Assembly (NCBI GenBank): GCA_900472605.1
Contig: UCJD01000046.1
Location: 1 to 64,000 of the forward strand
Length of the DNA: 64,000 bases
Direction of reading: 5' to 3'
Source: Hyphomicrobiales bacterium
Lineage (GTDB): Bacteria; Pseudomonadota; Alphaproteobacteria; Rhizobiales; Rhizobiaceae
The first letter of the stretch is position 1. Each line of letters starts with the position of its first letter. The notes beneath the pieces were generated by a model, which saw only the letters and a list, made by a program, of their open reading frames with translations, had not been told where the DNA came from and searched no databases. Made by a program: the position numbers and the translations under genes. Of the stretch, positions 1-64,000 are shown in pieces.

Positions 1-59
1 GAGCGCGATCGATATCGCGTAAATCGTCTGTAATTCGCTCCAGCGGAAACCATCAGAAA

Positions 60-86
60 GCCTCGCAGTCACTGCGGGGCTTTTTT
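60..86 (+). terminator. Rho-independent terminator of an upstream gene
   Basis: A nine-pair GC-rich stem (one T-G wobble) pairs 60-68 with 72-80 and is followed directly by six T at 81-86. It should end a gene lying left of the window and separate it from the SDR gene that starts at 154. Confidence 0.75.
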
Positions 87-153
87 AATGCCCACCTGTG
101 GGCACCTTTTGCCGTGCCTGGCGTTGTCTTTTCAAGGTCGAGAGGAGACTAGG

Positions 154-1110
154 ATGTCAACGAAATCTACCGCCGCAAAACAACGCGATGTTCAGAGCCA
201 AGTCGAGCGGGCCGACGCCAAGCCGAAGACGAAACCCAGTGGCGCGATGCAAGCGGGTGCACGGATGTATCCCGAACCGCCGTTTCCAAAAATGCATCAG
301 GATAAGCCCGGATCCGAGGCTGATCTGCCGCTTGCCCCGATGTACGACGCGCCATTCTATGAGGGCTCAGGGAAGCTCGAGGACAAGGTCGCCCTCATCA
401 CCGGCGGAGATTCTGGCATAGGCCGCTCGGTGGCCATCTTTTTCGCACGCGAGGGGGCAGACGTCGCGATCGTTCATCTCGACGAAGATGAGGATGCTGC
501 CGAAACGAAGGCAGCAGTAGAGAAGGAAGGCCGCAAGTGCCTCATTATCAAGGGTGATGTCAAAGACGCCGAATTCTGCCGTGACGCCGTCGCCAAGGCT
601 GCGAAGCAATTCTCTCGTCTCGACATCCTCGTCAACAATGCCGCCTTCCAGGTCCATACCGCCGACATCGAGGATCTAACCGACGAGCATTTCGACGAAA
701 CGCTGAAGACCAATCTGTACGGCTATTTCTACATGGCCAAGGCGGCAATTCCGCACTTAGCTAGCGGGTCGGCGATCATCAACACCGGGTCGGTTACTGG
801 GTTGGAAGGCTCTAAGGAGCTTCTCGACTACTCAATGACGAAGGGCGGTATTCACGCGTTCACAAAGGCCCTGTCCAGCCAACTCGTGCCGAAGGGCATC
901 CGCGTCAATGCCGTTGCGCCCGGGCCGGTCTGGACGCCGCTCAATCCCTCTGACAAGCAGGCGGAAGACGTTTCGAAGTTCGGTAGCCAGACGTCAATGA
1001 AACGTGCGGCCCAACCCGAGGAAATCGCGCCCGCCTACGTCTTTCTCGCCTCGCCGCAGATGTCGAGCTACATCACCGGCGAAATCCTCCCCATCGTCGG
1101 CGGATACTGA
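154..1110 (+). CDS. SDR family oxidoreductase (YghA-like), paralog 1
   Basis: Predicted NAD(P)-dependent short-chain dehydrogenase of 318 aa, cytosolic. A low-complexity, Lys- and Ala-rich leader of about 50 residues precedes the YghA-type N-terminal arm (PEPPFPK, then FYEGSGKLEDK). The Rossmann fold follows, with the cofactor loop TGGDSGIG, the structural NNAA motif, an active-site Ser in NTGSV and the catalytic YxxxK as YSMTKGG. The start at 154 was chosen because AGAGGAG precedes it; an in-frame ATG at 88 has no ribosome site. It is the first of three paralogs in the window (others at 20378 and 28781). It runs into two small genes with a 2-8 nt gap, suggesting an operon. The substrate is not predictable. 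Confidence 0.93.
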   Translation: MSTKSTAAKQRDVQSQVERADAKPKTKPSGAMQAGARMYPEPPFPKMHQDKPGSEADLPLAPMYDAPFYEGSGKLEDKVALITGGDSGIGRSVAIFFAREGADVAIVHLDEDEDAAETKAAVEKEGRKCLIIKGDVKDAEFCRDAVAKAAKQFSRLDILVNNAAFQVHTADIEDLTDEHFDETLKTNLYGYFYMAKAAIPHLASGSAIINTGSVTGLEGSKELLDYSMTKGGIHAFTKALSSQLVPKGIRVNAVAPGPVWTPLNPSDKQAEDVSKFGSQTSMKRAAQPEEIAPAYVFLASPQMSSYITGEILPIVGGY

Positions 1111-1118
1111 GGGTGGAG

Positions 1119-1349
1119 ATGGCGTACGACTTCGATACTGCAGAAGCTGCGATCGCGGAGACGCGAACCGCGCTGTCCGAAATGGCGGCCGACGGGCTTC
1201 CGACCGGCCAGTACAGCATGCTGTCCATCGAGGTCTTCGACGAGCATAGAAAACCCGTCCGGGAGATCAGGCTCGTTCTCGAAGAAATCGACAAGATTCC
1301 GTCTTCTGCCGCAAGTCCAACCTCAGAGGAGACCCAAAATGGTCACTAA
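1119..1349 (+). CDS. DUF6894-like small protein
   Basis: Small acidic protein of 76 aa. The pattern of an Ala-rich helix, then MAADGLP, then a strand reading SIEVFDE and a C-terminal amphipathic strand resembles the C-terminal half of the DUF6894 family common in Rhizobiales; the usual N-terminal strand pair is missing. The start at ATG 1119 has GGGTGGAG just upstream; a GTG at 1113 is an alternative. It lies 8 nt after the SDR stop and overlaps the next gene by 11 nt, so the three are probably co-transcribed. Function unknown. Confidence 0.7.
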   Translation: MAYDFDTAEAAIAETRTALSEMAADGLPTGQYSMLSIEVFDEHRKPVREIRLVLEEIDKIPSSAASPTSEETQNGH

Positions 1350-1695
1350 AATCAACGAAACAGGATCGCCGAAAGTGATGGAGACCGCTACGGAAGCACG
1401 GCAGGGGAGCTACGGGAAGCCCGTATTTATAGTCCTCGTCTGCGGCCTGCTGCTGGCACTGCTCGCTTGGGTCGGCGTTGAAATTTGGGGTGAGAGCATA
1501 GATCGGGATGGCAAGCCATCGGCTTCGACGCAGACCGATGCCATCAGTGCGCAGCCTTCGGGCGCAGGTACGTTCGACAACAACGCCGCAGACGGCAGCA
1601 GTCGTCCGCCTGAAGCAACCGACCGGTCTCCAACGCCCAGCGGCAGTGGCCCGACGCAGGTCAAGACACCTTCGGGAGCCGAGAAAACACAATAA
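1339..1695 (+). CDS. Single-pass membrane protein with a Ser/Thr/Pro-rich tail
   Basis: Protein of 118 aa with one predicted transmembrane helix at about residues 29-50 (FIVLVCGLLLALLAWVG), then a disordered tail rich in Ser, Thr, Pro and Gly. The N-terminus is short and hydrophilic, so the tail probably faces the periplasm. AGAGGAG lies upstream of the ATG, and the start overlaps the preceding small gene by 11 nt. I recognise no family. It probably belongs to the same stress operon as the SDR. Confidence 0.7.
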   Translation: MVTKINETGSPKVMETATEARQGSYGKPVFIVLVCGLLLALLAWVGVEIWGESIDRDGKPSASTQTDAISAQPSGAGTFDNNAADGSSRPPEATDRSPTPSGSGPTQVKTPSGAEKTQ

Positions 1696-1747
1696 TCGAA
1701 TGATCCTCCCGGTCCCAGCGCAATCGGGAATTTGTTGGGAACTATTT

Positions 1748-1773
1748 GGAACACGATCGTTTGGTCGAAGTTC
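1748..1773 (+). promoter_or_regulatory. EcfG-type promoter (GGAAC-N17-GTT)
   Basis: GGAAC at 1748-1752 is followed after exactly 17 nt by GTTC at 1770, as in EcfG/RpoE2 promoters. It lies about 40 nt upstream of the small gene at 1815. Confidence 0.6.
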
Positions 1774-1814
1774 ACGGCTCGAGATCAGAGGATTTCTCAA
1801 AGAGGAGAAAGAGA

Positions 1815-1983
1815 ATGACATCGACAGGCGCAAACACATCGCATTTCCAAGGGCCGCTCGAAATCAAGCGCCGGTAGGGCTGCTTCATCGACAGCAAAGA
1901 GCGCAAGCACGTCCGGCAAACAGGGCGGCTCGCATGAGCAGCACGTCAAGGCCGGCGAACAGAACCACAAGAATGCGAAGTGA
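1815..1983 (+). pseudogene. Small KGG-like stress protein, frameshifted
   Basis: AAGAGGAG precedes an ATG at 1815, but that frame stops after 20 codons at a TAG. From about 1852 the +1 frame reads a Ser/Ala/Lys/Gly-rich peptide containing STSGKQGGSH and EQHVKAGEQNHK that ends at TGA 1981-1983. Removing one base near the GGGCC run at 1850-1855 would join the two into one protein of about 55 aa. That protein would have the composition of small, hydrophilic KGG/stress-type proteins. The gene has its own EcfG-type promoter. The frameshift may be genuine decay or a sequencing indel. Confidence 0.55.
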
Positions 1984-2012
1984 CGTCGAATCCTTTTGTC
2001 CGACTGTTCAAC

Positions 2013-2034
2013 GGGCGCGGATCACTCCGCGCCC
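2013..2034. terminator. Hairpin between convergent genes
   Basis: A perfect nine-pair stem (2013-2021 with 2026-2034, loop TCAC) sits between the small gene ending at 1983 and the end of katE at 2043. It probably acts as a bidirectional terminator, although neither side has a strong T-run. Confidence 0.5.
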
Positions 2035-2042
2035 AAACTGCA

Positions 2043-4190
2043 TCAAAGAATGGGAGGCGACGCCTTGCCGAGCTTGACTGAGGGCTCGCGACCCCAGACA
2101 CGAAGCTTACCAAGCTCCTGAATAAACGCTGCGACGTCTTTGCCGCCTGACAACTGTATCGTCCCCTCGTCAAGTTGACCGGCAATTCCAGCTTTTTCCA
2201 AAAGGGGCACGGCCGATTGGTCGTAGGCGATATATTTGCAATGCTGGAAAGCGTCGGCAACGAAGTCGCGAGCAGCGGCCTCTGTGACGAGATCGTCGAT
2301 CGCCTGATGTGACGTTAGAAGAACGACGGCATCGAAAAGAACCGACGGGCCGCCATCGATCATGTGGTGTGCTTGAACGAGGCTGCCGTCGTCGGTCGTC
2401 ACGCCGCCCACCTTCGGAGCGATCAACTCGACGACAGCCTTTTCGGCAACCACTGCCTTTGTTACCGCCTTCAGGAGTTTTGCATCAACCCCATCGGCAA
2501 CGAGGATGCCGAGCTTGCGACCCTCGAAACGCTTGGGTCCGCGCTCGACGATACTGAGTGCGGGCGACGCCTCCAGGTCCTGACGGGTTGGCATCATAGC
2601 GTCGGCAGGCTTTGGCATTGATTGAAAGCCAAGCTTCTGCGCAACTGTCGTTGCCAACGTCTCGTCGATGTTCAGCAGATGCGATACCATTCGCTCACGG
2701 ATCGCCAAGGTCTCGACCTTGCTCAGTTCGAACGTTAACGCTGACGCAATGTGGCGTTGCTCCGCACCAGTTTGACTGATGAAAAACTGGCGTGCCTGGC
2801 TGTAGTGATCGGAGAAGCTCTCAGGACGCAGCCGCACCTTCTGTCCCTGTTCCTCGGCAGGAAAGTGCCGATATCCGTGGGTTGGAGATTCCCTTGGACC
2901 TTCCCCGTGCGAGTTCGGCTGGTAGTTGGTTCTGCCGACGGGGTTGCGCATCGCCATATGGCCGTCCTGTTGGAAATTGTGCATCGGACACTTTGGTGCA
3001 TTGATCGGCAGATGCGTGAAGTTCGGTCCGCCAAGGCGCTTCAACTGCGTATCGAGATAGGAGAAGTTGCGTCCCTGGAGGAGGGGATCGTTGCTGAAGT
3101 CGATCCCCGGTGGCACGTTCTGCGTCATGAAGGCGACCTGCTCGGTCTCGGCAAAGAAGTTGTCCGGCATGCGATCGAGAACCAGGCGACCGATCGGTCG
3201 TACCGGCAGGATTTCCTCCGGTATGATTTTCGTTGGGTCGAGCACGTCGAAGTCGAAGCGGTCTGCAAAGTCCTGATCAAAGAGTTGGACGGCAAGCTCC
3301 CATTCCGGGAAGCTTCCGGTCTGAATAGCGTTCCAGAGATCGCGGCGGTGGAAGTCTGGGTCGGCGCCGTTGATCTTGACGGCCTCGTTCCAGGCGACGG
3401 ACTGAAGACCTAGCTTCGGCTTCCAGTGGAATTTTACGAAAGTCGATTTGTCCTCGGCGTTGACGAGCCGAAAGGTATGGACGCCGAAACCTTCCATGAA
3501 GCGCAAGGAGCGCGGGATCGCGCGGTCGGACATCACCCACATGATCATGTGCATGCTCTCCGGCGTCAGCGAAATGAAGTCCCAGAAATTGTCATGGGCC
3601 GATTGGGCTTGAGGGAATCCGCGATCCGGCTCGGGCTTGACCGAATGGACAAGATCGGGAAACTTGATGGCGTCTTGTATGAAGAAGACCGGAATGTTGT
3701 TGCCGACGAGATCCCAATTTCCTTCCTTGGTATACATCTTGACGGCAAAGCCGCGCACGTCGCGTGCGAGGTCTGCGGAACCCTCGCTCCCGGCGACCGT
3801 CGAAAAACGAACAAAGACCGGCGTTTTCTCACCGGAACGTTGGAACACGTCGGCACGGGTCACGTCGGACAGGGATTCGTAATTTTCAAAAAACCCATGA
3901 GCGCCGTAGCCACGGGCATGGACAACCCGCTCGGGAATTCGTTCGTGATCAAAGTGGAAAATCTTCTCGCGGAAATGGAAGTCGTCGACGAGAAGCGGTC
4001 CGCGTGGACCGACGCGCAAGGAATTCTGGTCATCGGCCACCGGCGCGCCTTGCGATGTCGTCAGGACATCATGGCCATCTTCAGCATACTGATGTAGTTC
4101 GCCTCCAGCACCTCGGTGGAGTTTCTGATCATGAATGGTGACGCTGTCTTCCGACGGCGCCGAGGCTGGCTTCGCTGGTCTCTTGGCCAT
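2043..4190 (-). CDS. katE: Catalase, large-subunit clade 2 (HPII/KatE type)
   Basis: Monofunctional heme catalase of 715 aa that splits hydrogen peroxide to water and oxygen in the cytosol. The length fits the large-subunit HPII class. The sequence shows the distal catalytic His in [11 protein letters not shown], the proximal heme-ligand segment RNFSYLDTQ with its Tyr, and the [10 protein letters not shown] region. A C-terminal flavodoxin-like (DJ-1/PfpI-type) domain starts at about residue 560 ([11 protein letters not shown]). The ATG at 4190 was chosen because AGGGGACACC precedes it; the longer frame to 4238 lacks a site. The DUF892 gene lies 74 nt upstream on the same strand, and no separate EcfG box was seen in that gap, so both probably share the promoter at 4857-4881. 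Confidence 0.97.
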
Positions 4191-4264
4191 GGTGGTGTCC
4201 CCTGTTGGTTGTATTGAGGAAATGCAAAGGGCCGCCACACCGGCGACACAGATTGAGAGATCAC

Positions 4265-4765
4265 TCAGGCAGCCTTCGGGCTTTGACCGTTGGCATTTGC
4301 CTGGGTTTGAGCGAGCTGCGTGAGCTTTTTATCCGTCGCCTCTTCCTCGGCCACGGTGGCTTGGAGAAGTGGCACTGCGTTCTTGATCCCTAGCTGTTTT
4401 GTCCAGGCGATGAGCGTGCCGTAGCGGGCGATCTCATAATGTTCGACAGCTTGAGCCGACGAAATCAGGCCAGCGTCGAGTGCGGGCGATCCCTTGAAGT
4501 CCTCCATGATATGCTCGCGTTCTGCGAGGATCCCCTGGATCGCCTCGCATGTTTTGCCGCGAGCGGGCTTTCCGATCAGTTCGAACACCTGCTCAAGCAG
4601 CTCGATCTGGACTTGCACCTCCTCGCAATTCTGAGGAAACCGGGCCTTGCCCTCGTCCGACTGGGCCGCGCGTGCCATATTCGGCAAGGCCTCAAGAACC
4701 TGCTTCTCAGCATAGTAACTGTCCTTGAGCGTATGGAGAGAAAGATCGTCCAAAATCTTGGTCAT
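4265..4765 (-). CDS. DUF892 ferritin-like protein (YciE/YciF family)
   Basis: Protein of 166 aa with the family hallmark near its N-terminus ([19 protein letters not shown]) and helical repeats ending with the KKLTQLAQ segment. DUF892 proteins are four-helix ferritin-like bundles induced by stress; their metal chemistry is poorly defined. The ATG at 4765 gives the usual family N-terminus and has GGAGGACAGGACGG upstream. An ATG at 4783, preceded by GGGAGC, would add six residues. It lies directly upstream of katE, which suggests a joint role in peroxide or iron handling. Confidence 0.92.
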
Positions 4766-4783
4766 TGCCGTCCTGTCCTCCAT

Positions 4784-5405
4784 TGATGTGCTCCCAGTCA
4801 GCAGAGGCGAACGCTCGTCGAGAGCGCACGCTTACGGTGTGTAGGAGACGGGAGGTAACCTGCATGTCGGTGGTTTGTTCCAGTCGTAGTGCGATCACAG
4901 AAATGGAAAGAAAGAGGCCCGGCGCAACGACGGCGAGTTGATCGTTCGCTTCGTCGTTTTACGCCTGCTCGGCAGCAACCAAAAAAAGGAACGGGCCGAT
5001 CAACAATGATGTGACAAGCGGAGCATCGCCCTTTCCAACTCAAAGTCCGCCAATGTAGCCAGCGCGGGACCTTCAGAGCAGGGTAGTTCGTCTGCGGGCG
5101 GTCAAACCAATAGGAACTCCATATCGTTCAGGTGCCATCGCGCGTGATGCAGGCTGGGGGCCCCGCATCGCATCGCCGAGTGGACTGGTCGGTTGTCTTC
5201 AAAAAAAGTTCCAACGATAGACTTGCAGACGGGGCGAAGGTAGAGCTCCGCCGCGTTTAAGTCAGAACCCTCACATAGATGACGACCGGACCATGGCAAC
5301 GAACGCGGTTTTCGCGGAAAGTTTCGTGCTAGCGGCAGATCTTCGACGTGCTTACGGAACCTTGAGCGAACTTTGAGATTAACTGTCGCCAAGAGGAGAA
5401 TGTCG
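4784..5405. other. Gene-free stretch with promoters
   Basis: No convincing gene was found here. Open frames on the minus strand lack ribosome sites and family features. The stretch holds the EcfG-type promoter of the DUF892-katE unit at 4857-4881. A possible weak one (GGAAC at 5356-5360, then GATT after 16 nt) lies before the DUF2934 gene. Confidence 0.5.
4857..4881 (-). promoter_or_regulatory. EcfG-type promoter (GGAAC-N17-GTT)
   Basis: Read on the minus strand, GGAAC (4881-4877) is followed after 17 nt by GTTA (GTT at 4859-4857). It lies about 90 nt upstream of the DUF892 gene and would drive DUF892 and katE. Confidence 0.65.
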
Positions 5406-5642
5406 ATGGATACCGAGCAGGAACAACGCGAACGCGCCTACAAAATCTGGGAGAACGAAGGTCGGCCAGACGGCCAGCACGACGACCACTGGCGTAGAGC
5501 GGAGCAGCCGCACGAGACGACCGAACAGGGGGCAGCGGAGGTCACCAAAGCCAACCAGCACGCGTCAGATGAATTCAACGGCGAAGGTCAGAAGAAGACG
5601 TCACCGACCGACAGGCCGCCATCGTCCGTCGCCCCGGATTGA
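5406..5642 (+). CDS. DUF2934 protein
   Basis: Hydrophilic protein of 78 aa. The N-terminal third carries the DUF2934 signature (RERAYKIWENEGRPDG followed by HWRRAE). The rest is Glu-, Gln- and Thr-rich and probably disordered. The ATG at 5406 has GAGGAG about 7 nt upstream; the ATG at 5400 lies too close to that site. DUF2934 proteins are common in Rhizobiales stress loci, and their function is unknown. Confidence 0.85.
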   Translation: MDTEQEQRERAYKIWENEGRPDGQHDDHWRRAEQPHETTEQGAAEVTKANQHASDEFNGEGQKKTSPTDRPPSSVAPD

Positions 5643-5655
5643 AGAACCAAGAACC

Positions 5656-5684
5656 GACTGCCGGCGCTTTTCTCGACGGCAGTC
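5656..5684. terminator. Hairpin between convergent genes
   Basis: An eight-pair stem (5656-5663 with 5677-5684) around a T-rich loop lies between the stop of the DUF2934 gene and the stop of the convergent small gene at 5702. It may terminate both. Confidence 0.35.
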
Positions 5685-5701
5685 TAAACCGCTTCAAAAC
5701 C

Positions 5702-5884
5702 CTAGCCGCTTCCCGGCGATACGCTTTCGTCACCTTTGTCGGGCAACGATCCTGCACCAGGTGTCTTGCTCTCGTCCTGAAGATGCGCCTTGTCGTGAGG
5801 ACCTGCTGGCGGATGGTCTTGCCCCTCCACACGCTTCTTGCCTGTCTCCTCTATTTCCTGCTGAGCTTTCGTGTCCTTATTCAT
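5702..5884 (-). CDS. Small hydrophilic stress protein
   Basis: Charged protein of 60 aa, rich in Asp, Lys, Gly and Pro and without hydrophobic segments, so probably disordered (similar in character to hydrophilin-type proteins). AAGGAG lies 7 nt upstream of the ATG and an EcfG-type promoter lies at 5911-5936, which together support a real gene. No family recognised. Confidence 0.7.
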   Translation of the reverse strand: MNKDTKAQQEIEETGKKRVEGQDHPPAGPHDKAHLQDESKTPGAGSLPDKGDESVSPGSG

Positions 5885-5910
5885 CGCAACACTCCTTGCG
5901 TGGCCATAAG

Positions 5911-5936
5911 AAACCCGCTGCGTTCGTGAGAGTTCC
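5911..5936 (-). promoter_or_regulatory. EcfG-type promoter (GGAAC-N17-GTT)
   Basis: On the minus strand GGAAC (5936-5932) is followed after 17 nt by GTTT. It precedes the small gene at 5884 and is divergent from the next element at 5980. Confidence 0.65.
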
Positions 5937-5979
5937 GTTTAGAAAATTAATCCGCCGTGGACGGGCAAAGCTGCATTGC

Positions 5980-6004
5980 GGAACATTCCTTTGAAATCAG
6001 CGTT
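5980..6004 (+). promoter_or_regulatory. EcfG-type promoter (GGAAC-N16-CGTT)
   Basis: GGAAC at 5980-5984 and CGTT at 6001-6004 are separated by 16 nt, the canonical EcfG arrangement. It should drive the DUF2231 gene and the overlapping dehydrogenase. Confidence 0.7.
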
Positions 6005-6038
6005 TATCTGCGCCGCCCCACAAGCAGGAATTTGCCAG

Positions 6039-6485
6039 ATGACCCATCAGGCCCCACTCGCTAAAGCGTATCGCAAATTACCCATGCACACAGCGTTCTG
6101 GCACTTCGCCATGGCATGTTTCCTGGGTGCGCTAGCTACCGATGTGACCTACTGGAAGACAGCCGAGATGACTTGGGCCAACTTTTCTGCCTGGCTCTTG
6201 GCCGCAGGACTTGTCATGGGCGTCGTCGCCGGCTTGGTGAGCTTGATAGACTGGCTTTTAGGTCGCTTGGTCGGAATCCATCGACCTACAATTTTGTATC
6301 TTATCGGGAACCTCATCATTCTCGCTCTGTCGTTCCTCAACTCGCTGATCCACAGTCGCGATGCCTGGACATCCGTTGTGCCGTTGGGTGTTGGCCTGTC
6401 GGCAGTCGTTGCGGTCTTGATGTTGATCACCAGCCTCGCAGGTCGCCTGAGATCGGGCTCGCTCGTTGAAGGAGAAGTGCTATGA
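6039..6485 (+). CDS. DUF2231-like membrane protein
   Basis: Integral membrane protein of 148 aa with four predicted helices (about residues 15-35, 45-70, 85-103 and 113-135), resembling DUF2231 proteins. The ATG at 6039 has GCAGGA upstream; an earlier in-frame ATG at 5976 falls inside the EcfG promoter and is rejected. The stop overlaps the start of the next gene by 4 nt (ATGA), so the two are translationally coupled. In other bacteria DUF2231 genes often sit beside sorbosone-dehydrogenase-like genes, which fits here. Confidence 0.85.
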   Translation: MTHQAPLAKAYRKLPMHTAFWHFAMACFLGALATDVTYWKTAEMTWANFSAWLLAAGLVMGVVAGLVSLIDWLLGRLVGIHRPTILYLIGNLIILALSFLNSLIHSRDAWTSVVPLGVGLSAVVAVLMLITSLAGRLRSGSLVEGEVL

Positions 6486-7828
6486 CTGGGCGGAAGAAAT
6501 TTGGGAGAAGACCAAAATGGCTTGGCGCCGCGCTTTTCTGTTCATGTGCGATCTTCCTGTCTGCCTGCAGCAATGATGACGCGTCCAACGGTGACGAGGT
6601 TGTAGGGCCTAACCCAAGACTTCCCCAGCAGACGCAGTATCTCGTTCCACAGATGCGGATTGCACCTGTCGTTGGCTGGAAGGACGGCGAGACACCTTCC
6701 GTGGCGACTGGTCTCCAGATAAAGGCCCTGGCTTCCGGCCTGAATCACCCGCGCTCGGTTTACACCCTTCCAAATGGCGATGTTCTCGTGGTCGAATCCG
6801 TAGCGCCGGCCCAGGCGTCGGTGACGCGCCCGAAGGATTTGATCATGGGGTTGGTGCAATCCTTCGCTACCGGCGGCGGTGGTCCCGAGACCAGCAACCG
6901 GATCACGTTGCTGCGCGACGCAGATGGCGACGGCATCGCCGAGGTTCATGAGGCCTTTCTCGACCACCTTAACTCGCCTTTCGGCGTCGCTTTGGTGGGC
7001 GGCGATCTTTACGTCGCCAACACCGACTCCATCGTGCGCTATCCATATAAGGAGGGCGACACCAAGATTACAGAACCTGGCACAGCCTTGACGGGTTTGC
7101 CCGGAGGACCAATCGACCACCACTGGACGAAAAGCTTGGTCGCCAGCGAAGACGGTGCATTACTCTATGTCGGCGTTGGATCGAACAGCAATATCACCGA
7201 GAACGGTATCCAGGCGGAGAAGGATCGCGCCTCCATTTGGGAAGTCGATCGTATGACTGGTCGTTCCCGAATTTTTGCCGAGGGGCTTCGCAATCCGAAT
7301 GGCCTGAGCTGGGAGCCAACGACGAAATCGCTGTGGACCGTTGTCAATGAACGCGACGAGCTTGGCCCCAATCTGGTTCCCGACTACATGACGTCGGTCA
7401 AAGATGGTGGTTTTTACGGTTGGCCCTACAGCTATTACGGACAGAACATCGATCCTCGCGTCATGCCACAGCGCCCGGATCTCGTCGCCAAGGCGATCTC
7501 GCCGGACTACGCCCTGGGCTCGCACGTCGCGCCGCTCGGCATGGTGTTCTATACCGCGAGCAATCTCCCAGCCTCCTATCATGGCGGCGCTTTCGTCGGA
7601 GAACACGGGAGCTGGAACCGGAAGCAGTTCAACGGCTACAAGGTGGCATTCATTCCCTTCAAGGACGGCCAGCCCGACGGAATGCCGCAGGATGTGGTGA
7701 CAGGTTTTCTCGACGCCAAGGAGCAGGCGAGGGGGCGGCCGGTTGGCTTAGCTGTCGATCAAAAGGGCGGGCTCTTGATTGCTGATGATGTCGGTAACAC
7801 AGTCTGGCGTGTTTCTGCCAAGCAGTAA
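6482..7828 (+). CDS. Sorbosone/PQQ-type sugar dehydrogenase-like lipoprotein
   Basis: Beta-propeller protein of 448 aa of the glucose/sorbosone dehydrogenase family, which oxidises aldoses with PQQ in the periplasm. A signal peptide with lipobox LSAC at about residues 28-31 predicts a lipid-anchored protein. Family motifs include GLNHPRSVY, RITLLRDADGDG, FAEGLRNPNGLSWEP and GEHGSWNRK near the C-terminus. It overlaps the DUF2231 gene by 4 nt. No PQQ biosynthesis gene is in the window, so the cofactor would come from elsewhere or be taken up. The actual substrate is uncertain. Confidence 0.93.
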   Translation: MTGRKKFGRRPKWLGAALFCSCAIFLSACSNDDASNGDEVVGPNPRLPQQTQYLVPQMRIAPVVGWKDGETPSVATGLQIKALASGLNHPRSVYTLPNGDVLVVESVAPAQASVTRPKDLIMGLVQSFATGGGGPETSNRITLLRDADGDGIAEVHEAFLDHLNSPFGVALVGGDLYVANTDSIVRYPYKEGDTKITEPGTALTGLPGGPIDHHWTKSLVASEDGALLYVGVGSNSNITENGIQAEKDRASIWEVDRMTGRSRIFAEGLRNPNGLSWEPTTKSLWTVVNERDELGPNLVPDYMTSVKDGGFYGWPYSYYGQNIDPRVMPQRPDLVAKAISPDYALGSHVAPLGMVFYTASNLPASYHGGAFVGEHGSWNRKQFNGYKVAFIPFKDGQPDGMPQDVVTGFLDAKEQARGRPVGLAVDQKGGLLIADDVGNTVWRVSAKQ

Positions 7829-8072
7829 GACCGCCATCTCTAAACAAAAAGGCCGCGACGTCATTGGGTAGCCGCCTTTGGTTTTCGGAAGTTCCGCGAC
7901 GCTTATCGTCTCGTTCTTATTGGGGTCGGTCGCGATGCTGCGGAGATAGCTTTGGGCGAGCTGAAGACGAAATGGAAGCAGGACCACTCAAGATCACCAT
8001 TCCGGCATTTTTGACCGCATCGATTGAGCGACGTCTACCAAAGTAATCCGCAGAAATTCAAAGGATCAACGA

Positions 8073-8411
8073 ATGATCAAAACGCTAGTCATCGTTACGC
8101 TGTTGGCATCCACTCTCGCGCATTCTAGTGCGTTCGCCCAGTCTGCCACCGATCCCAATGTGGCAGCTTGCAAATCGACGGGTCTTCTTGCGCTGCAAGA
8201 AAAATCTCCAGATATAACCGACCTGGTGATCGATATGGAAAGCGTCGCTCTCAGTGCTGCGGACACGAAAGTCGACGATGTTCCCGTCAAAGCGGTGGTT
8301 CTTGGCGAAGCCTATATTGCTAGGAAAGGTCAAACTGGAAAACCGGACAGGTTTGTCTGCCTGCTGGGCGAAAAGGGGAAGGTGCTCCTGACATTCTTCA
8401 CAGCGAAGTAA
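8073..8411 (+). CDS. Secreted small hypothetical protein
   Basis: Protein of 112 aa with a clear Sec signal peptide (hydrophobic residues 4-17, cleavage after AFAQS). The mature part has two cysteines about 50 residues apart (AACKS and FVCLLG) that could form a disulfide in the periplasm. The end reads KGKVLLTFFTAK, a typical strand. The ATG at 8073 follows AAAGGATCAACGA. No named family recognised. Confidence 0.75.
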   Translation: MIKTLVIVTLLASTLAHSSAFAQSATDPNVAACKSTGLLALQEKSPDITDLVIDMESVALSAADTKVDDVPVKAVVLGEAYIARKGQTGKPDRFVCLLGEKGKVLLTFFTAK

Positions 8412-8644
8412 AAGGCTTATCTGCCGCTTTGAGACTATTCGAAATTGGGTACAGAAATTTCCTGCTGCGCTCCGGGAGGGGCAGCCTCGGCGCAGTGGGC
8501 GTCAATCGAGATTGTGTAACTAGCCAGCACTCCAGCTTCCTGAAGAAAGCCGATTCTAAAGACCGTCGTGACCCTATTCAGCAAGGCGCGGGCCTGTGCA
8601 TTGTCACGACAAAGTTGCGCACCGTTGCCAAGATTGAATTTTGA

Positions 8645-8666
8645 GAGCCCGGCACAAGCCGGGCTC
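8645..8666. terminator. Hairpin after the PRC-barrel gene
   Basis: A perfect nine-pair stem (8645-8653 with 8658-8666, loop ACAA) lies 6 nt beyond the stop of the minus-strand PRC-barrel gene. There is no strong T-run, so it may stabilise the mRNA end rather than act as a classical terminator. Confidence 0.5.
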
Positions 8667-8671
8667 CGAGC

Positions 8672-8968
8672 TCAATAATGGTGCTCAGGCATCGCCTTCA
8701 GTTGCTCCTTCGTCCAAGTCGTGACCGCATGGACATCGCCATCCTCGTCCCGCATGAAATCGAGGTCGCTTACTGGAACAGCCACCGGTTTCGCACCAAT
8801 TCCCAGAAAGCCACCGACGTCGATAACCGCCTTGCTGTCGGTACCTGAACCGTGAACGTGATCGACCTTTCCGACCTTGTGATCGTCAGCGCCGTATACA
8901 GTCGCGCCTTCGAGAATGGTCGGTGTGAGTTCGGAAGCGGCCAAGCGCACGTGGTTCGTGTGATCCAT
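8672..8968 (-). CDS. DUF2171/PRC-barrel-like protein
   Basis: Protein of 98 aa with a PRC-barrel-like pattern: EGATVYGADDHKVGKVDHVHG, then the strand KAVIDVGGFLG and PVSDLDFMRDEDG. Such domains are small beta barrels often linked to photosynthetic or stress proteins, and their ligand is unknown. The ATG at 8968 has GGAGATTCAAACG upstream; two in-frame ATGs further out lack good sites. The EcfG-type promoter at 8999-9024 overlaps the longest frame, which supports the shorter start. Confidence 0.85.
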   Translation of the reverse strand: MDHTNHVRLAASELTPTILEGATVYGADDHKVGKVDHVHGSGTDSKAVIDVGGFLGIGAKPVAVPVSDLDFMRDEDGDVHAVTTWTKEQLKAMPEHHY

Positions 8969-8998
8969 CGTTTGAATCTCCATTGGTTTGCTCACGAA

Positions 8999-9024
8999 CA
9001 ACTTGCCTAGGCAAGGTTGGTTCC
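8999..9024 (-). promoter_or_regulatory. EcfG-type promoter with a palindromic spacer
   Basis: On the minus strand GGAAC (9024-9020) and GTTG are separated by 17 nt. The spacer contains the perfect 14-bp palindrome CTTGCCTAGGCAAG at 9002-9015, which could be an operator for a second regulator. Confidence 0.65.
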
Positions 9025-9112
9025 CCATGCCGGCGACTGAGACGAGGCAGGCTTGTGCCCAACAAACCTTGATGGTTAGGAGCCGTGATCAGCATGCGAG
9101 TGCCGCATGCGG

Positions 9113-9355
9113 TCAGTGCTGCGTCAATTTCGCTTCCTCGACGGCTGCAAGGAAACAGCGACGCGCCTCTTCTGCAGTTGCCTTTCCAACAAGGGCAGCT
9201 CGACATGCCGTTCGGGCCGCGATGAACGTAGTACTTCGCATCTCAGGCCATCCGTCCGCGAGGCAGATAACTGCCTCGAAAGGGCCAGCGACAATGATGC
9301 TTGCACGCGTCGCAGAAATTATTTCTACCGGCTTCTCCCAATTCTCGATCGCCAT
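9113..9355 (-). CDS. DUF982 protein
   Basis: Protein of 80 aa with the DUF982 pattern: a leading strand pair (PVEII, SIIVAGPFEAVICL), then ADGWPEMRSTTFIAARTACRAAL and a C-terminal helix. DUF982 proteins occur in multiple copies in rhizobia, and their function is unknown. The ATG at 9355 is preceded by GGGAGG at 7 nt spacing. A longer in-frame start at 9412 has no site. Confidence 0.85.
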   Translation of the reverse strand: MAIENWEKPVEIISATRASIIVAGPFEAVICLADGWPEMRSTTFIAARTACRAALVGKATAEEARRCFLAAVEEAKLTQH

Positions 9356-9429
9356 GACGTATCCTCCCATGGTCTCGATGTGACTCCTAACAGCCGACAG
9401 AGATGGAGCCATCAGCCATATCTCTTACC

Positions 9430-9609
9430 TCAGGATCTATCCCCGCCTACTGCGCTAGCCAGTGAAAGCCTGTCGGCTCGAAGCCTCCTAGTTTTTTCTT
9501 CCCGAGCCTGCCTCTCAGCCAGATCGCTCTGCTTGAAGGAATGGTTGGTCTGTTCGTATGCCTCGCGCCTCTGCTCATTCGTCAAGCTTGACCGCGTCTT
9601 GTCTGCCAT
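9430..9609 (-). CDS. Small charged hypothetical protein
   Basis: Short gene of 59 codons. GGAGGAACTCAG precedes the ATG at 9609. The product is rich in Arg, Glu and Gln (NEQRREAYEQ, LAERQAREEK) and is predicted to be one long amphipathic helix. It lies 74 nt upstream of the DUF982 gene on the same strand and may share its transcript. No family recognised. Confidence 0.6.
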   Translation of the reverse strand: MADKTRSSLTNEQRREAYEQTNHSFKQSDLAERQAREEKTRRLRADRLSLASAVGGDRS

Positions 9610-9750
9610 CTGAGTTCCTCCTGAATTCAGGTAAGCCTACAACTCGCCGCCATCTCCGCAATTAACTATGACAAGTTGACCGAAGTTTCGACGAACGTCT
9701 CAAGGCGTTGTCCGGCGCGTCGGGCAGATAGCGCATTCATAACCTTCAGC

Positions 9751-9984
9751 TTACAGCTTGAGGCGATGCTCGTCGCTCTCCTCGACAATCGATGGCAGGA
9801 ACGACTGAACCTCTGCGCGTTCTCTCGCTGGTAGCGAAGCGATTTTTGTCTGCCAAAACTCCTCCGCTTCTGGCGTGTCCTTGTCCCAAGACCTGGTTGA
9901 CGCCTTGTTGTCATCAAATGCCACCAAGCGGCGTCCGCCAAGATTTCTATATTCGTCAGCAATCTGTTTAGCGCGGTTATCCAT
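9751..9984 (-). CDS. Hypothetical protein
   Basis: Hydrophilic protein of 77 aa beginning MDNRAKQIADEYRNLGG and ending in an acidic helix. GGAAAG lies about 10 nt upstream of the ATG at 9984; an upstream ATG at 10020 is less likely. The composition is ordinary for a rhizobial coding region. I do not recognise the family. Confidence 0.55.
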   Translation of the reverse strand: MDNRAKQIADEYRNLGGRRLVAFDDNKASTRSWDKDTPEAEEFWQTKIASLPARERAEVQSFLPSIVEESDEHRLKL

Positions 9985-10104
9985 TATATGATTCTTTCCG
10001 TGGCTCAGCTCAATCGGCATGGCAGTTGTTTAAATGCCGCTACGAGCTTCCACGGTTGCCCAAGCGCGAAGCTTTAAGTCTGGCAAAAGAGGTTGAACGG
10101 GCGA

Positions 10105-10374
10105 TCATGTCCGTTGTTCCGCCGACCTAGCGCCGTCTTCACGATTGGCGCGCCATCCGCGGAACTCGGACAACCATTTATGCTTAGTCGCTGCCTTCTC
10201 CAGGGACGGGACAGTGACGTTGCCAGCTTGGAATAGGCTAACCAAAACTGCGCCTGCGAGGACGCCGTCCGCAGATGTCGGGTTCACTCCACGCTTGGCG
10301 CACCAGCCACGAAGGACCGACTCGATTACGTTCAGCTCTTCGGAGCCGAACCTCCTATTCAATTGAAATGGCAT
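10105..10374 (-). CDS. Hypothetical protein (small helical domain)
   Basis: Protein of 89 aa with alternating helices: EELNVIESVLRGWCAKRG, then ADGVLAGAVLVSLFQAGN, then VPSLEKAATKHKWLSE. The charged C-terminus looks disordered. AAGGAAAAATTTA precedes the ATG at 10374; the longer frame to 10443 lacks a site. No named family recognised. Confidence 0.65.
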   Translation of the reverse strand: MPFQLNRRFGSEELNVIESVLRGWCAKRGVNPTSADGVLAGAVLVSLFQAGNVTVPSLEKAATKHKWLSEFRGWRANREDGARSAEQRT

Positions 10375-10585
10375 TAAATTTTTCCTTGCCGCCCCAGCGG
10401 ATGCGACGACATAACTGGGCGCGGCTCGCAGAATTTCAAGCACAGGTCTGGTACTGCGGGAGCTTTTCCGAAGAAGGTCTCATCACAATGGCGAGATGGG
10501 TCGACAAAGAAGCCTGTGACGCCAGTGGTTGAGGCGATACCGTGGCGAAAACGCCTGAATGAGGAGGCGGGTTTAGCCGGTTTCG

Positions 10586-10611
10586 GGAACATTCAGCGCA
10601 CAGCAAGGTTT
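10586..10611 (+). promoter_or_regulatory. EcfG-type promoter (GGAAC-N17-GTT)
   Basis: GGAAC at 10586-10590 and GTTT from 10608 are separated by 17 nt. It lies about 35 nt before the flavodoxin-family gene. Confidence 0.65.
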
Positions 10612-10645
10612 GCCATCGTCGAATTTCAATATTTCGGAGGCCATC

Positions 10646-11257
10646 ATGACACTCAAGGCGATCGCACTCAATTCCACACTGAAGTCGTCGGAAGGTGAAC
10701 CCTCGTCGACCGAGCGCATGCTGTCGCTGATTGCCACCGCGATGGACAAGGCCGGCGTGAAGACGCAAACGATCCGGCTCGCCGATTTCAACATAAAGCC
10801 CGGCGTCACGTCTGACGAAGGCGAGGGGGACGAATGGCCGGGCATTCGTAAGAAGATTCTAGACGCCGACATCCTTGTGCTGGGGTCACCCATCTGGATG
10901 GGCCAGCCCGACAGTATTTCCAAACGCGTCTTGGAGCGCATGGACGCCTTTTTCGACGAGATGGATGACGAGGGCCGCATGGTCTCCTACGGAATGGTGG
11001 CAGCAGTTGCCGTCGTCGGTAACGAAGACGGAGCGCACCACGTCTGCGCTGAACTCTATCAAGGTCTGAACGACGTCGGCTTTACGCTTGCACCGAACGC
11101 GGTCGCATACTGGGTGGGCGAGGCTATGGGCAGCACCAATTTCATAGACCTTCCCGAGGTGCCGAAGACCGTCCAGAAAACCGTCGACATGCTCGCGCGC
11201 AACAGTGTTCATCTCGCGAAGCTGATGAAGAACAACCCTTTTCCCGGTCAGAAGTAG
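10646..11257 (+). CDS. Flavodoxin-fold NAD(P)H-dependent oxidoreductase
   Basis: Protein of 203 aa of the NADPH-dependent FMN reductase/flavodoxin-like family. A first strand (LKAIALNSTL) is followed by a phosphate-binding loop region with SSTERML. LVLGSPIWMGQPDSISKRVLERMD is the typical FMN-site segment, and GNEDGAHHVCAELYQGL is a later conserved motif. It probably reduces small molecules or acts as an FMN-bound electron carrier in the cytosol. The ATG at 10646 has GGAGGCCATC upstream. A degenerate partial copy with the same N-terminus lies at 33785. Confidence 0.9.
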   Translation: MTLKAIALNSTLKSSEGEPSSTERMLSLIATAMDKAGVKTQTIRLADFNIKPGVTSDEGEGDEWPGIRKKILDADILVLGSPIWMGQPDSISKRVLERMDAFFDEMDDEGRMVSYGMVAAVAVVGNEDGAHHVCAELYQGLNDVGFTLAPNAVAYWVGEAMGSTNFIDLPEVPKTVQKTVDMLARNSVHLAKLMKNNPFPGQK

Positions 11258-11275
11258 CTGGCCGTTGTCCGGCGC

Positions 11276-11301
11276 GGAACTTAGATCGAGGTTCCGGGTT
11301 C
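11276..11301 (+). promoter_or_regulatory. EcfG-type promoter (GGAAC-N17-GTT)
   Basis: GGAAC at 11276-11280 and GTTC from 11298 are 17 nt apart, 23 nt before the DUF3008 start. Confidence 0.65.
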
Positions 11302-11323
11302 CTGCTTTGAAAGGAGAAATCCA

Positions 11324-11509
11324 ATGCCTGCAAAATCGAAATCACAGCAGAAGGCAGCCGGCGCGGCGCTGTCGGCGAAGCGCGGCGATACCGCGAGGAG
11401 CAAGCTGAAGGGGGCATCTAAACAGATGGCCGAATCCATGACCGAGAAAGAGCTTGACGAAATGGCCTCGACGAAACGTAAGGGCAAGCCTGAACACGTA
11501 TCCCATTGA
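11324..11509 (+). CDS. DUF3008 protein
   Basis: Basic protein of 61 aa with the characteristic DUF3008 start MPAKSKSQQKAAGAAL, then KRGDTARSKLKG and a helix MTEKELDEMAST. Proteins of this family are small, Lys-rich and of unknown function; a nucleic-acid-binding role is only a guess. AAAGGAG precedes the ATG. It overlaps the following hydrolase gene by 4 nt. Confidence 0.9.
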   Translation: MPAKSKSQQKAAGAALSAKRGDTARSKLKGASKQMAESMTEKELDEMASTKRKGKPEHVSH

Positions 11510-12402
11510 CAGAGGGCCTTTTCAGATCAACGACCGAGACCGGTTTTTTCGGGTTGAGGCTTGATCAAATCGAGGTCTCGTCTGGTCAGCTTCGTGTCCG
11601 CCATGGCGGGAACGGTCCCCCGGTATTGCTGCTCCATGGGCATCCGCGCACACATATGACGTGGGCGCGGGTAGCCGATCTTCTTTCCCCCTGCTTCACC
11701 GTGGTTTGTCCCGATCTCCCAGGGTTCGGACGCTCGTATGTTCCTGTCGATGCTCCGAAGAGCCGCCATTCATCCAAACGTGCGAAGGCTGCTGCTCTCA
11801 TCGAAATGATGGAGACCTTGGGCCATTCTGAATTTGCCGTCGTGGGCCACGACCGCGGAAGCTTGACGGCCTTTAGGATGGCGATGGACCACTCCGTCAA
11901 GATTACCAATCTGGTCACTGTAGATGGAATTCCTGTCCTGGAACATCTTGAGCGAGCTGATTGGAAGTTCGCCAGGGATTGGTACCACTGGTTCTTCTTC
12001 GCCCAGCCCGACAAGCCGGAACGGGCAATTCTTGCGGATCCAAGCGCGTGGTATCAGGGGCTTTCGCCCGATCTCATGGGGGCGGCCGCATTTCAGGACC
12101 TGCTCGCGGTCATTCACGACCCCGACGCTGTCCACGGCATGATCGAGGACTACCGCGCGGGCATCCGTATTGATCACGAGCACGACCGAGCCGACCGTGA
12201 CGCGGGCAGGAAGGTGACCTGCCCGATGCTGTGCCTGTGGTCGGTGCGGGACGACCTTGAAAAGATTTACGGCGATCCTGTCGCTATCTGGCGGAATTGG
12301 GCCACGGACGTGAGCGGCTTCGGCATCGACAGCGGGCACCATGTCGCCGAGGAGAATCCGGTAGCCCTGGCAATGGCGATCGGCGAATTCTTGTCGCGCT
12401 AA
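11506..12402 (+). CDS. Alpha/beta hydrolase, haloacetate dehalogenase-like
   Basis: Protein of 298 aa of the alpha/beta hydrolase fold. It shows LLLHGHPRTHMTW (oxyanion region), the nucleophile elbow GHDRGS with Asp as nucleophile, and a C-terminal His in GHHVAEENP. Asp with a following Arg at the elbow is typical of fluoroacetate dehalogenases and epoxide hydrolases rather than esterases. The first codon is a TTG overlapping the DUF3008 stop (TTGA) without a clear ribosome site, so translation is probably coupled. It is likely co-regulated with DUF3008 by the EcfG box at 11276. The substrate is unproven. Confidence 0.88.
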   Translation: MTEGLFRSTTETGFFGLRLDQIEVSSGQLRVRHGGNGPPVLLLHGHPRTHMTWARVADLLSPCFTVVCPDLPGFGRSYVPVDAPKSRHSSKRAKAAALIEMMETLGHSEFAVVGHDRGSLTAFRMAMDHSVKITNLVTVDGIPVLEHLERADWKFARDWYHWFFFAQPDKPERAILADPSAWYQGLSPDLMGAAAFQDLLAVIHDPDAVHGMIEDYRAGIRIDHEHDRADRDAGRKVTCPMLCLWSVRDDLEKIYGDPVAIWRNWATDVSGFGIDSGHHVAEENPVALAMAIGEFLSR

Positions 12403-12406
12403 ACGT

Positions 12407-12592
12407 TCAGTCGATCGCAACGATCGCAAGAATCTTGCCGCGAGCATCCGTAATCTCGAAAAGTTTGCGGCCCGGAGCGGCGTTGTTGGCTGGTGCCTTT
12501 TGCAACTGGGCACAGGGAAGAGCTTCGGCGATCGCATCGCCGACGTTTGGCAGCAGTGCACCTTTCCCCATCAGGCAGAAGGTCTTCGCCAC
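12407..12592 (-). CDS. Possible small hypothetical protein
   Basis: Frame of 61 codons from a GTG, convergent with the hydrolase gene. It reads like a real protein (LLPNVGDAIAEALP, then KLFEITDARGKILAIVAID). The start has no ribosome site and the frame stays open further upstream, so it could be a fragment of a longer, damaged gene. An internal ATG lies seven codons in. Confidence 0.35.
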   Translation of the reverse strand: MAKTFCLMGKGALLPNVGDAIAEALPCAQLQKAPANNAAPGRKLFEITDARGKILAIVAID

Positions 12593-12653
12593 TGCGGGCG
12601 TTGAAGTGGAAGCGTTGGAGCGGAGAGAACGCGTCTGAGCCGCTCGCCATTGT

Positions 12654-12788
12654 CTAGCGGCCGGTCCTACGAAGTGCGGTCATCTTCAGCTCGACTGTCT
12701 CCTGCCGAAGCTCTTTCAACGTCGTGGCTACAAGGCCAACAAACATGGATGCGATGAGGACGGTAAGGACCGTTAGAAGCGCGAACAT
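12654..12788 (-). CDS. Single-helix membrane microprotein
   Basis: Protein of 44 aa with one predicted transmembrane helix at about residues 2-22 (ALLTVLTVLIASMFVGLVA), then a charged stretch LKELRQETVELK. GGAGAAACTTT precedes the ATG at 12788. The longer frame to 12872 overlaps the hydrolase remnant. It follows a GGAAC-N17-ATT near-match to the EcfG promoter on the minus strand (GGAAC around 12830). Function unknown. Confidence 0.6.
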   Translation of the reverse strand: MFALLTVLTVLIASMFVGLVATTLKELRQETVELKMTALRRTGR

Positions 12789-12846
12789 AAAGTTTCTCCG
12801 GGTGCATCTTGTGAATGAGCGCGCGGAGAAAAAGTTCCGCGAGCGG

Positions 12847-13713
12847 CTAACGCTGCCCATCAAAAAAGACAACGAGCTCCCGCCCTACCGCTTCCGGATC
12901 TTCACGCTGAGGAAAATGCCCTACATTCTGAAGAAGAATACGCTCAAACCAACCCGTGAATTTCGCGTAGACGCCTTTCGACATCTTGGGTTGGGTAACG
13001 CCATCCTCCTTGCCCTGAATGAAGATCGCCGGAAGCGACAAGGATTTCGTCGCCTTCACCATGTCCTCAAACCAGACGGCGCGTGGGTCAAGTTCAGCCT
13101 CGTCCCAGCGAACGCGATAGCTGTGCAGGGTGACAGCAACCCCGTCTGGGCTCTCGAACGATTTCGCGACTTCCCCGAAGGTCGCTTCGTCAAACCAGCC
13201 GTCCGGCGCCCAGTTCTCCCATTGGATACGGGCAGACCCCTTCGGGTCCTTGGCGATCGCCGCCGCCCCACGCTTCGTCGCCATGAATCATTGATACCAG
13301 TAAAGTTGCGACTGGTGAAAGGCGGTGTCTGCAGGCCTCTCATACGCGGTGTAGATAAAAGCTGGGCAATGCGCTCAACACGATTTGGCCAGCCGATCGC
13401 CAAGCATTCCGCAACATGTGATTCCCAGTCGTGCCCGACGACCAAGAATTGATCGATGCCGAGAGCGTCCATCAGGGCGATCGCATCCATGGCCAGGTTG
13501 CCGCCGTTCGCGATCGTTGCGGAATTTTGTCGGGCCAAACCCGCGAAGGTATGGGATGACCAATCTCAGATGGCGATCTTTCAATTGCTTGGCGACAGCT
13601 TTCCAGGTCGTGGCATCGTCCGGCCATCCATGTACAAGTAGGACGGGCTTTCCATGTTGCGCTCCCGTCTCCATGAAACTGATGTCAAGGTCTTCCGTCT
13701 GGACATGCGGCAT
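12847..13713 (-). pseudogene. Alpha/beta hydrolase (epoxide hydrolase-like), degraded
   Basis: Three consecutive frames together spell one alpha/beta hydrolase. The N-terminal part starts at 13713 (LLVHGWPDDATTW, PYLRGFGPTKF). The middle part is in a shifted frame from about 13510 (LAMDAIALMDALGI, nucleophile elbow GHDWES). The C-terminal part returns to the first frame and ends at 12847 (IFIQGKEDG, NVGHFPQRE). In addition, an in-frame TGA at 13290-13288 replaces the Trp expected in the YWYQWF motif, just before the ATG at 13284. Two compensating frameshifts plus a stop make decay more likely than sequencing error. Confidence 0.85.
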
Positions 13714-13729
13714 TGCTTCAACCCTCGTG

Positions 13730-14998
13730 CTAGCTGGAGATCGCGGTCGACTTCATCGGATTTAGGCCTCTACGGCGATCGATCCAGCGCATAACAGGAG
13801 TTACCGTCGTGCCGTGCATGACGGCCGACAACAGGATGATCAGCAATACAGTCGCCCAGACGGTCTCGACGTTTTCGAACTTCGCCCTGCCAGACGCGTA
13901 GGCGAGATAATAGATCGAACCAAGCCCCCTGATGCCAAAGATTGAGACGATGAGTTTTTCCGCGCGCGGCTGATCGCATCCGATCAGGCTCAACCACGCC
14001 GCTATCGGTCTAACGACGACGAGGACGAGAGCTGCGACCAAGACCATGCGCCAGTCGACATGCGACAGAAGCGAGCCTTCTGCCAGGATCGAACCGAAGC
14101 AGACAAGCAGAACCATCATCAGCAGTCGCTCGATCTGCTCCCCGAAATCATGTAGCTCCCCGTGATAATCGTTCCTGCGCTCGACGCTGCGGAGCGTCAG
14201 GGCTGTGATGAAGACCGCCACGAACCCGTAACCATTGATGAGTTCGGTCGCGCCATAGGCGATGCAAGTGAAGCCCAGTGCCGCCAGTCCGTCCCCGGTC
14301 CTGGCGATACGGCCTGCCTCCGGCATATGGAAGGTAAGGTATCCAAGAGCCCTTCCAACGCACCATCCCATCGCGGCGCCCGCCGCAAGCTTCCACACGA
14401 CGTCGAACGCGAACCAATGCCCGATCCAGTCGTCCCCGCCGCCCGCCGGCTGACCGGCAATAGCGATTGCGGCCATCACGAAGGGAAAGCTCAGCCCGTC
14501 GTTAAGGCCGGCCTCGGACGTTAATGAAAAGCGAATTGAATCCTCCTCGCCAGTCTGCGGCGGGCCGACCTGCACGTCGGCTGCGAGAACGGGATCGGTC
14601 GGGGCGAGGGCGGCCCCGAAAAGAAGGGCGGACGCGATGCTTAGGCCGAGGACGCTCCAGCCGAGAAAAGAGATCGCCGCGATCGACAGTGGCATAGCGA
14701 TACCGAGAAGCCGCCAGGTCGCCGCCCACCGAAGCAGGCCCAGCGGTCGGTCGATCTTGAGACCAGCACCCATGAGCGCGACGATGAGCACGAACTCCGT
14801 GAGATGCTCGGCCCACTCGATGTTGTCCAGTGGGTTCAGCGCGGGCAGGGGTGTGAATGGCGACCAGGCAAGCAGTACCCCGATGGCGACGCAGCAGATG
14901 GGAAGTGATAGTGGCAATCGGCGCAAGGCCATCGGAAGCCACACCGTCAGAAGGACCACGGCGCCAAAAATCAAGAGGGTCACGACATATGTGTTCAC
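13730..14998 (-). CDS. Cation/proton antiporter, CPA1 (NhaP-like)
   Basis: Integral membrane protein of 422 aa with about 12 predicted helices. The segments LFGAALAPTDPVLAADVQVG and EAGLNDGLSFPFV are the hallmark Asp-containing motifs of CPA1 Na+(K+)/H+ exchangers. It should exchange protons for sodium or potassium across the inner membrane, which suits salt or pH stress. The start is a GTG at 14998 with AAGGGA upstream. The hydrolase pseudogene follows on the same strand 16 nt downstream. Confidence 0.92.
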   Translation of the reverse strand: MNTYVVTLLIFGAVVLLTVWLPMALRRLPLSLPICCVAIGVLLAWSPFTPLPALNPLDNIEWAEHLTEFVLIVALMGAGLKIDRPLGLLRWAATWRLLGIAMPLSIAAISFLGWSVLGLSIASALLFGAALAPTDPVLAADVQVGPPQTGEEDSIRFSLTSEAGLNDGLSFPFVMAAIAIAGQPAGGGDDWIGHWFAFDVVWKLAAGAAMGWCVGRALGYLTFHMPEAGRIARTGDGLAALGFTCIAYGATELINGYGFVAVFITALTLRSVERRNDYHGELHDFGEQIERLLMMVLLVCFGSILAEGSLLSHVDWRMVLVAALVLVVVRPIAAWLSLIGCDQPRAEKLIVSIFGIRGLGSIYYLAYASGRAKFENVETVWATVLLIILLSAVMHGTTVTPVMRWIDRRRGLNPMKSTAISS

Positions 14999-15062
14999 CT
15001 ACGCTTCCCTTTCCTATGACGGCTGCGCACGCCTCTGTCATCGATATATACGGCGGCCCAAA

Positions 15063-17384
15063 TCAAACGGCGGCGGCGATATCCGAAGGGGCGAGCGCGA
15101 TGTCGCGATCCGAGACAATTCGGACAGGAATGGCCTTGGATGCGGGGGTCTTAGATAGTTCGTCGTGGTGATCGATCGCATTGAGCACGTTGCACTCGGG
15201 GTAGTATGCGGCGATCGTCCCGGCCGGGAGATCGTGCGCCCGGACCTCGAGGCCCGCGAGCTCGCGAGGTTTTCCGTCTTCGAAGTCGCTTACCAAAGCC
15301 ACACGCTGTCCTTCCGCGAGCCCCGCCGACGCTATATCGGCCGCGCACATCAGCACGACGTCGCGGGTTCCTTCTATCCCCCGGAATCGATCGGAGTAGC
15401 CGTAGATGGTCGTGTTAAACTGGTCGTTCGACCTTAGGGTTACAAGCCTAAAGCGACCATCTGCAGGCCCGAAGGACAACGCGTTCAATCGATCCGGCGT
15501 CGTGAAGATCGCCCTTTTTTCCGGGGTTTTCCACACGCGTTCGTGGGCACTGTTGCCGCGATAAAAGCCGCCAGGCTGGAACATGCGGGCATTGTAGTCC
15601 TTAAAATCCTTTGGATAGCTGTACTCGATGAGATCGCGGACCAGGCTGTAGTCGCCAGTCCATTCGTCCCATTTCAATTTCGGGTGTGGGGCCAGCGTCG
15701 CCTTGGCGATGCCCGCCACAATTGCCAGCTCGCTCTGCAGCGTCTTCGACGCGGGCGTCCGTTTTCCGACCGAACCGCTGATGTGGGAAAAGCTGTCTTC
15801 GGTCGTCACCGACTGGTTTCCGGTCGCCTGTGCGTCGATCTCGGTGCGCGAGAGGCAGGGAAGAATGTAGGCGGATTTTGCGGGAAACAAATGGCTACGA
15901 TTGAGTTTCGTGGAAACCATAACCGCGAGATCCTGCGCGGCCCAGACGCGTTCCATCTCCTTTTGATCGGGCACCGCGCGGACAAGATTGCCGCCGAGGC
16001 TGATGAACGCCTTGACGCTACCGTCCATCAGTCCTTTGACCGCGTCGACGATCGTCATTCCGTCCTTGGTCGGTGGGTCGAAATCGAAGAGTTCCTTGAG
16101 CTTGTCCATCGGGATGAGCTTGGTCTTCTCTGCGATCCCCACGGTGCGTTGCCCCTGCACGTTGGAGTGGCCGCGGACCGGACAGCAGCCGGCACCCTCC
16201 CGACCGATGTTTCCGCGCAACATGAGCAGGTTGACGACCATGGCGACGTTGAGAGCGCCCTGGCTGTGCTGGGTGAGGCCCATGCCGTAGACGCCGATGA
16301 CATTCTTCGCGTCGATGTAGACATCGCCAGAGCGACGCAGATCGACCTCTTTCAATCCGCTTTCCCGCTCGATGTCAGTCCACGATGTGGATCGAACCAT
16401 GTCGATGAACGCGTCGAAACCTGATGTGTGCTCTGCGATGAAGGCGACGTCGAGAACGCGGTCGCGACCAGCGGCGATGCCCAGATCGTCGGCTTCGACC
16501 ACATGCTTGCAGATGCCGAGGATGGCCGCGATGTCGCCGCCGGCTTTAACCTGGTGATACTGGTCGGAAATCTGCGTCTCGTGGCCCGTAAGCATGTCGA
16601 CCGGGCTCTGCGGGTTGACGAAGGAGATCAGCCCCTGCTCGAGGATCGGGTTGAACGTGACGATCCGAGCACCGCGTTTTTTGGCGTCTTGAAGAGGGTG
16701 GAGGAGACGCGGGCTATTCGAGCCGGGGTTCTGGCCAAAGAAGAAAAAAGCGTCGGCCTTTTCCAAGTCTTCCCAAACGACCGTGCCAACCGGTGAACCG
16801 ATGACCTTCATGAGGCCGACCGAGGTCGTCTCGTGGCACATGTTCGAGCTTTGCGGAAGATTGTTGTTGCCGTATAGCCGGGCGAGCAAAGCGTAGAGAT
16901 AGGAGGCTTCAAGCCCTGCGTGGCCCGACGAATAGAAGACGACGCTTTCTTTCTCCAGTCGTTGCAGGATCTTCGCGATACTTGCAAAGGCTTCGTCCCA
17001 CGTGACCTCGACGTAACGGTCAGTGCCCGCGTCATAGCGAAGTGGGTTGGTCAGCCTCCCGGTCATTTCAAGATCGTGATCTTTCCAATCGCGAAGTTCC
17101 GACACCGTGTGCTCGTTCCAAAAATCTGGCGTGCAACGATGCGACGTCAACTCCCACAAGGTTGCTTTCGCGCCGTTCTCGCAGAACTCGAACGGATGAT
17201 AGTTGACCGGCTTTGGCCAGGCGCAGGACACGCACATGAACCCGCCAGGCTTATTCTGGTGAGCGAGTGTTTGAAGCGCTGCCGGTGTCGGCCAGCTTTC
17301 GCCGTAGATGCTGGCGATGCCCTTGAGCGATCCCCAGCCACCCGAGGGACCTTCGGCATCCGTATTTGGAATGGTGTCGGCCAT
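15063..17384 (-). CDS. FdhF/YdeP-family molybdopterin oxidoreductase
   Basis: Protein of 773 aa resembling the alpha subunit of formate dehydrogenase-like molybdopterin enzymes, subgroup YdeP. The N-terminus has a Cys cluster (CVSCAWP and FEFCENG) fitting one Fe-S cluster. SSNMCHETTSVG marks the Mo-ligand region, followed by FFGQNPGSNSPR and GREGAGCCPVRGHSNVQG. The C-terminal molydopterin-dinucleotide-binding domain begins near residue 640. In E. coli YdeP is linked to acid resistance. The ATG at 17384 has AAGGACGAATGCG upstream; the frame is open to 17756, but that part overlaps the neighbouring gene. No FdhD or quinone-linked subunit is nearby, so the electron partner is unknown. Confidence 0.93.
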   Translation of the reverse strand: MADTIPNTDAEGPSGGWGSLKGIASIYGESWPTPAALQTLAHQNKPGGFMCVSCAWPKPVNYHPFEFCENGAKATLWELTSHRCTPDFWNEHTVSELRDWKDHDLEMTGRLTNPLRYDAGTDRYVEVTWDEAFASIAKILQRLEKESVVFYSSGHAGLEASYLYALLARLYGNNNLPQSSNMCHETTSVGLMKVIGSPVGTVVWEDLEKADAFFFFGQNPGSNSPRLLHPLQDAKKRGARIVTFNPILEQGLISFVNPQSPVDMLTGHETQISDQYHQVKAGGDIAAILGICKHVVEADDLGIAAGRDRVLDVAFIAEHTSGFDAFIDMVRSTSWTDIERESGLKEVDLRRSGDVYIDAKNVIGVYGMGLTQHSQGALNVAMVVNLLMLRGNIGREGAGCCPVRGHSNVQGQRTVGIAEKTKLIPMDKLKELFDFDPPTKDGMTIVDAVKGLMDGSVKAFISLGGNLVRAVPDQKEMERVWAAQDLAVMVSTKLNRSHLFPAKSAYILPCLSRTEIDAQATGNQSVTTEDSFSHISGSVGKRTPASKTLQSELAIVAGIAKATLAPHPKLKWDEWTGDYSLVRDLIEYSYPKDFKDYNARMFQPGGFYRGNSAHERVWKTPEKRAIFTTPDRLNALSFGPADGRFRLVTLRSNDQFNTTIYGYSDRFRGIEGTRDVVLMCAADIASAGLAEGQRVALVSDFEDGKPRELAGLEVRAHDLPAGTIAAYYPECNVLNAIDHHDELSKTPASKAIPVRIVSDRDIALAPSDIAAAV

Positions 17385-17418
17385 CGCATTCGTCCTTGAT
17401 GGAACTCGAATCAGAAAA

Positions 17419-17440
17419 GCGGCGCGTGAGTGCGCGCCGC
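17419..17440 (-). terminator. Rho-independent terminator of the catalase-like gene
   Basis: An eight-pair GC stem (17419-17426 with 17433-17440, six-base loop) is followed on the minus strand by TTTTC. It lies 21 nt after the stop of the catalase-like gene and so separates it from the molybdopterin gene. Confidence 0.7.
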
Positions 17441-17460
17441 CCTCAGAACGGTTTCGATTT

Positions 17461-18534
17461 TCACGACGCCGGTTCGTGGATCGGACAGCGGTTGAACCCC
17501 TCGCGGAATCTGGCGGAGTGCTCATAGGTCGCCTTACGGGCGCGGTTGATATTGCCAAGGGGCTCGTGGGCGGCAATGCCCGTCCACACGCTGAAACGCA
17601 TTCCTTCGTCGACTTTCTGGACCTTGTCCGCAGACCAGCTATCTTGCGGTGCCGCCCGCAGGATGGCCACCGGCACGAACGGCGCTTCCTCTTCGTCCCA
17701 TTGCGTGGTCGGATCCTCGACAGGCTGCTTTTCGATATCGCGACAGAGCTGCACACAGAATTCCCACTCGCCGGTCAGGTTCTGCATATCGGATTGGACG
17801 GTTTCGCGGATCGCATCCGGTTGATCCTTGGTGTCGATCTCCCTGCCGGTCAAATCCGTAAGGTCCTTGGAGACGGGCCGGACGCTAAACTTGGCGATGT
17901 AGTCGCCATAGCGAAATGGGGTCACGCTGTAATAGGTCTCACCCAGAGGATCGGAGTCCGGCGCGCCACCCAGCGACTGTACCGTCGAGCTTGAAATGCC
18001 GACGGCTTGCAATGCGGTGTTGATGCCTTGAAGAACGTCCGAGACGACCTCCTTCGTGCCTTCCATCCGGTCGGTCGTCTTTGCCAGCATCTTCAAGCTG
18101 CCGAGAAACTTCTTCGAGGTTTTCGCCTGGAACACTGGTCCGTTGACCATGACAAAATCTTGGGTGTCGCCGGATGCGTCGGGCAGACGCGTGCCATCCA
18201 CCCCGACCACCTTGATCGCTAGCCCACGAGGCAGCGAGATCGCGTCCGGAAGGATATCGCCGGCATTCGTCGAGATGCGCATATACGTTTTGTAGTCGCC
18301 AGGCGTCGCAAAGAGGCCCTGTGCAAGTTCCGGCGGCAGACCGTCCTTCACCGTCAAAGTACCTTCAAGGATTCCGTGGGACTTGGCGTGCACCGAGCGT
18401 ACCGCGTGGCCATAGTCTTCCGCTGTCTTCTTCAGGATGACGTCGAACGTGTCATTCAGTTCGGCGACAGTCGTCTGCTCGTCGTCTTCGAAGCTTTCGA
18501 CCTGAGGAGTGTAAAGGATTGGCGGGTTTAACAT
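17461..18534 (-). CDS. Catalase-family heme protein (y4iL-like)
   Basis: Protein of 357 aa of the short catalase-related group that includes rhizobial y4iL. Visible features are RSVHAKSHGILEG (the region of the distal His, here in VHAKSHG), an RISTNAGD core strand and DFVMVNGPVF. The C-terminal motif LGNINRARK replaces the usual heme-Tyr segment. Because the family lacks parts of the classical catalase core, true catalase activity is uncertain; peroxidase or allene-oxide-synthase-like chemistry are alternatives. The ATG at 18534 lies divergent to the lipase gene. A GGAAC-N17-CTT near-match to the EcfG promoter lies at 18566-18590. Confidence 0.9.
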   Translation of the reverse strand: MLNPPILYTPQVESFEDDEQTTVAELNDTFDVILKKTAEDYGHAVRSVHAKSHGILEGTLTVKDGLPPELAQGLFATPGDYKTYMRISTNAGDILPDAISLPRGLAIKVVGVDGTRLPDASGDTQDFVMVNGPVFQAKTSKKFLGSLKMLAKTTDRMEGTKEVVSDVLQGINTALQAVGISSSTVQSLGGAPDSDPLGETYYSVTPFRYGDYIAKFSVRPVSKDLTDLTGREIDTKDQPDAIRETVQSDMQNLTGEWEFCVQLCRDIEKQPVEDPTTQWDEEEAPFVPVAILRAAPQDSWSADKVQKVDEGMRFSVWTGIAAHEPLGNINRARKATYEHSARFREGFNRCPIHEPAS

Positions 18535-18681
18535 GCAGGCGCTCCTTGCTAGCGAGAGACAGCTAAAGGTCCAGCAGCAGCGGAAGTTCCCACAACATCC
18601 TCGTGTCGATCGAGAAAGATCCGCGCTTCGCGTTCGATATCTGTACGAGCGGCTGCCGTCTGTCTTTGTTTCTGCTCAGCG

Positions 18682-18707
18682 GGAACAACGAGCATCCATG
18701 CTGGTTT
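18682..18707 (+). promoter_or_regulatory. EcfG-type promoter (GGAAC-N17-GTT)
   Basis: GGAAC at 18682-18686 and GTTT from 18704 are 17 nt apart, 30 nt before the start of the exported hydrolase gene. Confidence 0.65.
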
Positions 18708-18736
18708 GCCCTGCGTCTTCCAACGGGAAATGTCCA

Positions 18737-19786
18737 ATGACCCTCCAAAACTTCGCCAGAGCTGCGCTGCTGTCCAGCGCGCTTCTAACCGTTACCGTTC
18801 CTCTTTATGCTCAAGACGCACCGAAACCCGCTCCGGAAATGCAAGCGGTGCTCGACAAGCTGGCCGCACTTGGGTCGAAGCCGTTTTCCACCCTGACGGT
18901 TCCGGAAGCGCGTACGCAGGCGAGCCCCGCCGACGCCGCGCACGCCGTCCAGTGGGACAAGCGCGTATCATCCAATCCCGAAGCGAAGGTCACCACCAAA
19001 GACATCGCGATACCGTCGAAGGAAGGCGGCCTAGGCGCGCGCGTCTACATTCCAAGCGGGGAAGGGCCGTTCCCGGTGGTGGTTTACTACCACGGCGGCG
19101 GATGGGTGGTCGCAGACATCAATGTCTATGACGGAGCGCCACGGGCGATTTCGCTTGGCGCGCGTGCTATCGTCGTCTCAGTTGAATACCGGCACGCTCC
19201 CGAACACAAGTTTCCGGCAGCCCATGACGACGCCTGGACCGCCTACAAGTGGGTCGTCGAGAACATTCACGAACTGAACGGCAACGCCGACAAAATAGCC
19301 GTTGCCGGCGAGAGTGCCGGCGGCAACCTCGCTGCCAACGTGGCGCTTATGGCGAAGAAGATGAAGACCAACCAGCCGGTCTACCAGCTTCTCGTTTATC
19401 CGGTTGCGGGCAACGACATGAACACGGCGTCCTACAAGGAAAACGCCGACGCCAAGCCGCTCGGTAAGGCGGACATGGAGTGGTTCGTCAAGAACACCGT
19501 CTCATCGATGGATGATGCCAAGGATCCACGCATCAACCTCAACGGTCGTTCGGACCTTACCGGCGTTGCGCCCGCGACCGTCATCCTGGCGCAGATCGAC
19601 CCGTTGCGTTCGGACGGCGAGACGTACGCTGCCAAGCTCAAGGACGCCGGGGTCACTGTCGATCTGAAGACCTACGACGGCGTGACACACGAGTTCTTCG
19701 GCATGGGCAAGGTCGTCCCGCAGGCCAAGGAAGCGCTCGACCTTGCGGTGGCGGATCTGACCTCCGCATTCAACAAAGCAAAGTGA
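18737..19786 (+). CDS. Exported alpha/beta hydrolase, HSL (lipase/esterase) family
   Basis: Protein of 349 aa with a Sec signal peptide (hydrophobic core AALLSSALLTVTVPL, cleavage near YAQ-DA). The mature part has the hormone-sensitive-lipase oxyanion motif HGGGW, the nucleophile elbow GESAGG, a catalytic Asp in IDPLRSDGE and a His in THEFFGM. It should hydrolyse small esters in the periplasm. The ATG at 18737 starts the signal peptide; the frame is open to 18533 but that region includes the EcfG promoter. It is followed after 10 nt by a DUF4142 gene, forming an operon of exported proteins. Confidence 0.92.
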   Translation: MTLQNFARAALLSSALLTVTVPLYAQDAPKPAPEMQAVLDKLAALGSKPFSTLTVPEARTQASPADAAHAVQWDKRVSSNPEAKVTTKDIAIPSKEGGLGARVYIPSGEGPFPVVVYYHGGGWVVADINVYDGAPRAISLGARAIVVSVEYRHAPEHKFPAAHDDAWTAYKWVVENIHELNGNADKIAVAGESAGGNLAANVALMAKKMKTNQPVYQLLVYPVAGNDMNTASYKENADAKPLGKADMEWFVKNTVSSMDDAKDPRINLNGRSDLTGVAPATVILAQIDPLRSDGETYAAKLKDAGVTVDLKTYDGVTHEFFGMGKVVPQAKEALDLAVADLTSAFNKAK

Positions 19787-19796
19787 GGACATCGAC

Positions 19797-20324
19797 ATGA
19801 ACAGACTGATTTCCGCAACGCTCGTGTCGATCTCACTGCTGACGCCGGCAGCGACAATGGCCGCGATGCCGAAAAGCGCCGATTCCGCCGCCGCCCCGAT
19901 GAACGTCGACAAGGCATCGTTCGTCAAGGTCGTCACCAGCGCCAACGCCTTCGAGATCGAATCCAGCAAGCTCGCCGAGGAAAAGGCAAAGGATGCCGAC
20001 GTCAAGGAGTTCGCCAAGCAGATGATCGCCGATCATTCCAAGGCAGCCGATGGCTTGAAAAAGGCCGCCAAGCTCGGCGACGAGCCGCCAATGCTCGCGC
20101 CGAAACATGCGGCAATGCTCCTAACCCTGAAGGGCGCATCGGAACAGGACTTCCAGGCGCTTTACATCGAAATGCAGGCCGTGGCGCACATGGAGGCGGT
20201 GACGCTGTTTGCAACCTACACGAAGGGCGGAGACGATGCATCCGTCAAGGCCTTCGCGGCAGAAACGCTGCCGAAGCTCGAAATGCACAAGATGCACGTC
20301 ATGAAGCTCGTGGCCGCGCACTAA
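19797..20324 (+). CDS. DUF4142 periplasmic protein
   Basis: Protein of 175 aa with a Sec signal peptide (LISATLVSISLLTPAATMA) and the DUF4142 helical repeat pattern: FVKVVTSANAFEIESSKLAEEKA, VKEFAKQMIADHSKA and a terminal EMHKMHVMKL. DUF4142 is a ferritin-like helical bundle of unknown function, often found in stress loci. The stop of the hydrolase lies 10 nt upstream, with GAGGACATCGAC before the ATG. Confidence 0.92.
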   Translation: MNRLISATLVSISLLTPAATMAAMPKSADSAAAPMNVDKASFVKVVTSANAFEIESSKLAEEKAKDADVKEFAKQMIADHSKAADGLKKAAKLGDEPPMLAPKHAAMLLTLKGASEQDFQALYIEMQAVAHMEAVTLFATYTKGGDDASVKAFAAETLPKLEMHKMHVMKLVAAH

Positions 20325-20330
20325 ACTTTC

Positions 20331-20365
20331 CAGACCGCGGGCGGCAATCCGTTGTCCGTGGTCTG
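20331..20365 (+). terminator. Hairpin between DUF4142 and the Tat-SDR gene
   Basis: A ten-pair stem with one wobble (20331-20340 with 20356-20365) lies in the 53-nt gap. Without a T-run it is more likely an attenuator or mRNA-stability element than a full terminator. Confidence 0.3.
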
Positions 20366-20377
20366 CATGCGAAAACA

Positions 20378-21367
20378 ATGAAGAGCGCTCCCCATTTGAC
20401 ACGCCGGTCAGTTCTTGCGGCGACGACGGCAACGTTTGCCGCCACCGCGTTTCCGGCGCTTTCGCAAACCCAATCCAAGGAACCAGCATCCATGGAAGAT
20501 CCGACCACGAAACATCCAAAGCCGCCTTTCCAGCGTCAGTCGCAACCGTTTCCGGGCCTTGCGGGCAAGATGGACCCAAAACCCGATCACGGCGAGACAA
20601 GCTATAAAGGTTCAGGCAGGCTCGCAGGACGCAAGGCGCTGATCACCGGCGGCGATTCCGGAATGGGTCGGGCCGCGGCGATCGCTTATGCCCGCGAAGG
20701 CGCCGACGTTGCCATCAACTATCTTCCCGATGAGGAGCCCGACGCCAAGGAGGTCATCGCGCTGATCGAAAAGGAGGGACGCAAGGGCGTGGCATTGCCG
20801 GGCGACCTCTGCGATCAGGCCTTTTGCGAGGCGCTGGTCGAAGACGCGGTTAAGGCCCTCGGCGGCCTCGACATCCTCGTCAACAACGCCGGACGCCAGC
20901 AGCAGGCGCAGTCCATCGACGACATTACCTACGAGGCTTTCGATGCGACGATGAGGACCAACATCTACGCGATGTTCCTTCTCACCAAGGCTGCGCTCAA
21001 GCATATGAAGCCGGGCTCCAGCATTATCCAGACGACGTCGGAACAGGCCTACGATCCGTCGGAGAACCTCGTTGACTACGCGATCACGAAAGCGGCGGCG
21101 ATGAGTTTCACCAAGTCCATGGCCAAGCAGCTCGGCCCGAAAGGCATTCGCGTTAATGGCGTCGCGCCCGGTCCAATCTGGACGCCGCTTCAGGTCAGTG
21201 GCGGCGCGACGATGGAGAAGCTGGAGAAGTTCGGCCGCGACACGCCGATGGGGCGTCCCGGTCAGCCGGCCGAACTGGCGTCCATCTACGTCCAACTCGC
21301 GGACAACGGTGCGAGCTACTCGACCGGGCAGGTTTACGGCGCCGCGGGCGGTGGCGGTCAGCCTTAA
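20378..21367 (+). CDS. SDR family oxidoreductase with a Tat signal, paralog 2
   Basis: Protein of 329 aa. The first 35 residues look like a twin-arginine signal ([23 protein letters not shown]), and a YghA-type SDR follows: HPKPPFQRQ arm, [11 protein letters not shown], cofactor loop [12 protein letters not shown] and catalytic YAITKAA. Tat export would carry a folded, cofactor-loaded enzyme to the periplasm, next to the exported hydrolase and DUF4142 encoded just upstream. An internal ATG at 20492 with AAGGAACC upstream could also yield a cytosolic form, so dual localisation is possible. The ATG at 20378 itself has only a weak ribosome site. Confidence 0.9.
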
Positions 21368-21411
21368 CGAACGCTCGTTCGACAACCCGACAATCCCGAG
21401 AGGAGAACGAC

Positions 21412-22575
21412 ATGAAAGCACTCACCTGGCACGGCAGCGGCGACATCCGTTGCGAAGAGGTCGACGATCCAATCATTGAGAACGATCGCGATGCTATTAT
21501 CAAGGTGACGAGCTGCGCCATCTGCGGCTCCGACCTGCACCTTTATGGCGGCTTCGTTCCCGGCATGCATGTGGGCGACGTGATGGGCCACGAGACCATG
21601 GGCGAGGTCGTTGAACTGGGGCGCGGCGTCTCCAATCTCAAGATTGGCGACCGCGTAGTCGTGCCCTTCACAATTTCCTGCGGCGAGTGCTCGATGTGCC
21701 AGCGCAGCCTGTTTTCGCTATGCCAACGCTCGAACCCTTCGGGTGCAAAGCAGGCCGAGCAGATCGGCTACCCAACGGCCGGGCTGTTTGGTTATTCCGA
21801 CATGTACGGCCAGTTCCCTGGCGGCCAGGCGCAGTATCTCCGCGTCCCCTTCGCCGACGTCGGCCCGATCAAGGTTCCTGATGGTCTGAGCGACGAGCAG
21901 GTGCTGTTCCTTTCCGACATCTTCCCGACCGGCTACATGGCCGCGGAGAACTGCGACATCAAGCAGGGCCAGACAGTCGCCGTGTTCGGATGTGGTCCAG
22001 TCGGTCTGTTTGCGATCAAGTCTGCCTTCCTTCTGGGCGCAGAACGCGTCATTGCGATCGACACCGTACCGGATCGCCTGGCACTGGCACGCCAGGCAGG
22101 TGCCGAGACGCTCGACTACAGCGACGAAGATCTTCAGAAGAAGATCGTCGAAATGACGGGAGGGCAGGGGCCCGACGCCGTCATAGAGGCAGTCGGGATG
22201 GAGAGCCACGGCGCTGGCGGCGTAATGGAAAGTCTGCAGACGAAGCTGACGTCGACGGAGCGACCTTATGCATTAAGCCAAGCCATCCTCGCCTGCCGTC
22301 CAGGCGGTATAGTGTCGCTGCCGGGTGTCTTCGTCGGGCCGGCAGTGCCCGCACCGCTCGGCGCTTTCATCGGCAAGGGTCTGACACTGAAGACCGGCCA
22401 GACCCATGTTCAGCGTTATCTTGAGCCGCTGCTTCAACTGATCGTCGAAGGCAAAATCGATCCGTCTTTCCTCATCACGCATCGCATTGGGCTGAATGAC
22501 GGCCCGGACGCCTACAAGACCTTCCGTGACAAGGAGGACGGCTGTGTGAAAGTGGTCATACGGCCGAATGGCTAG
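21412..22575 (+). CDS. Zinc-dependent alcohol dehydrogenase (formaldehyde dehydrogenase-like)
   Basis: Medium-chain dehydrogenase of 387 aa. The catalytic-zinc Cys lies in AICGSDLH and the next motif is GHETMG. Structural-zinc cysteines lie in [16 protein letters not shown], and the NAD Rossmann loop is FGCGPVGL. The long insertion after the zinc loop and the ending resemble glutathione-independent formaldehyde dehydrogenase-like proteins of the FdhA/Adh8 type. GAGAGGAG precedes the ATG. It lies 44 nt after the SDR, so it probably joins that operon. The substrate is likely an aldehyde or alcohol. Confidence 0.93.
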
Positions 22576-22602
22576 GCTGGCGACTAAGGCACAACTGTTG
22601 AC

Positions 22603-22623
22603 GGCCACCGATCGTCGGTGGCC
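22603..22623 (+). terminator. Hairpin after the alcohol dehydrogenase gene
   Basis: A perfect nine-pair stem (22603-22611 with 22615-22623, loop TCG) follows the dehydrogenase stop by 27 nt. No long T-run follows. Confidence 0.5.
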
Positions 22624-22661
22624 TCCGCACTTCTAAACTTCGAGCAAGGAACCAACCTTCC

Positions 22662-23297
22662 GTGATTATTGTCCATCACCTAAACAACAGTCGCTCTCAA
22701 CGCATTCTCTGGATGTTAGAAGAATTGGGTTTCGAATATGATATCCGTTTCTACAAGCGCGATGCCGACATGTCCTCGCCTGCGAAGATGCGCCGCATAC
22801 ATTCTCTAGGGAAATCACCGATCCTTGAGGATCAGGATGAAAACGGGCGGCCTATCACGCTCGTGGAGACAGGAGCGATCTGCGAATATCTGGTCGACAA
22901 GGCCGGAGGGCGCATGGGACCGACGAACCCGAATGAGCGGATACTTTATCGGCAGTTCCTTCACTACTCAGAGGGATCCGTGATGCCAATACTCTTCGCC
23001 GCCTTGGTGGCGTCCAAAATTCCTTTGCTTGGCAAGTTAGCCGCTCGAAAGGTCAGGGCGATGATGGACGTGCATCTCAACTTCATCGAGACAGAGCTTT
23101 CGTCGCGACCATGGTTTGCAGGGGAAGAGATCACAGCCGCAGATGTCATGATGAGCTTTCCGCTCGAAGCCGCGAAGGCGCGGGCCGGACTTGGGAAAGA
23201 GCATTCGTCCACCATGGCCTGGATTGATCGGATTCATTCCCGCCCCGCGTACAGAAAGGCTTTGGAAAAAGGCGGCCCTTACGCCTTCGCGAATTGA
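22662..23297 (+). CDS. Glutathione S-transferase family protein
   Basis: Protein of 211 aa. The thioredoxin-fold N-terminus shows HHLNNSRSQRILWMLEELG (Ser in place of the catalytic Tyr/Cys position), the cis-Pro segment GKSPIL and the glutathione-gamma-Glu-binding pair ETGAICEYL. The helical C-terminal domain shows WFAGEEITAADVMMSFPLE. It probably conjugates or reduces electrophiles with glutathione. The start is a GTG at 22662 with AAGGAACC upstream. Confidence 0.9.
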   Translation: MIIVHHLNNSRSQRILWMLEELGFEYDIRFYKRDADMSSPAKMRRIHSLGKSPILEDQDENGRPITLVETGAICEYLVDKAGGRMGPTNPNERILYRQFLHYSEGSVMPILFAALVASKIPLLGKLAARKVRAMMDVHLNFIETELSSRPWFAGEEITAADVMMSFPLEAAKARAGLGKEHSSTMAWIDRIHSRPAYRKALEKGGPYAFAN

Positions 23298-23442
23298 TCG
23301 TTAATGACCACGATCTTTTCGCGTGGACATTCCAGGTCGCACCCGGCGCCACCCGCTCCACGCGCGTTAGGCATCGACGCCGATGGAAAGGCTATGATCT
23401 CACGTCCACATCCAGTCGGTGAACGGAAATGTGGAGACGACG

Positions 23443-23590
23443 ATGTACTTCGAACTCAAGGACACTGCTGTCGAGATGTTTGCAAAGAGCCGCCATCACG
23501 GCGAGCTGTGCGATCTCCCCTAGGACCTGATTGCCACTTAAGCCGAAGCATATGAAATACAGGCGGCTGCGCGATCAGCATCATGATCGG
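23443..23590 (+). pseudogene. Remnant of a 2-keto-4-pentenoate hydratase-like gene
   Basis: From the ATG at 23443 the frame reads LKDTAVEMFAKSRHHGELCDLP, then TAG, then DLIAT, TAA and AEAYEIQAA. The order of these pieces (ARR-type helix, xxLP, DLI, EAYxIQ) matches the N-terminus of the 2-keto-4-pentenoate hydratase/fumarylacetoacetase-like family. Two in-frame stops and the loss of everything after about 50 residues mark it as a decayed fragment. Confidence 0.5.
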
Positions 23591-23742
23591 AGCCGGCGAA
23601 GAGGTGAACATGCGGCGAAGGCCGCTCTCTGGTCAATGATTTCTCCGTGATCAAACTTCTCGTCGACGAATGGAGAAGACGCGCAAGATGCGGTATGCAT
23701 TTGTTTTGGCGAACCGTTTTTAGTCGCGATGAGAGGTGCGCA

Positions 23743-23859
23743 ATGACCTATAAGACTGGCTCCATTGCCACCATCTGCCCACGATGCGGCAAACCCGCTC
23801 TGCAATCCCCAAGCAAAGGGATTTGGTGCGCGCACTGCAGGAACGGATCAAAGAGGTAG
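23743..23859 (+). CDS. Zinc-ribbon microprotein
   Basis: Protein of 38 aa with two Cys pairs, CPRCG and CAHC, 14 residues apart, which could bind one zinc ion. GAGAGG lies 6 nt upstream of the ATG. It stands between the hydratase remnant and an IS66 fragment and ends just before a strong hairpin. No relative recognised beyond the general zinc-ribbon pattern. Confidence 0.5.
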   Translation: MTYKTGSIATICPRCGKPALQSPSKGIWCAHCRNGSKR

Positions 23860-23861
23860 AG

Positions 23862-23897
23862 AAGCGGCACGTGATTGTCGGAGATCACGTGCCGCTT
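23862..23897. repeat. Perfect 14-bp inverted repeat
   Basis: AAGCGGCACGTGAT at 23862-23875 is the exact reverse complement of 23884-23897. It follows the zinc-ribbon stop by 3 nt and precedes the IS66 transposase tail by 16 nt. It may be a terminator of the small gene or a leftover of the element end. Confidence 0.65.
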
Positions 23898-23913
23898 GAG
23901 GTTCTGCCGCTGG

Positions 23914-24219
23914 CTACGTCCAATTCCAAGAAAGCAGTTTTTCTAGACGTGATCGGCGTGTCGGCGATACGGGCAAGGACGTCGCAAGCCACGCCTGCGG
24001 ATCGATATCGCTGAGTTTTGCCGTCATGATCAATTCGGCTACGAAGGCGGCACGGTCAGCGCCACGATCTGATCCGGCGAAGAGCCAAGACTTCATGCCA
24101 AGTGCGAAGGCTCGCAGGGCCTGCTCGGCGGCGTTGTTCGTCACGGAAATCCGGCCGTCGTCCAGGAATGACGCGAGGCCATTCTAACGCTTGAGCATGT
24201 AGTCTATCGCCTCTGTGAC
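23914..24219 (-). mobile_element. IS66-family transposase, C-terminal remnant
   Basis: The minus strand encodes the conserved IS66 TnpC tail: NNAAEQALRAFALGMKSW, LFAGSDRGADRAA, DPQAWLA and the terminal LSWNWT stop. The match continues upstream past 24144 (EAIDYMLKR, then FLDDGRISV) but is interrupted by an in-frame TAG at 24186-24184. The rest of the transposase and the other IS66 genes are missing. This is an inactive scar of an insertion. Confidence 0.85.
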
Positions 24220-24578
24220 CGGTCAAGTGCGTGACAGCTGTCGGCCACGCTGGCGTGGCAGTTTCGTTTGAACAGGAAGGCAACGGTACGGCTGTCTGAA
24301 GCACGGCGTTGGAGAGCATGCGGTTCCGCGGATACGGCGGCTGGTTAAAGACTCGGGTTTCGATGCGCCTCTTAGAACATGCTTCAGTGGATCGCAAATG
24401 CTTGTAGCGTGCTGACAGTGCCGCAATTGTCGGCCTAAGGCCAGGCAGGCACGAACCCCTCCCTATCCTCATACGGTGGGTTCTTGGTTGACCACTCGAT
24501 AGACGTATCCTCTCTTTCCGCAACTTGCGACGGAACTAAATTTTCGTGGGCGACTTTCTCCGAGACTGGAGATTCGCA
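24220..24578. other. Gene-free stretch beside the IS66 scar
   Basis: No intact gene is visible. Short frames on the minus strand do not extend the transposase. A GGAAC-N17-CTT near-match to the EcfG promoter starts at 24532 and points to the microprotein at 24579. Confidence 0.4.
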
Positions 24579-24725
24579 ATGAAATTTCAAAGTAAGCCTC
24601 CCGCTGACCTGCGCACCACTCCACGGCGGTACAGCCGATCGAGGAGCCTCTGGGTCGAGTTCTTGTCTGTGGGTGTCGTCGCTGCCGTGGCGATATATGC
24701 GTGGGCCAGTTTCAATGGCGCGTGA
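24579..24725 (+). CDS. Single-helix membrane microprotein
   Basis: Protein of 48 aa with a basic N-terminal half (TPRRYSRSRSL) and one predicted helix at about residues 25-43 (VEFLSVGVVAAVAIYAW). TGGAG lies about 8 nt upstream of the ATG. Its last 11 nt overlap the likely start of the L,D-transpeptidase gene, so the two may be coupled. Confidence 0.6.
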   Translation: MKFQSKPPADLRTTPRRYSRSRSLWVEFLSVGVVAAVAIYAWASFNGA

Positions 24726-25837
24726 TCTCACACGTCGTGCTGCATGTTCGATCCTGCAGCAAACGAGCGCAAATACGCCTCAAGCCTTCATACCACGCAT
24801 CAATGCAAGATCGTCGCGTCACCACATACCATTCGCGGGACTAACATCATTAAAATCCATCATCAGATTGGCAGGACTGTGCGCGTGTATTTCACCGATT
24901 TTCGGTGGGGTCGCCTATGCCGAAGACTTGTCCCGTGACGCAATCAATATGATCGATCTAGCATCGGTATCGGCCGAACAAATTGAACAGGACGGTAAGC
25001 GGCCCAATCCTGCGTTCGTTCGTCTGCAGGTATTACTTGATCGTGCTGGCGCGTCGCCTGGAGTTATTGACGGGTTGCCAGGCGAAAACGTCCGAAAGGC
25101 CATTGCGGGCTTCGAGCTTATGCGGGGCCTGCCAGTCGATGGGAAGCTTGACGCGGACATTGTCTCTCAGTTGAACGACGGACAGCATGTCATCGGGCCT
25201 TATATCATAGCGCCGGATGACAGTGCTGACATCGTACCCGAAATCCCAAAAGACTATGCTGATCAAGCCAAAATGGAGCACTTGGGCTACACCAGTGTTG
25301 CAGAAAAAACTGGCCGAGCGGTTTCACATGGATGTTAACCTGTTGCGTGCGCTCAATCCAACGGCCCAGTTCTTGCCAGGGGAGACGCTGGATGTAGCGG
25401 TGCTCGGCGCGCCGCGCACAGGAAACGTGAAGCGGATTGAGGCCCATCGCAAGGAAGGCCAGATTATTGCCTTCAACGAGGATGGCGCGGTGCTCGCCGT
25501 CTATCCCGCGACAATTGGCAGCGAAGATAATCCGTCTCCATCTGGCAAACATAAGGTCAACGGCGTCGCCCGCAATCCACCATACATTTACAACCCCAAG
25601 ATCAACTTCCAACAGGGCAAGAATAAGAAGAAGCTCACGCTTCCTAGTGGCCCGAACAATCCTGTGGGAACCGTCTGGATCGATCTGTCCGAGCCGACCT
25701 ACGGAATTCACGGTACTCCCGAGCCCTCGCTTATCGACAAAGCTGGCTCCCATGGGTGCGTTCGATTGACCAACTGGGACGTCGAAGAATTGAGCAGCAT
25801 GGTGCGGCCGGGGGTCGTTGTCGATTTCGACAAGTGA
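24715..25837 (+). pseudogene. L,D-transpeptidase (YkuD) with frameshift
   Basis: The first frame gives a hydrophobic export segment (RLAGLCACISPIFGG), then a helical region and the peptidoglycan-binding-like part GLPGENVRKAIAGFELMRGLPVDG, but ends at 25338. The second frame (from 25217 in the +1 register) continues with ERFHMDVNLLRALNP and the YkuD catalytic domain, with YGIHGTPEP and the active-site motif GSHGCVRL, to 25837. Dropping one A from the six-A run at 25304-25309 restores a single protein of about 373 aa. It would cross-link peptidoglycan via meso-diaminopimelate. The indel lies in a homopolymer, so a sequencing error or slippage is a real alternative to a dead gene. Confidence 0.85.
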
Positions 25838-26113
25838 ACGCCACGCCAAAGATCAAAAGGTTGTCTGCTTGCGAAATCGGAGCGAGTGCGCAATGGAGAG
25901 TTCAGCATAGTTCGTGCAACTTTCTTTCTCGCCAGCCGTTTAGCAAACCGCGACCCTGATAAGCCGTCGCAGGCCCGCGGAGCTTCCTGCTCTTTGTTTA
26001 CCCGACACGCGACGCAAGAAGGCAACATAGCTGGCGTCGGCGACCCCTCATATCTGCAACCGGAACCAATTCGGCATCGCAGCATTAAAGGGCAAGATCG
26101 ATCGGAGAGCGCT

Positions 26114-26716
26114 ATGAAGTCATTGATTGCACAACTTTTAACTGCTGCGGCTTTGCTAACAGTTTTAGCATGCGGGGCTATCGCTGCGGTATCTCTCGAA
26201 CGCGAGCATGACGCTCACCCCTTTGACAATATGCAAGCGAGCCTTTGGACAAGCGTTCCGACCAAAATAGACCGGTCACGCCAGTCGTTGGAACGGTTGC
26301 CAGCGTTAGCAGCTGATGACACACCTGCGATCCACCCTTCTAAAGCCTCGCTGGTTGCAAACCTCCCTACGGCAACGACAGAGGGTCGTGGTCATGGTGA
26401 ATTTGACGCCCAGATATTGGCGGACGATGCGCCCGCTAACGGTGATCAGTGCAGGTTGAAGTATCGTTCTTATCGAGCCGAGGACAACACCTACCAGCCC
26501 TTTGGTGGCGGGCCGCGCCGCTCTTGCCAAAGTGCTGCGGATAGATCACCTGCATTGATGCAACCGAGCCAACCCGACCAGTTCGCTGCGGACAGCTCTC
26601 TCCAGGATCATATTTCGTGGTGTCGCGCGCGCTACACCTCATATCGGGTGTCGGATGACACCTTCAAGCCATTGGGCGGCGCTGAGCGCCGTAGGTGTCA
26701 ATCGCCGTTCGCATAA
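26114..26716 (+). CDS. BA14K family protein with two repeats
   Basis: Secreted protein of 200 aa. A signal peptide (LLTAAALLTVLACGAIA) is followed by a linker and two BA14K-type units. They read CRLKYRSYRAEDNTYQPFGG and WCRARYTSYRVSDDTFKPLG, each ending in R-C-Q-S. The family was named after a Brucella immunoreactive 14-kDa protein, which is proposed to have lectin-like properties. The usual protein has one unit; this one has two, joined by a Pro/Gln/Ser linker. Confidence 0.85.
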   Translation: MKSLIAQLLTAAALLTVLACGAIAAVSLEREHDAHPFDNMQASLWTSVPTKIDRSRQSLERLPALAADDTPAIHPSKASLVANLPTATTEGRGHGEFDAQILADDAPANGDQCRLKYRSYRAEDNTYQPFGGGPRRSCQSAADRSPALMQPSQPDQFAADSSLQDHISWCRARYTSYRVSDDTFKPLGGAERRRCQSPFA

Positions 26717-26771
26717 TCAGAGTTGACGGCAACATCAGCCTCCAAAGGCTTTCTAGGAACGGCGCAAGCTG

Positions 26772-27836
26772 ATGAGAATGGGTAAAATAGTTTCGACGAT
26801 CGCAACAATTCTGGCCGTAACCACCGTTGCTGCCATCCTCACGCAACGCAGCCCCGCCACCGCTGTGAATGATGGCCAGCTTCTAGATGAAAGCCGCGGC
26901 AGAGATGCCGATATCCCCGAGGCCATTCCTCTCAGGGGCTTAAAAGATGTCATGTGGCGAGTGGTTCATCAAGTGTCCGAGGACCGCGTGACGCTGATCG
27001 CAGCCGGGGTGACGTTCTACCTCCTGCTTGGCTTATTTCCTGCAATCTCGGCCGTTGTCGCACTGTACGGATTGGTCGCTGATACCTCGACGATGGCCGA
27101 GCATCTGAGGGAGTTATCCGGCATGCTGCCGCCCGGGGCGTTCGACCTCATCGCCGAGCGGATCAGCAGTCTGTCAGAGAGCCGTAATTCAACACTTGGC
27201 CTGACCTTCTTCGCAAGCTTGAGCATTGCACTGTGGAGCACTCACAGCGCCACACTGGCGATCTTCGATGCCATGAACGTTGCCTACGATGAAACCGAAA
27301 AGCGTGGGCTAATCACACTGAACGTCGTTGGCTTGGCTTTCACTTTGTGTGCCATGGTATCGGCCGTGCTTATCATCGGCCTTGTTGCAATCATTCCCCT
27401 GGTCCTGTCCTACATCTGGTTGGACCGGTTCGAAGAGCAAATGGCACTCATTGTGCGCTGGCCGATCTTGTTTGTGATCGTCGCGATTGCGACGACGGCC
27501 ATTTATCGGTTCGGCCCCAGCCGACAGCCAGCCAAGCTTCGCTGGCTGACTTGGGGTTCGGTCCTTGTGACGGTGTCCTGGTTTTCAATGTCGCTTGGCT
27601 TCTCGTTCTACCTCAAGCATTTTGCCAACTACGATGCGACGTACGGGACACTGGGGGCCCTTATCGGCTTCCTTGTCTGGATTTGGCTGTCGATCGTAAT
27701 CCTCATTGTCGGCGGTGAGTTGAACGCCGAGCTCGAGCACCAGACCGCGAAAGACACCACCACTGGCACACCTCGTCCGATGGGGACCCGCGGTGCATAT
27801 GTCGCAGACACGTTGGGTGCGCCTTCGGGACGCTAA
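26772..27836 (+). CDS. YihY/BrkB family inner membrane protein
   Basis: Protein of 354 aa. A hydrophobic N-terminal segment and charged linker precede the YihY core: LIAAGVTFYLLLGLFPAISA, then helices through SIALWSTHSATLAIFDAMNVAYDE, and YDATYGTLGALIGFLVWIW near the end. About six core helices are predicted plus the N-terminal one. The family was once annotated as ribonuclease BN in error; a transport role is suspected but unproven. The extra N-terminal segment is unusual for the family. Confidence 0.92.
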   Translation: MRMGKIVSTIATILAVTTVAAILTQRSPATAVNDGQLLDESRGRDADIPEAIPLRGLKDVMWRVVHQVSEDRVTLIAAGVTFYLLLGLFPAISAVVALYGLVADTSTMAEHLRELSGMLPPGAFDLIAERISSLSESRNSTLGLTFFASLSIALWSTHSATLAIFDAMNVAYDETEKRGLITLNVVGLAFTLCAMVSAVLIIGLVAIIPLVLSYIWLDRFEEQMALIVRWPILFVIVAIATTAIYRFGPSRQPAKLRWLTWGSVLVTVSWFSMSLGFSFYLKHFANYDATYGTLGALIGFLVWIWLSIVILIVGGELNAELEHQTAKDTTTGTPRPMGTRGAYVADTLGAPSGR

Positions 27837-27845
27837 CGTCATTAC

Positions 27846-28655
27846 CTACTTGAGCGCGATCCCTTTGGCCGACAACCCATCCTTCAGACGGTCGATGATG
27901 TCGTAGCGTGTCTCGGACCATTGAGTTGTTCGAGCCCAGTACTGCAGCGTGAGAACGGTCTTGTCTGCGGTGAGGTCGTTGGAGAAGACCCGAGGCTGAG
28001 GCTGCTTCTGGACGCGTTCGTCGGCGGTCACGATCGACAGAATCTCCATTTTAACGGCGTTGGCGTCTGTGTCGTTGCCGATGGCAACCGAAAGCTCCTG
28101 CCGACGATTAGATTCGCGACTATGGTTGGTGATGGGAGTGTTCCACAGCGTCGAGTTGGGAGCCATCAAATACAGACCGTCGGCTGTCTTCATCTCCGTG
28201 GCAAAAAGGCCGATCTCGACGATGAAGCCTTTCACGGTACCCGTTTCAATATATTCTCCGACCCGCAGCGGCCGCAGCACAAGCAGCATGATGCCCGCCG
28301 CAATGTTTTGAAGTGTGCCTTGGAGAGCCAGCCCAACCGCCAAGCCGGCTGCACCTAGGGCTGCGATAATGGACGCAGTCTGAACGCCAAACTGACCGAG
28401 TACCGTCACGAAAACTAGGATCAGAAGTCCATAGTGCAGTACGTTCTCGAAGAACCGAGCGAGCGTTTCGTCAATTCCGTGGATTCGGGATATGCCTTGA
28501 TATGCCCATCGACTGACGATGCCAGACAGCATCCAGCCACCGACAAGCAGCACAAGGGCCCCGACGATCGAAAACCCGTATTGAACGGCGAGAGCGGTGG
28601 CCTGAGAAAATGCCGTGCGCGTGGCGACGATGACGTTAGCGGCTGGTGTTTCCAT
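27846..28655 (-). CDS. MscS-type mechanosensitive channel
   Basis: Small-conductance mechanosensitive channel of 269 aa that releases solutes on osmotic downshock. Helices lie at about residues 20-50 and 65-85. The pore-lining Gly/Ala-rich helix is ASIIAALGAAGLAVGLALQG, and the beta domain follows with GFIVEIGLF and LMAPNSTLWNTPITN. The ATG at 28655 was chosen by topology and GGCCAGCTCC upstream; the frame open to 28967 lacks the family N-terminus. It converges with the BrkB gene, with 9 nt between the stops. Confidence 0.92.
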   Translation of the reverse strand: METPAANVIVATRTAFSQATALAVQYGFSIVGALVLLVGGWMLSGIVSRWAYQGISRIHGIDETLARFFENVLHYGLLILVFVTVLGQFGVQTASIIAALGAAGLAVGLALQGTLQNIAAGIMLLVLRPLRVGEYIETGTVKGFIVEIGLFATEMKTADGLYLMAPNSTLWNTPITNHSRESNRRQELSVAIGNDTDANAVKMEILSIVTADERVQKQPQPRVFSNDLTADKTVLTLQYWARTTQWSETRYDIIDRLKDGLSAKGIALK

Positions 28656-28780
28656 GGAGCTGGCCTTTGCTGTATGTAAGTCATGAGTTTTGAAACGACG
28701 GTGAGGCAGTTCTGGTGCGCGTGCGGCCAACTGAACTACGAAACCCGATTTCAGTTTTAGAATTCGGCGGTCCGCTCCAG

Positions 28781-29641
28781 CTAAATCATGATCTCGCCGC
28801 CCGTGACCGGAACAACGGCACCCGTCATGTAGCTCCCAAGATCCGAAGCCAGGAGCACATACGCGCCCGCGAGTTCGGCCGGCTGTCCGGCACGTCCCAT
28901 CAGGGTTTGCTGACCGAAACTTGTCGTCTTTTCTGACGACATGGTAGACGGGATGAGGGGCGTCCAAATCGGACCGGGGGCAACGGCGTTGACGCGAATG
29001 CCCTTCTCGGCAACCATTTCAGCAAGACCCGCGGTGAAATTTGAAACTGCTCCCTTGGTCGAGGCATACGCAAGAAGGTGAGAGGACGGCTGCCGGGACT
29101 GGATCGACGTGGTGTTGATGATCGAGCTGCCTGGGCGCATGTAGGGGACAGCAGCCTTTGAAAGGAAGAAAGGCGCGTAGATATTTGTTCGGAATGTCTG
29201 GTCCCATTCCTCTGCAGAAATGTCCGATATGTCAGCATAGGTCCGCTGGAAGGCGGCATTGTTCACAAGTATGTCTATGGAGCCGAGTTCGCGAACGGTA
29301 TGCTGAATGAGCTCTTTACAGTGGTCTTCGGAGGTGATGTCGCCAGGTGAAATCACGGCCCTGCGTCCCGCATCCCGAACCCAGCGAGCGGTATCTTCCG
29401 CGTCTTCGAATTCGTTCAAGAAGGAGATGACAACGTCGGCACCTTCTCGGGCGAACGCGACCGCAACAGCCTTGCCTATCCCAGAGTCCGCACCCGTGAT
29501 CAGAGCGACCTTACCTTCAAGCCTTCGGTTTCCTTCGTACGAGTGTTCGCCATGGTCGGGGACAGGTTGCATTGCGGCTGTTTTGCCTGGCGGGTCCTGA
29601 CGTTGCTCAGGATAGGGGGGCGTCGGGCGTTCTTCGGTCAT
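28781..29641 (-). CDS. SDR family oxidoreductase (YghA-like), paralog 3
   Basis: NAD(P)-dependent dehydrogenase of 286 aa. It has the YghA arm (PPYPEQRQDPPG, DHGEHSYEG), the cofactor loop TGADSGIG, NNAA, NTTSIQ around the active-site Ser and catalytic YASTKGA. GGAGAACAAG precedes the ATG at 29641. It is close in sequence to the SDRs at 154 and 20378, but has neither the Lys-rich leader of the first nor the Tat signal of the second. The EcfG-type promoter lies at 29670-29695. Confidence 0.93.
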   Translation of the reverse strand: MTEERPTPPYPEQRQDPPGKTAAMQPVPDHGEHSYEGNRRLEGKVALITGADSGIGKAVAVAFAREGADVVISFLNEFEDAEDTARWVRDAGRRAVISPGDITSEDHCKELIQHTVRELGSIDILVNNAAFQRTYADISDISAEEWDQTFRTNIYAPFFLSKAAVPYMRPGSSIINTTSIQSRQPSSHLLAYASTKGAVSNFTAGLAEMVAEKGIRVNAVAPGPIWTPLIPSTMSSEKTTSFGQQTLMGRAGQPAELAGAYVLLASDLGSYMTGAVVPVTGGEIMI

Positions 29642-29669
29642 CTTGTTCTCCTTTTGGATCAAGCAAGGT

Positions 29670-29695
29670 AAACCGAAGGGAGGGGTGCCAGTTCC
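29670..29695 (-). promoter_or_regulatory. EcfG-type promoter (GGAAC-N17-GTT)
   Basis: On the minus strand GGAAC (29695-29691) and GTTT (GTT at 29673-29671) are 17 nt apart. It drives SDR paralog 3. Confidence 0.65.
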
Positions 29696-29717
29696 GCCAG
29701 CCGAGCAAGTTTTTCCA

Positions 29718-29967
29718 GTCACAATCGGCCCATCCAAACGCTCAACCAGACAAAGGTGTTAGGATCAATGCCTGCCATGGCGTTTCAGGGGTCGGTGAAG
29801 GCCGTCGCCTGGATGTGAATGGTCTTGCCATCAGGATCATGTTGGAAGATCAGGCCGCCGGTTGCCGTGGAATGGCCTGGGACCTAGTCGATGACAGTTT
29901 CCGTGCTTTCCAATAAAGCGGTACCGTCGCGCACCTCACCACGAACCGTGACCTGCGACGCTGTCAT
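29718..29967 (-). pseudogene. Possible decayed short gene
   Basis: From an ATG at 29967 the minus strand reads TASQVTVRGEVRDGTALLES, continues through a TAG, then LIFQHDPDGKTIHIQATAF, a TGA, and NAMAGIDPNTFVWLSVW to a final stop. The alternating strand pattern looks protein-like, but no family is recognised and chance cannot be excluded. The rest of 29696-30074 shows nothing else. Confidence 0.2.
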
Positions 29968-30074
29968 ATTGGCCCTATTACGCACTTCGATCTCTGCTGG
30001 TCGCGGGTTCCATCGACGTCCTAAATGACCACTCTGACAAAAGGCCAGATCATGACCGACGGGAGCCGTAGCGG

Positions 30075-30254
30075 CTAGCCGGCAGCGTGGTATCCGCCAT
30101 AGATTCCGATACCAAGATAGAAGACGAAAGCAACGATCGCTATGCCTGCGCCGACCAATAGCGCAGCGCGTCCAAAGCGCAATTTCTGGCGATCTTCAGC
30201 AGGGCTGTCGGCCGATGGAGCGATAGCTGGATCGGAGTTGGGATTGCTCGACAT
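30075..30254 (-). CDS. Single-helix membrane microprotein
   Basis: Protein of 59 aa. The N-terminal half is Ser/Pro/Asp-rich, and one predicted helix lies at about residues 30-52 (LLVGAGIAIVAFVFYLGIGIY). GGGACATCACG precedes the ATG at 30254. No family recognised. It is similar in plan to the other one-helix microproteins of this region. Confidence 0.65.
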   Translation of the reverse strand: MSSNPNSDPAIAPSADSPAEDRQKLRFGRAALLVGAGIAIVAFVFYLGIGIYGGYHAAG

Positions 30255-30589
30255 CGTGATGTCCCTTTTGCTGTTTCGTTGTCTTGAACACAACAAGGGA
30301 TCACAGCGCAAATTGTTCCTCGATTGCCGCGAGCTAACGCTGACCACAATTACACTACGGCGAGGCCAGAACAATGTGTGGAATGGGCCCCGATCTTCGA
30401 TGACCACGGAGACCGTGGCCCGTGGCCCACCGCTACTTGGGGAGCGGGCCCCGGGGGTGGCGACGATCATCTCAAGCTCGTCGGCCTCCCTCATCGACTG
30501 TATGACTGTCAGCCGGCCGGAGTGCGAACGCTCGGCAACACTCAGCTCTTTGCCGAACATCGACAGGTCAAATCGCTACTCGCCACTGC

Positions 30590-31006
30590 TCATTGTCTAG
30601 GGCGCGCCACCGCCCGGCCAGTGCCTTCGGAAGTTTCCGTGAGGGAAATTGAGGCAAGTGCGACATCTACTACCCGTGCCAGAACTTCTCCGGCCGCAGG
30701 TTTGAGGACCCATTGACCTCCACGGGCATGATGCCGCTCAACGGTTGACAGATAGTCGTGCGAGTAGACCACAAAGGGCACTTGCCGCTCCCTAAGAATT
30801 TCAAACACTTCGCGACATCTGCCGTCGGTCAGTTGAGGATCGACGATGGCTATAACGGGCGTATTCGTCTTCAGCCAAGTCAGCGCATATTGGCAGTTTC
30901 CGCCAAGATGCAAATTACGGAAGCCCGCCCGCCGTAGGACCTCTTCCACCTCGTTCGCTACCAAAAGGTCATTTTCAAGGATCAATACTTCGATTTCCGA
31001 CGACAT
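30590..31006 (-). CDS. Stand-alone response-regulator receiver domain
   Basis: Protein of 138 aa consisting of one receiver domain without an output domain. The acidic pocket is END at residues 11-13, the phosphate-accepting Asp lies in AIVDPQL at about 56, and the conserved Lys is in WVLKPAA. The usual T/S lies in FVVYSHD. Single-domain receivers often act in phosphorelays of the general stress response, but no histidine kinase is in the window. The ATG at 31006 is preferred over 31078 because the family starts just before the first strand. Confidence 0.9.
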   Translation of the reverse strand: MSSEIEVLILENDLLVANEVEEVLRRAGFRNLHLGGNCQYALTWLKTNTPVIAIVDPQLTDGRCREVFEILRERQVPFVVYSHDYLSTVERHHARGGQWVLKPAAGEVLARVVDVALASISLTETSEGTGRAVARPRQ

Positions 31007-31399
31007 GGGTGCGTCCGTCAATCTGTTGTGGTTACGAGACTTCGTTTGGGGCAGAAGTGAGCTCCACGATCTTGACAAGCGGAGGGATCACGAAGTCGCA
31101 CCTTTGCGGGTCCTCAATGAACTGTTCGCTAGCTCCGATGTTCCACGACACGGCACGATTACCCGTGACTGACTGGATGTCTACCGAGGCTTGATGCAGA
31201 AAGAGGCAGAGGCGTCAAAGGGTCCTTTCACCTTTGGGGAATGTTTCTGATGTTGGCGCCTCGCTTCCCGACGATTAAGTCGACCAGGCAGACTTGGGTT
31301 CGCACATCCTCACACGGCGCTGCTTTGGCGTACCTCGTGGAGAAACGGAACCAATTGCAGCCGCATGGGTTCGGGTTTAAAGGAATAGGAGGAGTGCAA
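31007..31399. other. Gene-free stretch upstream of a secreted protein gene
   Basis: No supported gene. The stretch separates two divergent genes and contains the EcfG-type promoter at 31347-31372. Confidence 0.4.
31347..31372 (+). promoter_or_regulatory. EcfG-type promoter (GGAAC-N17-GTT)
   Basis: GGAAC at 31347-31351 and GTTC from 31369 are 17 nt apart, 28 nt before the GTG start at 31400. Confidence 0.65.
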
Positions 31400-31747
31400 G
31401 TGCAAAATCTTATCAGAGCAGCCTTCATAGGTACTTTGGCCTTGTCGAGTGTTTCGATTTCTGGCCTTCCCGCTATGTCACAGGACCTGGAATTTCGAGT
31501 TGGCCCCGGTGGGGTAGACGTTCGAAATCGCGATCGCGATCGATATCCCGATCAATATGAAGGCGGTCGGGACAGACGTCGCGGAGAGTGCACTCCAGAC
31601 GATGCCCTTGACGCCGCCAGGGACTCAGGTCTGCGCCGCGCAAGAATCGCGCGCGTCACACCGCGTAACGTCGTTGTGGAAGGTTTCACACGCCGCGGAC
31701 CCGATCGCATCGTATTCGCAAACGTGCGCGGTTGTCCTGAAGTCTGA
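31400..31747 (+). CDS. Secreted Arg/Asp-rich hypothetical protein
   Basis: Protein of 115 aa starting at a GTG preceded by AGGAGG at 7 nt. A signal peptide (AFIGTLALSSVSISGLPAMS) is followed by a charged stretch with repeated RDRD pairs, then a C-terminal domain (CTPDDALDAARDSGLRRARI, VVVEGFTRRG) ending RGCPEV. The two Cys could pair in the periplasm. Similar short secreted proteins with this C-terminal pattern are common in rhizobia, but none has a known function. Confidence 0.75.
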   Translation: MQNLIRAAFIGTLALSSVSISGLPAMSQDLEFRVGPGGVDVRNRDRDRYPDQYEGGRDRRRGECTPDDALDAARDSGLRRARIARVTPRNVVVEGFTRRGPDRIVFANVRGCPEV

Positions 31748-31751
31748 AAAT

Positions 31752-31782
31752 CGACAGGCGTCCCTAGATGGGACGCCTGTCG
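31752..31782 (+). terminator. Strong hairpin after the secreted protein gene
   Basis: A perfect 13-pair stem (31752-31764 with 31770-31782, loop TAGAT) begins 4 nt after the stop. It has no T-run, but its stability makes it a likely transcript end or barrier. Confidence 0.6.
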
Positions 31783-32570
31783 CCCGGATGGGACTCGTGC
31801 AAAACTGCTGATCTCGATAGGGCTTGTTTAGGAACGCCACGTTTTGTGCCAGGTCACGTTCTCGCGAGCGAACAAGACCTGAGGTGATGAAAACCTTCGT
31901 CTGCGGCCGATCGCTCGCCTTCAAAGAAACAGACCAACAGACATTGAGCAGTGAGATGGCCGCCGCCTGAAGCACGCGATGGTTGGCGATTGCCACGCAG
32001 GCACTCCGATCCGTGACCGAGCGGGAATACTTTCGAAGTTTTGAGAAGCGCTTGTTCGCGCTCGGAAGGGCACACGATGGTTTGGTCCATGACAATGGTG
32101 TAGCGACAATCCACGCGATTGCCGACAGGATTCGGCGTGCCCCCGGCAAAACCGGATGGCCTGGGAATCGCAGGCCCTGATATTTCTCTCGTCCGCGCGG
32201 CGCGCTTCGATGGGTCGTTTACTCGAACTTGCCTCGAGAGTTGACGTTACCGGAGCCGGGAGTGTTTTTCCCGGAGTCCTACGACACTGAGTGGTTGATC
32301 GGTAAGCTCGTCGAGTTGCGCTCACATCATTGAGCTGCCGTGCCACACGCTATCAAGGCCGATGCGGCCGATGGCGAAAGTAGGCAGATGAGGCTGACAT
32401 CGAGAACCCTTCAATATTGTCCTCTCGGTGTACCGAACACTTCGCTATGTCAAATTGAGCAGCATCAGTTTAAATTGAGAGTATACTATCTGGTATCGGC
32501 CTCATTTACGATGGTCGTGGTCGCTTGGGAGTGTTTTTTGCTTCTGCCGGTCAGACGGAGGAGCACCCAG
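31783..32570. other. Long stretch without a supported gene
   Basis: About 790 nt with open frames on both strands but no ribosome site, family motif or promoter pattern that I can support. An upstream extension of the gene at 32571 exists but lacks a start signal. It may be a decayed region. Confidence 0.4.
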
Positions 32571-32831
32571 ATGCTGTTATCCCTTTTGTACCTTGAAGAT
32601 TCCGAAATCGAACTCGTCACGTTGGCTGTTCACGAATGGTGCCGCTTGCATCTTTGCGACGTTGATAGCAGCGAGGGACGCAGAGCGCTCACGATGGCAA
32701 TCGATCTGGTTCAGTCGAGGCACTCCGAGAGATCACTGCTCCCGGAACTCACCGGATGCCTTGCTCCGCCCAGCGACATGGCAGCATGCATAGTCAAAGA
32801 CATCAGTCAGGATATGTCCCGAGCTGTATGA
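32571..32831 (+). CDS. Small hypothetical protein
   Basis: Protein of 86 aa (LLSLLYLEDSEIELVTLAVHEWCRLH, then GRRALTMAIDLVQS), probably alpha-helical and cytosolic. CGGAGGAG lies 9 nt upstream of the ATG at 32571. The frame is open to 32340, but that part is poor in ribosome signals. No family name recognised. Confidence 0.7.
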   Translation: MLLSLLYLEDSEIELVTLAVHEWCRLHLCDVDSSEGRRALTMAIDLVQSRHSERSLLPELTGCLAPPSDMAACIVKDISQDMSRAV

Positions 32832-32978
32832 AATCCATTTTCTTGATCGGCAACTATTAAATAGCGAGCCGGTAATTGAGCGTCTAACACGAGCATGATT
32901 CGAAGGCGTTCAGCTCGCTTCGGGGGAACCCACTGGCGCAATGTGCATTGTCCTCCGACAGCAAGAGGAGGCAATTCG

Positions 32979-33272
32979 ATGCAGGTTCTCGCTACACAAG
33001 TTAGCAATTCCGCAAATGGAACGGTAACCGTAGAATTTAAAGGCGAAGGTAGCGAACTGGTATCCGTCACAATGGCGGACGGCGAGGGTAGCCTTGGTGG
33101 CGACCATGCTGTCCTTCGCGCAAAGGAGATCATGGTTCAGTTGACAGCGTTCGGAGAAGCCAGCTCCACGGGACGCACAGCGCCGATTGGCATGTTGACC
33201 CCGGCAGACATCCATTCGGATGCGGAACCAATCCCAAGTGCCACGCCCGGCTCTCATATCCGCGCGGACTAG
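32979..33272 (+). CDS. Small hypothetical protein
   Basis: Protein of 97 aa with a beta-rich N-terminal part (VLATQVSNSANGTVTVEFKGEG is the first strand pair), then an acidic helix and a Pro/Ser-rich C-terminus. AAGAGGAGG precedes the ATG at 32979. A GGAAC-N17-ATT near-match to the EcfG promoter lies just upstream (around 32926). Function unknown. Confidence 0.65.
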   Translation: MQVLATQVSNSANGTVTVEFKGEGSELVSVTMADGEGSLGGDHAVLRAKEIMVQLTAFGEASSTGRTAPIGMLTPADIHSDAEPIPSATPGSHIRAD

Positions 33273-33303
33273 TTATGGGAATAATCGGTGAATGAGGTCC
33301 TGA

Positions 33304-33780
33304 ATGGCTACGAGTTCGGTAAAGTTTCGGCGTGATCCGGGCTACAAGCGCTACCAAGGGGGCGCTGGAACACAGAGGCATGGAGAAGCGGCGTCCTCCG
33401 ATGATCTCCGTCGCTTGAGAAGGATTTCCACCGTCGCATCACTCATGGATACGGCTTTAGGAATTCCGTTCACGCGCTTCCGCGTGGGCGCGGATTCGGT
33501 GTTGGGCCTTATCCCGGGGATAGGTGACGCTGCCGGGGCGCTAGTAAGCCTTTATCTTGTCAACGAGGCTCGTCGTCTAGGGGTTCCGAAAGAGAAGCTG
33601 GCAAGAATGATGGCTAACGTGGGCATCGACTTCGTGGGAGGCGCAGTTCCATTGCTCGGCGACCTGTTCGATGTGTACTTCAAGTCAAATAAACGCAACG
33701 TAGACTTGGTGCTTGACCACTTTGGGATGTCCCGCGACGAGCTGAAGCGGAAGGGCCGGCGAAATCGAGAAAAGGAATGA
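33304..33780 (+). CDS. DUF4112 protein
   Basis: Protein of 158 aa. After a basic N-terminus the DUF4112 core appears: TVASLMDTALGIPFTRFRVG, DSVLGLIPGIGDAAG, LVNEARRLGVPKEKLARM and VGGAVPLLGDLFDVYFKSN. Two hydrophobic helices suggest a membrane-associated protein. The function is unknown. The stop is 4 nt from the ATG of the flavodoxin remnant. Confidence 0.92.
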   Translation: MATSSVKFRRDPGYKRYQGGAGTQRHGEAASSDDLRRLRRISTVASLMDTALGIPFTRFRVGADSVLGLIPGIGDAAGALVSLYLVNEARRLGVPKEKLARMMANVGIDFVGGAVPLLGDLFDVYFKSNKRNVDLVLDHFGMSRDELKRKGRRNREKE

Positions 33781-33784
33781 TCCG

Positions 33785-33960
33785 ATGACACTGAAGGCGA
33801 TCGCACTGAACGGTACGTTAGACTCAGCAGCGGTTAGCCGTCGTATACTGACCGGATGCTTGATATGATCGCTGAAGCGCTTCGCAATAATCGGGTTGAG
33901 GTCGAAACGATCCGTCTAGCGTACCATGATATCGACCCGAGCGTTGGAACCCTTGTCTGA
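33785..33960 (+). pseudogene. Remnant of a flavodoxin-family oxidoreductase gene
   Basis: The ATG at 33785 starts MTLKAIALNGTL, nearly identical to the N-terminus of the intact gene at 10646. The frame stops after 27 codons. From 33856 the shifted frame reads LDMIAEALRNNRVEVETIRLAYHDIDPSVG, matching the next part of the paralog (amphipathic helix, then TIRL). Nothing of the FMN-site region follows. It is a truncated, frameshifted copy. Confidence 0.75.
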
Positions 33961-34087
33961 CTTGGCCAGCCGACGTCCGTCGCGGAACGCGCTTTGGAAC
34001 GAAGGGTCTCGCTCCGCAATCGGTCGAGAGGCCACAACGCGCTTAGGTACGGAAAAGCCGAACCCTGCATTGGTACCCTCCCAGCAT

Positions 34088-35086
34088 CTAACGTCTTGCC
34101 AAATGCCACAATCGCATCAGTTCGATGGGCGCGGAAATACCTGCTCCCAGCACGAACGGGTCTTTTGATCCCGATGCAATTGGACCCGTTTCCTTGACAG
34201 GAAGACCATGTCCCATGCCGGTCACCGAATAAAACGAAACCCGGCTTGCGCTGACAGTGCTCCATGTAGACAACTCGCCCCACGCCTTCGTCTCACTCCG
34301 GCCAGCGCTTCGCTTGACATCGTGCGCTTCAACCCATTGATCAACGCAGGCCAGCGCGTTTGCCGGATTGACCGTGCGATCTGCCGTCCCCTGCCAGATG
34401 CTGATGGGCGGCCAGGCCCGTTGGCCAGGAGAAATTTCTTGAATCCTGGCGCCCCAACCATCCTTAGGCGTTGACGCGCCAGATGTCATCGCGCGCAACG
34501 CCGACATCGCGTCGCGCACAGCGCCAACCGGCATTCCAGCCACAATCGCGGCACCTGCGAACGTGTCCGGATAATTGGCGACCAGGGCACCTGTCATCGC
34601 TCCGCCGGCAGATAGACCGACGACGTAAACGCGCGATCGATCGGCACGATGCCGTTTCAGGGCATAGTCAATCATCTGCTTGATGGACAGCAACTCGCCG
34701 CGATCACGAGCGACCTCGCTCGGACGGAACCAGTTGAAGCATCGTTGAGGGTTATTCGAATGGGTCTGCTGCGGATAGAGCACGATGAACCCACGATCCT
34801 TCGCTAGCTTCGAAAAGCCGCTGGCGGCGTCCAGGCTCTCCGGAGTCTGCCGGCAGCCGTGAAGCACAATCACCATGGCTGGTTTGCGCGGCAGGTTGGT
34901 AGGCACGTAGGACTTCATCACAAGGCGGCCGGGATTGCTGCCGAAAGCCTGGACCAACTGGAGTGTCGGTCGCTGCTCCTTAGACGGTTTGCGCCGGACC
35001 GGGCTCCATGCCTTCTCTAGCGAGCCTACAGCCTTGCGCTGCATCTTCAACAATCGCGTCAGCGATCTGGTGAAGCCGAGCTTCAA
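34088..35086 (-). CDS. PHB depolymerase-family esterase
   Basis: Protein of 332 aa of the poly(3-hydroxybutyrate) depolymerase/esterase PHB group. It has VIVLHGCRQTPESLD (oxyanion region), the lipase box GLSAGG, a catalytic Asp in QGTADRTVNP and a His in GMGHGLPV. No signal peptide is seen, so it may be an intracellular esterase. The frame starts at a TTG that overlaps the Nudix stop (TTGA), giving translational coupling; an ATG at 35044 is an alternative. Whether polyhydroxybutyrate is the substrate is open. Confidence 0.9.
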   Translation of the reverse strand: MKLGFTRSLTRLLKMQRKAVGSLEKAWSPVRRKPSKEQRPTLQLVQAFGSNPGRLVMKSYVPTNLPRKPAMVIVLHGCRQTPESLDAASGFSKLAKDRGFIVLYPQQTHSNNPQRCFNWFRPSEVARDRGELLSIKQMIDYALKRHRADRSRVYVVGLSAGGAMTGALVANYPDTFAGAAIVAGMPVGAVRDAMSALRAMTSGASTPKDGWGARIQEISPGQRAWPPISIWQGTADRTVNPANALACVDQWVEAHDVKRSAGRSETKAWGELSTWSTVSASRVSFYSVTGMGHGLPVKETGPIASGSKDPFVLGAGISAPIELMRLWHLARR

Positions 35087-35562
35087 AGGACCATGTCCTC
35101 AAGCTTGGAGAGCAGCGCTTTCAAGCCCGGCTGCGCCGCATCGCGGATCGCGACTTTCAGGGGGAACCATTTCTGTTTTCGCGTGCCCTTCTCGGGGAAG
35201 TCGGTTTCTGCCTGAGCGACAAGAAGCAGATGGACACTGACGTGGTAGTGATCCGGCGAGCTGTCTTTGCGGTAGCTGAACGAACCGAAGACCGTCGTCT
35301 CGATGTCCCCGACGACCCCTGCTTCCTCGAAGGATTCCCGCCTTGCTGCCTGGGCGGTGGTCTCGCCGGGATCGAGATGGCCCTTTGGTACGCCCCATCG
35401 GCCATTCCGACGGCTTCCCACGAGCAGGATGCAGATCTGCCCGCTTCCGTTTCTTCGGTAGCAGATCGCGCCGGCTTGCTGGATGGCGCGGGCAGTTGTG
35501 ATCGTCGAGTTGGATTGTTCGTAAGAGAGCATGGCTGCTTTCGATTTCTTCCCATATTTCAT
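35083..35562 (-). CDS. Nudix hydrolase, DIPP-like, copy 1
   Basis: Protein of 159 aa. The Nudix box is complete: GHLDPGETTAQAARRE followed by SFEEAGVVG. The pattern WGVPKGH and the following FGSFSYRK resemble diphosphoinositol-polyphosphate/diadenosine-polyphosphate hydrolases. It should cleave nucleoside or inositol diphosphates linked to another group. It lies divergent to the CYTH-CHAD gene and is clearly related to the frameshifted copy at 38081. A start at 35532 is also possible. Confidence 0.92.
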   Translation of the reverse strand: MKYGKKSKAAMLSYEQSNSTITTARAIQQAGAICYRRNGSGQICILLVGSRRNGRWGVPKGHLDPGETTAQAARRESFEEAGVVGDIETTVFGSFSYRKDSSPDHYHVSVHLLLVAQAETDFPEKGTRKQKWFPLKVAIRDAAQPGLKALLSKLEDMVL

Positions 35563-35635
35563 CAGATCGATGTAACACCGAACTATGACAGTCTAGTCCG
35601 CGTTGAACTGGTTCCTCTAACAGCCGGAGTTCACC

Positions 35636-37087
35636 TTGTCGTCCGAAACCGAAATCAAACTCGACCTGTCACAGGAAGCCCTCCACACCCTTGTTGGTTC
35701 CGATCTTTTAGGGGAACCCGACAAGGTCCTCGATCAGCGATCCACTTATTTCGATACCGCTGACCGCAGACTGTGGAAGGAAGGCTACACCTTGCGGATC
35801 AGGCAGGTCGGCGACACCAGGACGCAGACCGTGAAAGCGACAGGCCCAAGCCGATCGCTGTTTGCGCGGTCCGAATGGGAAACGTCACTCGAGGGCGACG
35901 AACCCGTTCTCGATCACACGAGCCCGCTGATTGGAGAGTTCGGTGGCCATCTGAAGCTCGAACCCGTGTTCGACGTCGTGATCGCAAGGCGGCTGTGGAA
36001 GATGGTGGAGAACGGCTCGCGCATAGAGGTGGTCGTTGATGAAGGTGACGCCATTTCGGGTGAACGCCGTTCTCCGATCAGGGAGATCGAGATCGAACTG
36101 AAGGAGGGAAACCCCAGAGACTTGTTCATCTTCGCTCGCAAGATCGATGCCGTGACCAGCTTCCGGTTCGGCGTGCGATCGAAGGCCGAGCGTGGGTTTG
36201 TCCTCGCCGAGGCTCAGAAGACAGTGTTGAAGGCCGAGCCAGTCTACTTGGAGCGGAGCATGAATGCCGCTGCGGCATTCAAGGCGATTGCGCTCTCATG
36301 CGTCCGCCAGTTCAGGGTCAACGAAGATATCCTCCTTCAGCGCCGGAACCCGGAAGCGCTTCATCAGACAAGGGTGGCGTTGCGCCGCCTGCGATCCGCC
36401 GTTTCGTTGTTCAAGAGTGTCCTGCCGGGGGAAGAGCCGGAAAGATTGAACCATGAACTGCAGTGGCTCGCCGCAATCCTTGGCGAGGCACGCAATGTCG
36501 ACGTTCTTCAGGCGAAGGCATCCGACGCCGATCTCGTCTCCAAGCTCAAAACGGCGCGCACCGCCACCTATCGCGATGCCATCGATGCCTTAGAATCATC
36601 ACGCGCGCGCGCCCTGATGCTTGATCTCGTCAATTGGTTGGAATGTGGCGACTATCTTCCCGGTAATGGCGCGGTATCGACGGATGTACCCAGCGGGCAG
36701 GACTTTGCCGTAAGCGTGCTGGAGAAGCAACGCAAGCGCATGAAGAAGGATGGCAGCGCGCTCGCCAAGGCCGACGACGAGCATAGGCATGACGTTCGCA
36801 AGGATGCGAAGAAGCTTCGATATGCCGCCGAGTTCTTCGCGTCGCTCTTCGACGACAAGCGCAGCGCGCGACGGCACAAGAAATTTCTGGCTGCCATGGA
36901 GGTGCTGCAGGACGAACTGGGTGCGCTGAACGATCTCGCGACGGGCCCAGAAGTGCTGGAGAAGCATGGCCTTGCCGACCACCCCGCCAGGGACACCCTT
37001 GTCTCCCATCGCGACAAGGCAGGATTGGTGGCAAAGGCACAAGCAGCAGTTGACGAAGTCCTGGATACAAAGCGCTTCTGGAGATAG
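35636..37087 (+). CDS. CYTH-CHAD domain protein (polyphosphate-linked)
   Basis: Protein of 483 aa. The N-terminal CYTH domain (about residues 1-200) shows the ExExK signature as ETEIK at residues 4-8 and alternating charged strands (SRIEVVVDEGD, EIEIELKEG). The C-terminal CHAD domain (about 215-480) shows the helical repeat with HQTRVALRRLRSAVSLFK and HDVRKDAKKLRYAAEFF. CYTH enzymes hydrolyse triphosphates and CHAD domains bind polyphosphate, so a role in inorganic polyphosphate turnover is likely. The start is a TTG at 35636; no in-frame ATG would keep the ExExK motif. Confidence 0.95.
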   Translation: MSSETEIKLDLSQEALHTLVGSDLLGEPDKVLDQRSTYFDTADRRLWKEGYTLRIRQVGDTRTQTVKATGPSRSLFARSEWETSLEGDEPVLDHTSPLIGEFGGHLKLEPVFDVVIARRLWKMVENGSRIEVVVDEGDAISGERRSPIREIEIELKEGNPRDLFIFARKIDAVTSFRFGVRSKAERGFVLAEAQKTVLKAEPVYLERSMNAAAAFKAIALSCVRQFRVNEDILLQRRNPEALHQTRVALRRLRSAVSLFKSVLPGEEPERLNHELQWLAAILGEARNVDVLQAKASDADLVSKLKTARTATYRDAIDALESSRARALMLDLVNWLECGDYLPGNGAVSTDVPSGQDFAVSVLEKQRKRMKKDGSALAKADDEHRHDVRKDAKKLRYAAEFFASLFDDKRSARRHKKFLAAMEVLQDELGALNDLATGPEVLEKHGLADHPARDTLVSHRDKAGLVAKAQAAVDEVLDTKRFWR

Positions 37088-37187
37088 GTGCAGCCGATCA
37101 GCCTTGTCCACTGTCAAAAAACATTCACAAACAAAAGGTCGCTTGCCGCCGATCCGCTGGGATATTGTCGCCGCGCGGAGGGCGTCG

Positions 37188-37448
37188 ATGAAAGAGAAGA
37201 CAAGGGCTGAGATAGCTAGGATTGCAGAGACGGTCGAACGGCTCGCCAAGCCCGGCATGAAGCCGAAAGACCTCGTCGTCGCCGTGCGGAAGGAACATCC
37301 GCACGCCACGAAGAGAGAAGTTGCGAGGGCAGCGTTCTATGCCGTGATCCTCGCCTCCGAACAAGATTCCAATCGCATGACCGAGCTTCATCATATTGCC
37401 GTCGATACGCGAAACAGTGACGACGATACCTCGCTTGATGTTCATTGA
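37188..37448 (+). CDS. Small hypothetical protein
   Basis: Protein of 86 aa with two helices: EIARIAETVERLAKPGMKPKDLV and HATKREVARAAFYAVILA. It resembles short DNA- or regulator-associated proteins but has no recognised family. GGAGGGCG precedes the ATG at 37188. It lies between the CYTH-CHAD gene and the second Nudix gene. Confidence 0.7.
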   Translation: MKEKTRAEIARIAETVERLAKPGMKPKDLVVAVRKEHPHATKREVARAAFYAVILASEQDSNRMTELHHIAVDTRNSDDDTSLDVH

Positions 37449-37462
37449 AGCGGCGATGAAGT

Positions 37463-37488
37463 GGAACTCCGATCTCCTCCGTTTGTTT
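37463..37488 (+). promoter_or_regulatory. EcfG-type promoter (GGAAC-N17-GTT)
   Basis: GGAAC at 37463-37467 and GTTTT from 37485 are 17 nt apart, 25 nt before the second Nudix gene. Confidence 0.6.
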
Positions 37489-37512
37489 TGCGTTTAGATC
37501 GGCGGGGAACAA

Positions 37513-37989
37513 ATGGACAAAACAGCAAGCGATCCGCAGCAGCCGCCCCAAGCGCAATCTCAACAGATTGGGGCCCTATGCATGCGGTCTCAGGCCGATG
37601 GCCCCGAAGTGCTGATGATCACCACGCGCCAAACAAGACGCTGGATGATCCCGAAAGGCTGGCCTATCGATGGCCTCAGCCCGCAGGAGGTCGCCGAGCG
37701 CGAGGCGTGGGAAGAGGCTGGGGTGATCGGCAAGGTCAAGCGGAAGCCGTTCGGCGAGTTCCGCTACGTGAAAAAATTACCGGACGGCCGCGAGATTGAG
37801 CCATTGGTTTCCGTATATCTTATCAAGGTGCGGCGGCGTAAAAAGCAGTTTCCAGAGATGGCGGAACGCAATGCCACTTGGATGAAGCCTGCCGAGGCAG
37901 CCCGGCATGTCCGCGAACCCGAGCTGCGAAAGCTACTGCTTGCAGTTGGCCGACGCTTTGGCAGCCACCACGAACTCTCGCTGGCTTGA
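37513..37989 (+). CDS. Nudix hydrolase, copy 2 (atypical box)
   Basis: Protein of 158 aa with MIPKGWPIDGLSPQEVAERE and AWEEAGVIG. The Nudix core REAWEEAG is intact, but the first Glu of the Gx5Ex7REUxEExGU signature is Leu here. That variant is common in the subfamily with PKGWP and need not abolish activity. The family includes diphosphoinositol-polyphosphate phosphohydrolase-like proteins. It has its own EcfG-type promoter and lies 91 nt before the third copy. Confidence 0.9.
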   Translation: MDKTASDPQQPPQAQSQQIGALCMRSQADGPEVLMITTRQTRRWMIPKGWPIDGLSPQEVAEREAWEEAGVIGKVKRKPFGEFRYVKKLPDGREIEPLVSVYLIKVRRRKKQFPEMAERNATWMKPAEAARHVREPELRKLLLAVGRRFGSHHELSLA

Positions 37990-38080
37990 GCCTCAAGCCT
38001 TCGTGACCGACTTCGTCGTGTACATGCATCGCCGGCGGGAGTAAAAGTATCGCTGCCCGTTGAAACCCCGAGGAATTGCG

Positions 38081-38529
38081 ATGCTGCAAGACGCTCTGGA
38101 AGCCACGACGCCACCGTTGAAGATCGACATCCAGGATGTCGAGCAAGCCGGGACGATTTGCATATCTCGATCGGACGGCAAGCACCGCGCGTTCTTCTCG
38201 TCTCCAGCCGCCGCAACGGTGGTTGGGGTCTTCCGAAAGGCCACGTCGAACCGGGCGAAACATCCCAAGGGGCTGCCGCGCGGGAGGCCTATGAGGAGGC
38301 CGGCGTTATTGGCGCGATCTCGTCTCAGCCTATGGGCAGTTACACTTATTTCAAAGATTGGCGGGCCAAACGCTACCAGGTGACGGTCTACGCCCTTGAG
38401 GTTAAATCCGCTGTCGACGATTTTCCGGATAAGGATGAGCGGAAATCCCGCTGGTTTAGCGCTTACCAGGTCGCCGATGTGGTTGGACAGCCGGGTTTGA
38501 AAGCGCTGCTCGCGAAGCTCCAATTTTAG
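38081..38529 (+). pseudogene. Nudix hydrolase, copy 3, frameshifted
   Basis: GAGGAATTGCG precedes an ATG at 38081. The frame begins LQDALEATTPPLKIDIQDVEQAG and ICISRSDGKH, then leaves the family near 38185. The other frame, from about 38165, carries the rest: RVLLVSSRRNGGWGLPKGH, a full Nudix box GHVEPGETSQGAAARE plus AYEEAGVIG, and FSAYQVADVVGQPGLKALL to the stop at 38529. One missing base at about 38181-38190 explains the break. A TTG at 38158 could start a shortened but box-complete protein of 123 aa. It is related to copy 1. Confidence 0.8.
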
Positions 38530-38721
38530 ATGGAGTGATCGGGCACCGAGCTGGTGGCTGAGCTTGGCTTTTTACGACGTTGTTCGAAGACGCTTCAGGT
38601 TGCTCATTCGCGCTACGTAGACCGGGGGCAGAGGAGAAGGGCTCTTCTAATCAAAGCCACCTCGCTCGACACCCGATCGCCATCCGAGAAGTTTGCTTTC
38701 CACACCAAGAGGACCACGAAC

Positions 38722-38868
38722 GTGACGGAAGTTCCAAAAACTGGTTCGCGTGGCGCACCAGGGCGACCAGGTAAACCAGGTAACGGGCCCAACCCTGGAA
38801 AAGGCGGATCAGGCGGTTCTGGTGGAAAGCCGGGTGCACCGGGAAAGGGCGACAGCAAAGGAGCGTGA
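38722..38868 (+). CDS. Collagen-like Gly-X-Y microprotein
   Basis: Protein of 48 aa starting at a GTG with AAGAGGACC upstream. Ten or so Gly-X-Y triplets follow one another (GAP, GRP, GKP, GNG, then GKG, GSG, GSG, GKP, GAP, GKG) with one PNP break. There is no signal peptide or anchor. Short Gly/Pro/Lys repeats are unusual for a bacterial gene of this size; a disordered, hydrophilin-like role is as plausible as a triple helix. Confidence 0.5.
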   Translation: MTEVPKTGSRGAPGRPGKPGNGPNPGKGGSGGSGGKPGAPGKGDSKGA

Positions 38869-38982
38869 CACCGGATGCGCTCCTCGAAAATCTGGTCGTT
38901 GGTGGGGTTGTTTGCCGAAAGCCATCGGTTAATCTGAGGAAAGCACGTCTGATTCCGTACCGTTCAAAGCTTGGAGGAAGTC

Positions 38983-39108
38983 TTGGATCAACAAGGAAAC
39001 GAGCATTTCTGGCAGGACGAGCCGATCGAATTCCTACTTTTATCGTCAGCCCTGTCAGGCGCGATCATTGTCTCACTGGTGGCAACGATCTTAGGTCTGC
39101 TGTCCTAA
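38983..39108 (+). CDS. Single-helix membrane microprotein (TTG start)
   Basis: Protein of 41 aa. GGAGGAAG lies at ideal spacing before a TTG. An acidic, aromatic N-terminus (QQGNEHFWQDEPIEF) leads into one helix of about 22 residues (LLLSSALSGAIIVSLVATILG). The site quality and helix make it more convincing than other short frames here. Confidence 0.55.
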   Translation: MDQQGNEHFWQDEPIEFLLLSSALSGAIIVSLVATILGLLS

Positions 39109-39249
39109 CCCTCTTTGAAGCCTTCGTTCGAAATGTCTCAGCTCGGGCACCCTGCTTCGCCCCAATAGCTCTACCGCTTGGGCTTGTCGCAGATGAACGG
39201 CAGATGAACAAAATCGGGCGTTGAACGTTACTAGGTAAAGGAAAGCGTC

Positions 39250-39492
39250 ATGTTCCAGCCTAGCGCAGTAAGCTTCTCTACCTCGATCGCATCGTTCGCA
39301 GGCCTGTCCGCTGTATTGTCCTCCACTCTGGCCTACTCAGTAGAGCTGTGCGATGCCAAAATAACTGTTGTCGACGATTGCGGCTTTATCGTCTTGGAGG
39401 GCGAAGCACCCCTTGCGTCCTTGGCACGTATTTCGGAAATCGCAGCGAGTATCGTTGGATCGAAATTTTGCAACCTGATCAGACCCGTCTAG
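39250..39492 (+). CDS. Small secreted protein with a BON-like segment
   Basis: Protein of 80 aa with a possible signal peptide (residues 10-28). The mature part reads KITVVDDCGFIVLEGEAPL, then ISEIAASIVG, like one BON unit (strand-turn-strand followed by a helix). BON domains bind membranes or other surfaces and are frequent in stress-induced periplasmic proteins. AAAGGAAAG precedes the ATG. Confidence 0.6.
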   Translation: MFQPSAVSFSTSIASFAGLSAVLSSTLAYSVELCDAKITVVDDCGFIVLEGEAPLASLARISEIAASIVGSKFCNLIRPV

Positions 39493-39870
39493 GGTCTTTG
39501 AGACGTTTACTTGCATATGGTGTCGCCAAGTTGCAACCAAACCGGGTAACAACGACCAGGGCCGTTAAAAAGGGTCACAAGAAGGGTAAGTGTCAAAAGG
39601 CGGCGACTTGATCAACTTGGACCTCCCTATCCTTTCGGTCCAGGTCCTAGTCTTGTGCGATGCCGGCGCGTGCGGCCTTTGGCGGCTAACAGGACATAGA
39701 CGTCGCTCCACAGCCGGCTTAAGCGGTTGATCACGCGTTCATCTTCACCCTGACCGATGCCATCGACTACCTTGACTTCCAATGCTCTTTGACGCTGTGG
39801 TCAGGACAATTGGTGATGGGTCTGTTCCGGGCGAAGATCATAGCAGGCTGCGTGAGAAGTATCCTCAGAC
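39493..39870. other. Gene-free stretch
   Basis: No gene, hairpin or promoter that I can support was seen in this 378-nt stretch between the BON-like gene and the PNPOx-like gene. Confidence 0.4.
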
Positions 39871-40350
39871 CTACATCTCGACCTTTTCATTGTTGCCCAT
39901 GTCAGGCTTTGTACTGCTCAGCGCTGCTGCCGCCATCTTGATATAACTTACAATCGTACCGGGGCTATCCCAGTACTCCGCAAACGAAGGAGTGACCTTC
40001 AAAACGCGAATTGAGGGATCGTCCGGGCTTTCCCACCATGCCTTCGCGGGAGTGGACCATAGCTCCTTGATGCGATCGCGGTCGTTGTTGATTTCCGCCG
40101 ATCCGCTTACGGAAACATACTTCTGTCCCTTGCTATCGGCGAACGCCAAGCAGACCTGCGGCTCTTGTGCAATCTCTTCGTCCTTGTGCCCGTTCACATC
40201 GGTGAGAAAATAAAACGCGCTTTCCAGTCGCTCGGCATGCGCGGCCATGGGGCGTGCGCGCAGTTCTCCGGATGCTTTGGTGGTAAGCATGCAGAAACCA
40301 ATTTTCTCAGCGAGATTCCAGATCGTGTCGACGTCATTGGTATCTGTCAT
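39871..40350 (-). CDS. Pyridoxamine 5'-phosphate oxidase-like general stress protein
   Basis: Protein of 159 aa of the split-barrel flavin-binding family (general stress protein 26 group). It has FCMLTTKASGELRARPMAA, the strand FYFLTDVNGHKDEEI, and VCLAFADSKGQKYVSVSGSAE. It probably binds FMN or F420-like flavin in the cytosol. The function is unproven; relatives respond to oxidative and salt stress. Its EcfG-type promoter lies at 40374-40399. Confidence 0.93.
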   Translation of the reverse strand: MTDTNDVDTIWNLAEKIGFCMLTTKASGELRARPMAAHAERLESAFYFLTDVNGHKDEEIAQEPQVCLAFADSKGQKYVSVSGSAEINNDRDRIKELWSTPAKAWWESPDDPSIRVLKVTPSFAEYWDSPGTIVSYIKMAAAALSSTKPDMGNNEKVEM

Positions 40351-40373
40351 GATTAACTCCAGAATTTTCGAAC

Positions 40374-40399
40374 TAACGGCTGGCGAGGGGCTAAGTTCC
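40374..40399 (-). promoter_or_regulatory. EcfG-type promoter (GGAAC-N17-GTT)
   Basis: On the minus strand GGAAC (40399-40395) and GTTA are 17 nt apart. It precedes the PNPOx-like gene. Confidence 0.65.
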
Positions 40400-40439
40400 T
40401 AATCTGCTCGGTCGGCTACTGCCAAGTTTGGCAGCAAAA

Positions 40440-40462
40440 GAGCCTCGCACAGTGCGAGGCTC
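40440..40462 (-). terminator. Rho-independent terminator
   Basis: A perfect ten-pair stem (40440-40449 with 40453-40462, loop CAG) is followed on the minus strand by TTTT. It ends the Asn/Gly-rich protein gene. Confidence 0.75.
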
Positions 40463-40485
40463 GGGGTATGATGAACATGCTGCCC

Positions 40486-40848
40486 CTACTTGCACGTATT
40501 TGCGGGGTCGGTCGCGGTAGCGTTGTTATTGTCGGATGGGTTTTTGGTTCCGCCTGCTTCGCGCCGCGCGCAGTCGTTGGCGTCACCGCCAGATGCGCCA
40601 GAATTCTGGCCGTTCATGTTCGTATTGTTGTTGGTTGCGCTGCCCCCGTTGTTGCCCGTGTTTTGACCGTTGTTGCTATTGCCAGAGTTCTGGCCGTTGT
40701 TGCCGGACGTGCCGGTCCCGGTACCGCTCGACGTCCCCGCGTCGCCCGAGCCCCCTGTCCCTCCACCTGATCCACCAGACGACTGCGCGACGGCCGATGT
40801 GGCCAAACCAAGTGACAGGACTGATACGGCCAATATTTTCGTGAACAT
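40486..40848 (-). CDS. Secreted Asn/Gly/Ser/Thr-rich protein
   Basis: Protein of 120 aa with a signal peptide (ILAVSVLSLGLATSAVA-QS) and a mature part that is almost entirely Gly, Ser, Thr and Asn repeats (GTGTGTSGNNGQNSGNSNNG). The end has two Cys (NDCARREAG and the final CK). It is predicted to be disordered and exported. AAGGAGGAGACAAC precedes the ATG, and an EcfG-type promoter lies upstream. A cell-surface or matrix role is a guess. Confidence 0.8.
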   Translation of the reverse strand: MFTKILAVSVLSLGLATSAVAQSSGGSGGGTGGSGDAGTSSGTGTGTSGNNGQNSGNSNNGQNTGNNGGSATNNNTNMNGQNSGASGGDANDCARREAGGTKNPSDNNNATATDPANTCK

Positions 40849-40881
40849 GTTGTCTCCTCCTTTGAGTGTCTCACCAATAGC

Positions 40882-40907
40882 CAACCTATGTAGAGGGTCA
40901 TTGTTCC
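40882..40907 (-). promoter_or_regulatory. EcfG-type promoter (GGAAC-N17-GTT)
   Basis: On the minus strand GGAAC (40907-40903) and GTTG are 17 nt apart, about 35 nt before the Asn/Gly-rich protein gene. Confidence 0.65.
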
Positions 40908-41337
40908 ACTAAGCCGACGAAACACGGTAAAGAAGCGAGGGATGGAGAGCGGGACAGATTTTGTCAGGCCAATGTGAGATCGGTCGTTCAATACCCAGTG
41001 ACGCTGACGTCATGGCATATCAAGATGTGACGCCGGATATGCTACGGCTTGTAGTCGACGACGGGAGTTCCGCACCGTGGATGACAGGTAAGGCCAACGA
41101 TAACGGGAGGTTGCTAGCACGTCTCGATGTCGATAATGCATACCTGTGATGCACTTCTGTCAGGAATCTCAAGCTTGAACGCGCCACAGGACGCGCTAAT
41201 TGGCGAAGAGTTGTTGTTTCCGACGAATTCCATGGAGGTCAGGAAATCGTCGTCGAAGCATGGTGAAGGTCGGGCGGGAGAAATCGTCCCGACCTTTTGC
41301 TTTGATGTCGGGAGCACGTTCAGGGAGACCGCCAAGC
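40908..41337. other. Stretch without a supported gene
   Basis: Two short open frames are present (40961-41149 and 41127-41345), but their starts have no ribosome site and no family is seen. I find nothing else. Confidence 0.4.
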
Positions 41338-41622
41338 ATGTCTGAAGATTTGAAGCCCTTTTTAATGACGCCGGAGCAGGTGACCGCGGTTCTCATGCAA
41401 TTCGGCGCCACTCTTGAGGGCTTTGCTCATCAACTGTCCAGCGACAGGGAGGCACTGGCAAGGCTGGTTGCAAACGCCGCAGTATCAATCAGGGAACTGG
41501 CTGGCGAGATAGGTGAGGGTGACGAGGATGTGGCAGCCGAGATCATCACATCTACGGCTCGCTTGGTTAGTGCGGTTCGCAAGGTCGTCAACGGTTCAGG
41601 GTCCAGGTGTACCATCCATTGA
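41338..41622 (+). CDS. Small helical hypothetical protein
   Basis: Acidic, alpha-helical protein of 94 aa (MTPEQVTAVLMQFGATLEGF, then EALARLVANAAVSIRELAGE and EIITSTARLVSAVRKVV). GGGAG lies upstream of the ATG at 41338. No family recognised; the helical pattern would fit a coiled-coil or four-helix protein. It is the last gene of the stress island. Confidence 0.6.
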   Translation: MSEDLKPFLMTPEQVTAVLMQFGATLEGFAHQLSSDREALARLVANAAVSIRELAGEIGEGDEDVAAEIITSTARLVSAVRKVVNGSGSRCTIH

Positions 41623-42147
41623 TGAGTTTTTGATGGTAGGGGATCCGATGAGTGGCCCTCAGATGGAAGGCTGCCAACCAATTTCGGTAGCCGTCATCCG
41701 TCCCGCTGCGAGCACCAATCACCCGGACTTTTCCGCATTTCCGTGGATGTTGAATTCGACCGTGCCCACCTGACATCCACTCTCGCACACCCGCCAGCGC
41801 TCGCTGGGATCTAAGTGATCGACAAATGTGCCCCTCGGAATCGCAGCAACAGGCGCAGGAGTTTGCGTCTCACCCTTATCCTCTTAAAGATTTTTATCGG
41901 TCAAGTGGGCGGTTCTCGATCGACCCATCGAGACGCGCATCACTGGTGCCGGGCGAACCAAGGCGCCCGGTATCATGGACGACTGCACGATCTTTTTAAG
42001 GCGCTAAACAGATGGACTCGGGCCGCACCCGAGATGCCCATGACGAGGAGCTCAAGAACCAAATGCGTAGATGGCATGCGACTGCTGTGCGTGGGTCATG
42101 CCCTGCGGTCATCAGTCTCAACCCACCGGAAGGCGGACTTAGCGTAG
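41623..42147. other. Stretch without a supported gene at the island edge
   Basis: About 525 nt between the last island gene and the sulfatase operon. Open frames on both strands lack starts with ribosome sites and family motifs. No repeat or element end was recognised. Confidence 0.4.
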
Positions 42148-43644
42148 TCAGTCATCCAGTCCTAGTCTTTGGAAGAGCTCTCCCGGTGCACCGTATCTAT
42201 GTAACTGGTCCCGCATCAAGCGCCGCATGCGCGAGCGCTGGCCTGATTCTTTGGCCCATACGTTGATCTCCTGCCGCGGATCGATACGACGATTGTAGAG
42301 CAATGGCTCGCTGTCCAGGGCCCGACGATTACCCGGGCCATCAGGCGAAATCGGGATCTTCCACTGAGGCATTGAAACGCCTGGAATGTAGTTCCCATGG
42401 GCGATCGCTCGGTCCTGTGGTTCTATTGTCGTCGGGATCATCGTGGAGTACGCATGGAGCGGTCTCGTGCGGTCCGGTGGCTGGATAAGTGTCCATTCTC
42501 CATCGGTGCAGCAGATGCCCTGGCCGAAGGTTCCGTAGATGACCGTTTCGCGAGCTTGCGACGCGTCGCCCTTCAGCAGCGGTACGAAGGAAAGCGAATG
42601 CGATTGTGCAGGGCGGGCGACGCCCGCCATTTCAAGAACCGAAGCGAAGATATCAACGGTCGAGGTCAATGACGTGACGCTGTCGTTGTTTCCCTGAAAG
42701 TCAGGATGCCAGACCAATAGTGGGATATTCGCGTGGCTGTCGAAGTGTGGGAACTGTTTGCCATAGCCACCACGCTCACCGAGATCATGACCGTGATCCG
42801 TGGTGACGATAACGGCTGTATCTCTCCAAAGATCGAGGTCATCAAGCGTCTTTAACAGCTTGCCGAACCAACGATCGGTCATCGTGAGTTTTGCGCCGTA
42901 CTGTGACCGGACGAAAGCAAGTTCCTCGTCCGACGCCTGCTCGAAGAACTCCGCCTGACGCGCGGCATCCTGATATGGTGGCCACAGTGTGAAACGGTCC
43001 CGTGCAGAGGCATCACCATACAGAGATGCATACGGTTCTGGCACGTCGAACGGCTCATGGACGTCAAACGATTCCACTTGAAGGAAGAACGGGTTCGCTG
43101 CCTTGGGCTTCCTCAACCAATCGGCGGCGGCCGTCATGACCTTCGCAGGAAAGAAGTCGGTTTCATCTTTGAATTGGCGAATGTTGGAATAATATCTGTG
43201 CCCGTACCCCGGCCGCCATTTTTCGATGTTCCTGACCCAGTTAGGAAGCTCGTCGTCAGGCACCAGCGGTTCCCAGAAGTCCAATTCATGACCGCGGATG
43301 AACTCGGCCCCCTGGAAGCTCTGAATGTAGCCGTTCGCGGACTCCTCCCAGTAGTGGTAGTGGTCAGTGACGATCGCCGTCGTGTAGCCTGCCGCCTCCA
43401 GCAGTTTGGGAAGACGAAGATCGAAGGGTTCAAGCGGGCCCCACGGCCGCCACTGCATACCACTGAATCCCGCGAAAATCTCGCGCCTCGCCGGCATGCA
43501 TGGAAGGCTTCCGACGAAGTGATTGTCGAAGCGCCGCGCTCGCTTCGCGAATGCTTCGATGTTTGGCGTCGCGAACTCTGTGCCGCCATAGGCAGATAGA
43601 GCGCTGCGGTTGACGCTATCGATCAGCACGAGAATGATATTCAT
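42148..43644 (-). CDS. Sulfatase-superfamily hydrolase (cytosolic)
   Basis: Protein of 498 aa of the alkaline-phosphatase/sulfatase superfamily. The N-terminal metal Asp lies in VLIDSVNRSALSAYG. The formylglycine motif CxPxR appears as CMPARR with the Cys at residue 49, and the second metal site is TTDHGHDLGERGG. The Cys must be oxidised to formylglycine by a maturase not encoded here. No signal peptide is seen, so the substrate is probably imported by the downstream ABC system and desulfated (or, as in related rhizobial enzymes, cleaved at a phosphonate monoester or phosphodiester) in the cytosol. It is followed by the transporter genes in reverse order, on the same strand. Confidence 0.92.
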   Translation of the reverse strand: MNIILVLIDSVNRSALSAYGGTEFATPNIEAFAKRARRFDNHFVGSLPCMPARREIFAGFSGMQWRPWGPLEPFDLRLPKLLEAAGYTTAIVTDHYHYWEESANGYIQSFQGAEFIRGHELDFWEPLVPDDELPNWVRNIEKWRPGYGHRYYSNIRQFKDETDFFPAKVMTAAADWLRKPKAANPFFLQVESFDVHEPFDVPEPYASLYGDASARDRFTLWPPYQDAARQAEFFEQASDEELAFVRSQYGAKLTMTDRWFGKLLKTLDDLDLWRDTAVIVTTDHGHDLGERGGYGKQFPHFDSHANIPLLVWHPDFQGNNDSVTSLTSTVDIFASVLEMAGVARPAQSHSLSFVPLLKGDASQARETVIYGTFGQGICCTDGEWTLIQPPDRTRPLHAYSTMIPTTIEPQDRAIAHGNYIPGVSMPQWKIPISPDGPGNRRALDSEPLLYNRRIDPRQEINVWAKESGQRSRMRRLMRDQLHRYGAPGELFQRLGLDD

Positions 43645-43678
43645 GACATACCTTCAATGAGATTGAGGCGACGGATCG

Positions 43679-44536
43679 CTATAGTTTAACTGCCCCGGCC
43701 GCTAGGTCGGAGACGAGCTTTCGCTGCAGGAACATGAAGAGGATTAGCGTTGGCAGGGTGGATATGACCGAGGCGGTCATGACCAGGTTCCACTGGGTCG
43801 TGTATTCGCCGAAAAAGCCGGCGAGCCCGACAGGAACTGTCTTTTTCTCGTCGGATGTCATCAGGGTAAGGGCGAAGAGGAACTCATCCCAAGCCGAAAC
43901 GAACGCGTTGACTGCAACGGTCACGACGCCAGGCCAGGCGATCGGCAGGATCACCTTGAAGATGATCTGGATCGTCGACGCGCCGTCGAGCTTGGCGGCC
44001 TCATCCAAGTCTTGCGGTATCGTATCCAGATAACCCAGAAGCAGGTAGATCGCAAATGGCAGGTTCATCGCGGTGTAGGACAGAACGAGGCTGATCGGGT
44101 TGTCGATAAGCCCGAGCTTGAGAAACATCGAGTAGAGTGGAGTGATCAGGATCACATAGGGAAAGAGCTGGGTACAAACGACCAGCAGGAGGAGCAGACC
44201 GCGCCCCTTGAAGTTCCGATTACGGGAGAACCCATAGGCTGCGATCAGAGAGATGGTGATCGCCGCGATCGTGGAAATCGAACAGATGATGATACTGTTC
44301 TTGAGATAGGCTCCGAAAGGCGAGTTCTCGAGCAGCGCATAGTAGTTGTCGAGCGTGACCGTCGTGAACAGGCGGAACGTCCGTGTGAAGATTTCGCGAT
44401 CGGGGCGAAAGGAAATGAGCACCACCCAGATGAAGGGGAAGGCTAGAACCAGGAGCACGCCGATCCCGAAGACCACCGTAGCCAGGTCCTTTGCTAGCCG
44501 GCCACGCGCGCGGTGATTGCTCTGTGTCTGCATCAC
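43679..44536 (-). CDS. Carbohydrate ABC transporter permease (MalG-like)
   Basis: Inner-membrane permease of 285 aa with six predicted helices and the cytoplasmic EAA loop (EAAKLDGASTIQIIFKVILP). N-terminal hydrophilic residues precede helix 1 (VLLVLAFPFIWVVLISF). It pairs with the gene upstream (44533), which it overlaps by 4 nt. The family imports mono- or oligosaccharides. Confidence 0.94.
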   Translation of the reverse strand: MMQTQSNHRARGRLAKDLATVVFGIGVLLVLAFPFIWVVLISFRPDREIFTRTFRLFTTVTLDNYYALLENSPFGAYLKNSIIICSISTIAAITISLIAAYGFSRNRNFKGRGLLLLLVVCTQLFPYVILITPLYSMFLKLGLIDNPISLVLSYTAMNLPFAIYLLLGYLDTIPQDLDEAAKLDGASTIQIIFKVILPIAWPGVVTVAVNAFVSAWDEFLFALTLMTSDEKKTVPVGLAGFFGEYTTQWNLVMTASVISTLPTLILFMFLQRKLVSDLAAGAVKL

Positions 44537-45486
44537 GCCGGCTCCTTGCCCTTGCGGGACAGAACGGCCAGATAGCCAAGAGCAAAGATGAACATGATGA
44601 TGCTCATCAATACGCCGATCGCTGCACCTTCGCCGACGCGATAGTCCACGAACGATACCGTGTACATCTTGGTCGCCAGGACTTGCGTGTAATCACCGGG
44701 ACCGCCGCGGGTTGCCAGCCACACATAGACGAAATTGTTGAAGGTCCAGATCGTTGTCAGGAGCGCCACGATCGCAATGACCGGCTTTAGCATGGGTAGA
44801 ACGATGCGCGCATGAATTTGAAATTCGGACGCCCCATCGATACGCGCGGACTCCTTGAGCTCCTTGGGTATCGACTGCAGCGCTGCGAGGAACGTTATGA
44901 CCACGAACGGCAGCTCGCGCCAGATCAGCATCGCGTCGATCGCAGCCCAGACCGTCGAGGTCCTCGAAAGGAACGGTATGCCTCGTTCGATGAGGCCGAG
45001 CGACAAAAGCAACTGGTTGACCGCGCCGTAGCGAGGATCGAGAAGCCATTTCCACGCTGCGACAGCGACGACGGGCGGTGTTACGAACGGGATTAGAACA
45101 AGAGAACGAACGAGCCATCCGAGCTGCCAGCGTTTGAAGACGTCTGCATTCAAAAGGATCGCCAGGCCCAGTCCGAACAGGAGACGGAGCACGACCGTGA
45201 TCAGCGTTTGCATCACGGCAGTGTTGAAAAAGGCCTCTGCCAGACCGCCACCCGTCAAAACAGCGACGAAGTTGGCAAACCCGACCCACTCGTTCGATTG
45301 CCCCAGATCGAAAAGGCTTACGTTCTGGAAGCTGAGAGCGATGTTATAGAGGGCAGGGCCTGCGAAGAAGAATGCCAGAACGAGTATCGCAGGCAGCGCC
45401 AAGGCATACGGCTCAAGTGACGGAGGGAGAAACGCCCCCGTCCTCCTTCCCATCGATTGCCCGCGGCCCGACGCGAGAACGGTCAT
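44533..45486 (-). CDS. Carbohydrate ABC transporter permease (MalF/UgpA-like)
   Basis: Inner-membrane permease of 317 aa with six helices and the EAA-type loop (KESARIDGASEFQIHARIVLP). It is the partner of the 43679 permease and follows the binding-protein gene by 3 nt. No ATPase gene is present in the operon, so a shared MsmK/UgpC-type ATPase encoded elsewhere must energise it. Confidence 0.94.
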   Translation of the reverse strand: MTVLASGRGQSMGRRTGAFLPPSLEPYALALPAILVLAFFFAGPALYNIALSFQNVSLFDLGQSNEWVGFANFVAVLTGGGLAEAFFNTAVMQTLITVVLRLLFGLGLAILLNADVFKRWQLGWLVRSLVLIPFVTPPVVAVAAWKWLLDPRYGAVNQLLLSLGLIERGIPFLSRTSTVWAAIDAMLIWRELPFVVITFLAALQSIPKELKESARIDGASEFQIHARIVLPMLKPVIAIVALLTTIWTFNNFVYVWLATRGGPGDYTQVLATKMYTVSFVDYRVGEGAAIGVLMSIIMFIFALGYLAVLSRKGKEPA

Positions 45487-45489
45487 GAC

Positions 45490-46773
45490 TCAGCCCTTGC
45501 CACGTGCAAGGAGCTCGTTGAGCTGCTGAATGATCGCCGTGGCAGCTTCTTCCGGATTTCGTTGACCAGAGAATACGGCTCCGAACTCGCGGTTTACCAG
45601 CGCAGTCATACTCGAGACGGGAATAGGCGACGAAATGTAACGTTCGAACGTCTGCGCTACGGGCAACATCTCGACATAACCCTTCTCGGAGGCCGGGAAA
45701 TCCAGCTTCGCGATAAGTGACTTCTGAGCGGGATACTGATTGTAGGTTTTGAATGTCTCAGGGCCTGTCAGATATTGAATGAACTCCCACGCTTCCTTGG
45801 GATGCTTGCTGTTTGGGTTGATGCCGAGCGCGCGGCCACCGAGATGTGAAATCCGTTTGGCGGTTCCCTTAGGGATCGGTGCCGTCATCAGCGGGGTCTC
45901 GGACTGCTTTTCGGCTGCCCGGAACGTCTGCGGCGGGAAGAACGTGATTGCGCAGTCGCCACGGCCAAGGCCGCCAACCAGCTCAGGATCACCCCAGGCG
46001 TTGACTGTGATCAGGTTCTCCGGCGCCGTACCGTCCACGAAGAACTTGTTGAAGTATGCGATCGTCCTTGTGAGCTCTTCCGGAGTGACCGAAACCTTCC
46101 ATTTTCCAGTGCTGTCCTGGTCGACAAAAGTCGAGCCGTTGCTCCACAGGTAATAGTTTGCGAGAATCCACATGCCACTGTCGGGAGAACTGCCTGCGGG
46201 GAAGCAGAAGCCATACTGGTCGGCGTTTCCGCCGCCCGCTTCCGATAGCTTTTTCGATGCGTCGGCAAGGGCCTCCCATGTGTCGGGGAAGTTCGCGACA
46301 CCAGCGGCCTTCAACAAGTCAGGACGATACGCCATTGAAAAAGTGTCTGCCGTCCAAGGCACGCCGAATACCTTCCCGTCGAGCGTTGCAAGCTCTAGCG
46401 CAAGAAAGTCTTTGATCCCAGCGCCCGGGCTCTTCCCGGCGATCAACGGATCGAGCTGGAGTAGAAGCTTGGACTTGGCGAGATCTCGCGTCCATACAAA
46501 CGCGAGCTGCTGCACGTCGGGACCTGCGCCGGCTGGAACTTCGCGCGCGAGCTGAGCCAGTGTATCTCCACCCGTCATAGTTTGCAGCTTGACCTGAACG
46601 TCTGGATGACTGGCATTCCATGCATCCACGGCAGCGATCAGACCCTGGATTTCGGTTGGAGGATCGAACTGGCGAAATGTAAGTTCGACTTTTTCCTGTG
46701 CGCTTGCCCACGACGGCAGCATCACGCTCAGCGCGGTGGAACAGAAAACCATGGCTATGCGATTTTTGAGCAT
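45490..46773 (-). CDS. Extracellular sugar-binding protein (ABC family 1)
   Basis: Periplasmic binding protein of 427 aa. The signal peptide (MVFCSTALSVMLPSWASA-QE) is followed by the family-1 pattern: VELTFRQFDPPTEIQG, LAREVPAGAGPDVQQ, FGVPWTADTFSMAYR and the late GGRALGINPNSKHPKEAWEFIQYLTGPE. GGGAGG lies 7 nt before the ATG at 46773. It is the first gene of the operon transcribed away from the LysR regulator. Confidence 0.94.
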   Translation of the reverse strand: MLKNRIAMVFCSTALSVMLPSWASAQEKVELTFRQFDPPTEIQGLIAAVDAWNASHPDVQVKLQTMTGGDTLAQLAREVPAGAGPDVQQLAFVWTRDLAKSKLLLQLDPLIAGKSPGAGIKDFLALELATLDGKVFGVPWTADTFSMAYRPDLLKAAGVANFPDTWEALADASKKLSEAGGGNADQYGFCFPAGSSPDSGMWILANYYLWSNGSTFVDQDSTGKWKVSVTPEELTRTIAYFNKFFVDGTAPENLITVNAWGDPELVGGLGRGDCAITFFPPQTFRAAEKQSETPLMTAPIPKGTAKRISHLGGRALGINPNSKHPKEAWEFIQYLTGPETFKTYNQYPAQKSLIAKLDFPASEKGYVEMLPVAQTFERYISSPIPVSSMTALVNREFGAVFSGQRNPEEAATAIIQQLNELLARGKG

Positions 46774-46973
46774 ATGCTTCCTCCCAGATCTCTGGCTCAT
46801 GCTCTTGCAGTTTCATCAATCACATCCGGGCAAAGCCATTGTGAGATCAACAGCAGACGAAATTACGGAGCATTATCAGGTTCTTATTAGATTTGCTGCG
46901 GTTGCGAATAGTCTACTTATTGTGTGTAGAATATAGCGAGACTGGTTTCCGTCAAATGCAAACATGCTATATG

Positions 46974-46988
46974 TTATGCATAAATTGC
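46974..46988. promoter_or_regulatory. Possible LysR operator
   Basis: ATGCA-N5-TGCAT at 46974-46988 has the T-N11-A form of LysR-type sites and lies 15 nt before the regulator start, between it and the divergent operon. A related imperfect repeat (ATGCAAACATGCTAT) lies just upstream. Confidence 0.45.
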
Positions 46989-47002
46989 ATGGGGGACGAT
47001 GC

Positions 47003-47920
47003 GTGAAAGAGCTTAGACAGTTTGTCGAGGTCGCAAATCAGCGATCAATCTCGAGCGCAGCGAAACGGCTGAATATTTCACAACCAGCCCTTTCGCGAGC
47101 GATCCGCCAACTCGAAGATAGCTATGGTGTGCCGCTGTTTACGCGGACTGGGGCAGGGGTCGAACTGAGCGCTTATGGCTCTGCTCTCTACAGCAGAGCT
47201 GTTCGTATTCTTCCTGCCCTGGACGAGGCCCGCGACGAGATTGAGCACCTGCAGGGTCGCGCGAAGGCTGTCATCCGTATAGCCACAGGTGACCTATGGG
47301 GTTTGGTGATCCTTCCCCGGATTATCCAGGTGTTCAGCAAAACACACCCAGACGTTCTCGTAGAGGTGAAGATCGCAGACGATGGAAGTCGTTTCGAAGG
47401 TCTTCGGCGCGGCGTGTACGATCTCGTCTTCGGCACCTTGAGTTACAAATACCAAGCCGTCATGCAGGTCGAGTTCGAGACGTTCGTTCGTCAGGGCACG
47501 TTCGTTTATTGCGATCAGAACCACAAACTCGCCAAGTCGAATAGCATCGGCCCGGCCGAACTGATTGAGCAAAGATGGATCAGCCCAGGCTATGGTGATG
47601 ATGACGGTCCGAATGTGTTGAAGACATTCGTCAGGGATTTTGCAGTGAGGGCCGATTCAATGCCGCAGGCCTTGCTTGTGTTACGTGGATCCTCCTACAT
47701 CATGGCCGCATCGAGTGGATTCCGCGATCTATTCAGAACCTTGGGAATTGTGACGATCGATGTGGGTGACCATGGAGGCGTCCAGGCGTCTGGAGCAATT
47801 TACCTCCCAGCAGCAGCAGAGAAATCTATCGTTCGCGATTTCTTGAGGTTGGTAAGGGCGGAGACAAGCCTACTCAAGCTTCCGGCCTTGAATGAGACAT
47901 TGTCACAGATGGTGCGATGA
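47003..47920 (+). CDS. LysR-family transcriptional regulator
   Basis: Regulator of 305 aa. The winged HTH at the N-terminus reads FVEVANQRSISSAAKRLNISQPALSRAIRQLE, and the effector-binding domain follows. The start is a GTG at 47003 with GGGGGACGATGC upstream; a longer frame to 46964 overlaps the operator. It is divergent from the sulfatase/ABC operon, which it probably controls. Its last 18 nt overlap the end of the convergent gene at 47903. Confidence 0.93.
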   Translation: MKELRQFVEVANQRSISSAAKRLNISQPALSRAIRQLEDSYGVPLFTRTGAGVELSAYGSALYSRAVRILPALDEARDEIEHLQGRAKAVIRIATGDLWGLVILPRIIQVFSKTHPDVLVEVKIADDGSRFEGLRRGVYDLVFGTLSYKYQAVMQVEFETFVRQGTFVYCDQNHKLAKSNSIGPAELIEQRWISPGYGDDDGPNVLKTFVRDFAVRADSMPQALLVLRGSSYIMAASSGFRDLFRTLGIVTIDVGDHGGVQASGAIYLPAAAEKSIVRDFLRLVRAETSLLKLPALNETLSQMVR

Positions 47921-48250
47921 CAGGGCACGTTTTAGTCTGCAGGCGATGTTGGAAGTCTCTCGAGATGCGGTGCCATTTTCTGATGAAGCGGCATCCTTGC
48001 GCTCATTGGCCAATTCCGCAAACTCGTCTTGTATGCGACCAGCTTCAGTGTTGCGCTCGTTACGAAAAGCGTTCGCCGCCTGGACGATAAGCGCGCAATA
48101 GGGAATCACGTTAACGTTCTTGCTGGCGTCAATGGCCATTGAGACGCCACCCAGTGCCGCCGAGGCATGGGAACTGTAGGGGTTGAGGGCCGATGGCCCA
48201 GTTACCGGCTTAGCGCTTCCCATACTGAGTTTTGCAGCGTTCGCGCCCAT
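47903..48250 (-). CDS. Hypothetical protein
   Basis: Protein of 115 aa with an Ala/Ser-rich first third (a weak hydrophobic stretch NVNVIPYCALIVQAANAF) and a charged helical C-terminus (RIQDEFAELANERKDA). Its ATG overlaps the stop of the upstream gene (TAATG), so the two are translationally coupled. No family recognised. Confidence 0.55.
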   Translation of the reverse strand: MGANAAKLSMGSAKPVTGPSALNPYSSHASAALGGVSMAIDASKNVNVIPYCALIVQAANAFRNERNTEAGRIQDEFAELANERKDAASSENGTASRETSNIACRLKRALSSHHL

Positions 48251-48613
48251 TAGCGCGCAGGCCCGGAGAGTGGCGTTCTCGATACAGCTTCGTTCGCAAG
48301 CTCGAGGGCATGATCCTTGATCTCGCGCGGTGTCGCCTCTCCGCTAGAAACAAGAAGGGCGCGAGCGAGAAGGGCCTTTGCATCGGAGTTGTCCGGCATC
48401 AGCCGCACGGTGCGCTGAAGGCGATCAATTGCATTCTCGAGATCTTGGGTAAGGGGTGTCTTGACCGACCGCAAGGGCAAACGTCCGATGGCCCATCTCG
48501 ATCGCTTCGTCGGTGTTGTGCAGTTCGATGGGTATTCCTTGCGCAGGTCGATTGGTATTCCGGTAAACCGGGGCACCCAAGAGATGGCTGATATCCTGCA
48601 CTGTGATCGTCAC
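48250..48613 (-). pseudogene. TPR-like hypothetical protein, frameshifted
   Basis: The first frame starts at a GTG at 48613 and reads DISHLLGAPVYRNTNRPAQG and TDEAIEMGHRTFALAVGQDTP. The second frame continues LTQDLENAIDRLQRTVRLMP, DNSDAKALLARALLVSSGE and DHALELANEAVSRTP to 48250. Removing one C of the four-C run at 48453-48456 (minus strand) joins them into one helical-repeat protein of about 120 aa. The homopolymer site leaves a sequencing error possible. Confidence 0.6.
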
Positions 48614-48738
48614 ATCGGGCTGTGTTTTCAGTGTGTGCTACCTTGCGATCTCCGCGGTCTGAGTTTCGTTGAATCGGCTCATTGAAGCATCCAGTCGCGC
48701 AGACACTGACACCATTTTTGTCTGGCTGCCTAATAAGG

Positions 48739-48969
48739 TCAGTCTGAGAACTTCACCGATACGCCGCGCTGGCGAAAATATGCTTGCATCCGCTTGCGGC
48801 CCTCCCGATTGCTCTGCACGAGCTTGGCGGGGTCGAAAATGGCCTCTTTTTGACCCGCACGCGTCAGGGCCGCCTTGAGGCTGGCGATGCGCTCGTCGAT
48901 ATCGGCATTGTCAGCCTGAAGCGATTCATAGATCTGCTTCGTTGCATCTTCTACGGTCAGTTCATTCAT
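48739..48969 (-). CDS. Hypothetical protein
   Basis: Helical, charged protein of 76 aa (ATKQIYESLQADNADIDERIASLKAALTRAGQKEAIF, given here as overlapping parts: ATKQIYESLQ and DERIASLKAAL), ending GRKRMQAYFRQRGVSVKFSD. The start and composition look like a real gene. No family recognised; a coiled-coil or DNA-associated role is possible. Confidence 0.6.
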   Translation of the reverse strand: MNELTVEDATKQIYESLQADNADIDERIASLKAALTRAGQKEAIFDPAKLVQSNREGRKRMQAYFRQRGVSVKFSD

Positions 48970-49003
48970 TCTCGTACCCCGGCTTTCTGGGCTGCGGTCA
49001 GCT

Positions 49004-49300
49004 TCACGCCGCCAATTTCAGTTCGAGCTTCCACATGTCTTGAGGATTTTGATTGGACTCGTGTATCGAAAGACCACTGCCTTCCATATCAATTTGCATT
49101 GTTGCCAGAAGCCAGTCGGCAGGCATGACACCGGGCAGGGCTTCTTTGTTGAGGATATCGAGGAGCTCGATTTCGGTTGCAAGGCCGTTGCGGGAATGCT
49201 GACCAGTGCGGTCGAGCGTCCATAAGTAGCGTTTAGTCAAAGTCTGTAGTCCATAGATTAGTCGAGCGGCCTCTCTACAGCCCGAGTTCGGTGAGATCAA
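49004..49300 (-). CDS. Possible hypothetical protein
   Basis: Frame of 98 codons from a TTG without a clear ribosome site, 34 nt upstream of the gene at 48739. It contains ATEIELLDILNKEALPGVMPADWL and ends KLELKLAA, which reads like protein, but the start is weak. It may be a fragment. Confidence 0.3.
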   Translation of the reverse strand: MISPNSGCREAARLIYGLQTLTKRYLWTLDRTGQHSRNGLATEIELLDILNKEALPGVMPADWLLATMQIDMEGSGLSIHESNQNPQDMWKLELKLAA

Positions 49301-49521
49301 GTTTGGCGGTTCTCCGCAGCGAGCTGCTCCGCCGAAGACGACCGTCGGTGCAGTCTTTAATGCTCATGGGTTGTAAGGCTCACTTTGATAACTGATGGCA
49401 CTCCAGCATTATCGAAGAAGCCCGTCGGCACCGAATTCGTCTCATTCGCTTAGTCCCGGCGTCGCCTCCTGTTCACTGGACTTCTGTCGCTTCGATTTCG
49501 CGGTCGCTTTCGGCGCAATGT

Positions 49522-49544
49522 ATATCCCATTGACATATCCCATT
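49522..49544 (+). repeat. Tandem 10-bp direct repeat before vapBC pair 1
   Basis: ATATCCCATT occurs at 49522-49531 and again at 49535-49544. A TTGACA (-35-like) lies at 49530-49535 between them, with TATAGA at 49551. The repeats may bind the VapB/VapC complex for autoregulation. Confidence 0.5.
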
Positions 49545-49595
49545 CTGGACTATAGATTTGCGATGTAACCGTTGACGCATCATGGAGTGATGGAG

Positions 49596-49826
49596 ATGGA
49601 GCAGGGTGCGGTATTCCAGAGTAATCGAAGCCAAGCGATCCGGCTTCCAAAAGCGGTCGCTTTGCCTGATGATGTAAAGCGCGTCGATATTGTCGCCGTG
49701 GGACGCACTCGCATTATTGCGCCTGTTGGCGAGGTCTGGGATAGCTGGTTTGAAGGACCGGCGGCGACATCCGACTTCATGGTTGAGCGTGATCAGCCTG
49801 CCTCGCAGGAGCGCGAGGCATTTTAA
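49596..49826 (+). CDS. vapB: VapB-type antitoxin
   Basis: Antitoxin of 76 aa with the AbrB/VagC-type N-terminus (MEQGAVFQSNRSQAIRLPKA) that binds DNA as a swapped-hairpin fold. The C-terminal part wraps the toxin. The ATG at 49596 follows GGAG at 8 nt; an ATG at 49590 is also in frame. The stop overlaps the toxin start (TAATG). Confidence 0.92.
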   Translation: MEQGAVFQSNRSQAIRLPKAVALPDDVKRVDIVAVGRTRIIAPVGEVWDSWFEGPAATSDFMVERDQPASQEREAF

Positions 49827-50227
49827 TGCTAAAATATATGCTAGATACCAACATCTGCATTTTTACGATAAAAAATCGACCACAGCAGGTGCGCGAGGCA
49901 TTCAATCGCTTCCATGATCAATTGTGCATCAGCTCGATCAGCTTAATGGAATTGATTTACGGAGCGGAAAAGTCAGCCAGTCCTGAAAAGAATCTGCCTG
50001 TAGTGGAAGGCTTTGCGGCGCGCCTTGAAGTGTTGCCGTACGATGAGCCGGCAGCGAACCATACAGGTCAGTTGCGGGCTGAGTTGGCGCGAAGTGGAAC
50101 GCCGATCGGTCCATATGATCAATTGATCGCGGGACATGCTCGCTCGCGTGGACTAGTTGTAGTTACAAACAATTGCAGGGAATTTGATCGCGTTCTCGGC
50201 TTGCGGGTCGAAGACTGGACGAATTAG
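49826..50227 (+). CDS. vapC: VapC toxin, PIN-domain ribonuclease
   Basis: PIN-domain endoribonuclease of 133 aa. Acidic residues expected for Mg binding are D7 in MLDTNICIF, E in SLMELIYGAE, and D in GPYDQLIAGHA; TNNCREF follows with the Asn form of the last motif. It cleaves RNA (often tRNA or rRNA) when the antitoxin is lost. It is coupled to the antitoxin by an ATG-stop overlap. Confidence 0.93.
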   Translation: MLKYMLDTNICIFTIKNRPQQVREAFNRFHDQLCISSISLMELIYGAEKSASPEKNLPVVEGFAARLEVLPYDEPAANHTGQLRAELARSGTPIGPYDQLIAGHARSRGLVVVTNNCREFDRVLGLRVEDWTN

Positions 50228-50314
50228 TCTTGTACGCTTTCTAGGCGCCCGCATGGGAGCCTAATCTAACGCGCCTCCGTGCGGATGGCGTTCCGTGTTC
50301 CGGCGCAATAGCGC

Positions 50315-50749
50315 CTACCAGCCGAGATCCGTCTCGGCAAAATCATCACCCTTATATGCGATCTTGGTGCGATAGGCCTTGGCGCAGGCGTAAGTGAAGC
50401 AATCGCCGAGATTGAGCTTGGCCGGGTGATTGACAATCTTACCATAAAGCTGGGCGGCATCGAGTGCTTTGGTTCCGACATCGCCCGAAATCATAGCTTC
50501 GCGTGCTTCGAGGTCGGCGATGAATTGATCGACCAGCCGGCGCGCTTTCCCAACAATCTCGGGTGTTGCCGGCCTGTTGCGGCCCTGGGCCTCGGCCATC
50601 TGCCGGGTCAATGCCAGCGCCGCCTCCATTCGCACCAGAGCGGACACGTAAAAGGGACCGTCGTCATCGGACAGCCGATCCATCAGGTGCTCGGCATCGT
50701 CTTCCTGACCTATGATCGCGACAATCACGGAGGCGTCGATAAACAGCAT
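50315..50749 (-). CDS. vapC: VapC toxin, PIN-domain ribonuclease, second pair
   Basis: PIN-domain protein of 144 aa with D5 in MLFIDASVIVAI, E in VRMEAALAL and D in LNLGDCFTYACAKA, then KGDDF. It is the VapC subgroup with the Cys-Phe-Thr-Tyr motif. The ATG at 50749 overlaps the antitoxin stop (TGATG); a GTG at 50764 is an alternative. It converges with the other vapC, which ends 87 nt away. Confidence 0.93.
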   Translation of the reverse strand: MLFIDASVIVAIIGQEDDAEHLMDRLSDDDGPFYVSALVRMEAALALTRQMAEAQGRNRPATPEIVGKARRLVDQFIADLEAREAMISGDVGTKALDAAQLYGKIVNHPAKLNLGDCFTYACAKAYRTKIAYKGDDFAETDLGW

Positions 50750-50988
50750 CAGTCCTCGCCCCACATCTCGTCGGTCAGTTGCTTGTGATCGAGATGCATC
50801 ATCGGGCCCGCCTCCGTCGCCATGGCGAGGGTCTTGGCGAGCCGTTCGCGAACCGGTAGCTTGTTCTTGCGACTGGCAATTTCATGCCTGAGCGCCGCCT
50901 TGACCGCATCGACCTTGGACGTTTTCGTCAGGCTGATCAGTTCAGCGGTAAGCATGTCGACTTCCGGATCCTTGATATAGAGCGGCAT
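50749..50988 (-). CDS. vapB: VapB antitoxin (RHH-type), second pair
   Basis: Antitoxin of 79 aa of the VapB/PSK group (MPLYIKDPEVDMLTAELISL, then VRERLAKTLAMA). The N-terminal arm is like a ribbon-helix-helix and differs from the AbrB-type antitoxin of the first pair. It lies directly downstream of the 20-bp palindrome at 51005-51024, its probable binding site. It overlaps vapC by 1 nt. Confidence 0.9.
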   Translation of the reverse strand: MPLYIKDPEVDMLTAELISLTKTSKVDAVKAALRHEIASRKNKLPVRERLAKTLAMATEAGPMMHLDHKQLTDEMWGED

Positions 50989-50994
50989 GGCAGC

Positions 50995-51024
50995 ATATCC
51001 TTTTTAGGATATTATAATATCCTA
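50995..51024 (-). promoter_or_regulatory. vapBC operator: perfect 20-bp palindrome
   Basis: TAGGATATTATAATATCCTA at 51005-51024 is a perfect palindrome, and an extra half-site ATATCC lies at 50995-51000. Only 6-35 nt separate it from the vapB start at 50988, so it overlaps the promoter and fits autoregulation by the VapBC complex. Confidence 0.7.
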
Positions 51025-51062
51025 TCCAGCATATGTTGGCAAGAAGTGCCATCTTCCAAAAC

Positions 51063-51161
51063 TCAGGCAGCGCCAGCCCCATTGTACCGTTTTTCCTCGC
51101 CGCTGATGAGCCACGACACATCGACGTCATATCGGTCGAAAAGCGTCCTCGGCAACTTCGC
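51063..51161 (-). pseudogene. Possible C-terminal remnant of an XRE-type regulator
   Basis: A minus-strand frame ends KLPRTLFDRYDVDVSWLISGEEK, resembling the last helix of XRE-type regulators (V-D-x-W-L-x-x-G-E). Nothing of the HTH itself is intact. It overlaps the AraC remnant on the other strand only partly. Confidence 0.3.
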
Positions 51162-51230
51162 GGGCATTCGCACTTCCGGCGCGTCTTTCGTGAAAAAGAC
51201 TGGTATCTCGCCCAAACAGCGTCTCGTCTC

Positions 51231-51401
51231 GTTGCCCATCAGCAAGCGCAGGACATCTTAGCCAATACCGATAAATCGGTTAAGGAGGTAGCGGGACTGC
51301 TTGGTTTTAGTTCCACCTTTCACCTCCCAATCCGATTTCAAGCAATGGTCCGCCGCAATCCTTCCGCGTACAGGCTATATTCGATCAACGAGGGGCTTTA
51401 G
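51231..51401 (+). pseudogene. C-terminal remnant of an AraC-family regulator
   Basis: The frame ends AQDILANTDKSVKEVAGLLGF, then SSTFHLPIRFQAMVRRNPSAYR, which is the second HTH of AraC-type proteins (xxVxEIAxxxGFxSxxxFxRxFKxxxGxSPxxYR). The N-terminal sensor domain and first HTH are absent. It is a fragment left by deletion, next to the vapBC pair. Confidence 0.6.
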
Positions 51402-51478
51402 TGTATAGGATGAAACGAACTCATCCCCAATCGACGAGATCATCCTCGGCATTCTCTTCTCCGGGAATCGACTGGGTG

Positions 51479-52120
51479 TCAGAAGAAGTTGTTGAAAGTG
51501 ATCTTCCGCGATTCCTCGATATGGTGGCGCATGCGCTGCTCCACCTGGGCCTCATCACGAGCCAGATAGGCATCAATGATCTCGATATGCTCGGTCACCG
51601 AACGGTCCTCACCATGATAGGGATGCGAGACTTTGATACGAATTCGGTGATTATGGTCCAGCACGACGGCCATGGAACTGAGTAGGAAGCGATTCTTGCA
51701 GTCCTTCAGAAAACCGTCATGCAGCGCACGGTCGATATCGATAAAATACTGGCGCTGCTCCTCTTCTAATAGATTTTTGGGCGGTTTGACCAGCTTTTCG
51801 CGCAACACTTTCAGCCATTCTTTGCTTGAGTTCTGGCGGCAGGACTGCACTGCTATGAACGGCTCGTTCAAGAGCCGCATTTCGTAGATGTCGCGTATTA
51901 AATCGGCTGTCACCTCCGCAACAATCATTCCCTTGCTGGGATAGATGTAGATGAACCCTTCCTTGCTCAGCCGCTGGCAGGCCTCTCGGATGGGCGTGCG
52001 GCTCAGCCCTAGTTCCTTCTGCAGGGAGTCTTCGCTGACATCGCTAAGTGGCAGAAGCTCGCCTGCAATAATCTTGAGTTTGACCGCCTCGTAAGCGGTT
52101 GCCGTTTTTGTATTTGCCAT
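51479..52120 (-). CDS. GntR/FCD-family transcriptional regulator
   Basis: Regulator of 213 aa. The N-terminal winged HTH reads DSLQKELGLSRTPIREACQRL, and the helical FCD effector domain begins around residue 75 (VTADLIRDIYEMR) with metal/ligand His residues in LHDGFLKDC and VTEHIEIIDAYLARDE. The ATG at 52120 follows GAGGGCAA. It is divergent from the dehydrogenase operon and probably represses it until a sugar-acid-type ligand binds. Confidence 0.93.
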   Translation of the reverse strand: MANTKTATAYEAVKLKIIAGELLPLSDVSEDSLQKELGLSRTPIREACQRLSKEGFIYIYPSKGMIVAEVTADLIRDIYEMRLLNEPFIAVQSCRQNSSKEWLKVLREKLVKPPKNLLEEEQRQYFIDIDRALHDGFLKDCKNRFLLSSMAVVLDHNHRIRIKVSHPYHGEDRSVTEHIEIIDAYLARDEAQVEQRMRHHIEESRKITFNNFF

Positions 52121-52201
52121 CATTTGCCCTCGCATCCTCAAGGCCGAGGGCCGACTCTTTCCAGGCTGCCCTCTCTGAATGAAGCGGGAAACAAAAAAAA
52201 T

Positions 52202-52219
52202 CAACCGATATATTGGTTG
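52202..52219. promoter_or_regulatory. Probable GntR operator
   Basis: CAACCGATATATTGGTTG at 52202-52219 is an 18-bp palindrome with one mismatched pair, centred between the GntR regulator and the catabolic operon. Its size and place fit a GntR/FCD operator. Confidence 0.6.
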
Positions 52220-52402
52220 CATATAGGGTGAGATTGAGCTAGCTATTCCTCGAACCGGGGCGCGGAGGAGAACGCATCCCCAAGAGGAGCAACCGAATTT
52301 TTTGAAGATGCTTGCAGTTCGATGGCTGCGCCTGCTGCACCAGGCGCATACGGGTTGTTGCGTCTTGAATTCGCCAAAGCGAACGCGACCAGGAAAGCGC
52401 AG

Positions 52403-53419
52403 ATGAAAAGCATACTTGTGGAAGGCCCAGGCCAGATTAAGCTGGTGGAAAGGCCGGTTCCCGATCCGGCGCTAGGTGAAGTCCGCGTCCGAGTTCGCCA
52501 TGCCGGCATCTGTGGCTCCGATCTCCACATTTATCACGGTACCCATCCCTTCGTGCGTTATCCGCGCGTCATCGGACATGAGTTTGCCGGCGCGATCGAC
52601 GCGGTCGGGGCAGGCGTTGACGTTAGTCGTGTCGGCCAGCGGGTCGCGGTGACGCCGGTTATCAGCTGCGGCGAGTGCTATCAGTGCCGGGTCGGCCGTC
52701 CGAATGTGTGCGCCAATCTTCAGGTTGTCGGCGTGCATCGGGATGGCGGGTTTAGCGAATATTGCTGTGTTCCTGCAGAGCTTGCCCATGCGGTTCCTGA
52801 AAATGTCGATGATCGCGCGGCAGCAACCGTCGAGCCTTTTTCGATTGCTGCGAACATGCTGTCGCGTACCGGTGTAGAGCCGTACGAAGTCGCGCTTGTT
52901 TATGGCGCCGGCCCGATCGGCATGACCGTGATCCAGGCTTTGAAGGGCGTCTATCAGGTCGAGAACTTGATCGTCGTCGATCGCATCGACGGTCGGCTTG
53001 AATGGGCGCGGGCCGCCGGCGCCGATCTCGCCATCAACACGACGGGTCTCGATCTCGCCGACGTGCTGAAGGAGAAGGGGTTGTCGCCGACGCTCATTAT
53101 CGATGCGGCCTGCCATCCGAGCATTCTCGAAGAGGCGATCGATCTTGCGTCTCCGGCCGCGCGGATCGGGCTGATGGGCTTTTCCCCGGACCCGAGTCAG
53201 GTGTCGCAGCGGAAGCTCAATGCCAAGGAGCTTTCGATCTTTGCGTCGCGGCTCAACAACCGGCAGTTCCCGACCGTGATCGACTGGATGGCCAAGGGCC
53301 AGATCAACCCGGCCCAGTTCATCAGCCACAGTTTTCCGTTTGGGAATGTTCATGACGCCTTCACCCTTCTCGAAACCGCGCCAGCCGATTGCTGCAAGGT
53401 GATGCTGGATTTCGCCTGA
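52403..53419 (+). CDS. Zinc-dependent medium-chain dehydrogenase (L-idonate/galactonate type)
   Basis: Protein of 338 aa. The catalytic zinc site is AGICGSDLHIYHG, followed by GHEFAG; structural-zinc cysteines in CGECYQCRVGRPNVC; and NAD loop YGAGPIGM. The family oxidises polyols or sugar acids such as idonate, galactonate or sorbitol. The ATG at 52403 has AGGAAAGCG upstream; an earlier in-frame ATG at 52322 lies in the promoter region. First gene of the operon. Confidence 0.92.
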   Translation: MKSILVEGPGQIKLVERPVPDPALGEVRVRVRHAGICGSDLHIYHGTHPFVRYPRVIGHEFAGAIDAVGAGVDVSRVGQRVAVTPVISCGECYQCRVGRPNVCANLQVVGVHRDGGFSEYCCVPAELAHAVPENVDDRAAATVEPFSIAANMLSRTGVEPYEVALVYGAGPIGMTVIQALKGVYQVENLIVVDRIDGRLEWARAAGADLAINTTGLDLADVLKEKGLSPTLIIDAACHPSILEEAIDLASPAARIGLMGFSPDPSQVSQRKLNAKELSIFASRLNNRQFPTVIDWMAKGQINPAQFISHSFPFGNVHDAFTLLETAPADCCKVMLDFA

Positions 53420-53463
53420 GCACAGACTTGCCGAGACCTCGGCGCAGACAAGGAAATGACCCG

Positions 53464-54651
53464 ATGCAGATCGTAAAAGTCGAAGCCCGCCACGTCGCCA
53501 AGTCCATGTGGGGCAATTTCTGGCAGCAGCAGAAGAATGTTCGTGGCCCGAGCCCGATGAACGAATTCGCGCGCCGCGGCGAGGGTTGGTCCTGGTATAA
53601 CTGGCCGCAGGGTATCGTCGTCGTGCGCGTGACGCTCGAGGACGGCACGACCGGTCTCGGCTATGCCGAGGACGGTATCGGCGTCTCGGCGCTGATTATC
53701 AACGCCCATCTCTCGAAGATCGCGACCGGACTGGACGCTTGGGCGACCGAGGCCGTTTGGGAGCAGATGTTCCGTGGCTCCATCGTCTACGGCCGCAAGG
53801 GTGCCGTGCTGCTGGCCATGAGCGCCATCGATATCGCCATCTGGGACGCGCTCGGCAAGCAGGTCGGCCAGCCGGTCTATCGCCTGCTTGGCGGCCATCA
53901 CCGGAAGCAGATTCGCGCCTATGCCAGCAAGGTGCAGCCGGACGACGATCTGAAAGTCGTCAAGCGCATGGCGCGCGATTATGTCGAGCGCGGTTATCAG
54001 GCGGTCAAGGCAAATTTTCCCTACGGCCCTGCGGATGGCCGCGAGGGATTGGTCAAGAATCTGCGTTACATCGCAGCGGTTCGCGAAGAAATCGGCGACA
54101 GCGTCGACCTGATGACAGACGCCTACATGGGCTGGAACCGGCCTTTCGCGCTGGAGATGATCCGTGAACTGCGCCAGTTCTCGTTGCGCTGGGTCGAAGA
54201 ACCATTGATCCCCGACGATATTTCCGGCCATGCCATGCTGCGAGAACAGAACTTTGTTCCGATAGCAACCGGCGAACACGAATTCTCGCGCTACGGCTTC
54301 CAGCAGCTTCTCGATGCCCGCGCCGCTGACGTACTGCAGCCGGATGTACACCGTGCCGGTGGTCTGACCGAGTTCCGACGCGTCGCTCAGATGGCGTCCG
54401 GTGCCGGTATTGAGGTCACTCCGCATGTCTACTCGGCAGCGACACTGCATGGCGTGCTGTCCCAGCCTAACTGCACCTGGATCGAGCATCTCACCAATCC
54501 ATCCTTCTGGGGCGAAGGACAGCGCGTGGAACCGCTCTTCCTCGGTGAACCGGAGGTCGTCAACGGCGTGCCCGAAATGCCTACTGAACCGGGTATCGGC
54601 CTGCGCATCAATGTCGATGCCATGCCGGAACTTCGCGACTGGGCCGAGTAA
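53464..54651 (+). CDS. Enolase-superfamily dehydratase (L-rhamnonate dehydratase-like)
   Basis: Protein of 395 aa of the mandelate racemase group. Metal ligands are D219 in LMTDAYMGWN, E245 in RWVEEPLIPDD and E271 in ATGEHEFSRYGF, and the His-Asp pair is H321 in VTPHVYS with D294 in LQPDVHRAGG. NFPYGPADGREG, GEHEFSRYGF and QPDV-type segments match L-rhamnonate dehydratases, which remove water from a sugar acid to give a 2-keto-3-deoxy acid. AAGGAAATGACCCG precedes the ATG. No aldolase or kinase for the product is nearby. Confidence 0.92.
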   Translation: MQIVKVEARHVAKSMWGNFWQQQKNVRGPSPMNEFARRGEGWSWYNWPQGIVVVRVTLEDGTTGLGYAEDGIGVSALIINAHLSKIATGLDAWATEAVWEQMFRGSIVYGRKGAVLLAMSAIDIAIWDALGKQVGQPVYRLLGGHHRKQIRAYASKVQPDDDLKVVKRMARDYVERGYQAVKANFPYGPADGREGLVKNLRYIAAVREEIGDSVDLMTDAYMGWNRPFALEMIRELRQFSLRWVEEPLIPDDISGHAMLREQNFVPIATGEHEFSRYGFQQLLDARAADVLQPDVHRAGGLTEFRRVAQMASGAGIEVTPHVYSAATLHGVLSQPNCTWIEHLTNPSFWGEGQRVEPLFLGEPEVVNGVPEMPTEPGIGLRINVDAMPELRDWAE

Positions 54652-54668
54652 GAGCGATCGGGAGGCAG

Positions 54669-55421
54669 ATGATGACAAACAACAAGAGCCTTACCGGCAA
54701 GACGGCCTGGATACTGGGCGGCGGCAGCGGCCTCGGCGCCGCTGCAGCCGAAAATTTGGCAGCTCAAGGCGCCCGCGTGGTCATCTCCGGCCGCCGTGTC
54801 GATGCGCTGGATAGAACCGTGAACCGGATCGGCGAGGCCGGTGGCAACGCGATCGCTATAACGGTGGACGTGCTGGACAGAAGCCAGATCGAAGCGGCGG
54901 CCCAAAAGATGGGCGCCGTCGATATCCTGGTTTACAGTTCAGGCACCAACGTGCCGCGTCGTCGCCTTACCGACCTGAATGGCAACGACTGGGATCGTAT
55001 CGTCGATATCAATCTCAATGGTGCGCTCCATTGCGTCCAGGCGGTGCTTGCCGGTATGCGCGAACGTGGTTCCGGCACCGTAGTGGTGATATCTTCCTGG
55101 GCCGGATGGCGCATGGAGCCGGTGGCTGGTGCGGCCTATTCGGCCACCAAGCATGCGCTTCCTGCGCTGTGTGAGACGATCAATATCGAGGAAGGGCCAA
55201 ACGGCATCCGGGCCACTTGTCTCATGCCGGCGGAAACCAATACCGAAGTTCTCGATACCCGTGCCAATCCGCCATCCGTTGAAGCGCGTGCGAAAATGCT
55301 GCGTGCGGCCGATATCGGCGAAATCATTGGATATGTGGCTAGCGCTCCGGCAGGTGTTTGCTTCAACCAGATCGTGATGAGCCCGGTGTGGAATAATTTC
55401 TACGCTCCACGTATCGGATAG
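54669..55421 (+). CDS. SDR family oxidoreductase (catabolic)
   Basis: Protein of 250 aa. The cofactor loop is GGGSGLG, then SGRRVDALDRT, the substrate loop YSSGTN, Ser in VVISSWAGW and catalytic YSATKHA. It is a different SDR subgroup from the three stress paralogs. It probably oxidises the keto-deoxy acid or the alcohol product of the pathway. GGGAGGCAG precedes the ATG; a second ATG follows directly. The gap to the enolase-type gene is 17 nt. Confidence 0.92.
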   Translation: MMTNNKSLTGKTAWILGGGSGLGAAAAENLAAQGARVVISGRRVDALDRTVNRIGEAGGNAIAITVDVLDRSQIEAAAQKMGAVDILVYSSGTNVPRRRLTDLNGNDWDRIVDINLNGALHCVQAVLAGMRERGSGTVVVISSWAGWRMEPVAGAAYSATKHALPALCETINIEEGPNGIRATCLMPAETNTEVLDTRANPPSVEARAKMLRAADIGEIIGYVASAPAGVCFNQIVMSPVWNNFYAPRIG

Positions 55422-55486
55422 GCTGTGTTGCAGCATTTGGAACAAGTGGCGGACCCGCGCGGCGGCGGGAAAGGGAGGAGCACCGC

Positions 55487-56167
55487 ATGACGTATACTTT
55501 CGATTTCAATTCCGTTCTCTCGCGCGGGGACGAATTGTTGTTTGGCGCCTGGCTGACCCTGGTGTTAACGCTTATCTCGTTGGTTATCGGCGTTGTGATC
55601 GCAGCGCTCGGCGCCTATCAGCTGACCAATGGCAGCCGGTGGACCCGGCGGATGTGGTCTGCGTATATCGAAGTCGTACGCAATACGCCGCTTCTGGCAC
55701 AGCTCTTCCTGATCTTCTTCGGTCTTCCCGCCTTGGGCATCAAGCTGAATGCGAACGTAGCGGCCGTGGTTGCGCTGTCGTTCAATTTCGCAGCCTATGC
55801 GGCCGAGATCATCCGCTCGGGCGTGGATGGAATTTCGCCCGGACAAGCCGAAGCTGGCAAAGCGCTCGGCTTGAAAAAAGGTCAGATCTTCTTCCGGATC
55901 ATCCTGAAGCCGGCGCTTGCCACTATTTACCCCGCACTTGCCGCGCAATGCGTTCTTGTCCTGCTCGGAAGCGCGATCATCTCGACGATTTCGGCGAACG
56001 ACCTCAGTTCCAGCGCAGCGGTCATTCAATCCGCAACCTTCCGACCGTTCGAAGTCTATTTCGTGGTCACGGCTATTTATCTGGTGATGGCACTCGCCCT
56101 GCAAACCGCGCTTGATCTCCTCGGCCGTGTTGCGTTTCCCTTCAACACGTCCCGCGAGGCACGTTGA
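55487..56167 (+). CDS. Polar amino acid-type ABC permease 1
   Basis: Inner-membrane permease of 226 aa of the HisM/GlnP group. It has the EAA loop GQAEAGKALGLKKGQIFFRIIL and typical helix 1 (WLTLVLTLISLVIGVVIAAL). GGGAGGAGCACCGC lies upstream of the ATG. It belongs with the second permease, binding protein and ATPase that follow. Confidence 0.94.
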   Translation: MTYTFDFNSVLSRGDELLFGAWLTLVLTLISLVIGVVIAALGAYQLTNGSRWTRRMWSAYIEVVRNTPLLAQLFLIFFGLPALGIKLNANVAAVVALSFNFAAYAAEIIRSGVDGISPGQAEAGKALGLKKGQIFFRIILKPALATIYPALAAQCVLVLLGSAIISTISANDLSSSAAVIQSATFRPFEVYFVVTAIYLVMALALQTALDLLGRVAFPFNTSREAR

Positions 56168-56168
56168 C

Positions 56169-56867
56169 ATGCACCAGTTCGGTTACAATCACGTCATCTA
56201 TCTCGTCGAAGCCGCCCGCTGGACCGTGGCGTTGTCGCTGATCGCATTTGCCGGTGGCAGCATTCTCGGCTTTTTTCTCGCTCTGGCCCGCGTCCAGCCC
56301 GGCAGCGGGCTGGTTCGCAAGCTCGCGCTGGTCCTAATGCGTCTGTTCCAAGCCACGCCCCTGCTGATGCAACTTTTCATGTTCTATTTCGGCTTGAGCA
56401 TCATGGGATTGGAACTGAGTGCCTGGGCCTCAGCCAGCATTGCGCTGATCGTCTATACGGGCACGTTCCTTGGCGAAATTTGGCAAGGCTGTATCAGTGC
56501 GGTGCCCAAGGGCCAGAGCGATGCGGGCAAGGCCTTGGCGCTTACCTATTCGCAGCGCATGAGCCGGATCATCTTGCCGCAAGCGGTGCGGATCGCACTT
56601 GCCCCGACCGTCGGCTTTCTCGTGCAGGTCATCAAGAGTACGTCGCTTGCTTCCATCGTCGGCTTTGCTGAACTCATCCGCGCCAGCCAGATGGTCAACA
56701 ACGTGACCCTGCGACCGCTGCTCGTCTATTCGATCGTCATGGTGATCTACTTCGTTCTTTGCTGGCCGCTTTCCTTGTGGAGCCGCCATCTCGAAAACCG
56801 CCTTGCCGCCAAGGGCCGCACCGGCGCAGCAAGTGTCGACCCCAAGCTGCAAGCTGTTGCAGCTTAA
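56169..56867 (+). CDS. Polar amino acid-type ABC permease 2
   Basis: Inner-membrane permease of 232 aa with the EAA-type loop KGQSDAGKALALTYSQRMSRI and five predicted helices. The start at 56169 lies 1 nt after the stop of permease 1. It forms a heterodimer with it. Confidence 0.94.
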   Translation: MHQFGYNHVIYLVEAARWTVALSLIAFAGGSILGFFLALARVQPGSGLVRKLALVLMRLFQATPLLMQLFMFYFGLSIMGLELSAWASASIALIVYTGTFLGEIWQGCISAVPKGQSDAGKALALTYSQRMSRIILPQAVRIALAPTVGFLVQVIKSTSLASIVGFAELIRASQMVNNVTLRPLLVYSIVMVIYFVLCWPLSLWSRHLENRLAAKGRTGAASVDPKLQAVAA

Positions 56868-56888
56868 ATTCAACCAGGGAGGAATGTC

Positions 56889-57683
56889 ATGAGTATCACG
56901 AAATTAATCAAACTCACCGCCGCGGGGCTGATTGCCTCATTCGCTCTCTTCGGCGCTGCCCACGCGCAGTCGATCGATGATGTCGTCAAGCGCGGAAAGC
57001 TGTTGGTGGCGATCGATACGACGTACGCACCGTTCGGCACGATCAATGAAAACATGGAGCCGGATGGGTTCGAAGTCCAGCTCGCCAAAGAGATGGCAGC
57101 CGCACTCGGCGTGCAGGCCGAGATCGTTCCGGTCAATACCGCCAACCGCATCCCGGTTCTTCTAACCAACAAGGCGGACATCACCCTCTCGACGCTGGCA
57201 ATCACCCCGCAGCGTGCCGCTCAGGTGATGTTCTCGATTCCTTATTCCGGCGTGAAGTTCCAGATCATCTCAGAGAAGTCGCGCACGATCAAAGGCCCCG
57301 ATGATCTTGCCAGCCTGAAAATTGGCGTGATCCGCGGCGGCGCCGCAGAGGGACCCTTGAACGCCGTTGCGCCAAAGGGCACCACTGTCGTGCAGTTCGA
57401 CGATGTTGCCGGCTGCGTCCAGGGTCTACTGTCGGGGCAGGTGGATGCGATTGCCGAGGGCTGGCTGCTACCGGCCAAGATGAACCAGACGGCCGGTTCG
57501 GACAAATACGAAGCCAAGTTCGATCTCGGTGAATCCCATTACGGTATGGCTGTTCGCCGTGGCTCGTTCGACCTGCTGCAATGGATCAATACCTTCATCT
57601 ACACCTACAAGACCAACGGCAAGCTGGCCGCGCTTCACCAGAAATACATCCAGCTGCCGCTGCCCAACCTGCCCTCGTTCTAA
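56889..57683 (+). CDS. Polar amino acid-type ABC substrate-binding protein
   Basis: Periplasmic protein of 264 aa. The signal peptide (GLIASFALFGAAHA-QS) is followed by the family-3 pattern: GKLLVAIDTTYAPFG, PDGFEVQLAKEMAAALG, LLTNKADITLSTLAITPQRA and a late GESHYGMAVRRGS. Family 3 binds polar amino acids and opines, yet the operon otherwise handles sugar acids, so an acidic sugar or amino-sugar ligand is possible. Confidence 0.94.
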   Translation: MSITKLIKLTAAGLIASFALFGAAHAQSIDDVVKRGKLLVAIDTTYAPFGTINENMEPDGFEVQLAKEMAAALGVQAEIVPVNTANRIPVLLTNKADITLSTLAITPQRAAQVMFSIPYSGVKFQIISEKSRTIKGPDDLASLKIGVIRGGAAEGPLNAVAPKGTTVVQFDDVAGCVQGLLSGQVDAIAEGWLLPAKMNQTAGSDKYEAKFDLGESHYGMAVRRGSFDLLQWINTFIYTYKTNGKLAALHQKYIQLPLPNLPSF

Positions 57684-57710
57684 GACCGCCGATACAAGCC
57701 CAGGAGGAAA

Positions 57711-58487
57711 ATGATGAGCACCAACGCCGCGGCAAAACGCACCGACGAACGCGAACTGGCCGTCTCAATCAGAGACGTCAACAAATGGTATGGTGCTCAT
57801 CATGCCTTGAGAAATGTCTCGTTGGATGTGAAACCTGGCAGCCGCGTCGTCGTCTGCGGCCCATCTGGTTCCGGCAAGTCGACCCTCATTCGCTGCGTCA
57901 ACGGTCTTGAGGAGTTTCAGAAAGGGAGCATCGTCGTTGACGGTGTTCCGCTCAGCCCGGACATGAAGGGTGTGGAAAAAATCCGCGAGAACGCGGGCAT
58001 GGTGTTCCAGCAGTTCAATCTCTTCCCGCATCTGACCGTGCTGCAAAACTGTACGCTGGCGCCGATGCTGGTCAAAAAGATATCCAAGACGCAGGCGCAA
58101 CAGACCGCCATGCGATTTTTGGAGAAAGTTCGGATTCCCGAACAGGCTAGCAAGTTCCCGAACCAGCTTTCCGGTGGTCAACAGCAACGCGTGGCGATAG
58201 CCCGCGCACTCTGCATGATGCCGAAGATCATGCTCTTTGACGAGCCGACCTCGGCGCTTGATCCGGAAATGGTCAATGAAGTTCTGGACACGATGATCGA
58301 GCTCGCCCGCGAGGGTATGACCATGGTCTGTGTGACCCATGAAATGGGATTTGCCCGCAAAGTGGCAGACAATATCGTGTTTATGGATGCCGGTGCCGTC
58401 GCGTTTTCCGGCACGCCGGATCAATTCTTCGAAAACAACGACAATCCGCGCGTTCGTGATTTCATCGGTAAGATCAATCACGCTTAA
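57711..58487 (+). CDS. Polar amino acid-type ABC transporter ATPase
   Basis: ATPase of 258 aa. Walker A is GPSGSGKSTL, the signature is LSGGQQQRVAIARAL, Walker B is IMLFDEPTSALDPE and the switch His lies in VTHEMGFA. It powers the two permeases just upstream. AGGAGGAAA precedes two adjacent ATGs, and translation could begin at either. It is the last gene of the operon. Confidence 0.95.
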   Translation: MMSTNAAAKRTDERELAVSIRDVNKWYGAHHALRNVSLDVKPGSRVVVCGPSGSGKSTLIRCVNGLEEFQKGSIVVDGVPLSPDMKGVEKIRENAGMVFQQFNLFPHLTVLQNCTLAPMLVKKISKTQAQQTAMRFLEKVRIPEQASKFPNQLSGGQQQRVAIARALCMMPKIMLFDEPTSALDPEMVNEVLDTMIELAREGMTMVCVTHEMGFARKVADNIVFMDAGAVAFSGTPDQFFENNDNPRVRDFIGKINHA

Positions 58488-59047
58488 ACGTCGGAGTCTG
58501 TACGCAGTGGATCATGTGGGATACACGCGCTCCCGTGGATTGATCGAGTAACAAACGACCAGTGAGATTTTCATTGCGCGGCCGGCTTGGGCATTAAGAC
58601 TGAAGCCTTAAAATCGCTATTTTTGTGTCGATACACGTGGTGCCCGCGAAATAAAGTTCCATAATAGAACTTATCTGATATGTTATATCATTACATCTAG
58701 ACGAGGCCTCGTCACGCTACGGCCGACCTCGATTGCTATCAGCCACTGTCCTTCGCTACGAGTTTATCCAAAGCATCTTCATCGCGTTGAAATGTGGCAA
58801 TTGTTACGGCGATCAACTTTAAAGAATACATTCCTGTGCGGCAAAAAAGGCACACCCTAGCTTGCTTTTTGGCGTCATCGCACAACTGACTGGCGAATCT
58901 TTCGATGTGTCGCTAAGCTGTCAAGTAGAAAGGGAAGTTGTCGTGACCATTATTGTTGCGCATTCCCGATGCTGAAATCGACCGCCACCATCGGATGTGG
59001 CGGTTGGAGCCTATCAAACTGATGTCCTTCAAACTGGCAGGTCTTGA
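58488..59047. other. Intergenic region between catabolic and export operons
   Basis: No gene is seen in these 560 nt. It is AT-rich for the window, which suits promoters. An inverted repeat (AAGTTC-N7-GAACTT) lies at 58654-58672 and may be an operator for the export operon. Confidence 0.4.
58654..58672 (+). promoter_or_regulatory. Possible operator of the export operon
   Basis: AAGTTC at 58654-58659 and GAACTT at 58667-58672 form a symmetric six-base inverted repeat spaced by seven bases, about 380 nt upstream of the export genes. Confidence 0.3.
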
Positions 59048-60688
59048 ATGCGTCTAAGGTTTCCGCTCTTGCTTTCAACGTCACTTATCCTTTCCGGCTG
59101 TACCGTTACGCCCGAATCGCTTTCCAAAGACGATCTCCGCAAGATAGCCGACAGCAACATATCACGCGTCACCGCCGCCCAGGCGCCGGTCACAGGATCG
59201 ATAGACATCTATGAGGCGACTGCACGGGCTTTGAAGCACAATCTCGACCAGCGTGTTGAGCTCATGCAGGAAGCGGTGAATATTCAGGAGTTGAATCTAG
59301 CTAGCTATCAGGGGCTTCCCAACCTTGTCCTTAATTCCGGCTATAATGGTCGAGACAATTTGCTCGCCAGTTCAAGCGTTTCCGTCCTCACCGGACAGCA
59401 ATCTCTCGAACCATCGACAAGTTCCGACAAGCAAATTCTGGAATCCGACGTCACGCTTAGCTGGAATGTTCTCGATTTCGGCCTGTCCTACGTCCGTGCA
59501 CGGCAGGCAGCCGACAAGGTGCTGGTACAGCGGGAAGCGCGCCGCAAGGCGCTCAACCGCATCGTCGAGGATGTCCGAACGGCTTACTGGCGCGCACTGG
59601 CAAGCGAACGTCTGCTTGCGCGCCTGAATTCGCTAGAGGGCAAGGCGCAAAAGGCGATCTCCGACTCCCGTTCGCTCGCAGACGAGAGACAGACTTCACC
59701 TGTAGTGGCCCTGACGTACGAGCGGGAGCTGCTAGAAATTCGACGCCAAGCCAAGCAGATCGCGGGGGAGCTTCGGACCGCTCGTAGCCAGCTCGCCGCC
59801 CTCATGAACCTCTCGCCGGACGCGAAATTCCGTCTATCAGGAGATCGGGTGGCGACGGGCAAACCCCCAACGGACGTGGACCCACGCAAGCTGATGCGCG
59901 TGGCAATTATGAACCGTCCTGAGGTGCGCGATGTCGCCTATCGGATCCGCAGCAACGAAAAGGAACTCGATGCGGCCTTGATCGAGACGCTTCCGGGAAT
60001 AAACGTCTTCGTCGGCCCGAACGTCAGCACAGATTCGTTCCTGTACAACGAAAACTGGCTTGGGTGGGGCGCGCGGGCCAGCTGGAATTTGCTGAAAGTG
60101 TTCCAGTACCCGCAGAAGAAGAGGCTGGTGGAATCACAGTCGGAACTCCTCGATGAGCGCTCTCTTGCCCTAACCATGGCGATCATGACACAGGTCCATG
60201 TGAGCCGCGTGCGTTACGTGCAGGCTCGCGAGGAACTCGCCATCGCCGGACAGTTGAAGAATGTCCAGCACAGGTTGCTGGACCAGATTGCGGCTTCGAC
60301 AACGACCGAGCAGACCAGCGAGCAGACACTAATTCGCGAGGAGATGAACACGATCGTTTCGGACGTCCGCTACGATCTTGCCTACGCCAACCTACAGAAC
60401 GCTTACGCAAATATCTACGCGTCGATCGGTCTTGACGCCTATCCACCTGTCGATATCGACCGAGCGAGCGTGGCGCAAATCAAGGATGTCTTGCGGCAGA
60501 CATGGGTGGCAAGGGGCGATTTGAAGACAGTTCTCGCGTCTGCTGACGACGTCATCTCGCAGCAGCGTGCGGAGGCCAAGTCTCCCGCCCAAACGGACGG
60601 CTCGTTGCTGGCTCGATCCAACGCCGGAAGCGAGGCGAAGGGCAGGGCGCCGACGGCTAGCATTGCGTCGTACTCGGCCGCGGATTGA
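59048..60688 (+). CDS. TolC-family outer membrane lipoprotein
   Basis: Protein of 546 aa of the outer-membrane efflux family. The signal peptide has lipobox LSGC (residues 15-18), so it is lipid-anchored like the OprM/NodT branch. Two long helical repeats follow with the typical YWRALASERLLARL-type segments, and DVTLSWNVLDFG marks a beta-barrel-entry strand. The C-terminus has a long Ala/Ser-rich tail. It provides the exit duct for the following inner-membrane proteins and overlaps the operon by proximity (4 nt gap). Confidence 0.92.
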   Translation: MRLRFPLLLSTSLILSGCTVTPESLSKDDLRKIADSNISRVTAAQAPVTGSIDIYEATARALKHNLDQRVELMQEAVNIQELNLASYQGLPNLVLNSGYNGRDNLLASSSVSVLTGQQSLEPSTSSDKQILESDVTLSWNVLDFGLSYVRARQAADKVLVQREARRKALNRIVEDVRTAYWRALASERLLARLNSLEGKAQKAISDSRSLADERQTSPVVALTYERELLEIRRQAKQIAGELRTARSQLAALMNLSPDAKFRLSGDRVATGKPPTDVDPRKLMRVAIMNRPEVRDVAYRIRSNEKELDAALIETLPGINVFVGPNVSTDSFLYNENWLGWGARASWNLLKVFQYPQKKRLVESQSELLDERSLALTMAIMTQVHVSRVRYVQAREELAIAGQLKNVQHRLLDQIAASTTTEQTSEQTLIREEMNTIVSDVRYDLAYANLQNAYANIYASIGLDAYPPVDIDRASVAQIKDVLRQTWVARGDLKTVLASADDVISQQRAEAKSPAQTDGSLLARSNAGSEAKGRAPTASIASYSAAD

Positions 60689-60692
60689 CGTC

Positions 60693-61442
60693 ATGGCCAG
60701 CGCGGGGCACCTCGTTAGTTTGACGGGCGTCGCGATGCTGCTTGCGATCGGGACCAGCTCCGCCCAGGATACGTCAGAGCCGGTGCGGGGATTGGTGCGC
60801 GCCATCGACGAGGCACTCATCTCAACGGAACTGAATGCACGTATCCTGCAGATCACCCGACGGGAAGGCGAGAGCTTTGCGAAAGGAGACGTGCTGCTCC
60901 GTTTCGATTGCGGCAAGTACGAGAGTGAACTTGACGCGGCTCGTGCCGAGGAGAAGTTCAATCTCCTCGCCCTGGACAACAGCATCGCGCTCGACAAACG
61001 CAAGGCGATCGGGAGGCTGGACGTTCAGCAGAATCGTGCAAGATATGAAAAGGCGAAGGCTGAGGCGGCAACGCTCGCCGTACAAGTAGCCGAGTGTACG
61101 ATTGCAGCCCCTTTCGACGGTCGTATTGCCGAGATGCGCGCCAAGACGTACGAAATGTCAAAGCCGGGCGAACCCCTGATGCGTCTGGTCAATACCAACC
61201 GCCTCGAGATAGAATTGATCGTTCCCTCGGTGTGGCTCAGGTGGCTCGAACCTCGCCTCAAATTCCGCGTCGTTGTCGATGAGACTGAAACGGTGCATGA
61301 TGCGACAGTCGAGCGTGTTGCCGCGACGGTCGATTCCGTCAGTCAGACGGTCAAAATAATCGGGATCTTCGCCGACAATTCGGCAGACATCCTGCCTGGC
61401 ATGAGCTTGAGTGCGGAGATAAAACAACCACCCTCGAGGTAG
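60693..61442 (+). CDS. HlyD-like periplasmic adaptor
   Basis: Adaptor protein of 249 aa. A short hydrophobic N-terminus ending in SSAQD is probably a signal peptide. The biotinyl-lipoyl-like halves are GESFAKGDVLLRFDC and CTIAAPFDGRIAEM, separated by one helical hairpin. The barrel reads LVNTNRLEIELIVPS. It is much shorter than RND adaptors. It would bridge the M50-type protein and the TolC-like duct. The start is an ATG at 60693, 4 nt after the upstream stop. Confidence 0.88.
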   Translation: MASAGHLVSLTGVAMLLAIGTSSAQDTSEPVRGLVRAIDEALISTELNARILQITRREGESFAKGDVLLRFDCGKYESELDAARAEEKFNLLALDNSIALDKRKAIGRLDVQQNRARYEKAKAEAATLAVQVAECTIAAPFDGRIAEMRAKTYEMSKPGEPLMRLVNTNRLEIELIVPSVWLRWLEPRLKFRVVVDETETVHDATVERVAATVDSVSQTVKIIGIFADNSADILPGMSLSAEIKQPPSR

Positions 61443-61443
61443 C

Positions 61444-62883
61444 GTGTTGAGTATCGAGGCGAGTCCCAAGACGGTCATTAAGATCGGTAGTGCTGCTGCT
61501 GGTGCTCCGAATCAGACGCCATTGCCCGAGATCTCTGGCAATGCGGAACCCTCCCAGGAGGAAGCAGTCAGCGCGCTTCGGCATCTGTTGTCGATTGAAA
61601 CCGACATACGGACATGCAGAAGCGTCGACGAACTGAGCGTCCTGCTCGTCAACGCGATCCAAAAGATCATGGGCGCGCGCTCGGCGTACTTCCTCGCTCT
61701 GCGTTCGAGGCGGCCACGCGTTATGAAGGTATCAGGCACCACGGAGCTTGATCACAATGCGCCGACTGTTCGATGGCTCGAAAAAGAGCTTCGAAGGTCC
61801 CCACCGTCTGCCGGATGGGACAATCCGGCTCCCGTGAGCATAAAGGTTGGAGCCGAGGCGCTCGTGGAAGAAGCACGCGTCTTTCCATTTCCGGAAGGCT
61901 ATTGGCTCCCATTGAAGCACCTTGACGGCAGACCTGAGTTCGGCGTTTTGGTGGTCGGGGAGCATGCATTTTCCGAGGGCGCCGTAACGATCGCGGCGCG
62001 CATCGCGGCGACTGCGGCACATGCCGCCACCGTTCTCACGCTCAAGACACCGCGTCGAACTATGGGCCAACTATCCAGATGGCTGCTTTACGGGCTGTGT
62101 CTCGCTGCCGCTGCTTCGATGTTCTACCCCGTGCCGATGACGGCTCTTGCGCCAATGGAAGTCGTTCCGAAAAATCCCTTCGTCGTCGCGGCGCCGATAG
62201 ACGGCGTCGTCGAGACCGTTGTCGCTGCGCCAAATTCGGCCGTCAAAGAGGGTGATCTCATCGTCCAGTACGTCGACACAGTTCCACGCAACCAATTGCA
62301 GATCGCCGAGCAGGAAGTGAGCGTGGCGGCCGCAAAGCTACGGCAATTGCAGCAAAGTTCCTTTGTCGATGAGACAGCAAAGCGGGAGCTGGCACAGTCC
62401 AGATCTGAATTGAGCTTGAAGGTTGCCGAACGGGATTTTGCCAAGGACACCTTTGAAAAATCGCAGATACGCGCGCCGAGAAAAGGGATTGCGGTCTACG
62501 CGGACCGAAAAGAATGGGTAGGCAAACCCGTCGTGACAGGCGAGCGTATTCTCGAGATTGCGGACGAGAACAGTGTCGAGCTGCGCGCCAATCTACCGGT
62601 CGCCGAAGTCCTGAACTTGAAGGCAGGAGGTCGTATACGCGCCTTCCTCAATGGCGATCCCCTCAACCCGCTTGATGCGACGGTGACCTCGACGAGCCAT
62701 CAGGCCCGCCTGGTAGAGGGGCAGGGACTGGTCTACCTAGTCAATGGAGAGTTCGCCACAGACGGCATCCCGCCGCGTCCAGGGGTCAGGGGAACGGCAC
62801 AGCTCTTCAGCGAAAAGGCGCCGCTTGGCTATTATCTGTTCCGGCGACCGCTGACATGGCTGCGCCAGAAGGTCGGTTTATGA
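61444..62883 (+). CDS. GAF-like HlyD-family membrane adaptor
   Basis: Protein of 479 aa with an unusual plan. Residues about 45-200 form a GAF-like region (helix, then AYFLALRSRRPRV, PEGYWLPLKHL, FGVLVVGEHAF). One transmembrane helix follows at about 210-232 (LLYGLCLAAAASMFYPV). The periplasmic HlyD part then has AAPIDGVVETVVAAPNS and SQIRAPRKGIAVYADRKEW as lipoyl halves. The GAF part would be cytosolic and could sense a small ligand and gate export. The start is a GTG one nt after the previous stop, and the end overlaps the next gene by 4 nt. Confidence 0.88.
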   Translation: MLSIEASPKTVIKIGSAAAGAPNQTPLPEISGNAEPSQEEAVSALRHLLSIETDIRTCRSVDELSVLLVNAIQKIMGARSAYFLALRSRRPRVMKVSGTTELDHNAPTVRWLEKELRRSPPSAGWDNPAPVSIKVGAEALVEEARVFPFPEGYWLPLKHLDGRPEFGVLVVGEHAFSEGAVTIAARIAATAAHAATVLTLKTPRRTMGQLSRWLLYGLCLAAAASMFYPVPMTALAPMEVVPKNPFVVAAPIDGVVETVVAAPNSAVKEGDLIVQYVDTVPRNQLQIAEQEVSVAAAKLRQLQQSSFVDETAKRELAQSRSELSLKVAERDFAKDTFEKSQIRAPRKGIAVYADRKEWVGKPVVTGERILEIADENSVELRANLPVAEVLNLKAGGRIRAFLNGDPLNPLDATVTSTSHQARLVEGQGLVYLVNGEFATDGIPPRPGVRGTAQLFSEKAPLGYYLFRRPLTWLRQKVGL

Positions 62884-64000
62884 CGACGCAGTCGGGACCA
62901 GGATCGATCATCGTACCGGCGCTTCGCGAGGACCTTCGGTTGCACAGGAGAGCCGCGGACGCAGAGGAGCCATGGCTTATCTACGACCCGATCGCCCATC
63001 GTTATCACGAGATCGACGAGCACGCGTTCAACCTCCTGCAAAACTGGCGCGGCGGACTTGGGCTGGAGGCGCTTGCGGCCCACATCAGCGGTCAGTTGCA
63101 CGAAGAGGCCTCGGCCGACGATCTCTACCAATTGATGCTGGTCCTCGATCAAGCTGGATTGCTGGGGGAGCCGCTTGGAGGCTGGAGATCGGCCTATCGA
63201 CATCAGCAGGACAGGCGGCGCGGGCCTATCTCGTGGTTGCTGCACAACTATCTTTTCATTCGCGTTCCTTTGTTCAAGCCCGATGATTTTCTCAGGGAGA
63301 CCTTGCCCATCGCGCGCGTGTTCGCGTCACGTACGATGCTCCTCATTCTCTTCCTTCTCGGTATCGCCGGCCTATTCCTTGCGTCGCGGCAGTTCGACAC
63401 CTTCTCTCACACTTTTCTCTATTTCTTCTCCCTGGAAGGCGCGCTCGGCTACGCCTGTGCGCTCATCTTCGTGAAAATCTTCCATGAACTCGGCCACGCC
63501 TACATGGCAAAGCATTTCGGGTGCCGGGTTCCGACCATGGGTATCGCATTTCTCGTGCTTGCGCCTGTTCTCTACACCGACGTGACCGATGCCTGGCGCC
63601 TGCAATCGCGCCGGCAGCGAATGCTTGTTAGCGGGGCGGGGATGATGGTGGAACTCGCCATCGCGGCTATTGCCACATTCCTCTGGGCTTTCTTGCCAGA
63701 TGGTATCATGCGAAGCGCTTGCTTCTTCATCGCGACGGCGAGCTGGGTGCTTAGCCTAGTGATCAACCTCAGCCCATTGATGCGCTTCGACGGATACTAT
63801 CTTCTCAGCGACTTCTGGCGCATTTCCAACCTGCAACCGCGCGCCTTCGCGATCCTGCGATGGTCGATCAGGGAGATGCTTTTCAATCTTCAGGCACCCT
63901 GCCCGGAGGAGTGGACGTCGCGTCGCCGCATCGCTGTCACGTTCTACGCGCTCGCCGTTTGCATCTATCGTCTTGGACTGTTCATTGGTATCGCTCTCGT
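62880..64000 (+). CDS. M50 peptidase-like export protein with PqqD-like N-terminus (partial)
   Basis: The start is the ATG of an ATGA overlap with the upstream stop, and the frame is open to the window end (373 codons seen). Residues about 30-100 look like a PqqD/RiPP-recognition-type domain (DPIAHRYHEIDEHAFNLLQNW, LYQLMLVLDQAGLL). A polytopic membrane part follows with zinc motif HELGH at residues 202-206 and the third-ligand segment RFDGYYLL around D304, as in M50 site-2 proteases. Proteins of this plan usually continue into a HlyD-like C-terminus. It is probably the inner-membrane centre of the export system. Confidence 0.9.
   Translation, partial: MTTQSGPGSIIVPALREDLRLHRRAADAEEPWLIYDPIAHRYHEIDEHAFNLLQNWRGGLGLEALAAHISGQLHEEASADDLYQLMLVLDQAGLLGEPLGGWRSAYRHQQDRRRGPISWLLHNYLFIRVPLFKPDDFLRETLPIARVFASRTMLLILFLLGIAGLFLASRQFDTFSHTFLYFFSLEGALGYACALIFVKIFHELGHAYMAKHFGCRVPTMGIAFLVLAPVLYTDVTDAWRLQSRRQRMLVSGAGMMVELAIAAIATFLWAFLPDGIMRSACFFIATASWVLSLVINLSPLMRFDGYYLLSDFWRISNLQPRAFAILRWSIREMLFNLQAPCPEEWTSRRRIAVTFYALAVCIYRLGLFIGIAL

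Follow-up and report, generated by a model that had tools for sequence, protein, structure and literature searches.

A TolC-linked gene module with an M50 protease–adaptor fusion beside giant LEPR-type proteins: a candidate export and processing system

The analysed window is a 64,000-nucleotide stretch at the start of a contig (C76) from a Hyphomicrobiales bacterium, and at its end lie four closely packed genes, all on the forward strand. The first (59048..60688, 546 aa) encodes a TolC-like outer-membrane factor (PF02321, OEP, 4.5e-24), in whose sequence a lipobox-like LSGC can be read. It is followed by a gene for a short periplasmic adaptor of the HlyD/RND-MFP type (60693..61442, 249 aa; HlyD_3 4.6e-16; TIGR01730 1.1e-31, above the cut-off); its mechanical ORF begins at 60567, and counted from the ATG at 60693 the gene lies 4 nt after the TolC-like ORF. 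The third gene (61444..62883, 479 aa), which starts with GTG after a 1-nt gap, encodes an adaptor with an N-terminal GAF-like region, one membrane segment (read by eye) and an HlyD domain (HlyD_3 3.7e-11). The fourth encodes a PqqD-like/M50/HlyD fusion (Pfam M50 2.1e-8, HlyD_3 5.4e-11), and its 5' part occupies 62880..64000 of the window. Of its two candidate ATGs, at 62856 and 62880, the second overlaps the preceding stop by 4 nt; the gene ends at C76:65003, 1 kb beyond the window, giving 715 aa from the ATG at 62856. All four genes are real, and the four-gene composition with 1–4-nt gaps or overlaps described in an initial annotation agrees with both the ORFs and the Pfam domains. That annotation also had the GAF-like region sensing a ligand, which the profiles support weakly: GAF_2 matched at 0.035 in the window's own protein and in two of eight homologues (E ≤ 1), and GAF PF01590 matched one of the eight, at 1e-7.

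The module order was found again in a paralogous second copy in the same genome, and when the arrangement was sought in other genomes, as the initial annotation had proposed, the GAF-type adaptor adjoined the M50 gene in 77 of 80 named loci and the short adaptor in 69 of them, indicating that the module is more than a chance association. An apparent third copy, on contig C83, was a weak DNA match only, amid unrelated genes.

The M50 protein retains intact HELGH and NLSPLMRFDG motifs. HExxH and the N, P, D and G residues were kept in all 53 M50 proteins compared, PF02163 matched every one, and each had the site-2 protease arrangement of HExxH plus a second zinc motif in membrane helices; the match to MjS2P (3b4r) was 1.2e-4. 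At E values up to 1, Pfam detected no PqqD domain in the window's own protein, and matches in homologues stayed under the cut-off (one of eight at 0.0043; three of 53, the best at 0.12), as did a TIGR03859 (PqqD) match at 1e-5 in one protein of a sister branch described below. Comparison of the N-terminal domain with PDB sequences returned nothing useful. The PqqD assignment is therefore based on model topology and profile comparison: in the AlphaFold model of an M50 homologue the order of strands and helices fits a PqqD-like bbb-aaa winged helix, and hhalign against seven PqqD rows gave E 1.3e-5 with a probability of 80.6. The C-terminus, beyond the window end, is an HlyD adaptor domain, which in the model resembles MacA (Z 16.5, rmsd 3.4, 218 aligned). 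With the whole model as query, the Foldseek and VIA rows contained adaptor and biotinyl domains only, so that the PqqD and site-2-protease folds are outside the scope of that comparison. Taken as a whole, the modelled protein has three parts: a PqqD-like domain, a site-2-protease core that is intact and an adaptor similar to MacA. Its earlier description as PqqD-like plus M50 thus holds for those two parts and is incomplete, because the HlyD domain makes the M50 protein itself an adaptor.

Directly after the M50 gene, outside the window, lies a giant cadherin-repeat ORF of 3,432 aa (C76:65069-75367) with tandem repeats, a DUF4347 domain, the N-terminal sequence LEPRMVFDAA and the C-terminal sequence FSEQM. 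The distance from the M50 gene to the giant was 65–182 bp, and the second module of the same genome is divergent from another giant, of the LEQR type and also with DUF4347. The giants show no evident Sec-type signal, and this speaks against simple export by Sec. The initial annotation envisaged a small peptide as the cargo and a short precursor gene past position 64,000; the next gene is instead this giant, and as judged from the sequences the adjoining adhesin-like protein is very likely the cargo. The "peptide" recognized is more likely the LEPR-type N-terminus of the giant.

The DUF4347 model of a Rhizobium homologue aligned with Tce1 (Z 13.4, rmsd 3.0, 146 aligned), SAVED-CHAT (Z 9.3, rmsd 2.9, 129 aligned) and legumain (Z 7.5, rmsd 3.7, 141 aligned), and in the alignment of giants the His of a His-Gly pair was conserved in 45 of 48 rows and the Cys of Y-x-C in all 48. 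According to the model, DUF4347 is a clan CD (caspase/CHAT)-like fold and a putative cysteine peptidase. Elsewhere it occurs in PA0256, a putative type VI effector according to the accessible part of PMC8262886, and in a B. thailandensis protein mentioned in the accessible part of PMC12322963.

Both ends of the giants carry recurrent motifs. The N-terminal pattern LExRxx[FL]D[AG] was present in 48/48 rows for giants beside a module and in 2/26 controls (DUF4347 proteins from genomes without the M50 protein). In a second set of loci (L197–L216), separate by record only, sharing genera with the first and excluding G143, whose contig is that of L048, 14 of 14 N-termini were of the LEPR kind (12 by pattern, including the variants LEPRLLFSA and LEPRILYDA, and two by eye). 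At the other end, [FL]xxQ[LIVM], a pattern picked by eye on the first set and then applied to the second, was found in 21 of 32 first-set giants (shuffles: mean 3.1, maximum 9), a count from which one antisense ORF had been removed beforehand and in which some ends look like frame errors, and in 10 of 18 of the second set (mean 1.6, maximum 6); none of 11 control DUF4347 proteins from M50-free genomes had it. The LEPR region is disordered in the structural model, and the window's own giant scored 12.6 bits against LEPR-XLL (NF012209), below the 17-bit cut-off.

Across 299 genomes, the M50 protein and DUF4347 occurred as 71/14/14/200 (both, M50 only, DUF4347 only, neither), and by genus as 34/10/7/102 of 153. 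Among the DUF4347 matches listed, 45 of 150 lay within 25 kb of a listed M50 gene and 105 did not, many of the latter on short contigs; this limit, like the 2-kb limit used below, was chosen after looking at the data. Giants were defined, after looking, as ORFs of 560 aa or longer in which DUF4347 or a crude repeat pattern occurs; 36 of the 39 named loci that span 21.5 kb or more contained one. DUF4347 was missing from 14 of the 85 M50-positive genomes, and five of these 14 still had a motif-bearing giant beside the M50 gene (continuity was checked for four); in the other nine, no LEPR giant was found or reached. Module relatives occurred in rhizobia, Pseudomonas, Nitrospira and Pelagibacteraceae. 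Such relatives beside similarly tagged giants in many other bacteria suggest that the module may be an unrecognized protein-secretion route.

One branch of the M50 proteins has an additional neighbour. When the proteins were divided at 600 bits of the M50 profile (A2), a rough split set after looking, a gene for a SecA-like ATPase stood right after or beside the M50 gene in 23 of 32 low-scoring cases and in none of 96 of the window's type; a further 19 SecA-like matches had no M50 gene listed beside them. G081 and G186, below 600 bits and with no SecA-like neighbour, have giants beginning LEPRLMFDG and LEPRLLFSA. The branch includes Methylosinus and Mesorhizobium. On the SecA-like contigs the giants carry a shifted motif, LExRxxL[SN][AG][DE], and a Mesorhizobium giant of this branch scored 33.4 bits against NF012209, over the cut-off. 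The initial annotation would have been contradicted by an ATPase or RND pump directly after the M50 gene; at the window locus the giant is next, and in the sister branch a SecA-like ATPase takes that place.

No ABC exporter was found among the ORFs read in the window's operon, and no RND or MFS permease was seen by eye among ORFs of at least 100 aa at C76 58.4–78.4 kb, in keeping with the earlier statement that the operon holds no classical pump (ABC, RND or MFS). Within 2 kb of the module, an ABC ATPase (profile from two seeds) was present at one of the 80 loci, on the other strand. ORF clusters of 100–1,400 aa around these loci were, by eye, mostly frame shadows of module genes, together with one ABC cluster from 23 loci, and no recurrent extra gene was recognized in that size range. 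Of the features that define a type 1 secretion system, a TolC-family factor and HlyD adaptors (three proteins with HlyD_3) are present; a cognate ABC exporter in the operon and C-terminal RTX repeats on the cargo, which are usual and not universal, are lacking. The RTX motif GGxGxD is absent from the window's own giant, occurs 0–3 times in 47 of the 48 giants, and occurs five times in one. The module thus falls outside the type 1 definition, and a distant exporter as its partner in its own genome is possible.

We consider it fairly probable that the module exports and processes giant surface proteins bearing a LEPR tag, through a duct that ends in TolC. In the cytosol, the PqqD-like domain of the M50 protein would bind the LEPR-type N-terminus, a step for and against which the case is about evenly balanced, and the M50 core might cut this N-terminus within or at the membrane, of which we are rather less confident. 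The three adaptors and the TolC lipoprotein would likely form the duct to the outside, and the earlier idea that a TolC duct is fed by a protease bearing a domain of the peptide-binding type appears right. Tentatively, passage through the inner membrane could use a SecA-type motor, the dedicated SecA-like ATPase in the sister branch and housekeeping SecA at the window locus, and DUF4347 could, equally tentatively, make a further self-cut or linkage. It is conceivable, on balance slightly doubtful, that this amounts to a separate Gram-negative secretion class, in which cargo of ~1,000–16,000 aa bears a two-ended address (N-terminal LExRxx[FL]D[AG] or LExRxxL[SN][AG][DE]; C-terminal [FL]xxQ[LIVM]), read by a PqqD-like/intramembrane protease/adaptor protein and moved by a SecA-type motor through a TolC duct, with no ABC, RND or MFS pump.

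A conventional type 1 ABC exporter from another locus might instead export the giant, with the local TolC and adaptors as the duct and the M50 protein only trimming or releasing the N-terminus afterwards, in the manner of LapG and LapA. The giants do resemble type 1 adhesins, LssB- and PrtD-type exporters above the cut-offs are encoded elsewhere in the window's genome, and in 41 of 53 module-bearing genomes searched one or more type-1 ABCs exceeded a cut-off. C-terminal RTX domains are reported for a Vibrio LEPR-XLL giant in the accessible part of PMC10868602, so LEPR and type 1 export may be compatible. However, the other 12 genomes had none over any cut-off, and in six of them (99–100% complete; one, G048, of the sister branch) neither LssB nor PrtD was matched even at E ≤ 1e-100; with the near-absence of adjacent ABC ATPases and the rarity of RTX motifs, this makes a distant exporter unlikely.

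Less probable still is a duct that secretes the giant uncleaved, with the M50 and PqqD-like parts serving as a docking gate only and DUF4347 doing any cutting. The clan CD-like fold and conserved His and Cys of DUF4347 would suit such a role, but all 53 M50 proteins compared retain the residues of the zinc site and active site, and the five genomes in which a motif-bearing giant adjoins the M50 gene with no DUF4347 match also speak against it. In known RiPP systems, the leaders of precursors are bound by PqqD-type domains, and the best NCBIfam match of the M50 protein was daptide_HExxH (NF041824, 1.2e-46), at 159.6 bits against a 300-bit cut-off; NF058609 matched at 1.6e-10, also under its cut-off. 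The module could on these grounds mature and export an undetected small RiPP-like peptide, as daptide and YydH/LiaK proteases do, the giant being a frequent neighbour with its own exporter. Yet no recurrent extra gene was recognized among ORFs of 100–1,400 aa around the 80 loci, and the LEPR motif tracks the M50 protein, its variant shifting where the SecA-like gene is present, so we regard this reading as very improbable.

Export of LEPR-tagged giants by the module would have partial parallels. The type 1 giant adhesin systems (LapA/LapBCE, SiiE, BapA; HlyBD-TolC) share the TolC duct, HlyD-type adaptors, an Ig/cadherin-repeat giant encoded alongside and a protease, whereas the module has no ABC exporter, its three adaptors differ from one another, one of them being part of a fusion with an M50 protease and a PqqD-like domain, and its cargo has an N-terminal LEPR-type motif and few RTX motifs. 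Accessory Sec (SecA2/SecY2) exports giant serine-rich repeat adhesins, and the sister branch recalls it in pairing a dedicated, shortened SecA-like motor with a giant surface protein that has an odd N-terminal signal. The module differs in being Gram-negative, in its TolC duct, adaptors and M50 protein, and in the window's type having no SecA beside it; where accessory Sec has a dedicated SecA2 plus SecY2, the window's genome has a single SecA_DEAD match over the cut-off, and the frame that holds it, at 977 aa, has the size of a housekeeping SecA. RiPP intramembrane proteases (daptide MpaP, YydH/LiaK) share the M50 core and, going by profile matches below the cut-offs, may share a PqqD-like N-terminal part, but the module adds an HlyD domain and TolC partners and has a giant protein in place of a short precursor. 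LEPR-XLL proteins (NF012209) share the N-terminal LEPR motif of giants, the window's LEPRMVFDAA scoring under the cut-off; we know of no partner machinery assigned to them. To our knowledge, an ABC, RND or MFS engine is taken to be necessary for TolC-dependent ducts. If our reading is true, this widespread family represents a novel route by which very large adhesins cross two membranes, in which a peptide-reading protease–adaptor, with a SecA-like motor in one branch, substitutes for the pump, and it gives a function to three orphan labels: the LEPR-type motif, DUF4347 in giants and "HlyD family" M50 fusions.

In the literature searched we found no description of the module, and the SecA-like branch was compared with the accessible part of one review (PMC8277102). 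The papers below are likewise cited from partial text. LEPR-XLL proteins appear in PMC10868602 and PMC9611531. A Pectobacterium multi-repeat adhesin system has LapG and is present in all species, and the "peptidase M50" is restricted to P. aroidearum (PMC6963963), so this system is not the module. BapP of Pseudoalteromonas has ABC genes and a predicted Sec signal (PMC12153261), DDxP proteins are tied to type 1 clusters (PMC7730722), and PMC12114271 is unrelated. Modules also occur on plasmids: 18 Escherichia and eight Citrobacter plasmid records matched the M50 protein, one E. coli plasmid carries a complete module set with a giant, and a Burkholderia plasmid has a 4-nt overlap between the gene for the giant and that for TolC.

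The four genes of the module are tightly packed on the forward strand and encode a TolC-like lipoprotein (59048–60688), a short adaptor (60693–61442), an adaptor with a GAF-like front (61444–62883), and an M50 protein, the gene for which starts at 62880 and runs past the end of the window. In the extended contig (C76), this last gene encodes a 715-aa protein with a C-terminal HlyD-type adaptor domain. Upstream, an amino-acid-type ABC uptake set (55487–58487; ORFs read by eye) stops 560 bp before the module. The initial annotation described the module as pump-free, and this description held across the extended contig stretch, in which no pump gene was found 3′ of the M50 gene. The M50 gene is followed by a giant ORF of 3,432 aa (C76:65069–75367; alternative ATG start at 65186) that matched DUF4347 (5.3e-13) and tandem-95/cadherin repeats (NF012211, 1.3e-99). 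The next large gene, phosphoketolase-like when read by eye, is on the opposite strand.

The giant protein is very probably the cargo of the module, because the linkage of their genes, two terminal tags, and a tag shift accompanying a SecA-like gene all point to this relationship. In terms of linkage, the M50 genes of the named loci (the best 80 of 565 relatives) were accompanied by the GAF-type adaptor at 77 of the 80 loci, by the short adaptor at 69, and by the TolC-like gene at 43. A giant ORF was present at 59 of them; among the 39 loci that span 21.5 kb or more, the count was 36. An ABC ATPase occurred within 2 kb of the module at one of the 80 loci, on the opposite strand. When 299 genomes of the phylum were searched for DUF4347 and, using a profile built from eight M50 sequences (E ≤ 1e-40), for the M50 protein, each was detected in 85 genomes: both in 71, M50 alone in 14, DUF4347 alone in 14, and neither in 200 (odds ratio 72, p = 7e-40, kinship ignored). 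The corresponding counts by genus were 34, 10, 7, and 102 (n = 153). Among the 150 DUF4347 matches listed, at least 51 were on the same contig as a listed M50 gene and at least 45 were within 25 kb of one, many of the assemblies being fragmentary.

The M50 protein was also matched in 78 plasmid records, including 18 from Escherichia and 8 from Citrobacter. The surroundings of 11 of these were fetched, three of them unannotated (Cupriavidus, Ensifer, and Sinorhizobium), and the Ensifer and Sinorhizobium plasmids were left out of the analysis. A giant gene adjoins the module on plasmids of E. coli, Variovorax, Azospirillum, Mesorhizobium, Burkholderia anthina, and Methylosinus; in Phyllobacterium the neighbor is a gene of approximately 1,400 aa, and in Magnetospirillum it is just a repeat protein of 492 aa. 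On the Cupriavidus plasmid, all four module genes were detected with profiles, and a profile search of the surroundings found no DUF4347. The E. coli example (L012, L217) is an IncF-type plasmid from urine, with a complete module and a 4,457-aa giant.

The N-terminal tag, L-E-x-R-x-x-[FL]-D-[AG], lies within a variable, mostly basic stretch and was present in all 48 DUF4347 ORF rows from the named, own, and Azospirillum loci (one gene was counted in two rows). It precedes DUF4347 by 41–77 residues in the 44 named-locus rows and by approximately 267 in the window's own giant, and its L, E, R, and D were invariant in an alignment of 32. As a control, we took DUF4347 ORFs at 30 loci of 14 genomes lacking the M50 protein; after the removal of two without a profile match and two that were cut off, the tag was found in 2 of 26, both from one 57%-complete genome. 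Of the 14 giants with a complete start in a second module-linked set, 12 matched the pattern, including the variants LEPRLLFSA and LEPRILYDA, and the remaining two read LEARMMFDG and LELRFIFDG. The plasmid giants read LESRQLFDG (E. coli), LEARYMFDA (Variovorax), and LEPRVVYDA (Burkholderia). Furthermore, a tagged giant adjoins the M50 gene in 5 of the 14 genomes with M50 but without DUF4347 (G298, G222, G082, G193, and G159), and in four of these the reading frame was traced from the tag into the module stretch; in the other nine, a tagged giant was not found or the stretch was not reached. The tag thus tracks the M50 protein rather than DUF4347. No strongly hydrophobic segment occurs in the N-terminal region of the giants (median for the best 11 residues, 1.61, n = 48, versus 2.5 in 36 TolC proteins), which makes an ordinary Sec signal unlikely.

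Many giants also carry [FL]xxQ[LIVM] plus a leucine- and alanine-rich tail at the C-terminus. This tag was found in 21 of 32 proteins of the first set (1000 shuffles: mean 3.1, maximum 9), in 10 of 18 of the second (shuffles: mean 1.6, maximum 6), and in none of the 11 controls in which the end was reached. Untagged DUF4347 proteins were seen in genomes without the M50 protein (L128–L157 and L180–L196; G071, G171, G274, G280, and others), and the C-termini of some resemble, by eye, classical type 1 tails.

In a sister branch, the gene after M50 encodes a SecA-like ATPase. Those of Mesorhizobium and Methylosinus are 638–653 aa long, match SecA_DEAD (4e-101 and 1e-103), and have Walker-type motifs, with no match to the SecA wing/scaffold model. 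Such shortened genes directly follow the sister M50 genes on two plasmids (L017:12135–14096 and L235:22171–24087), where their annotation is "DEAD/DEAH box helicase" or "prepilin peptidase." Across 76 genomes, short genes of this SecA-like type lay directly downstream on the same strand for 23 of 32 listed M50s below 600 bits, a rough line chosen after looking, versus 0 of 96 above it; 19 of 43 short SecA-like matches were away from any M50 among the matches listed. The sister-branch giants had a shifted motif, LExRxxL[SN][AG][DE], at 9 of 18 loci inspected (Mesorhizobium, Methylosinus, G159, G006, G014, G144, G105, G117, and G065). The giant at G061:C30 reads LEQRLMFEG, and the shifted motif was not found at G061:C90, G026, G018, G153, G167, G019, G297, and G010, where the gene start was perhaps not reached. 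DUF4347 is also present in six of the nine shifted-motif giants and is thus common to both branches. In both plasmid loci, a DUF3467 gene lies between the giant and the adaptors (L017:6742–7047 and L235:17693–18013).

In Rhizobium, the structural model of one M50 homologue (708 aa; pLDDT 89 on average) contained three strands and three helices at residues 19–92, the order of PqqD, followed by a helical core and an adaptor domain similar to MacA (Z 16.5, rmsd 3.4, 218 aligned). A profile comparison with seven PqqD rows gave a probability of 80.6 (E 1.3e-5), and HExxH and the N, P, D, and G residues were retained in 53 of 53 proteins. Approximately seven membrane helices were counted in the model, and a hydropathy scan also gave seven segments, partly different ones; with the predicted topology, the front would be cytosolic and the adaptor periplasmic. 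The DUF4347 model, of high confidence at approximately residues 96–256, resembled the effector Tce1 (Z 13.4, rmsd 3.0, 146 aligned) and SAVED-CHAT (Z 9.3, rmsd 2.9, 129 aligned), and less clearly legumain and caspases. The His-Gly and Cys of DUF4347 are conserved, and the LEPR part is disordered in the model.

Searches for three type 1 ABC families covered 53 genomes out of the 85 that were M50-positive, picked from those with a completeness of 95% or more (G069, G073, G088, G089, G093, G105, G117, G122, G144, G145, and G157 were left out). Matches over the cut-off occurred in 30 (LssB), 22 (PrtD), and 11 (HlyB) genomes, and none of the three in 12 of the 53. In G004, G023, G048, G064, G213, and G298, neither LssB nor PrtD was matched even at 1e-100, and the only matches were to HlyB, of a strength also seen in 11 of 14 control genomes. 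The window's genome has LssB- and PrtD-type exporters. In type 1 secretion, an ABC exporter is part of the system, whereas the module lacks one and so falls outside that definition. Because, in addition, a literature search found no description of the module, we filed it as a new kind of system built from known parts, with a putative function proposed from sequence. The PqqD-like domain would read the tag, the M50 protein may cut it, and a Sec-type motor might drive the export of the giant, with uncertainty increasing in that order.

The same genome contains a paralogous four-gene set on another contig (C62:38253–44081), the M50 protein of which is 39% identical to that of the window. It is divergent from another giant ORF, an 8,450-aa frame with a LEQRIAFDAA start and DUF4347. 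Facing this second module at its 3′ end is a PAS-GGDEF gene (L008:8865–9851), so c-di-GMP might control it. Other genes beside the giants include phage tail-collar (PF07484) proteins in Pseudomonas and Pectobacterium loci (L094:12991–13587 and L125:12498–13328), a "tail fiber protein" annotated nearby in Azospirillum and Burkholderia (L014 and L221), and, at some Pseudomonas loci, sulfotransferase and GNAT-like genes between M50 and the giant. These neighbors are possible tip or modification factors.
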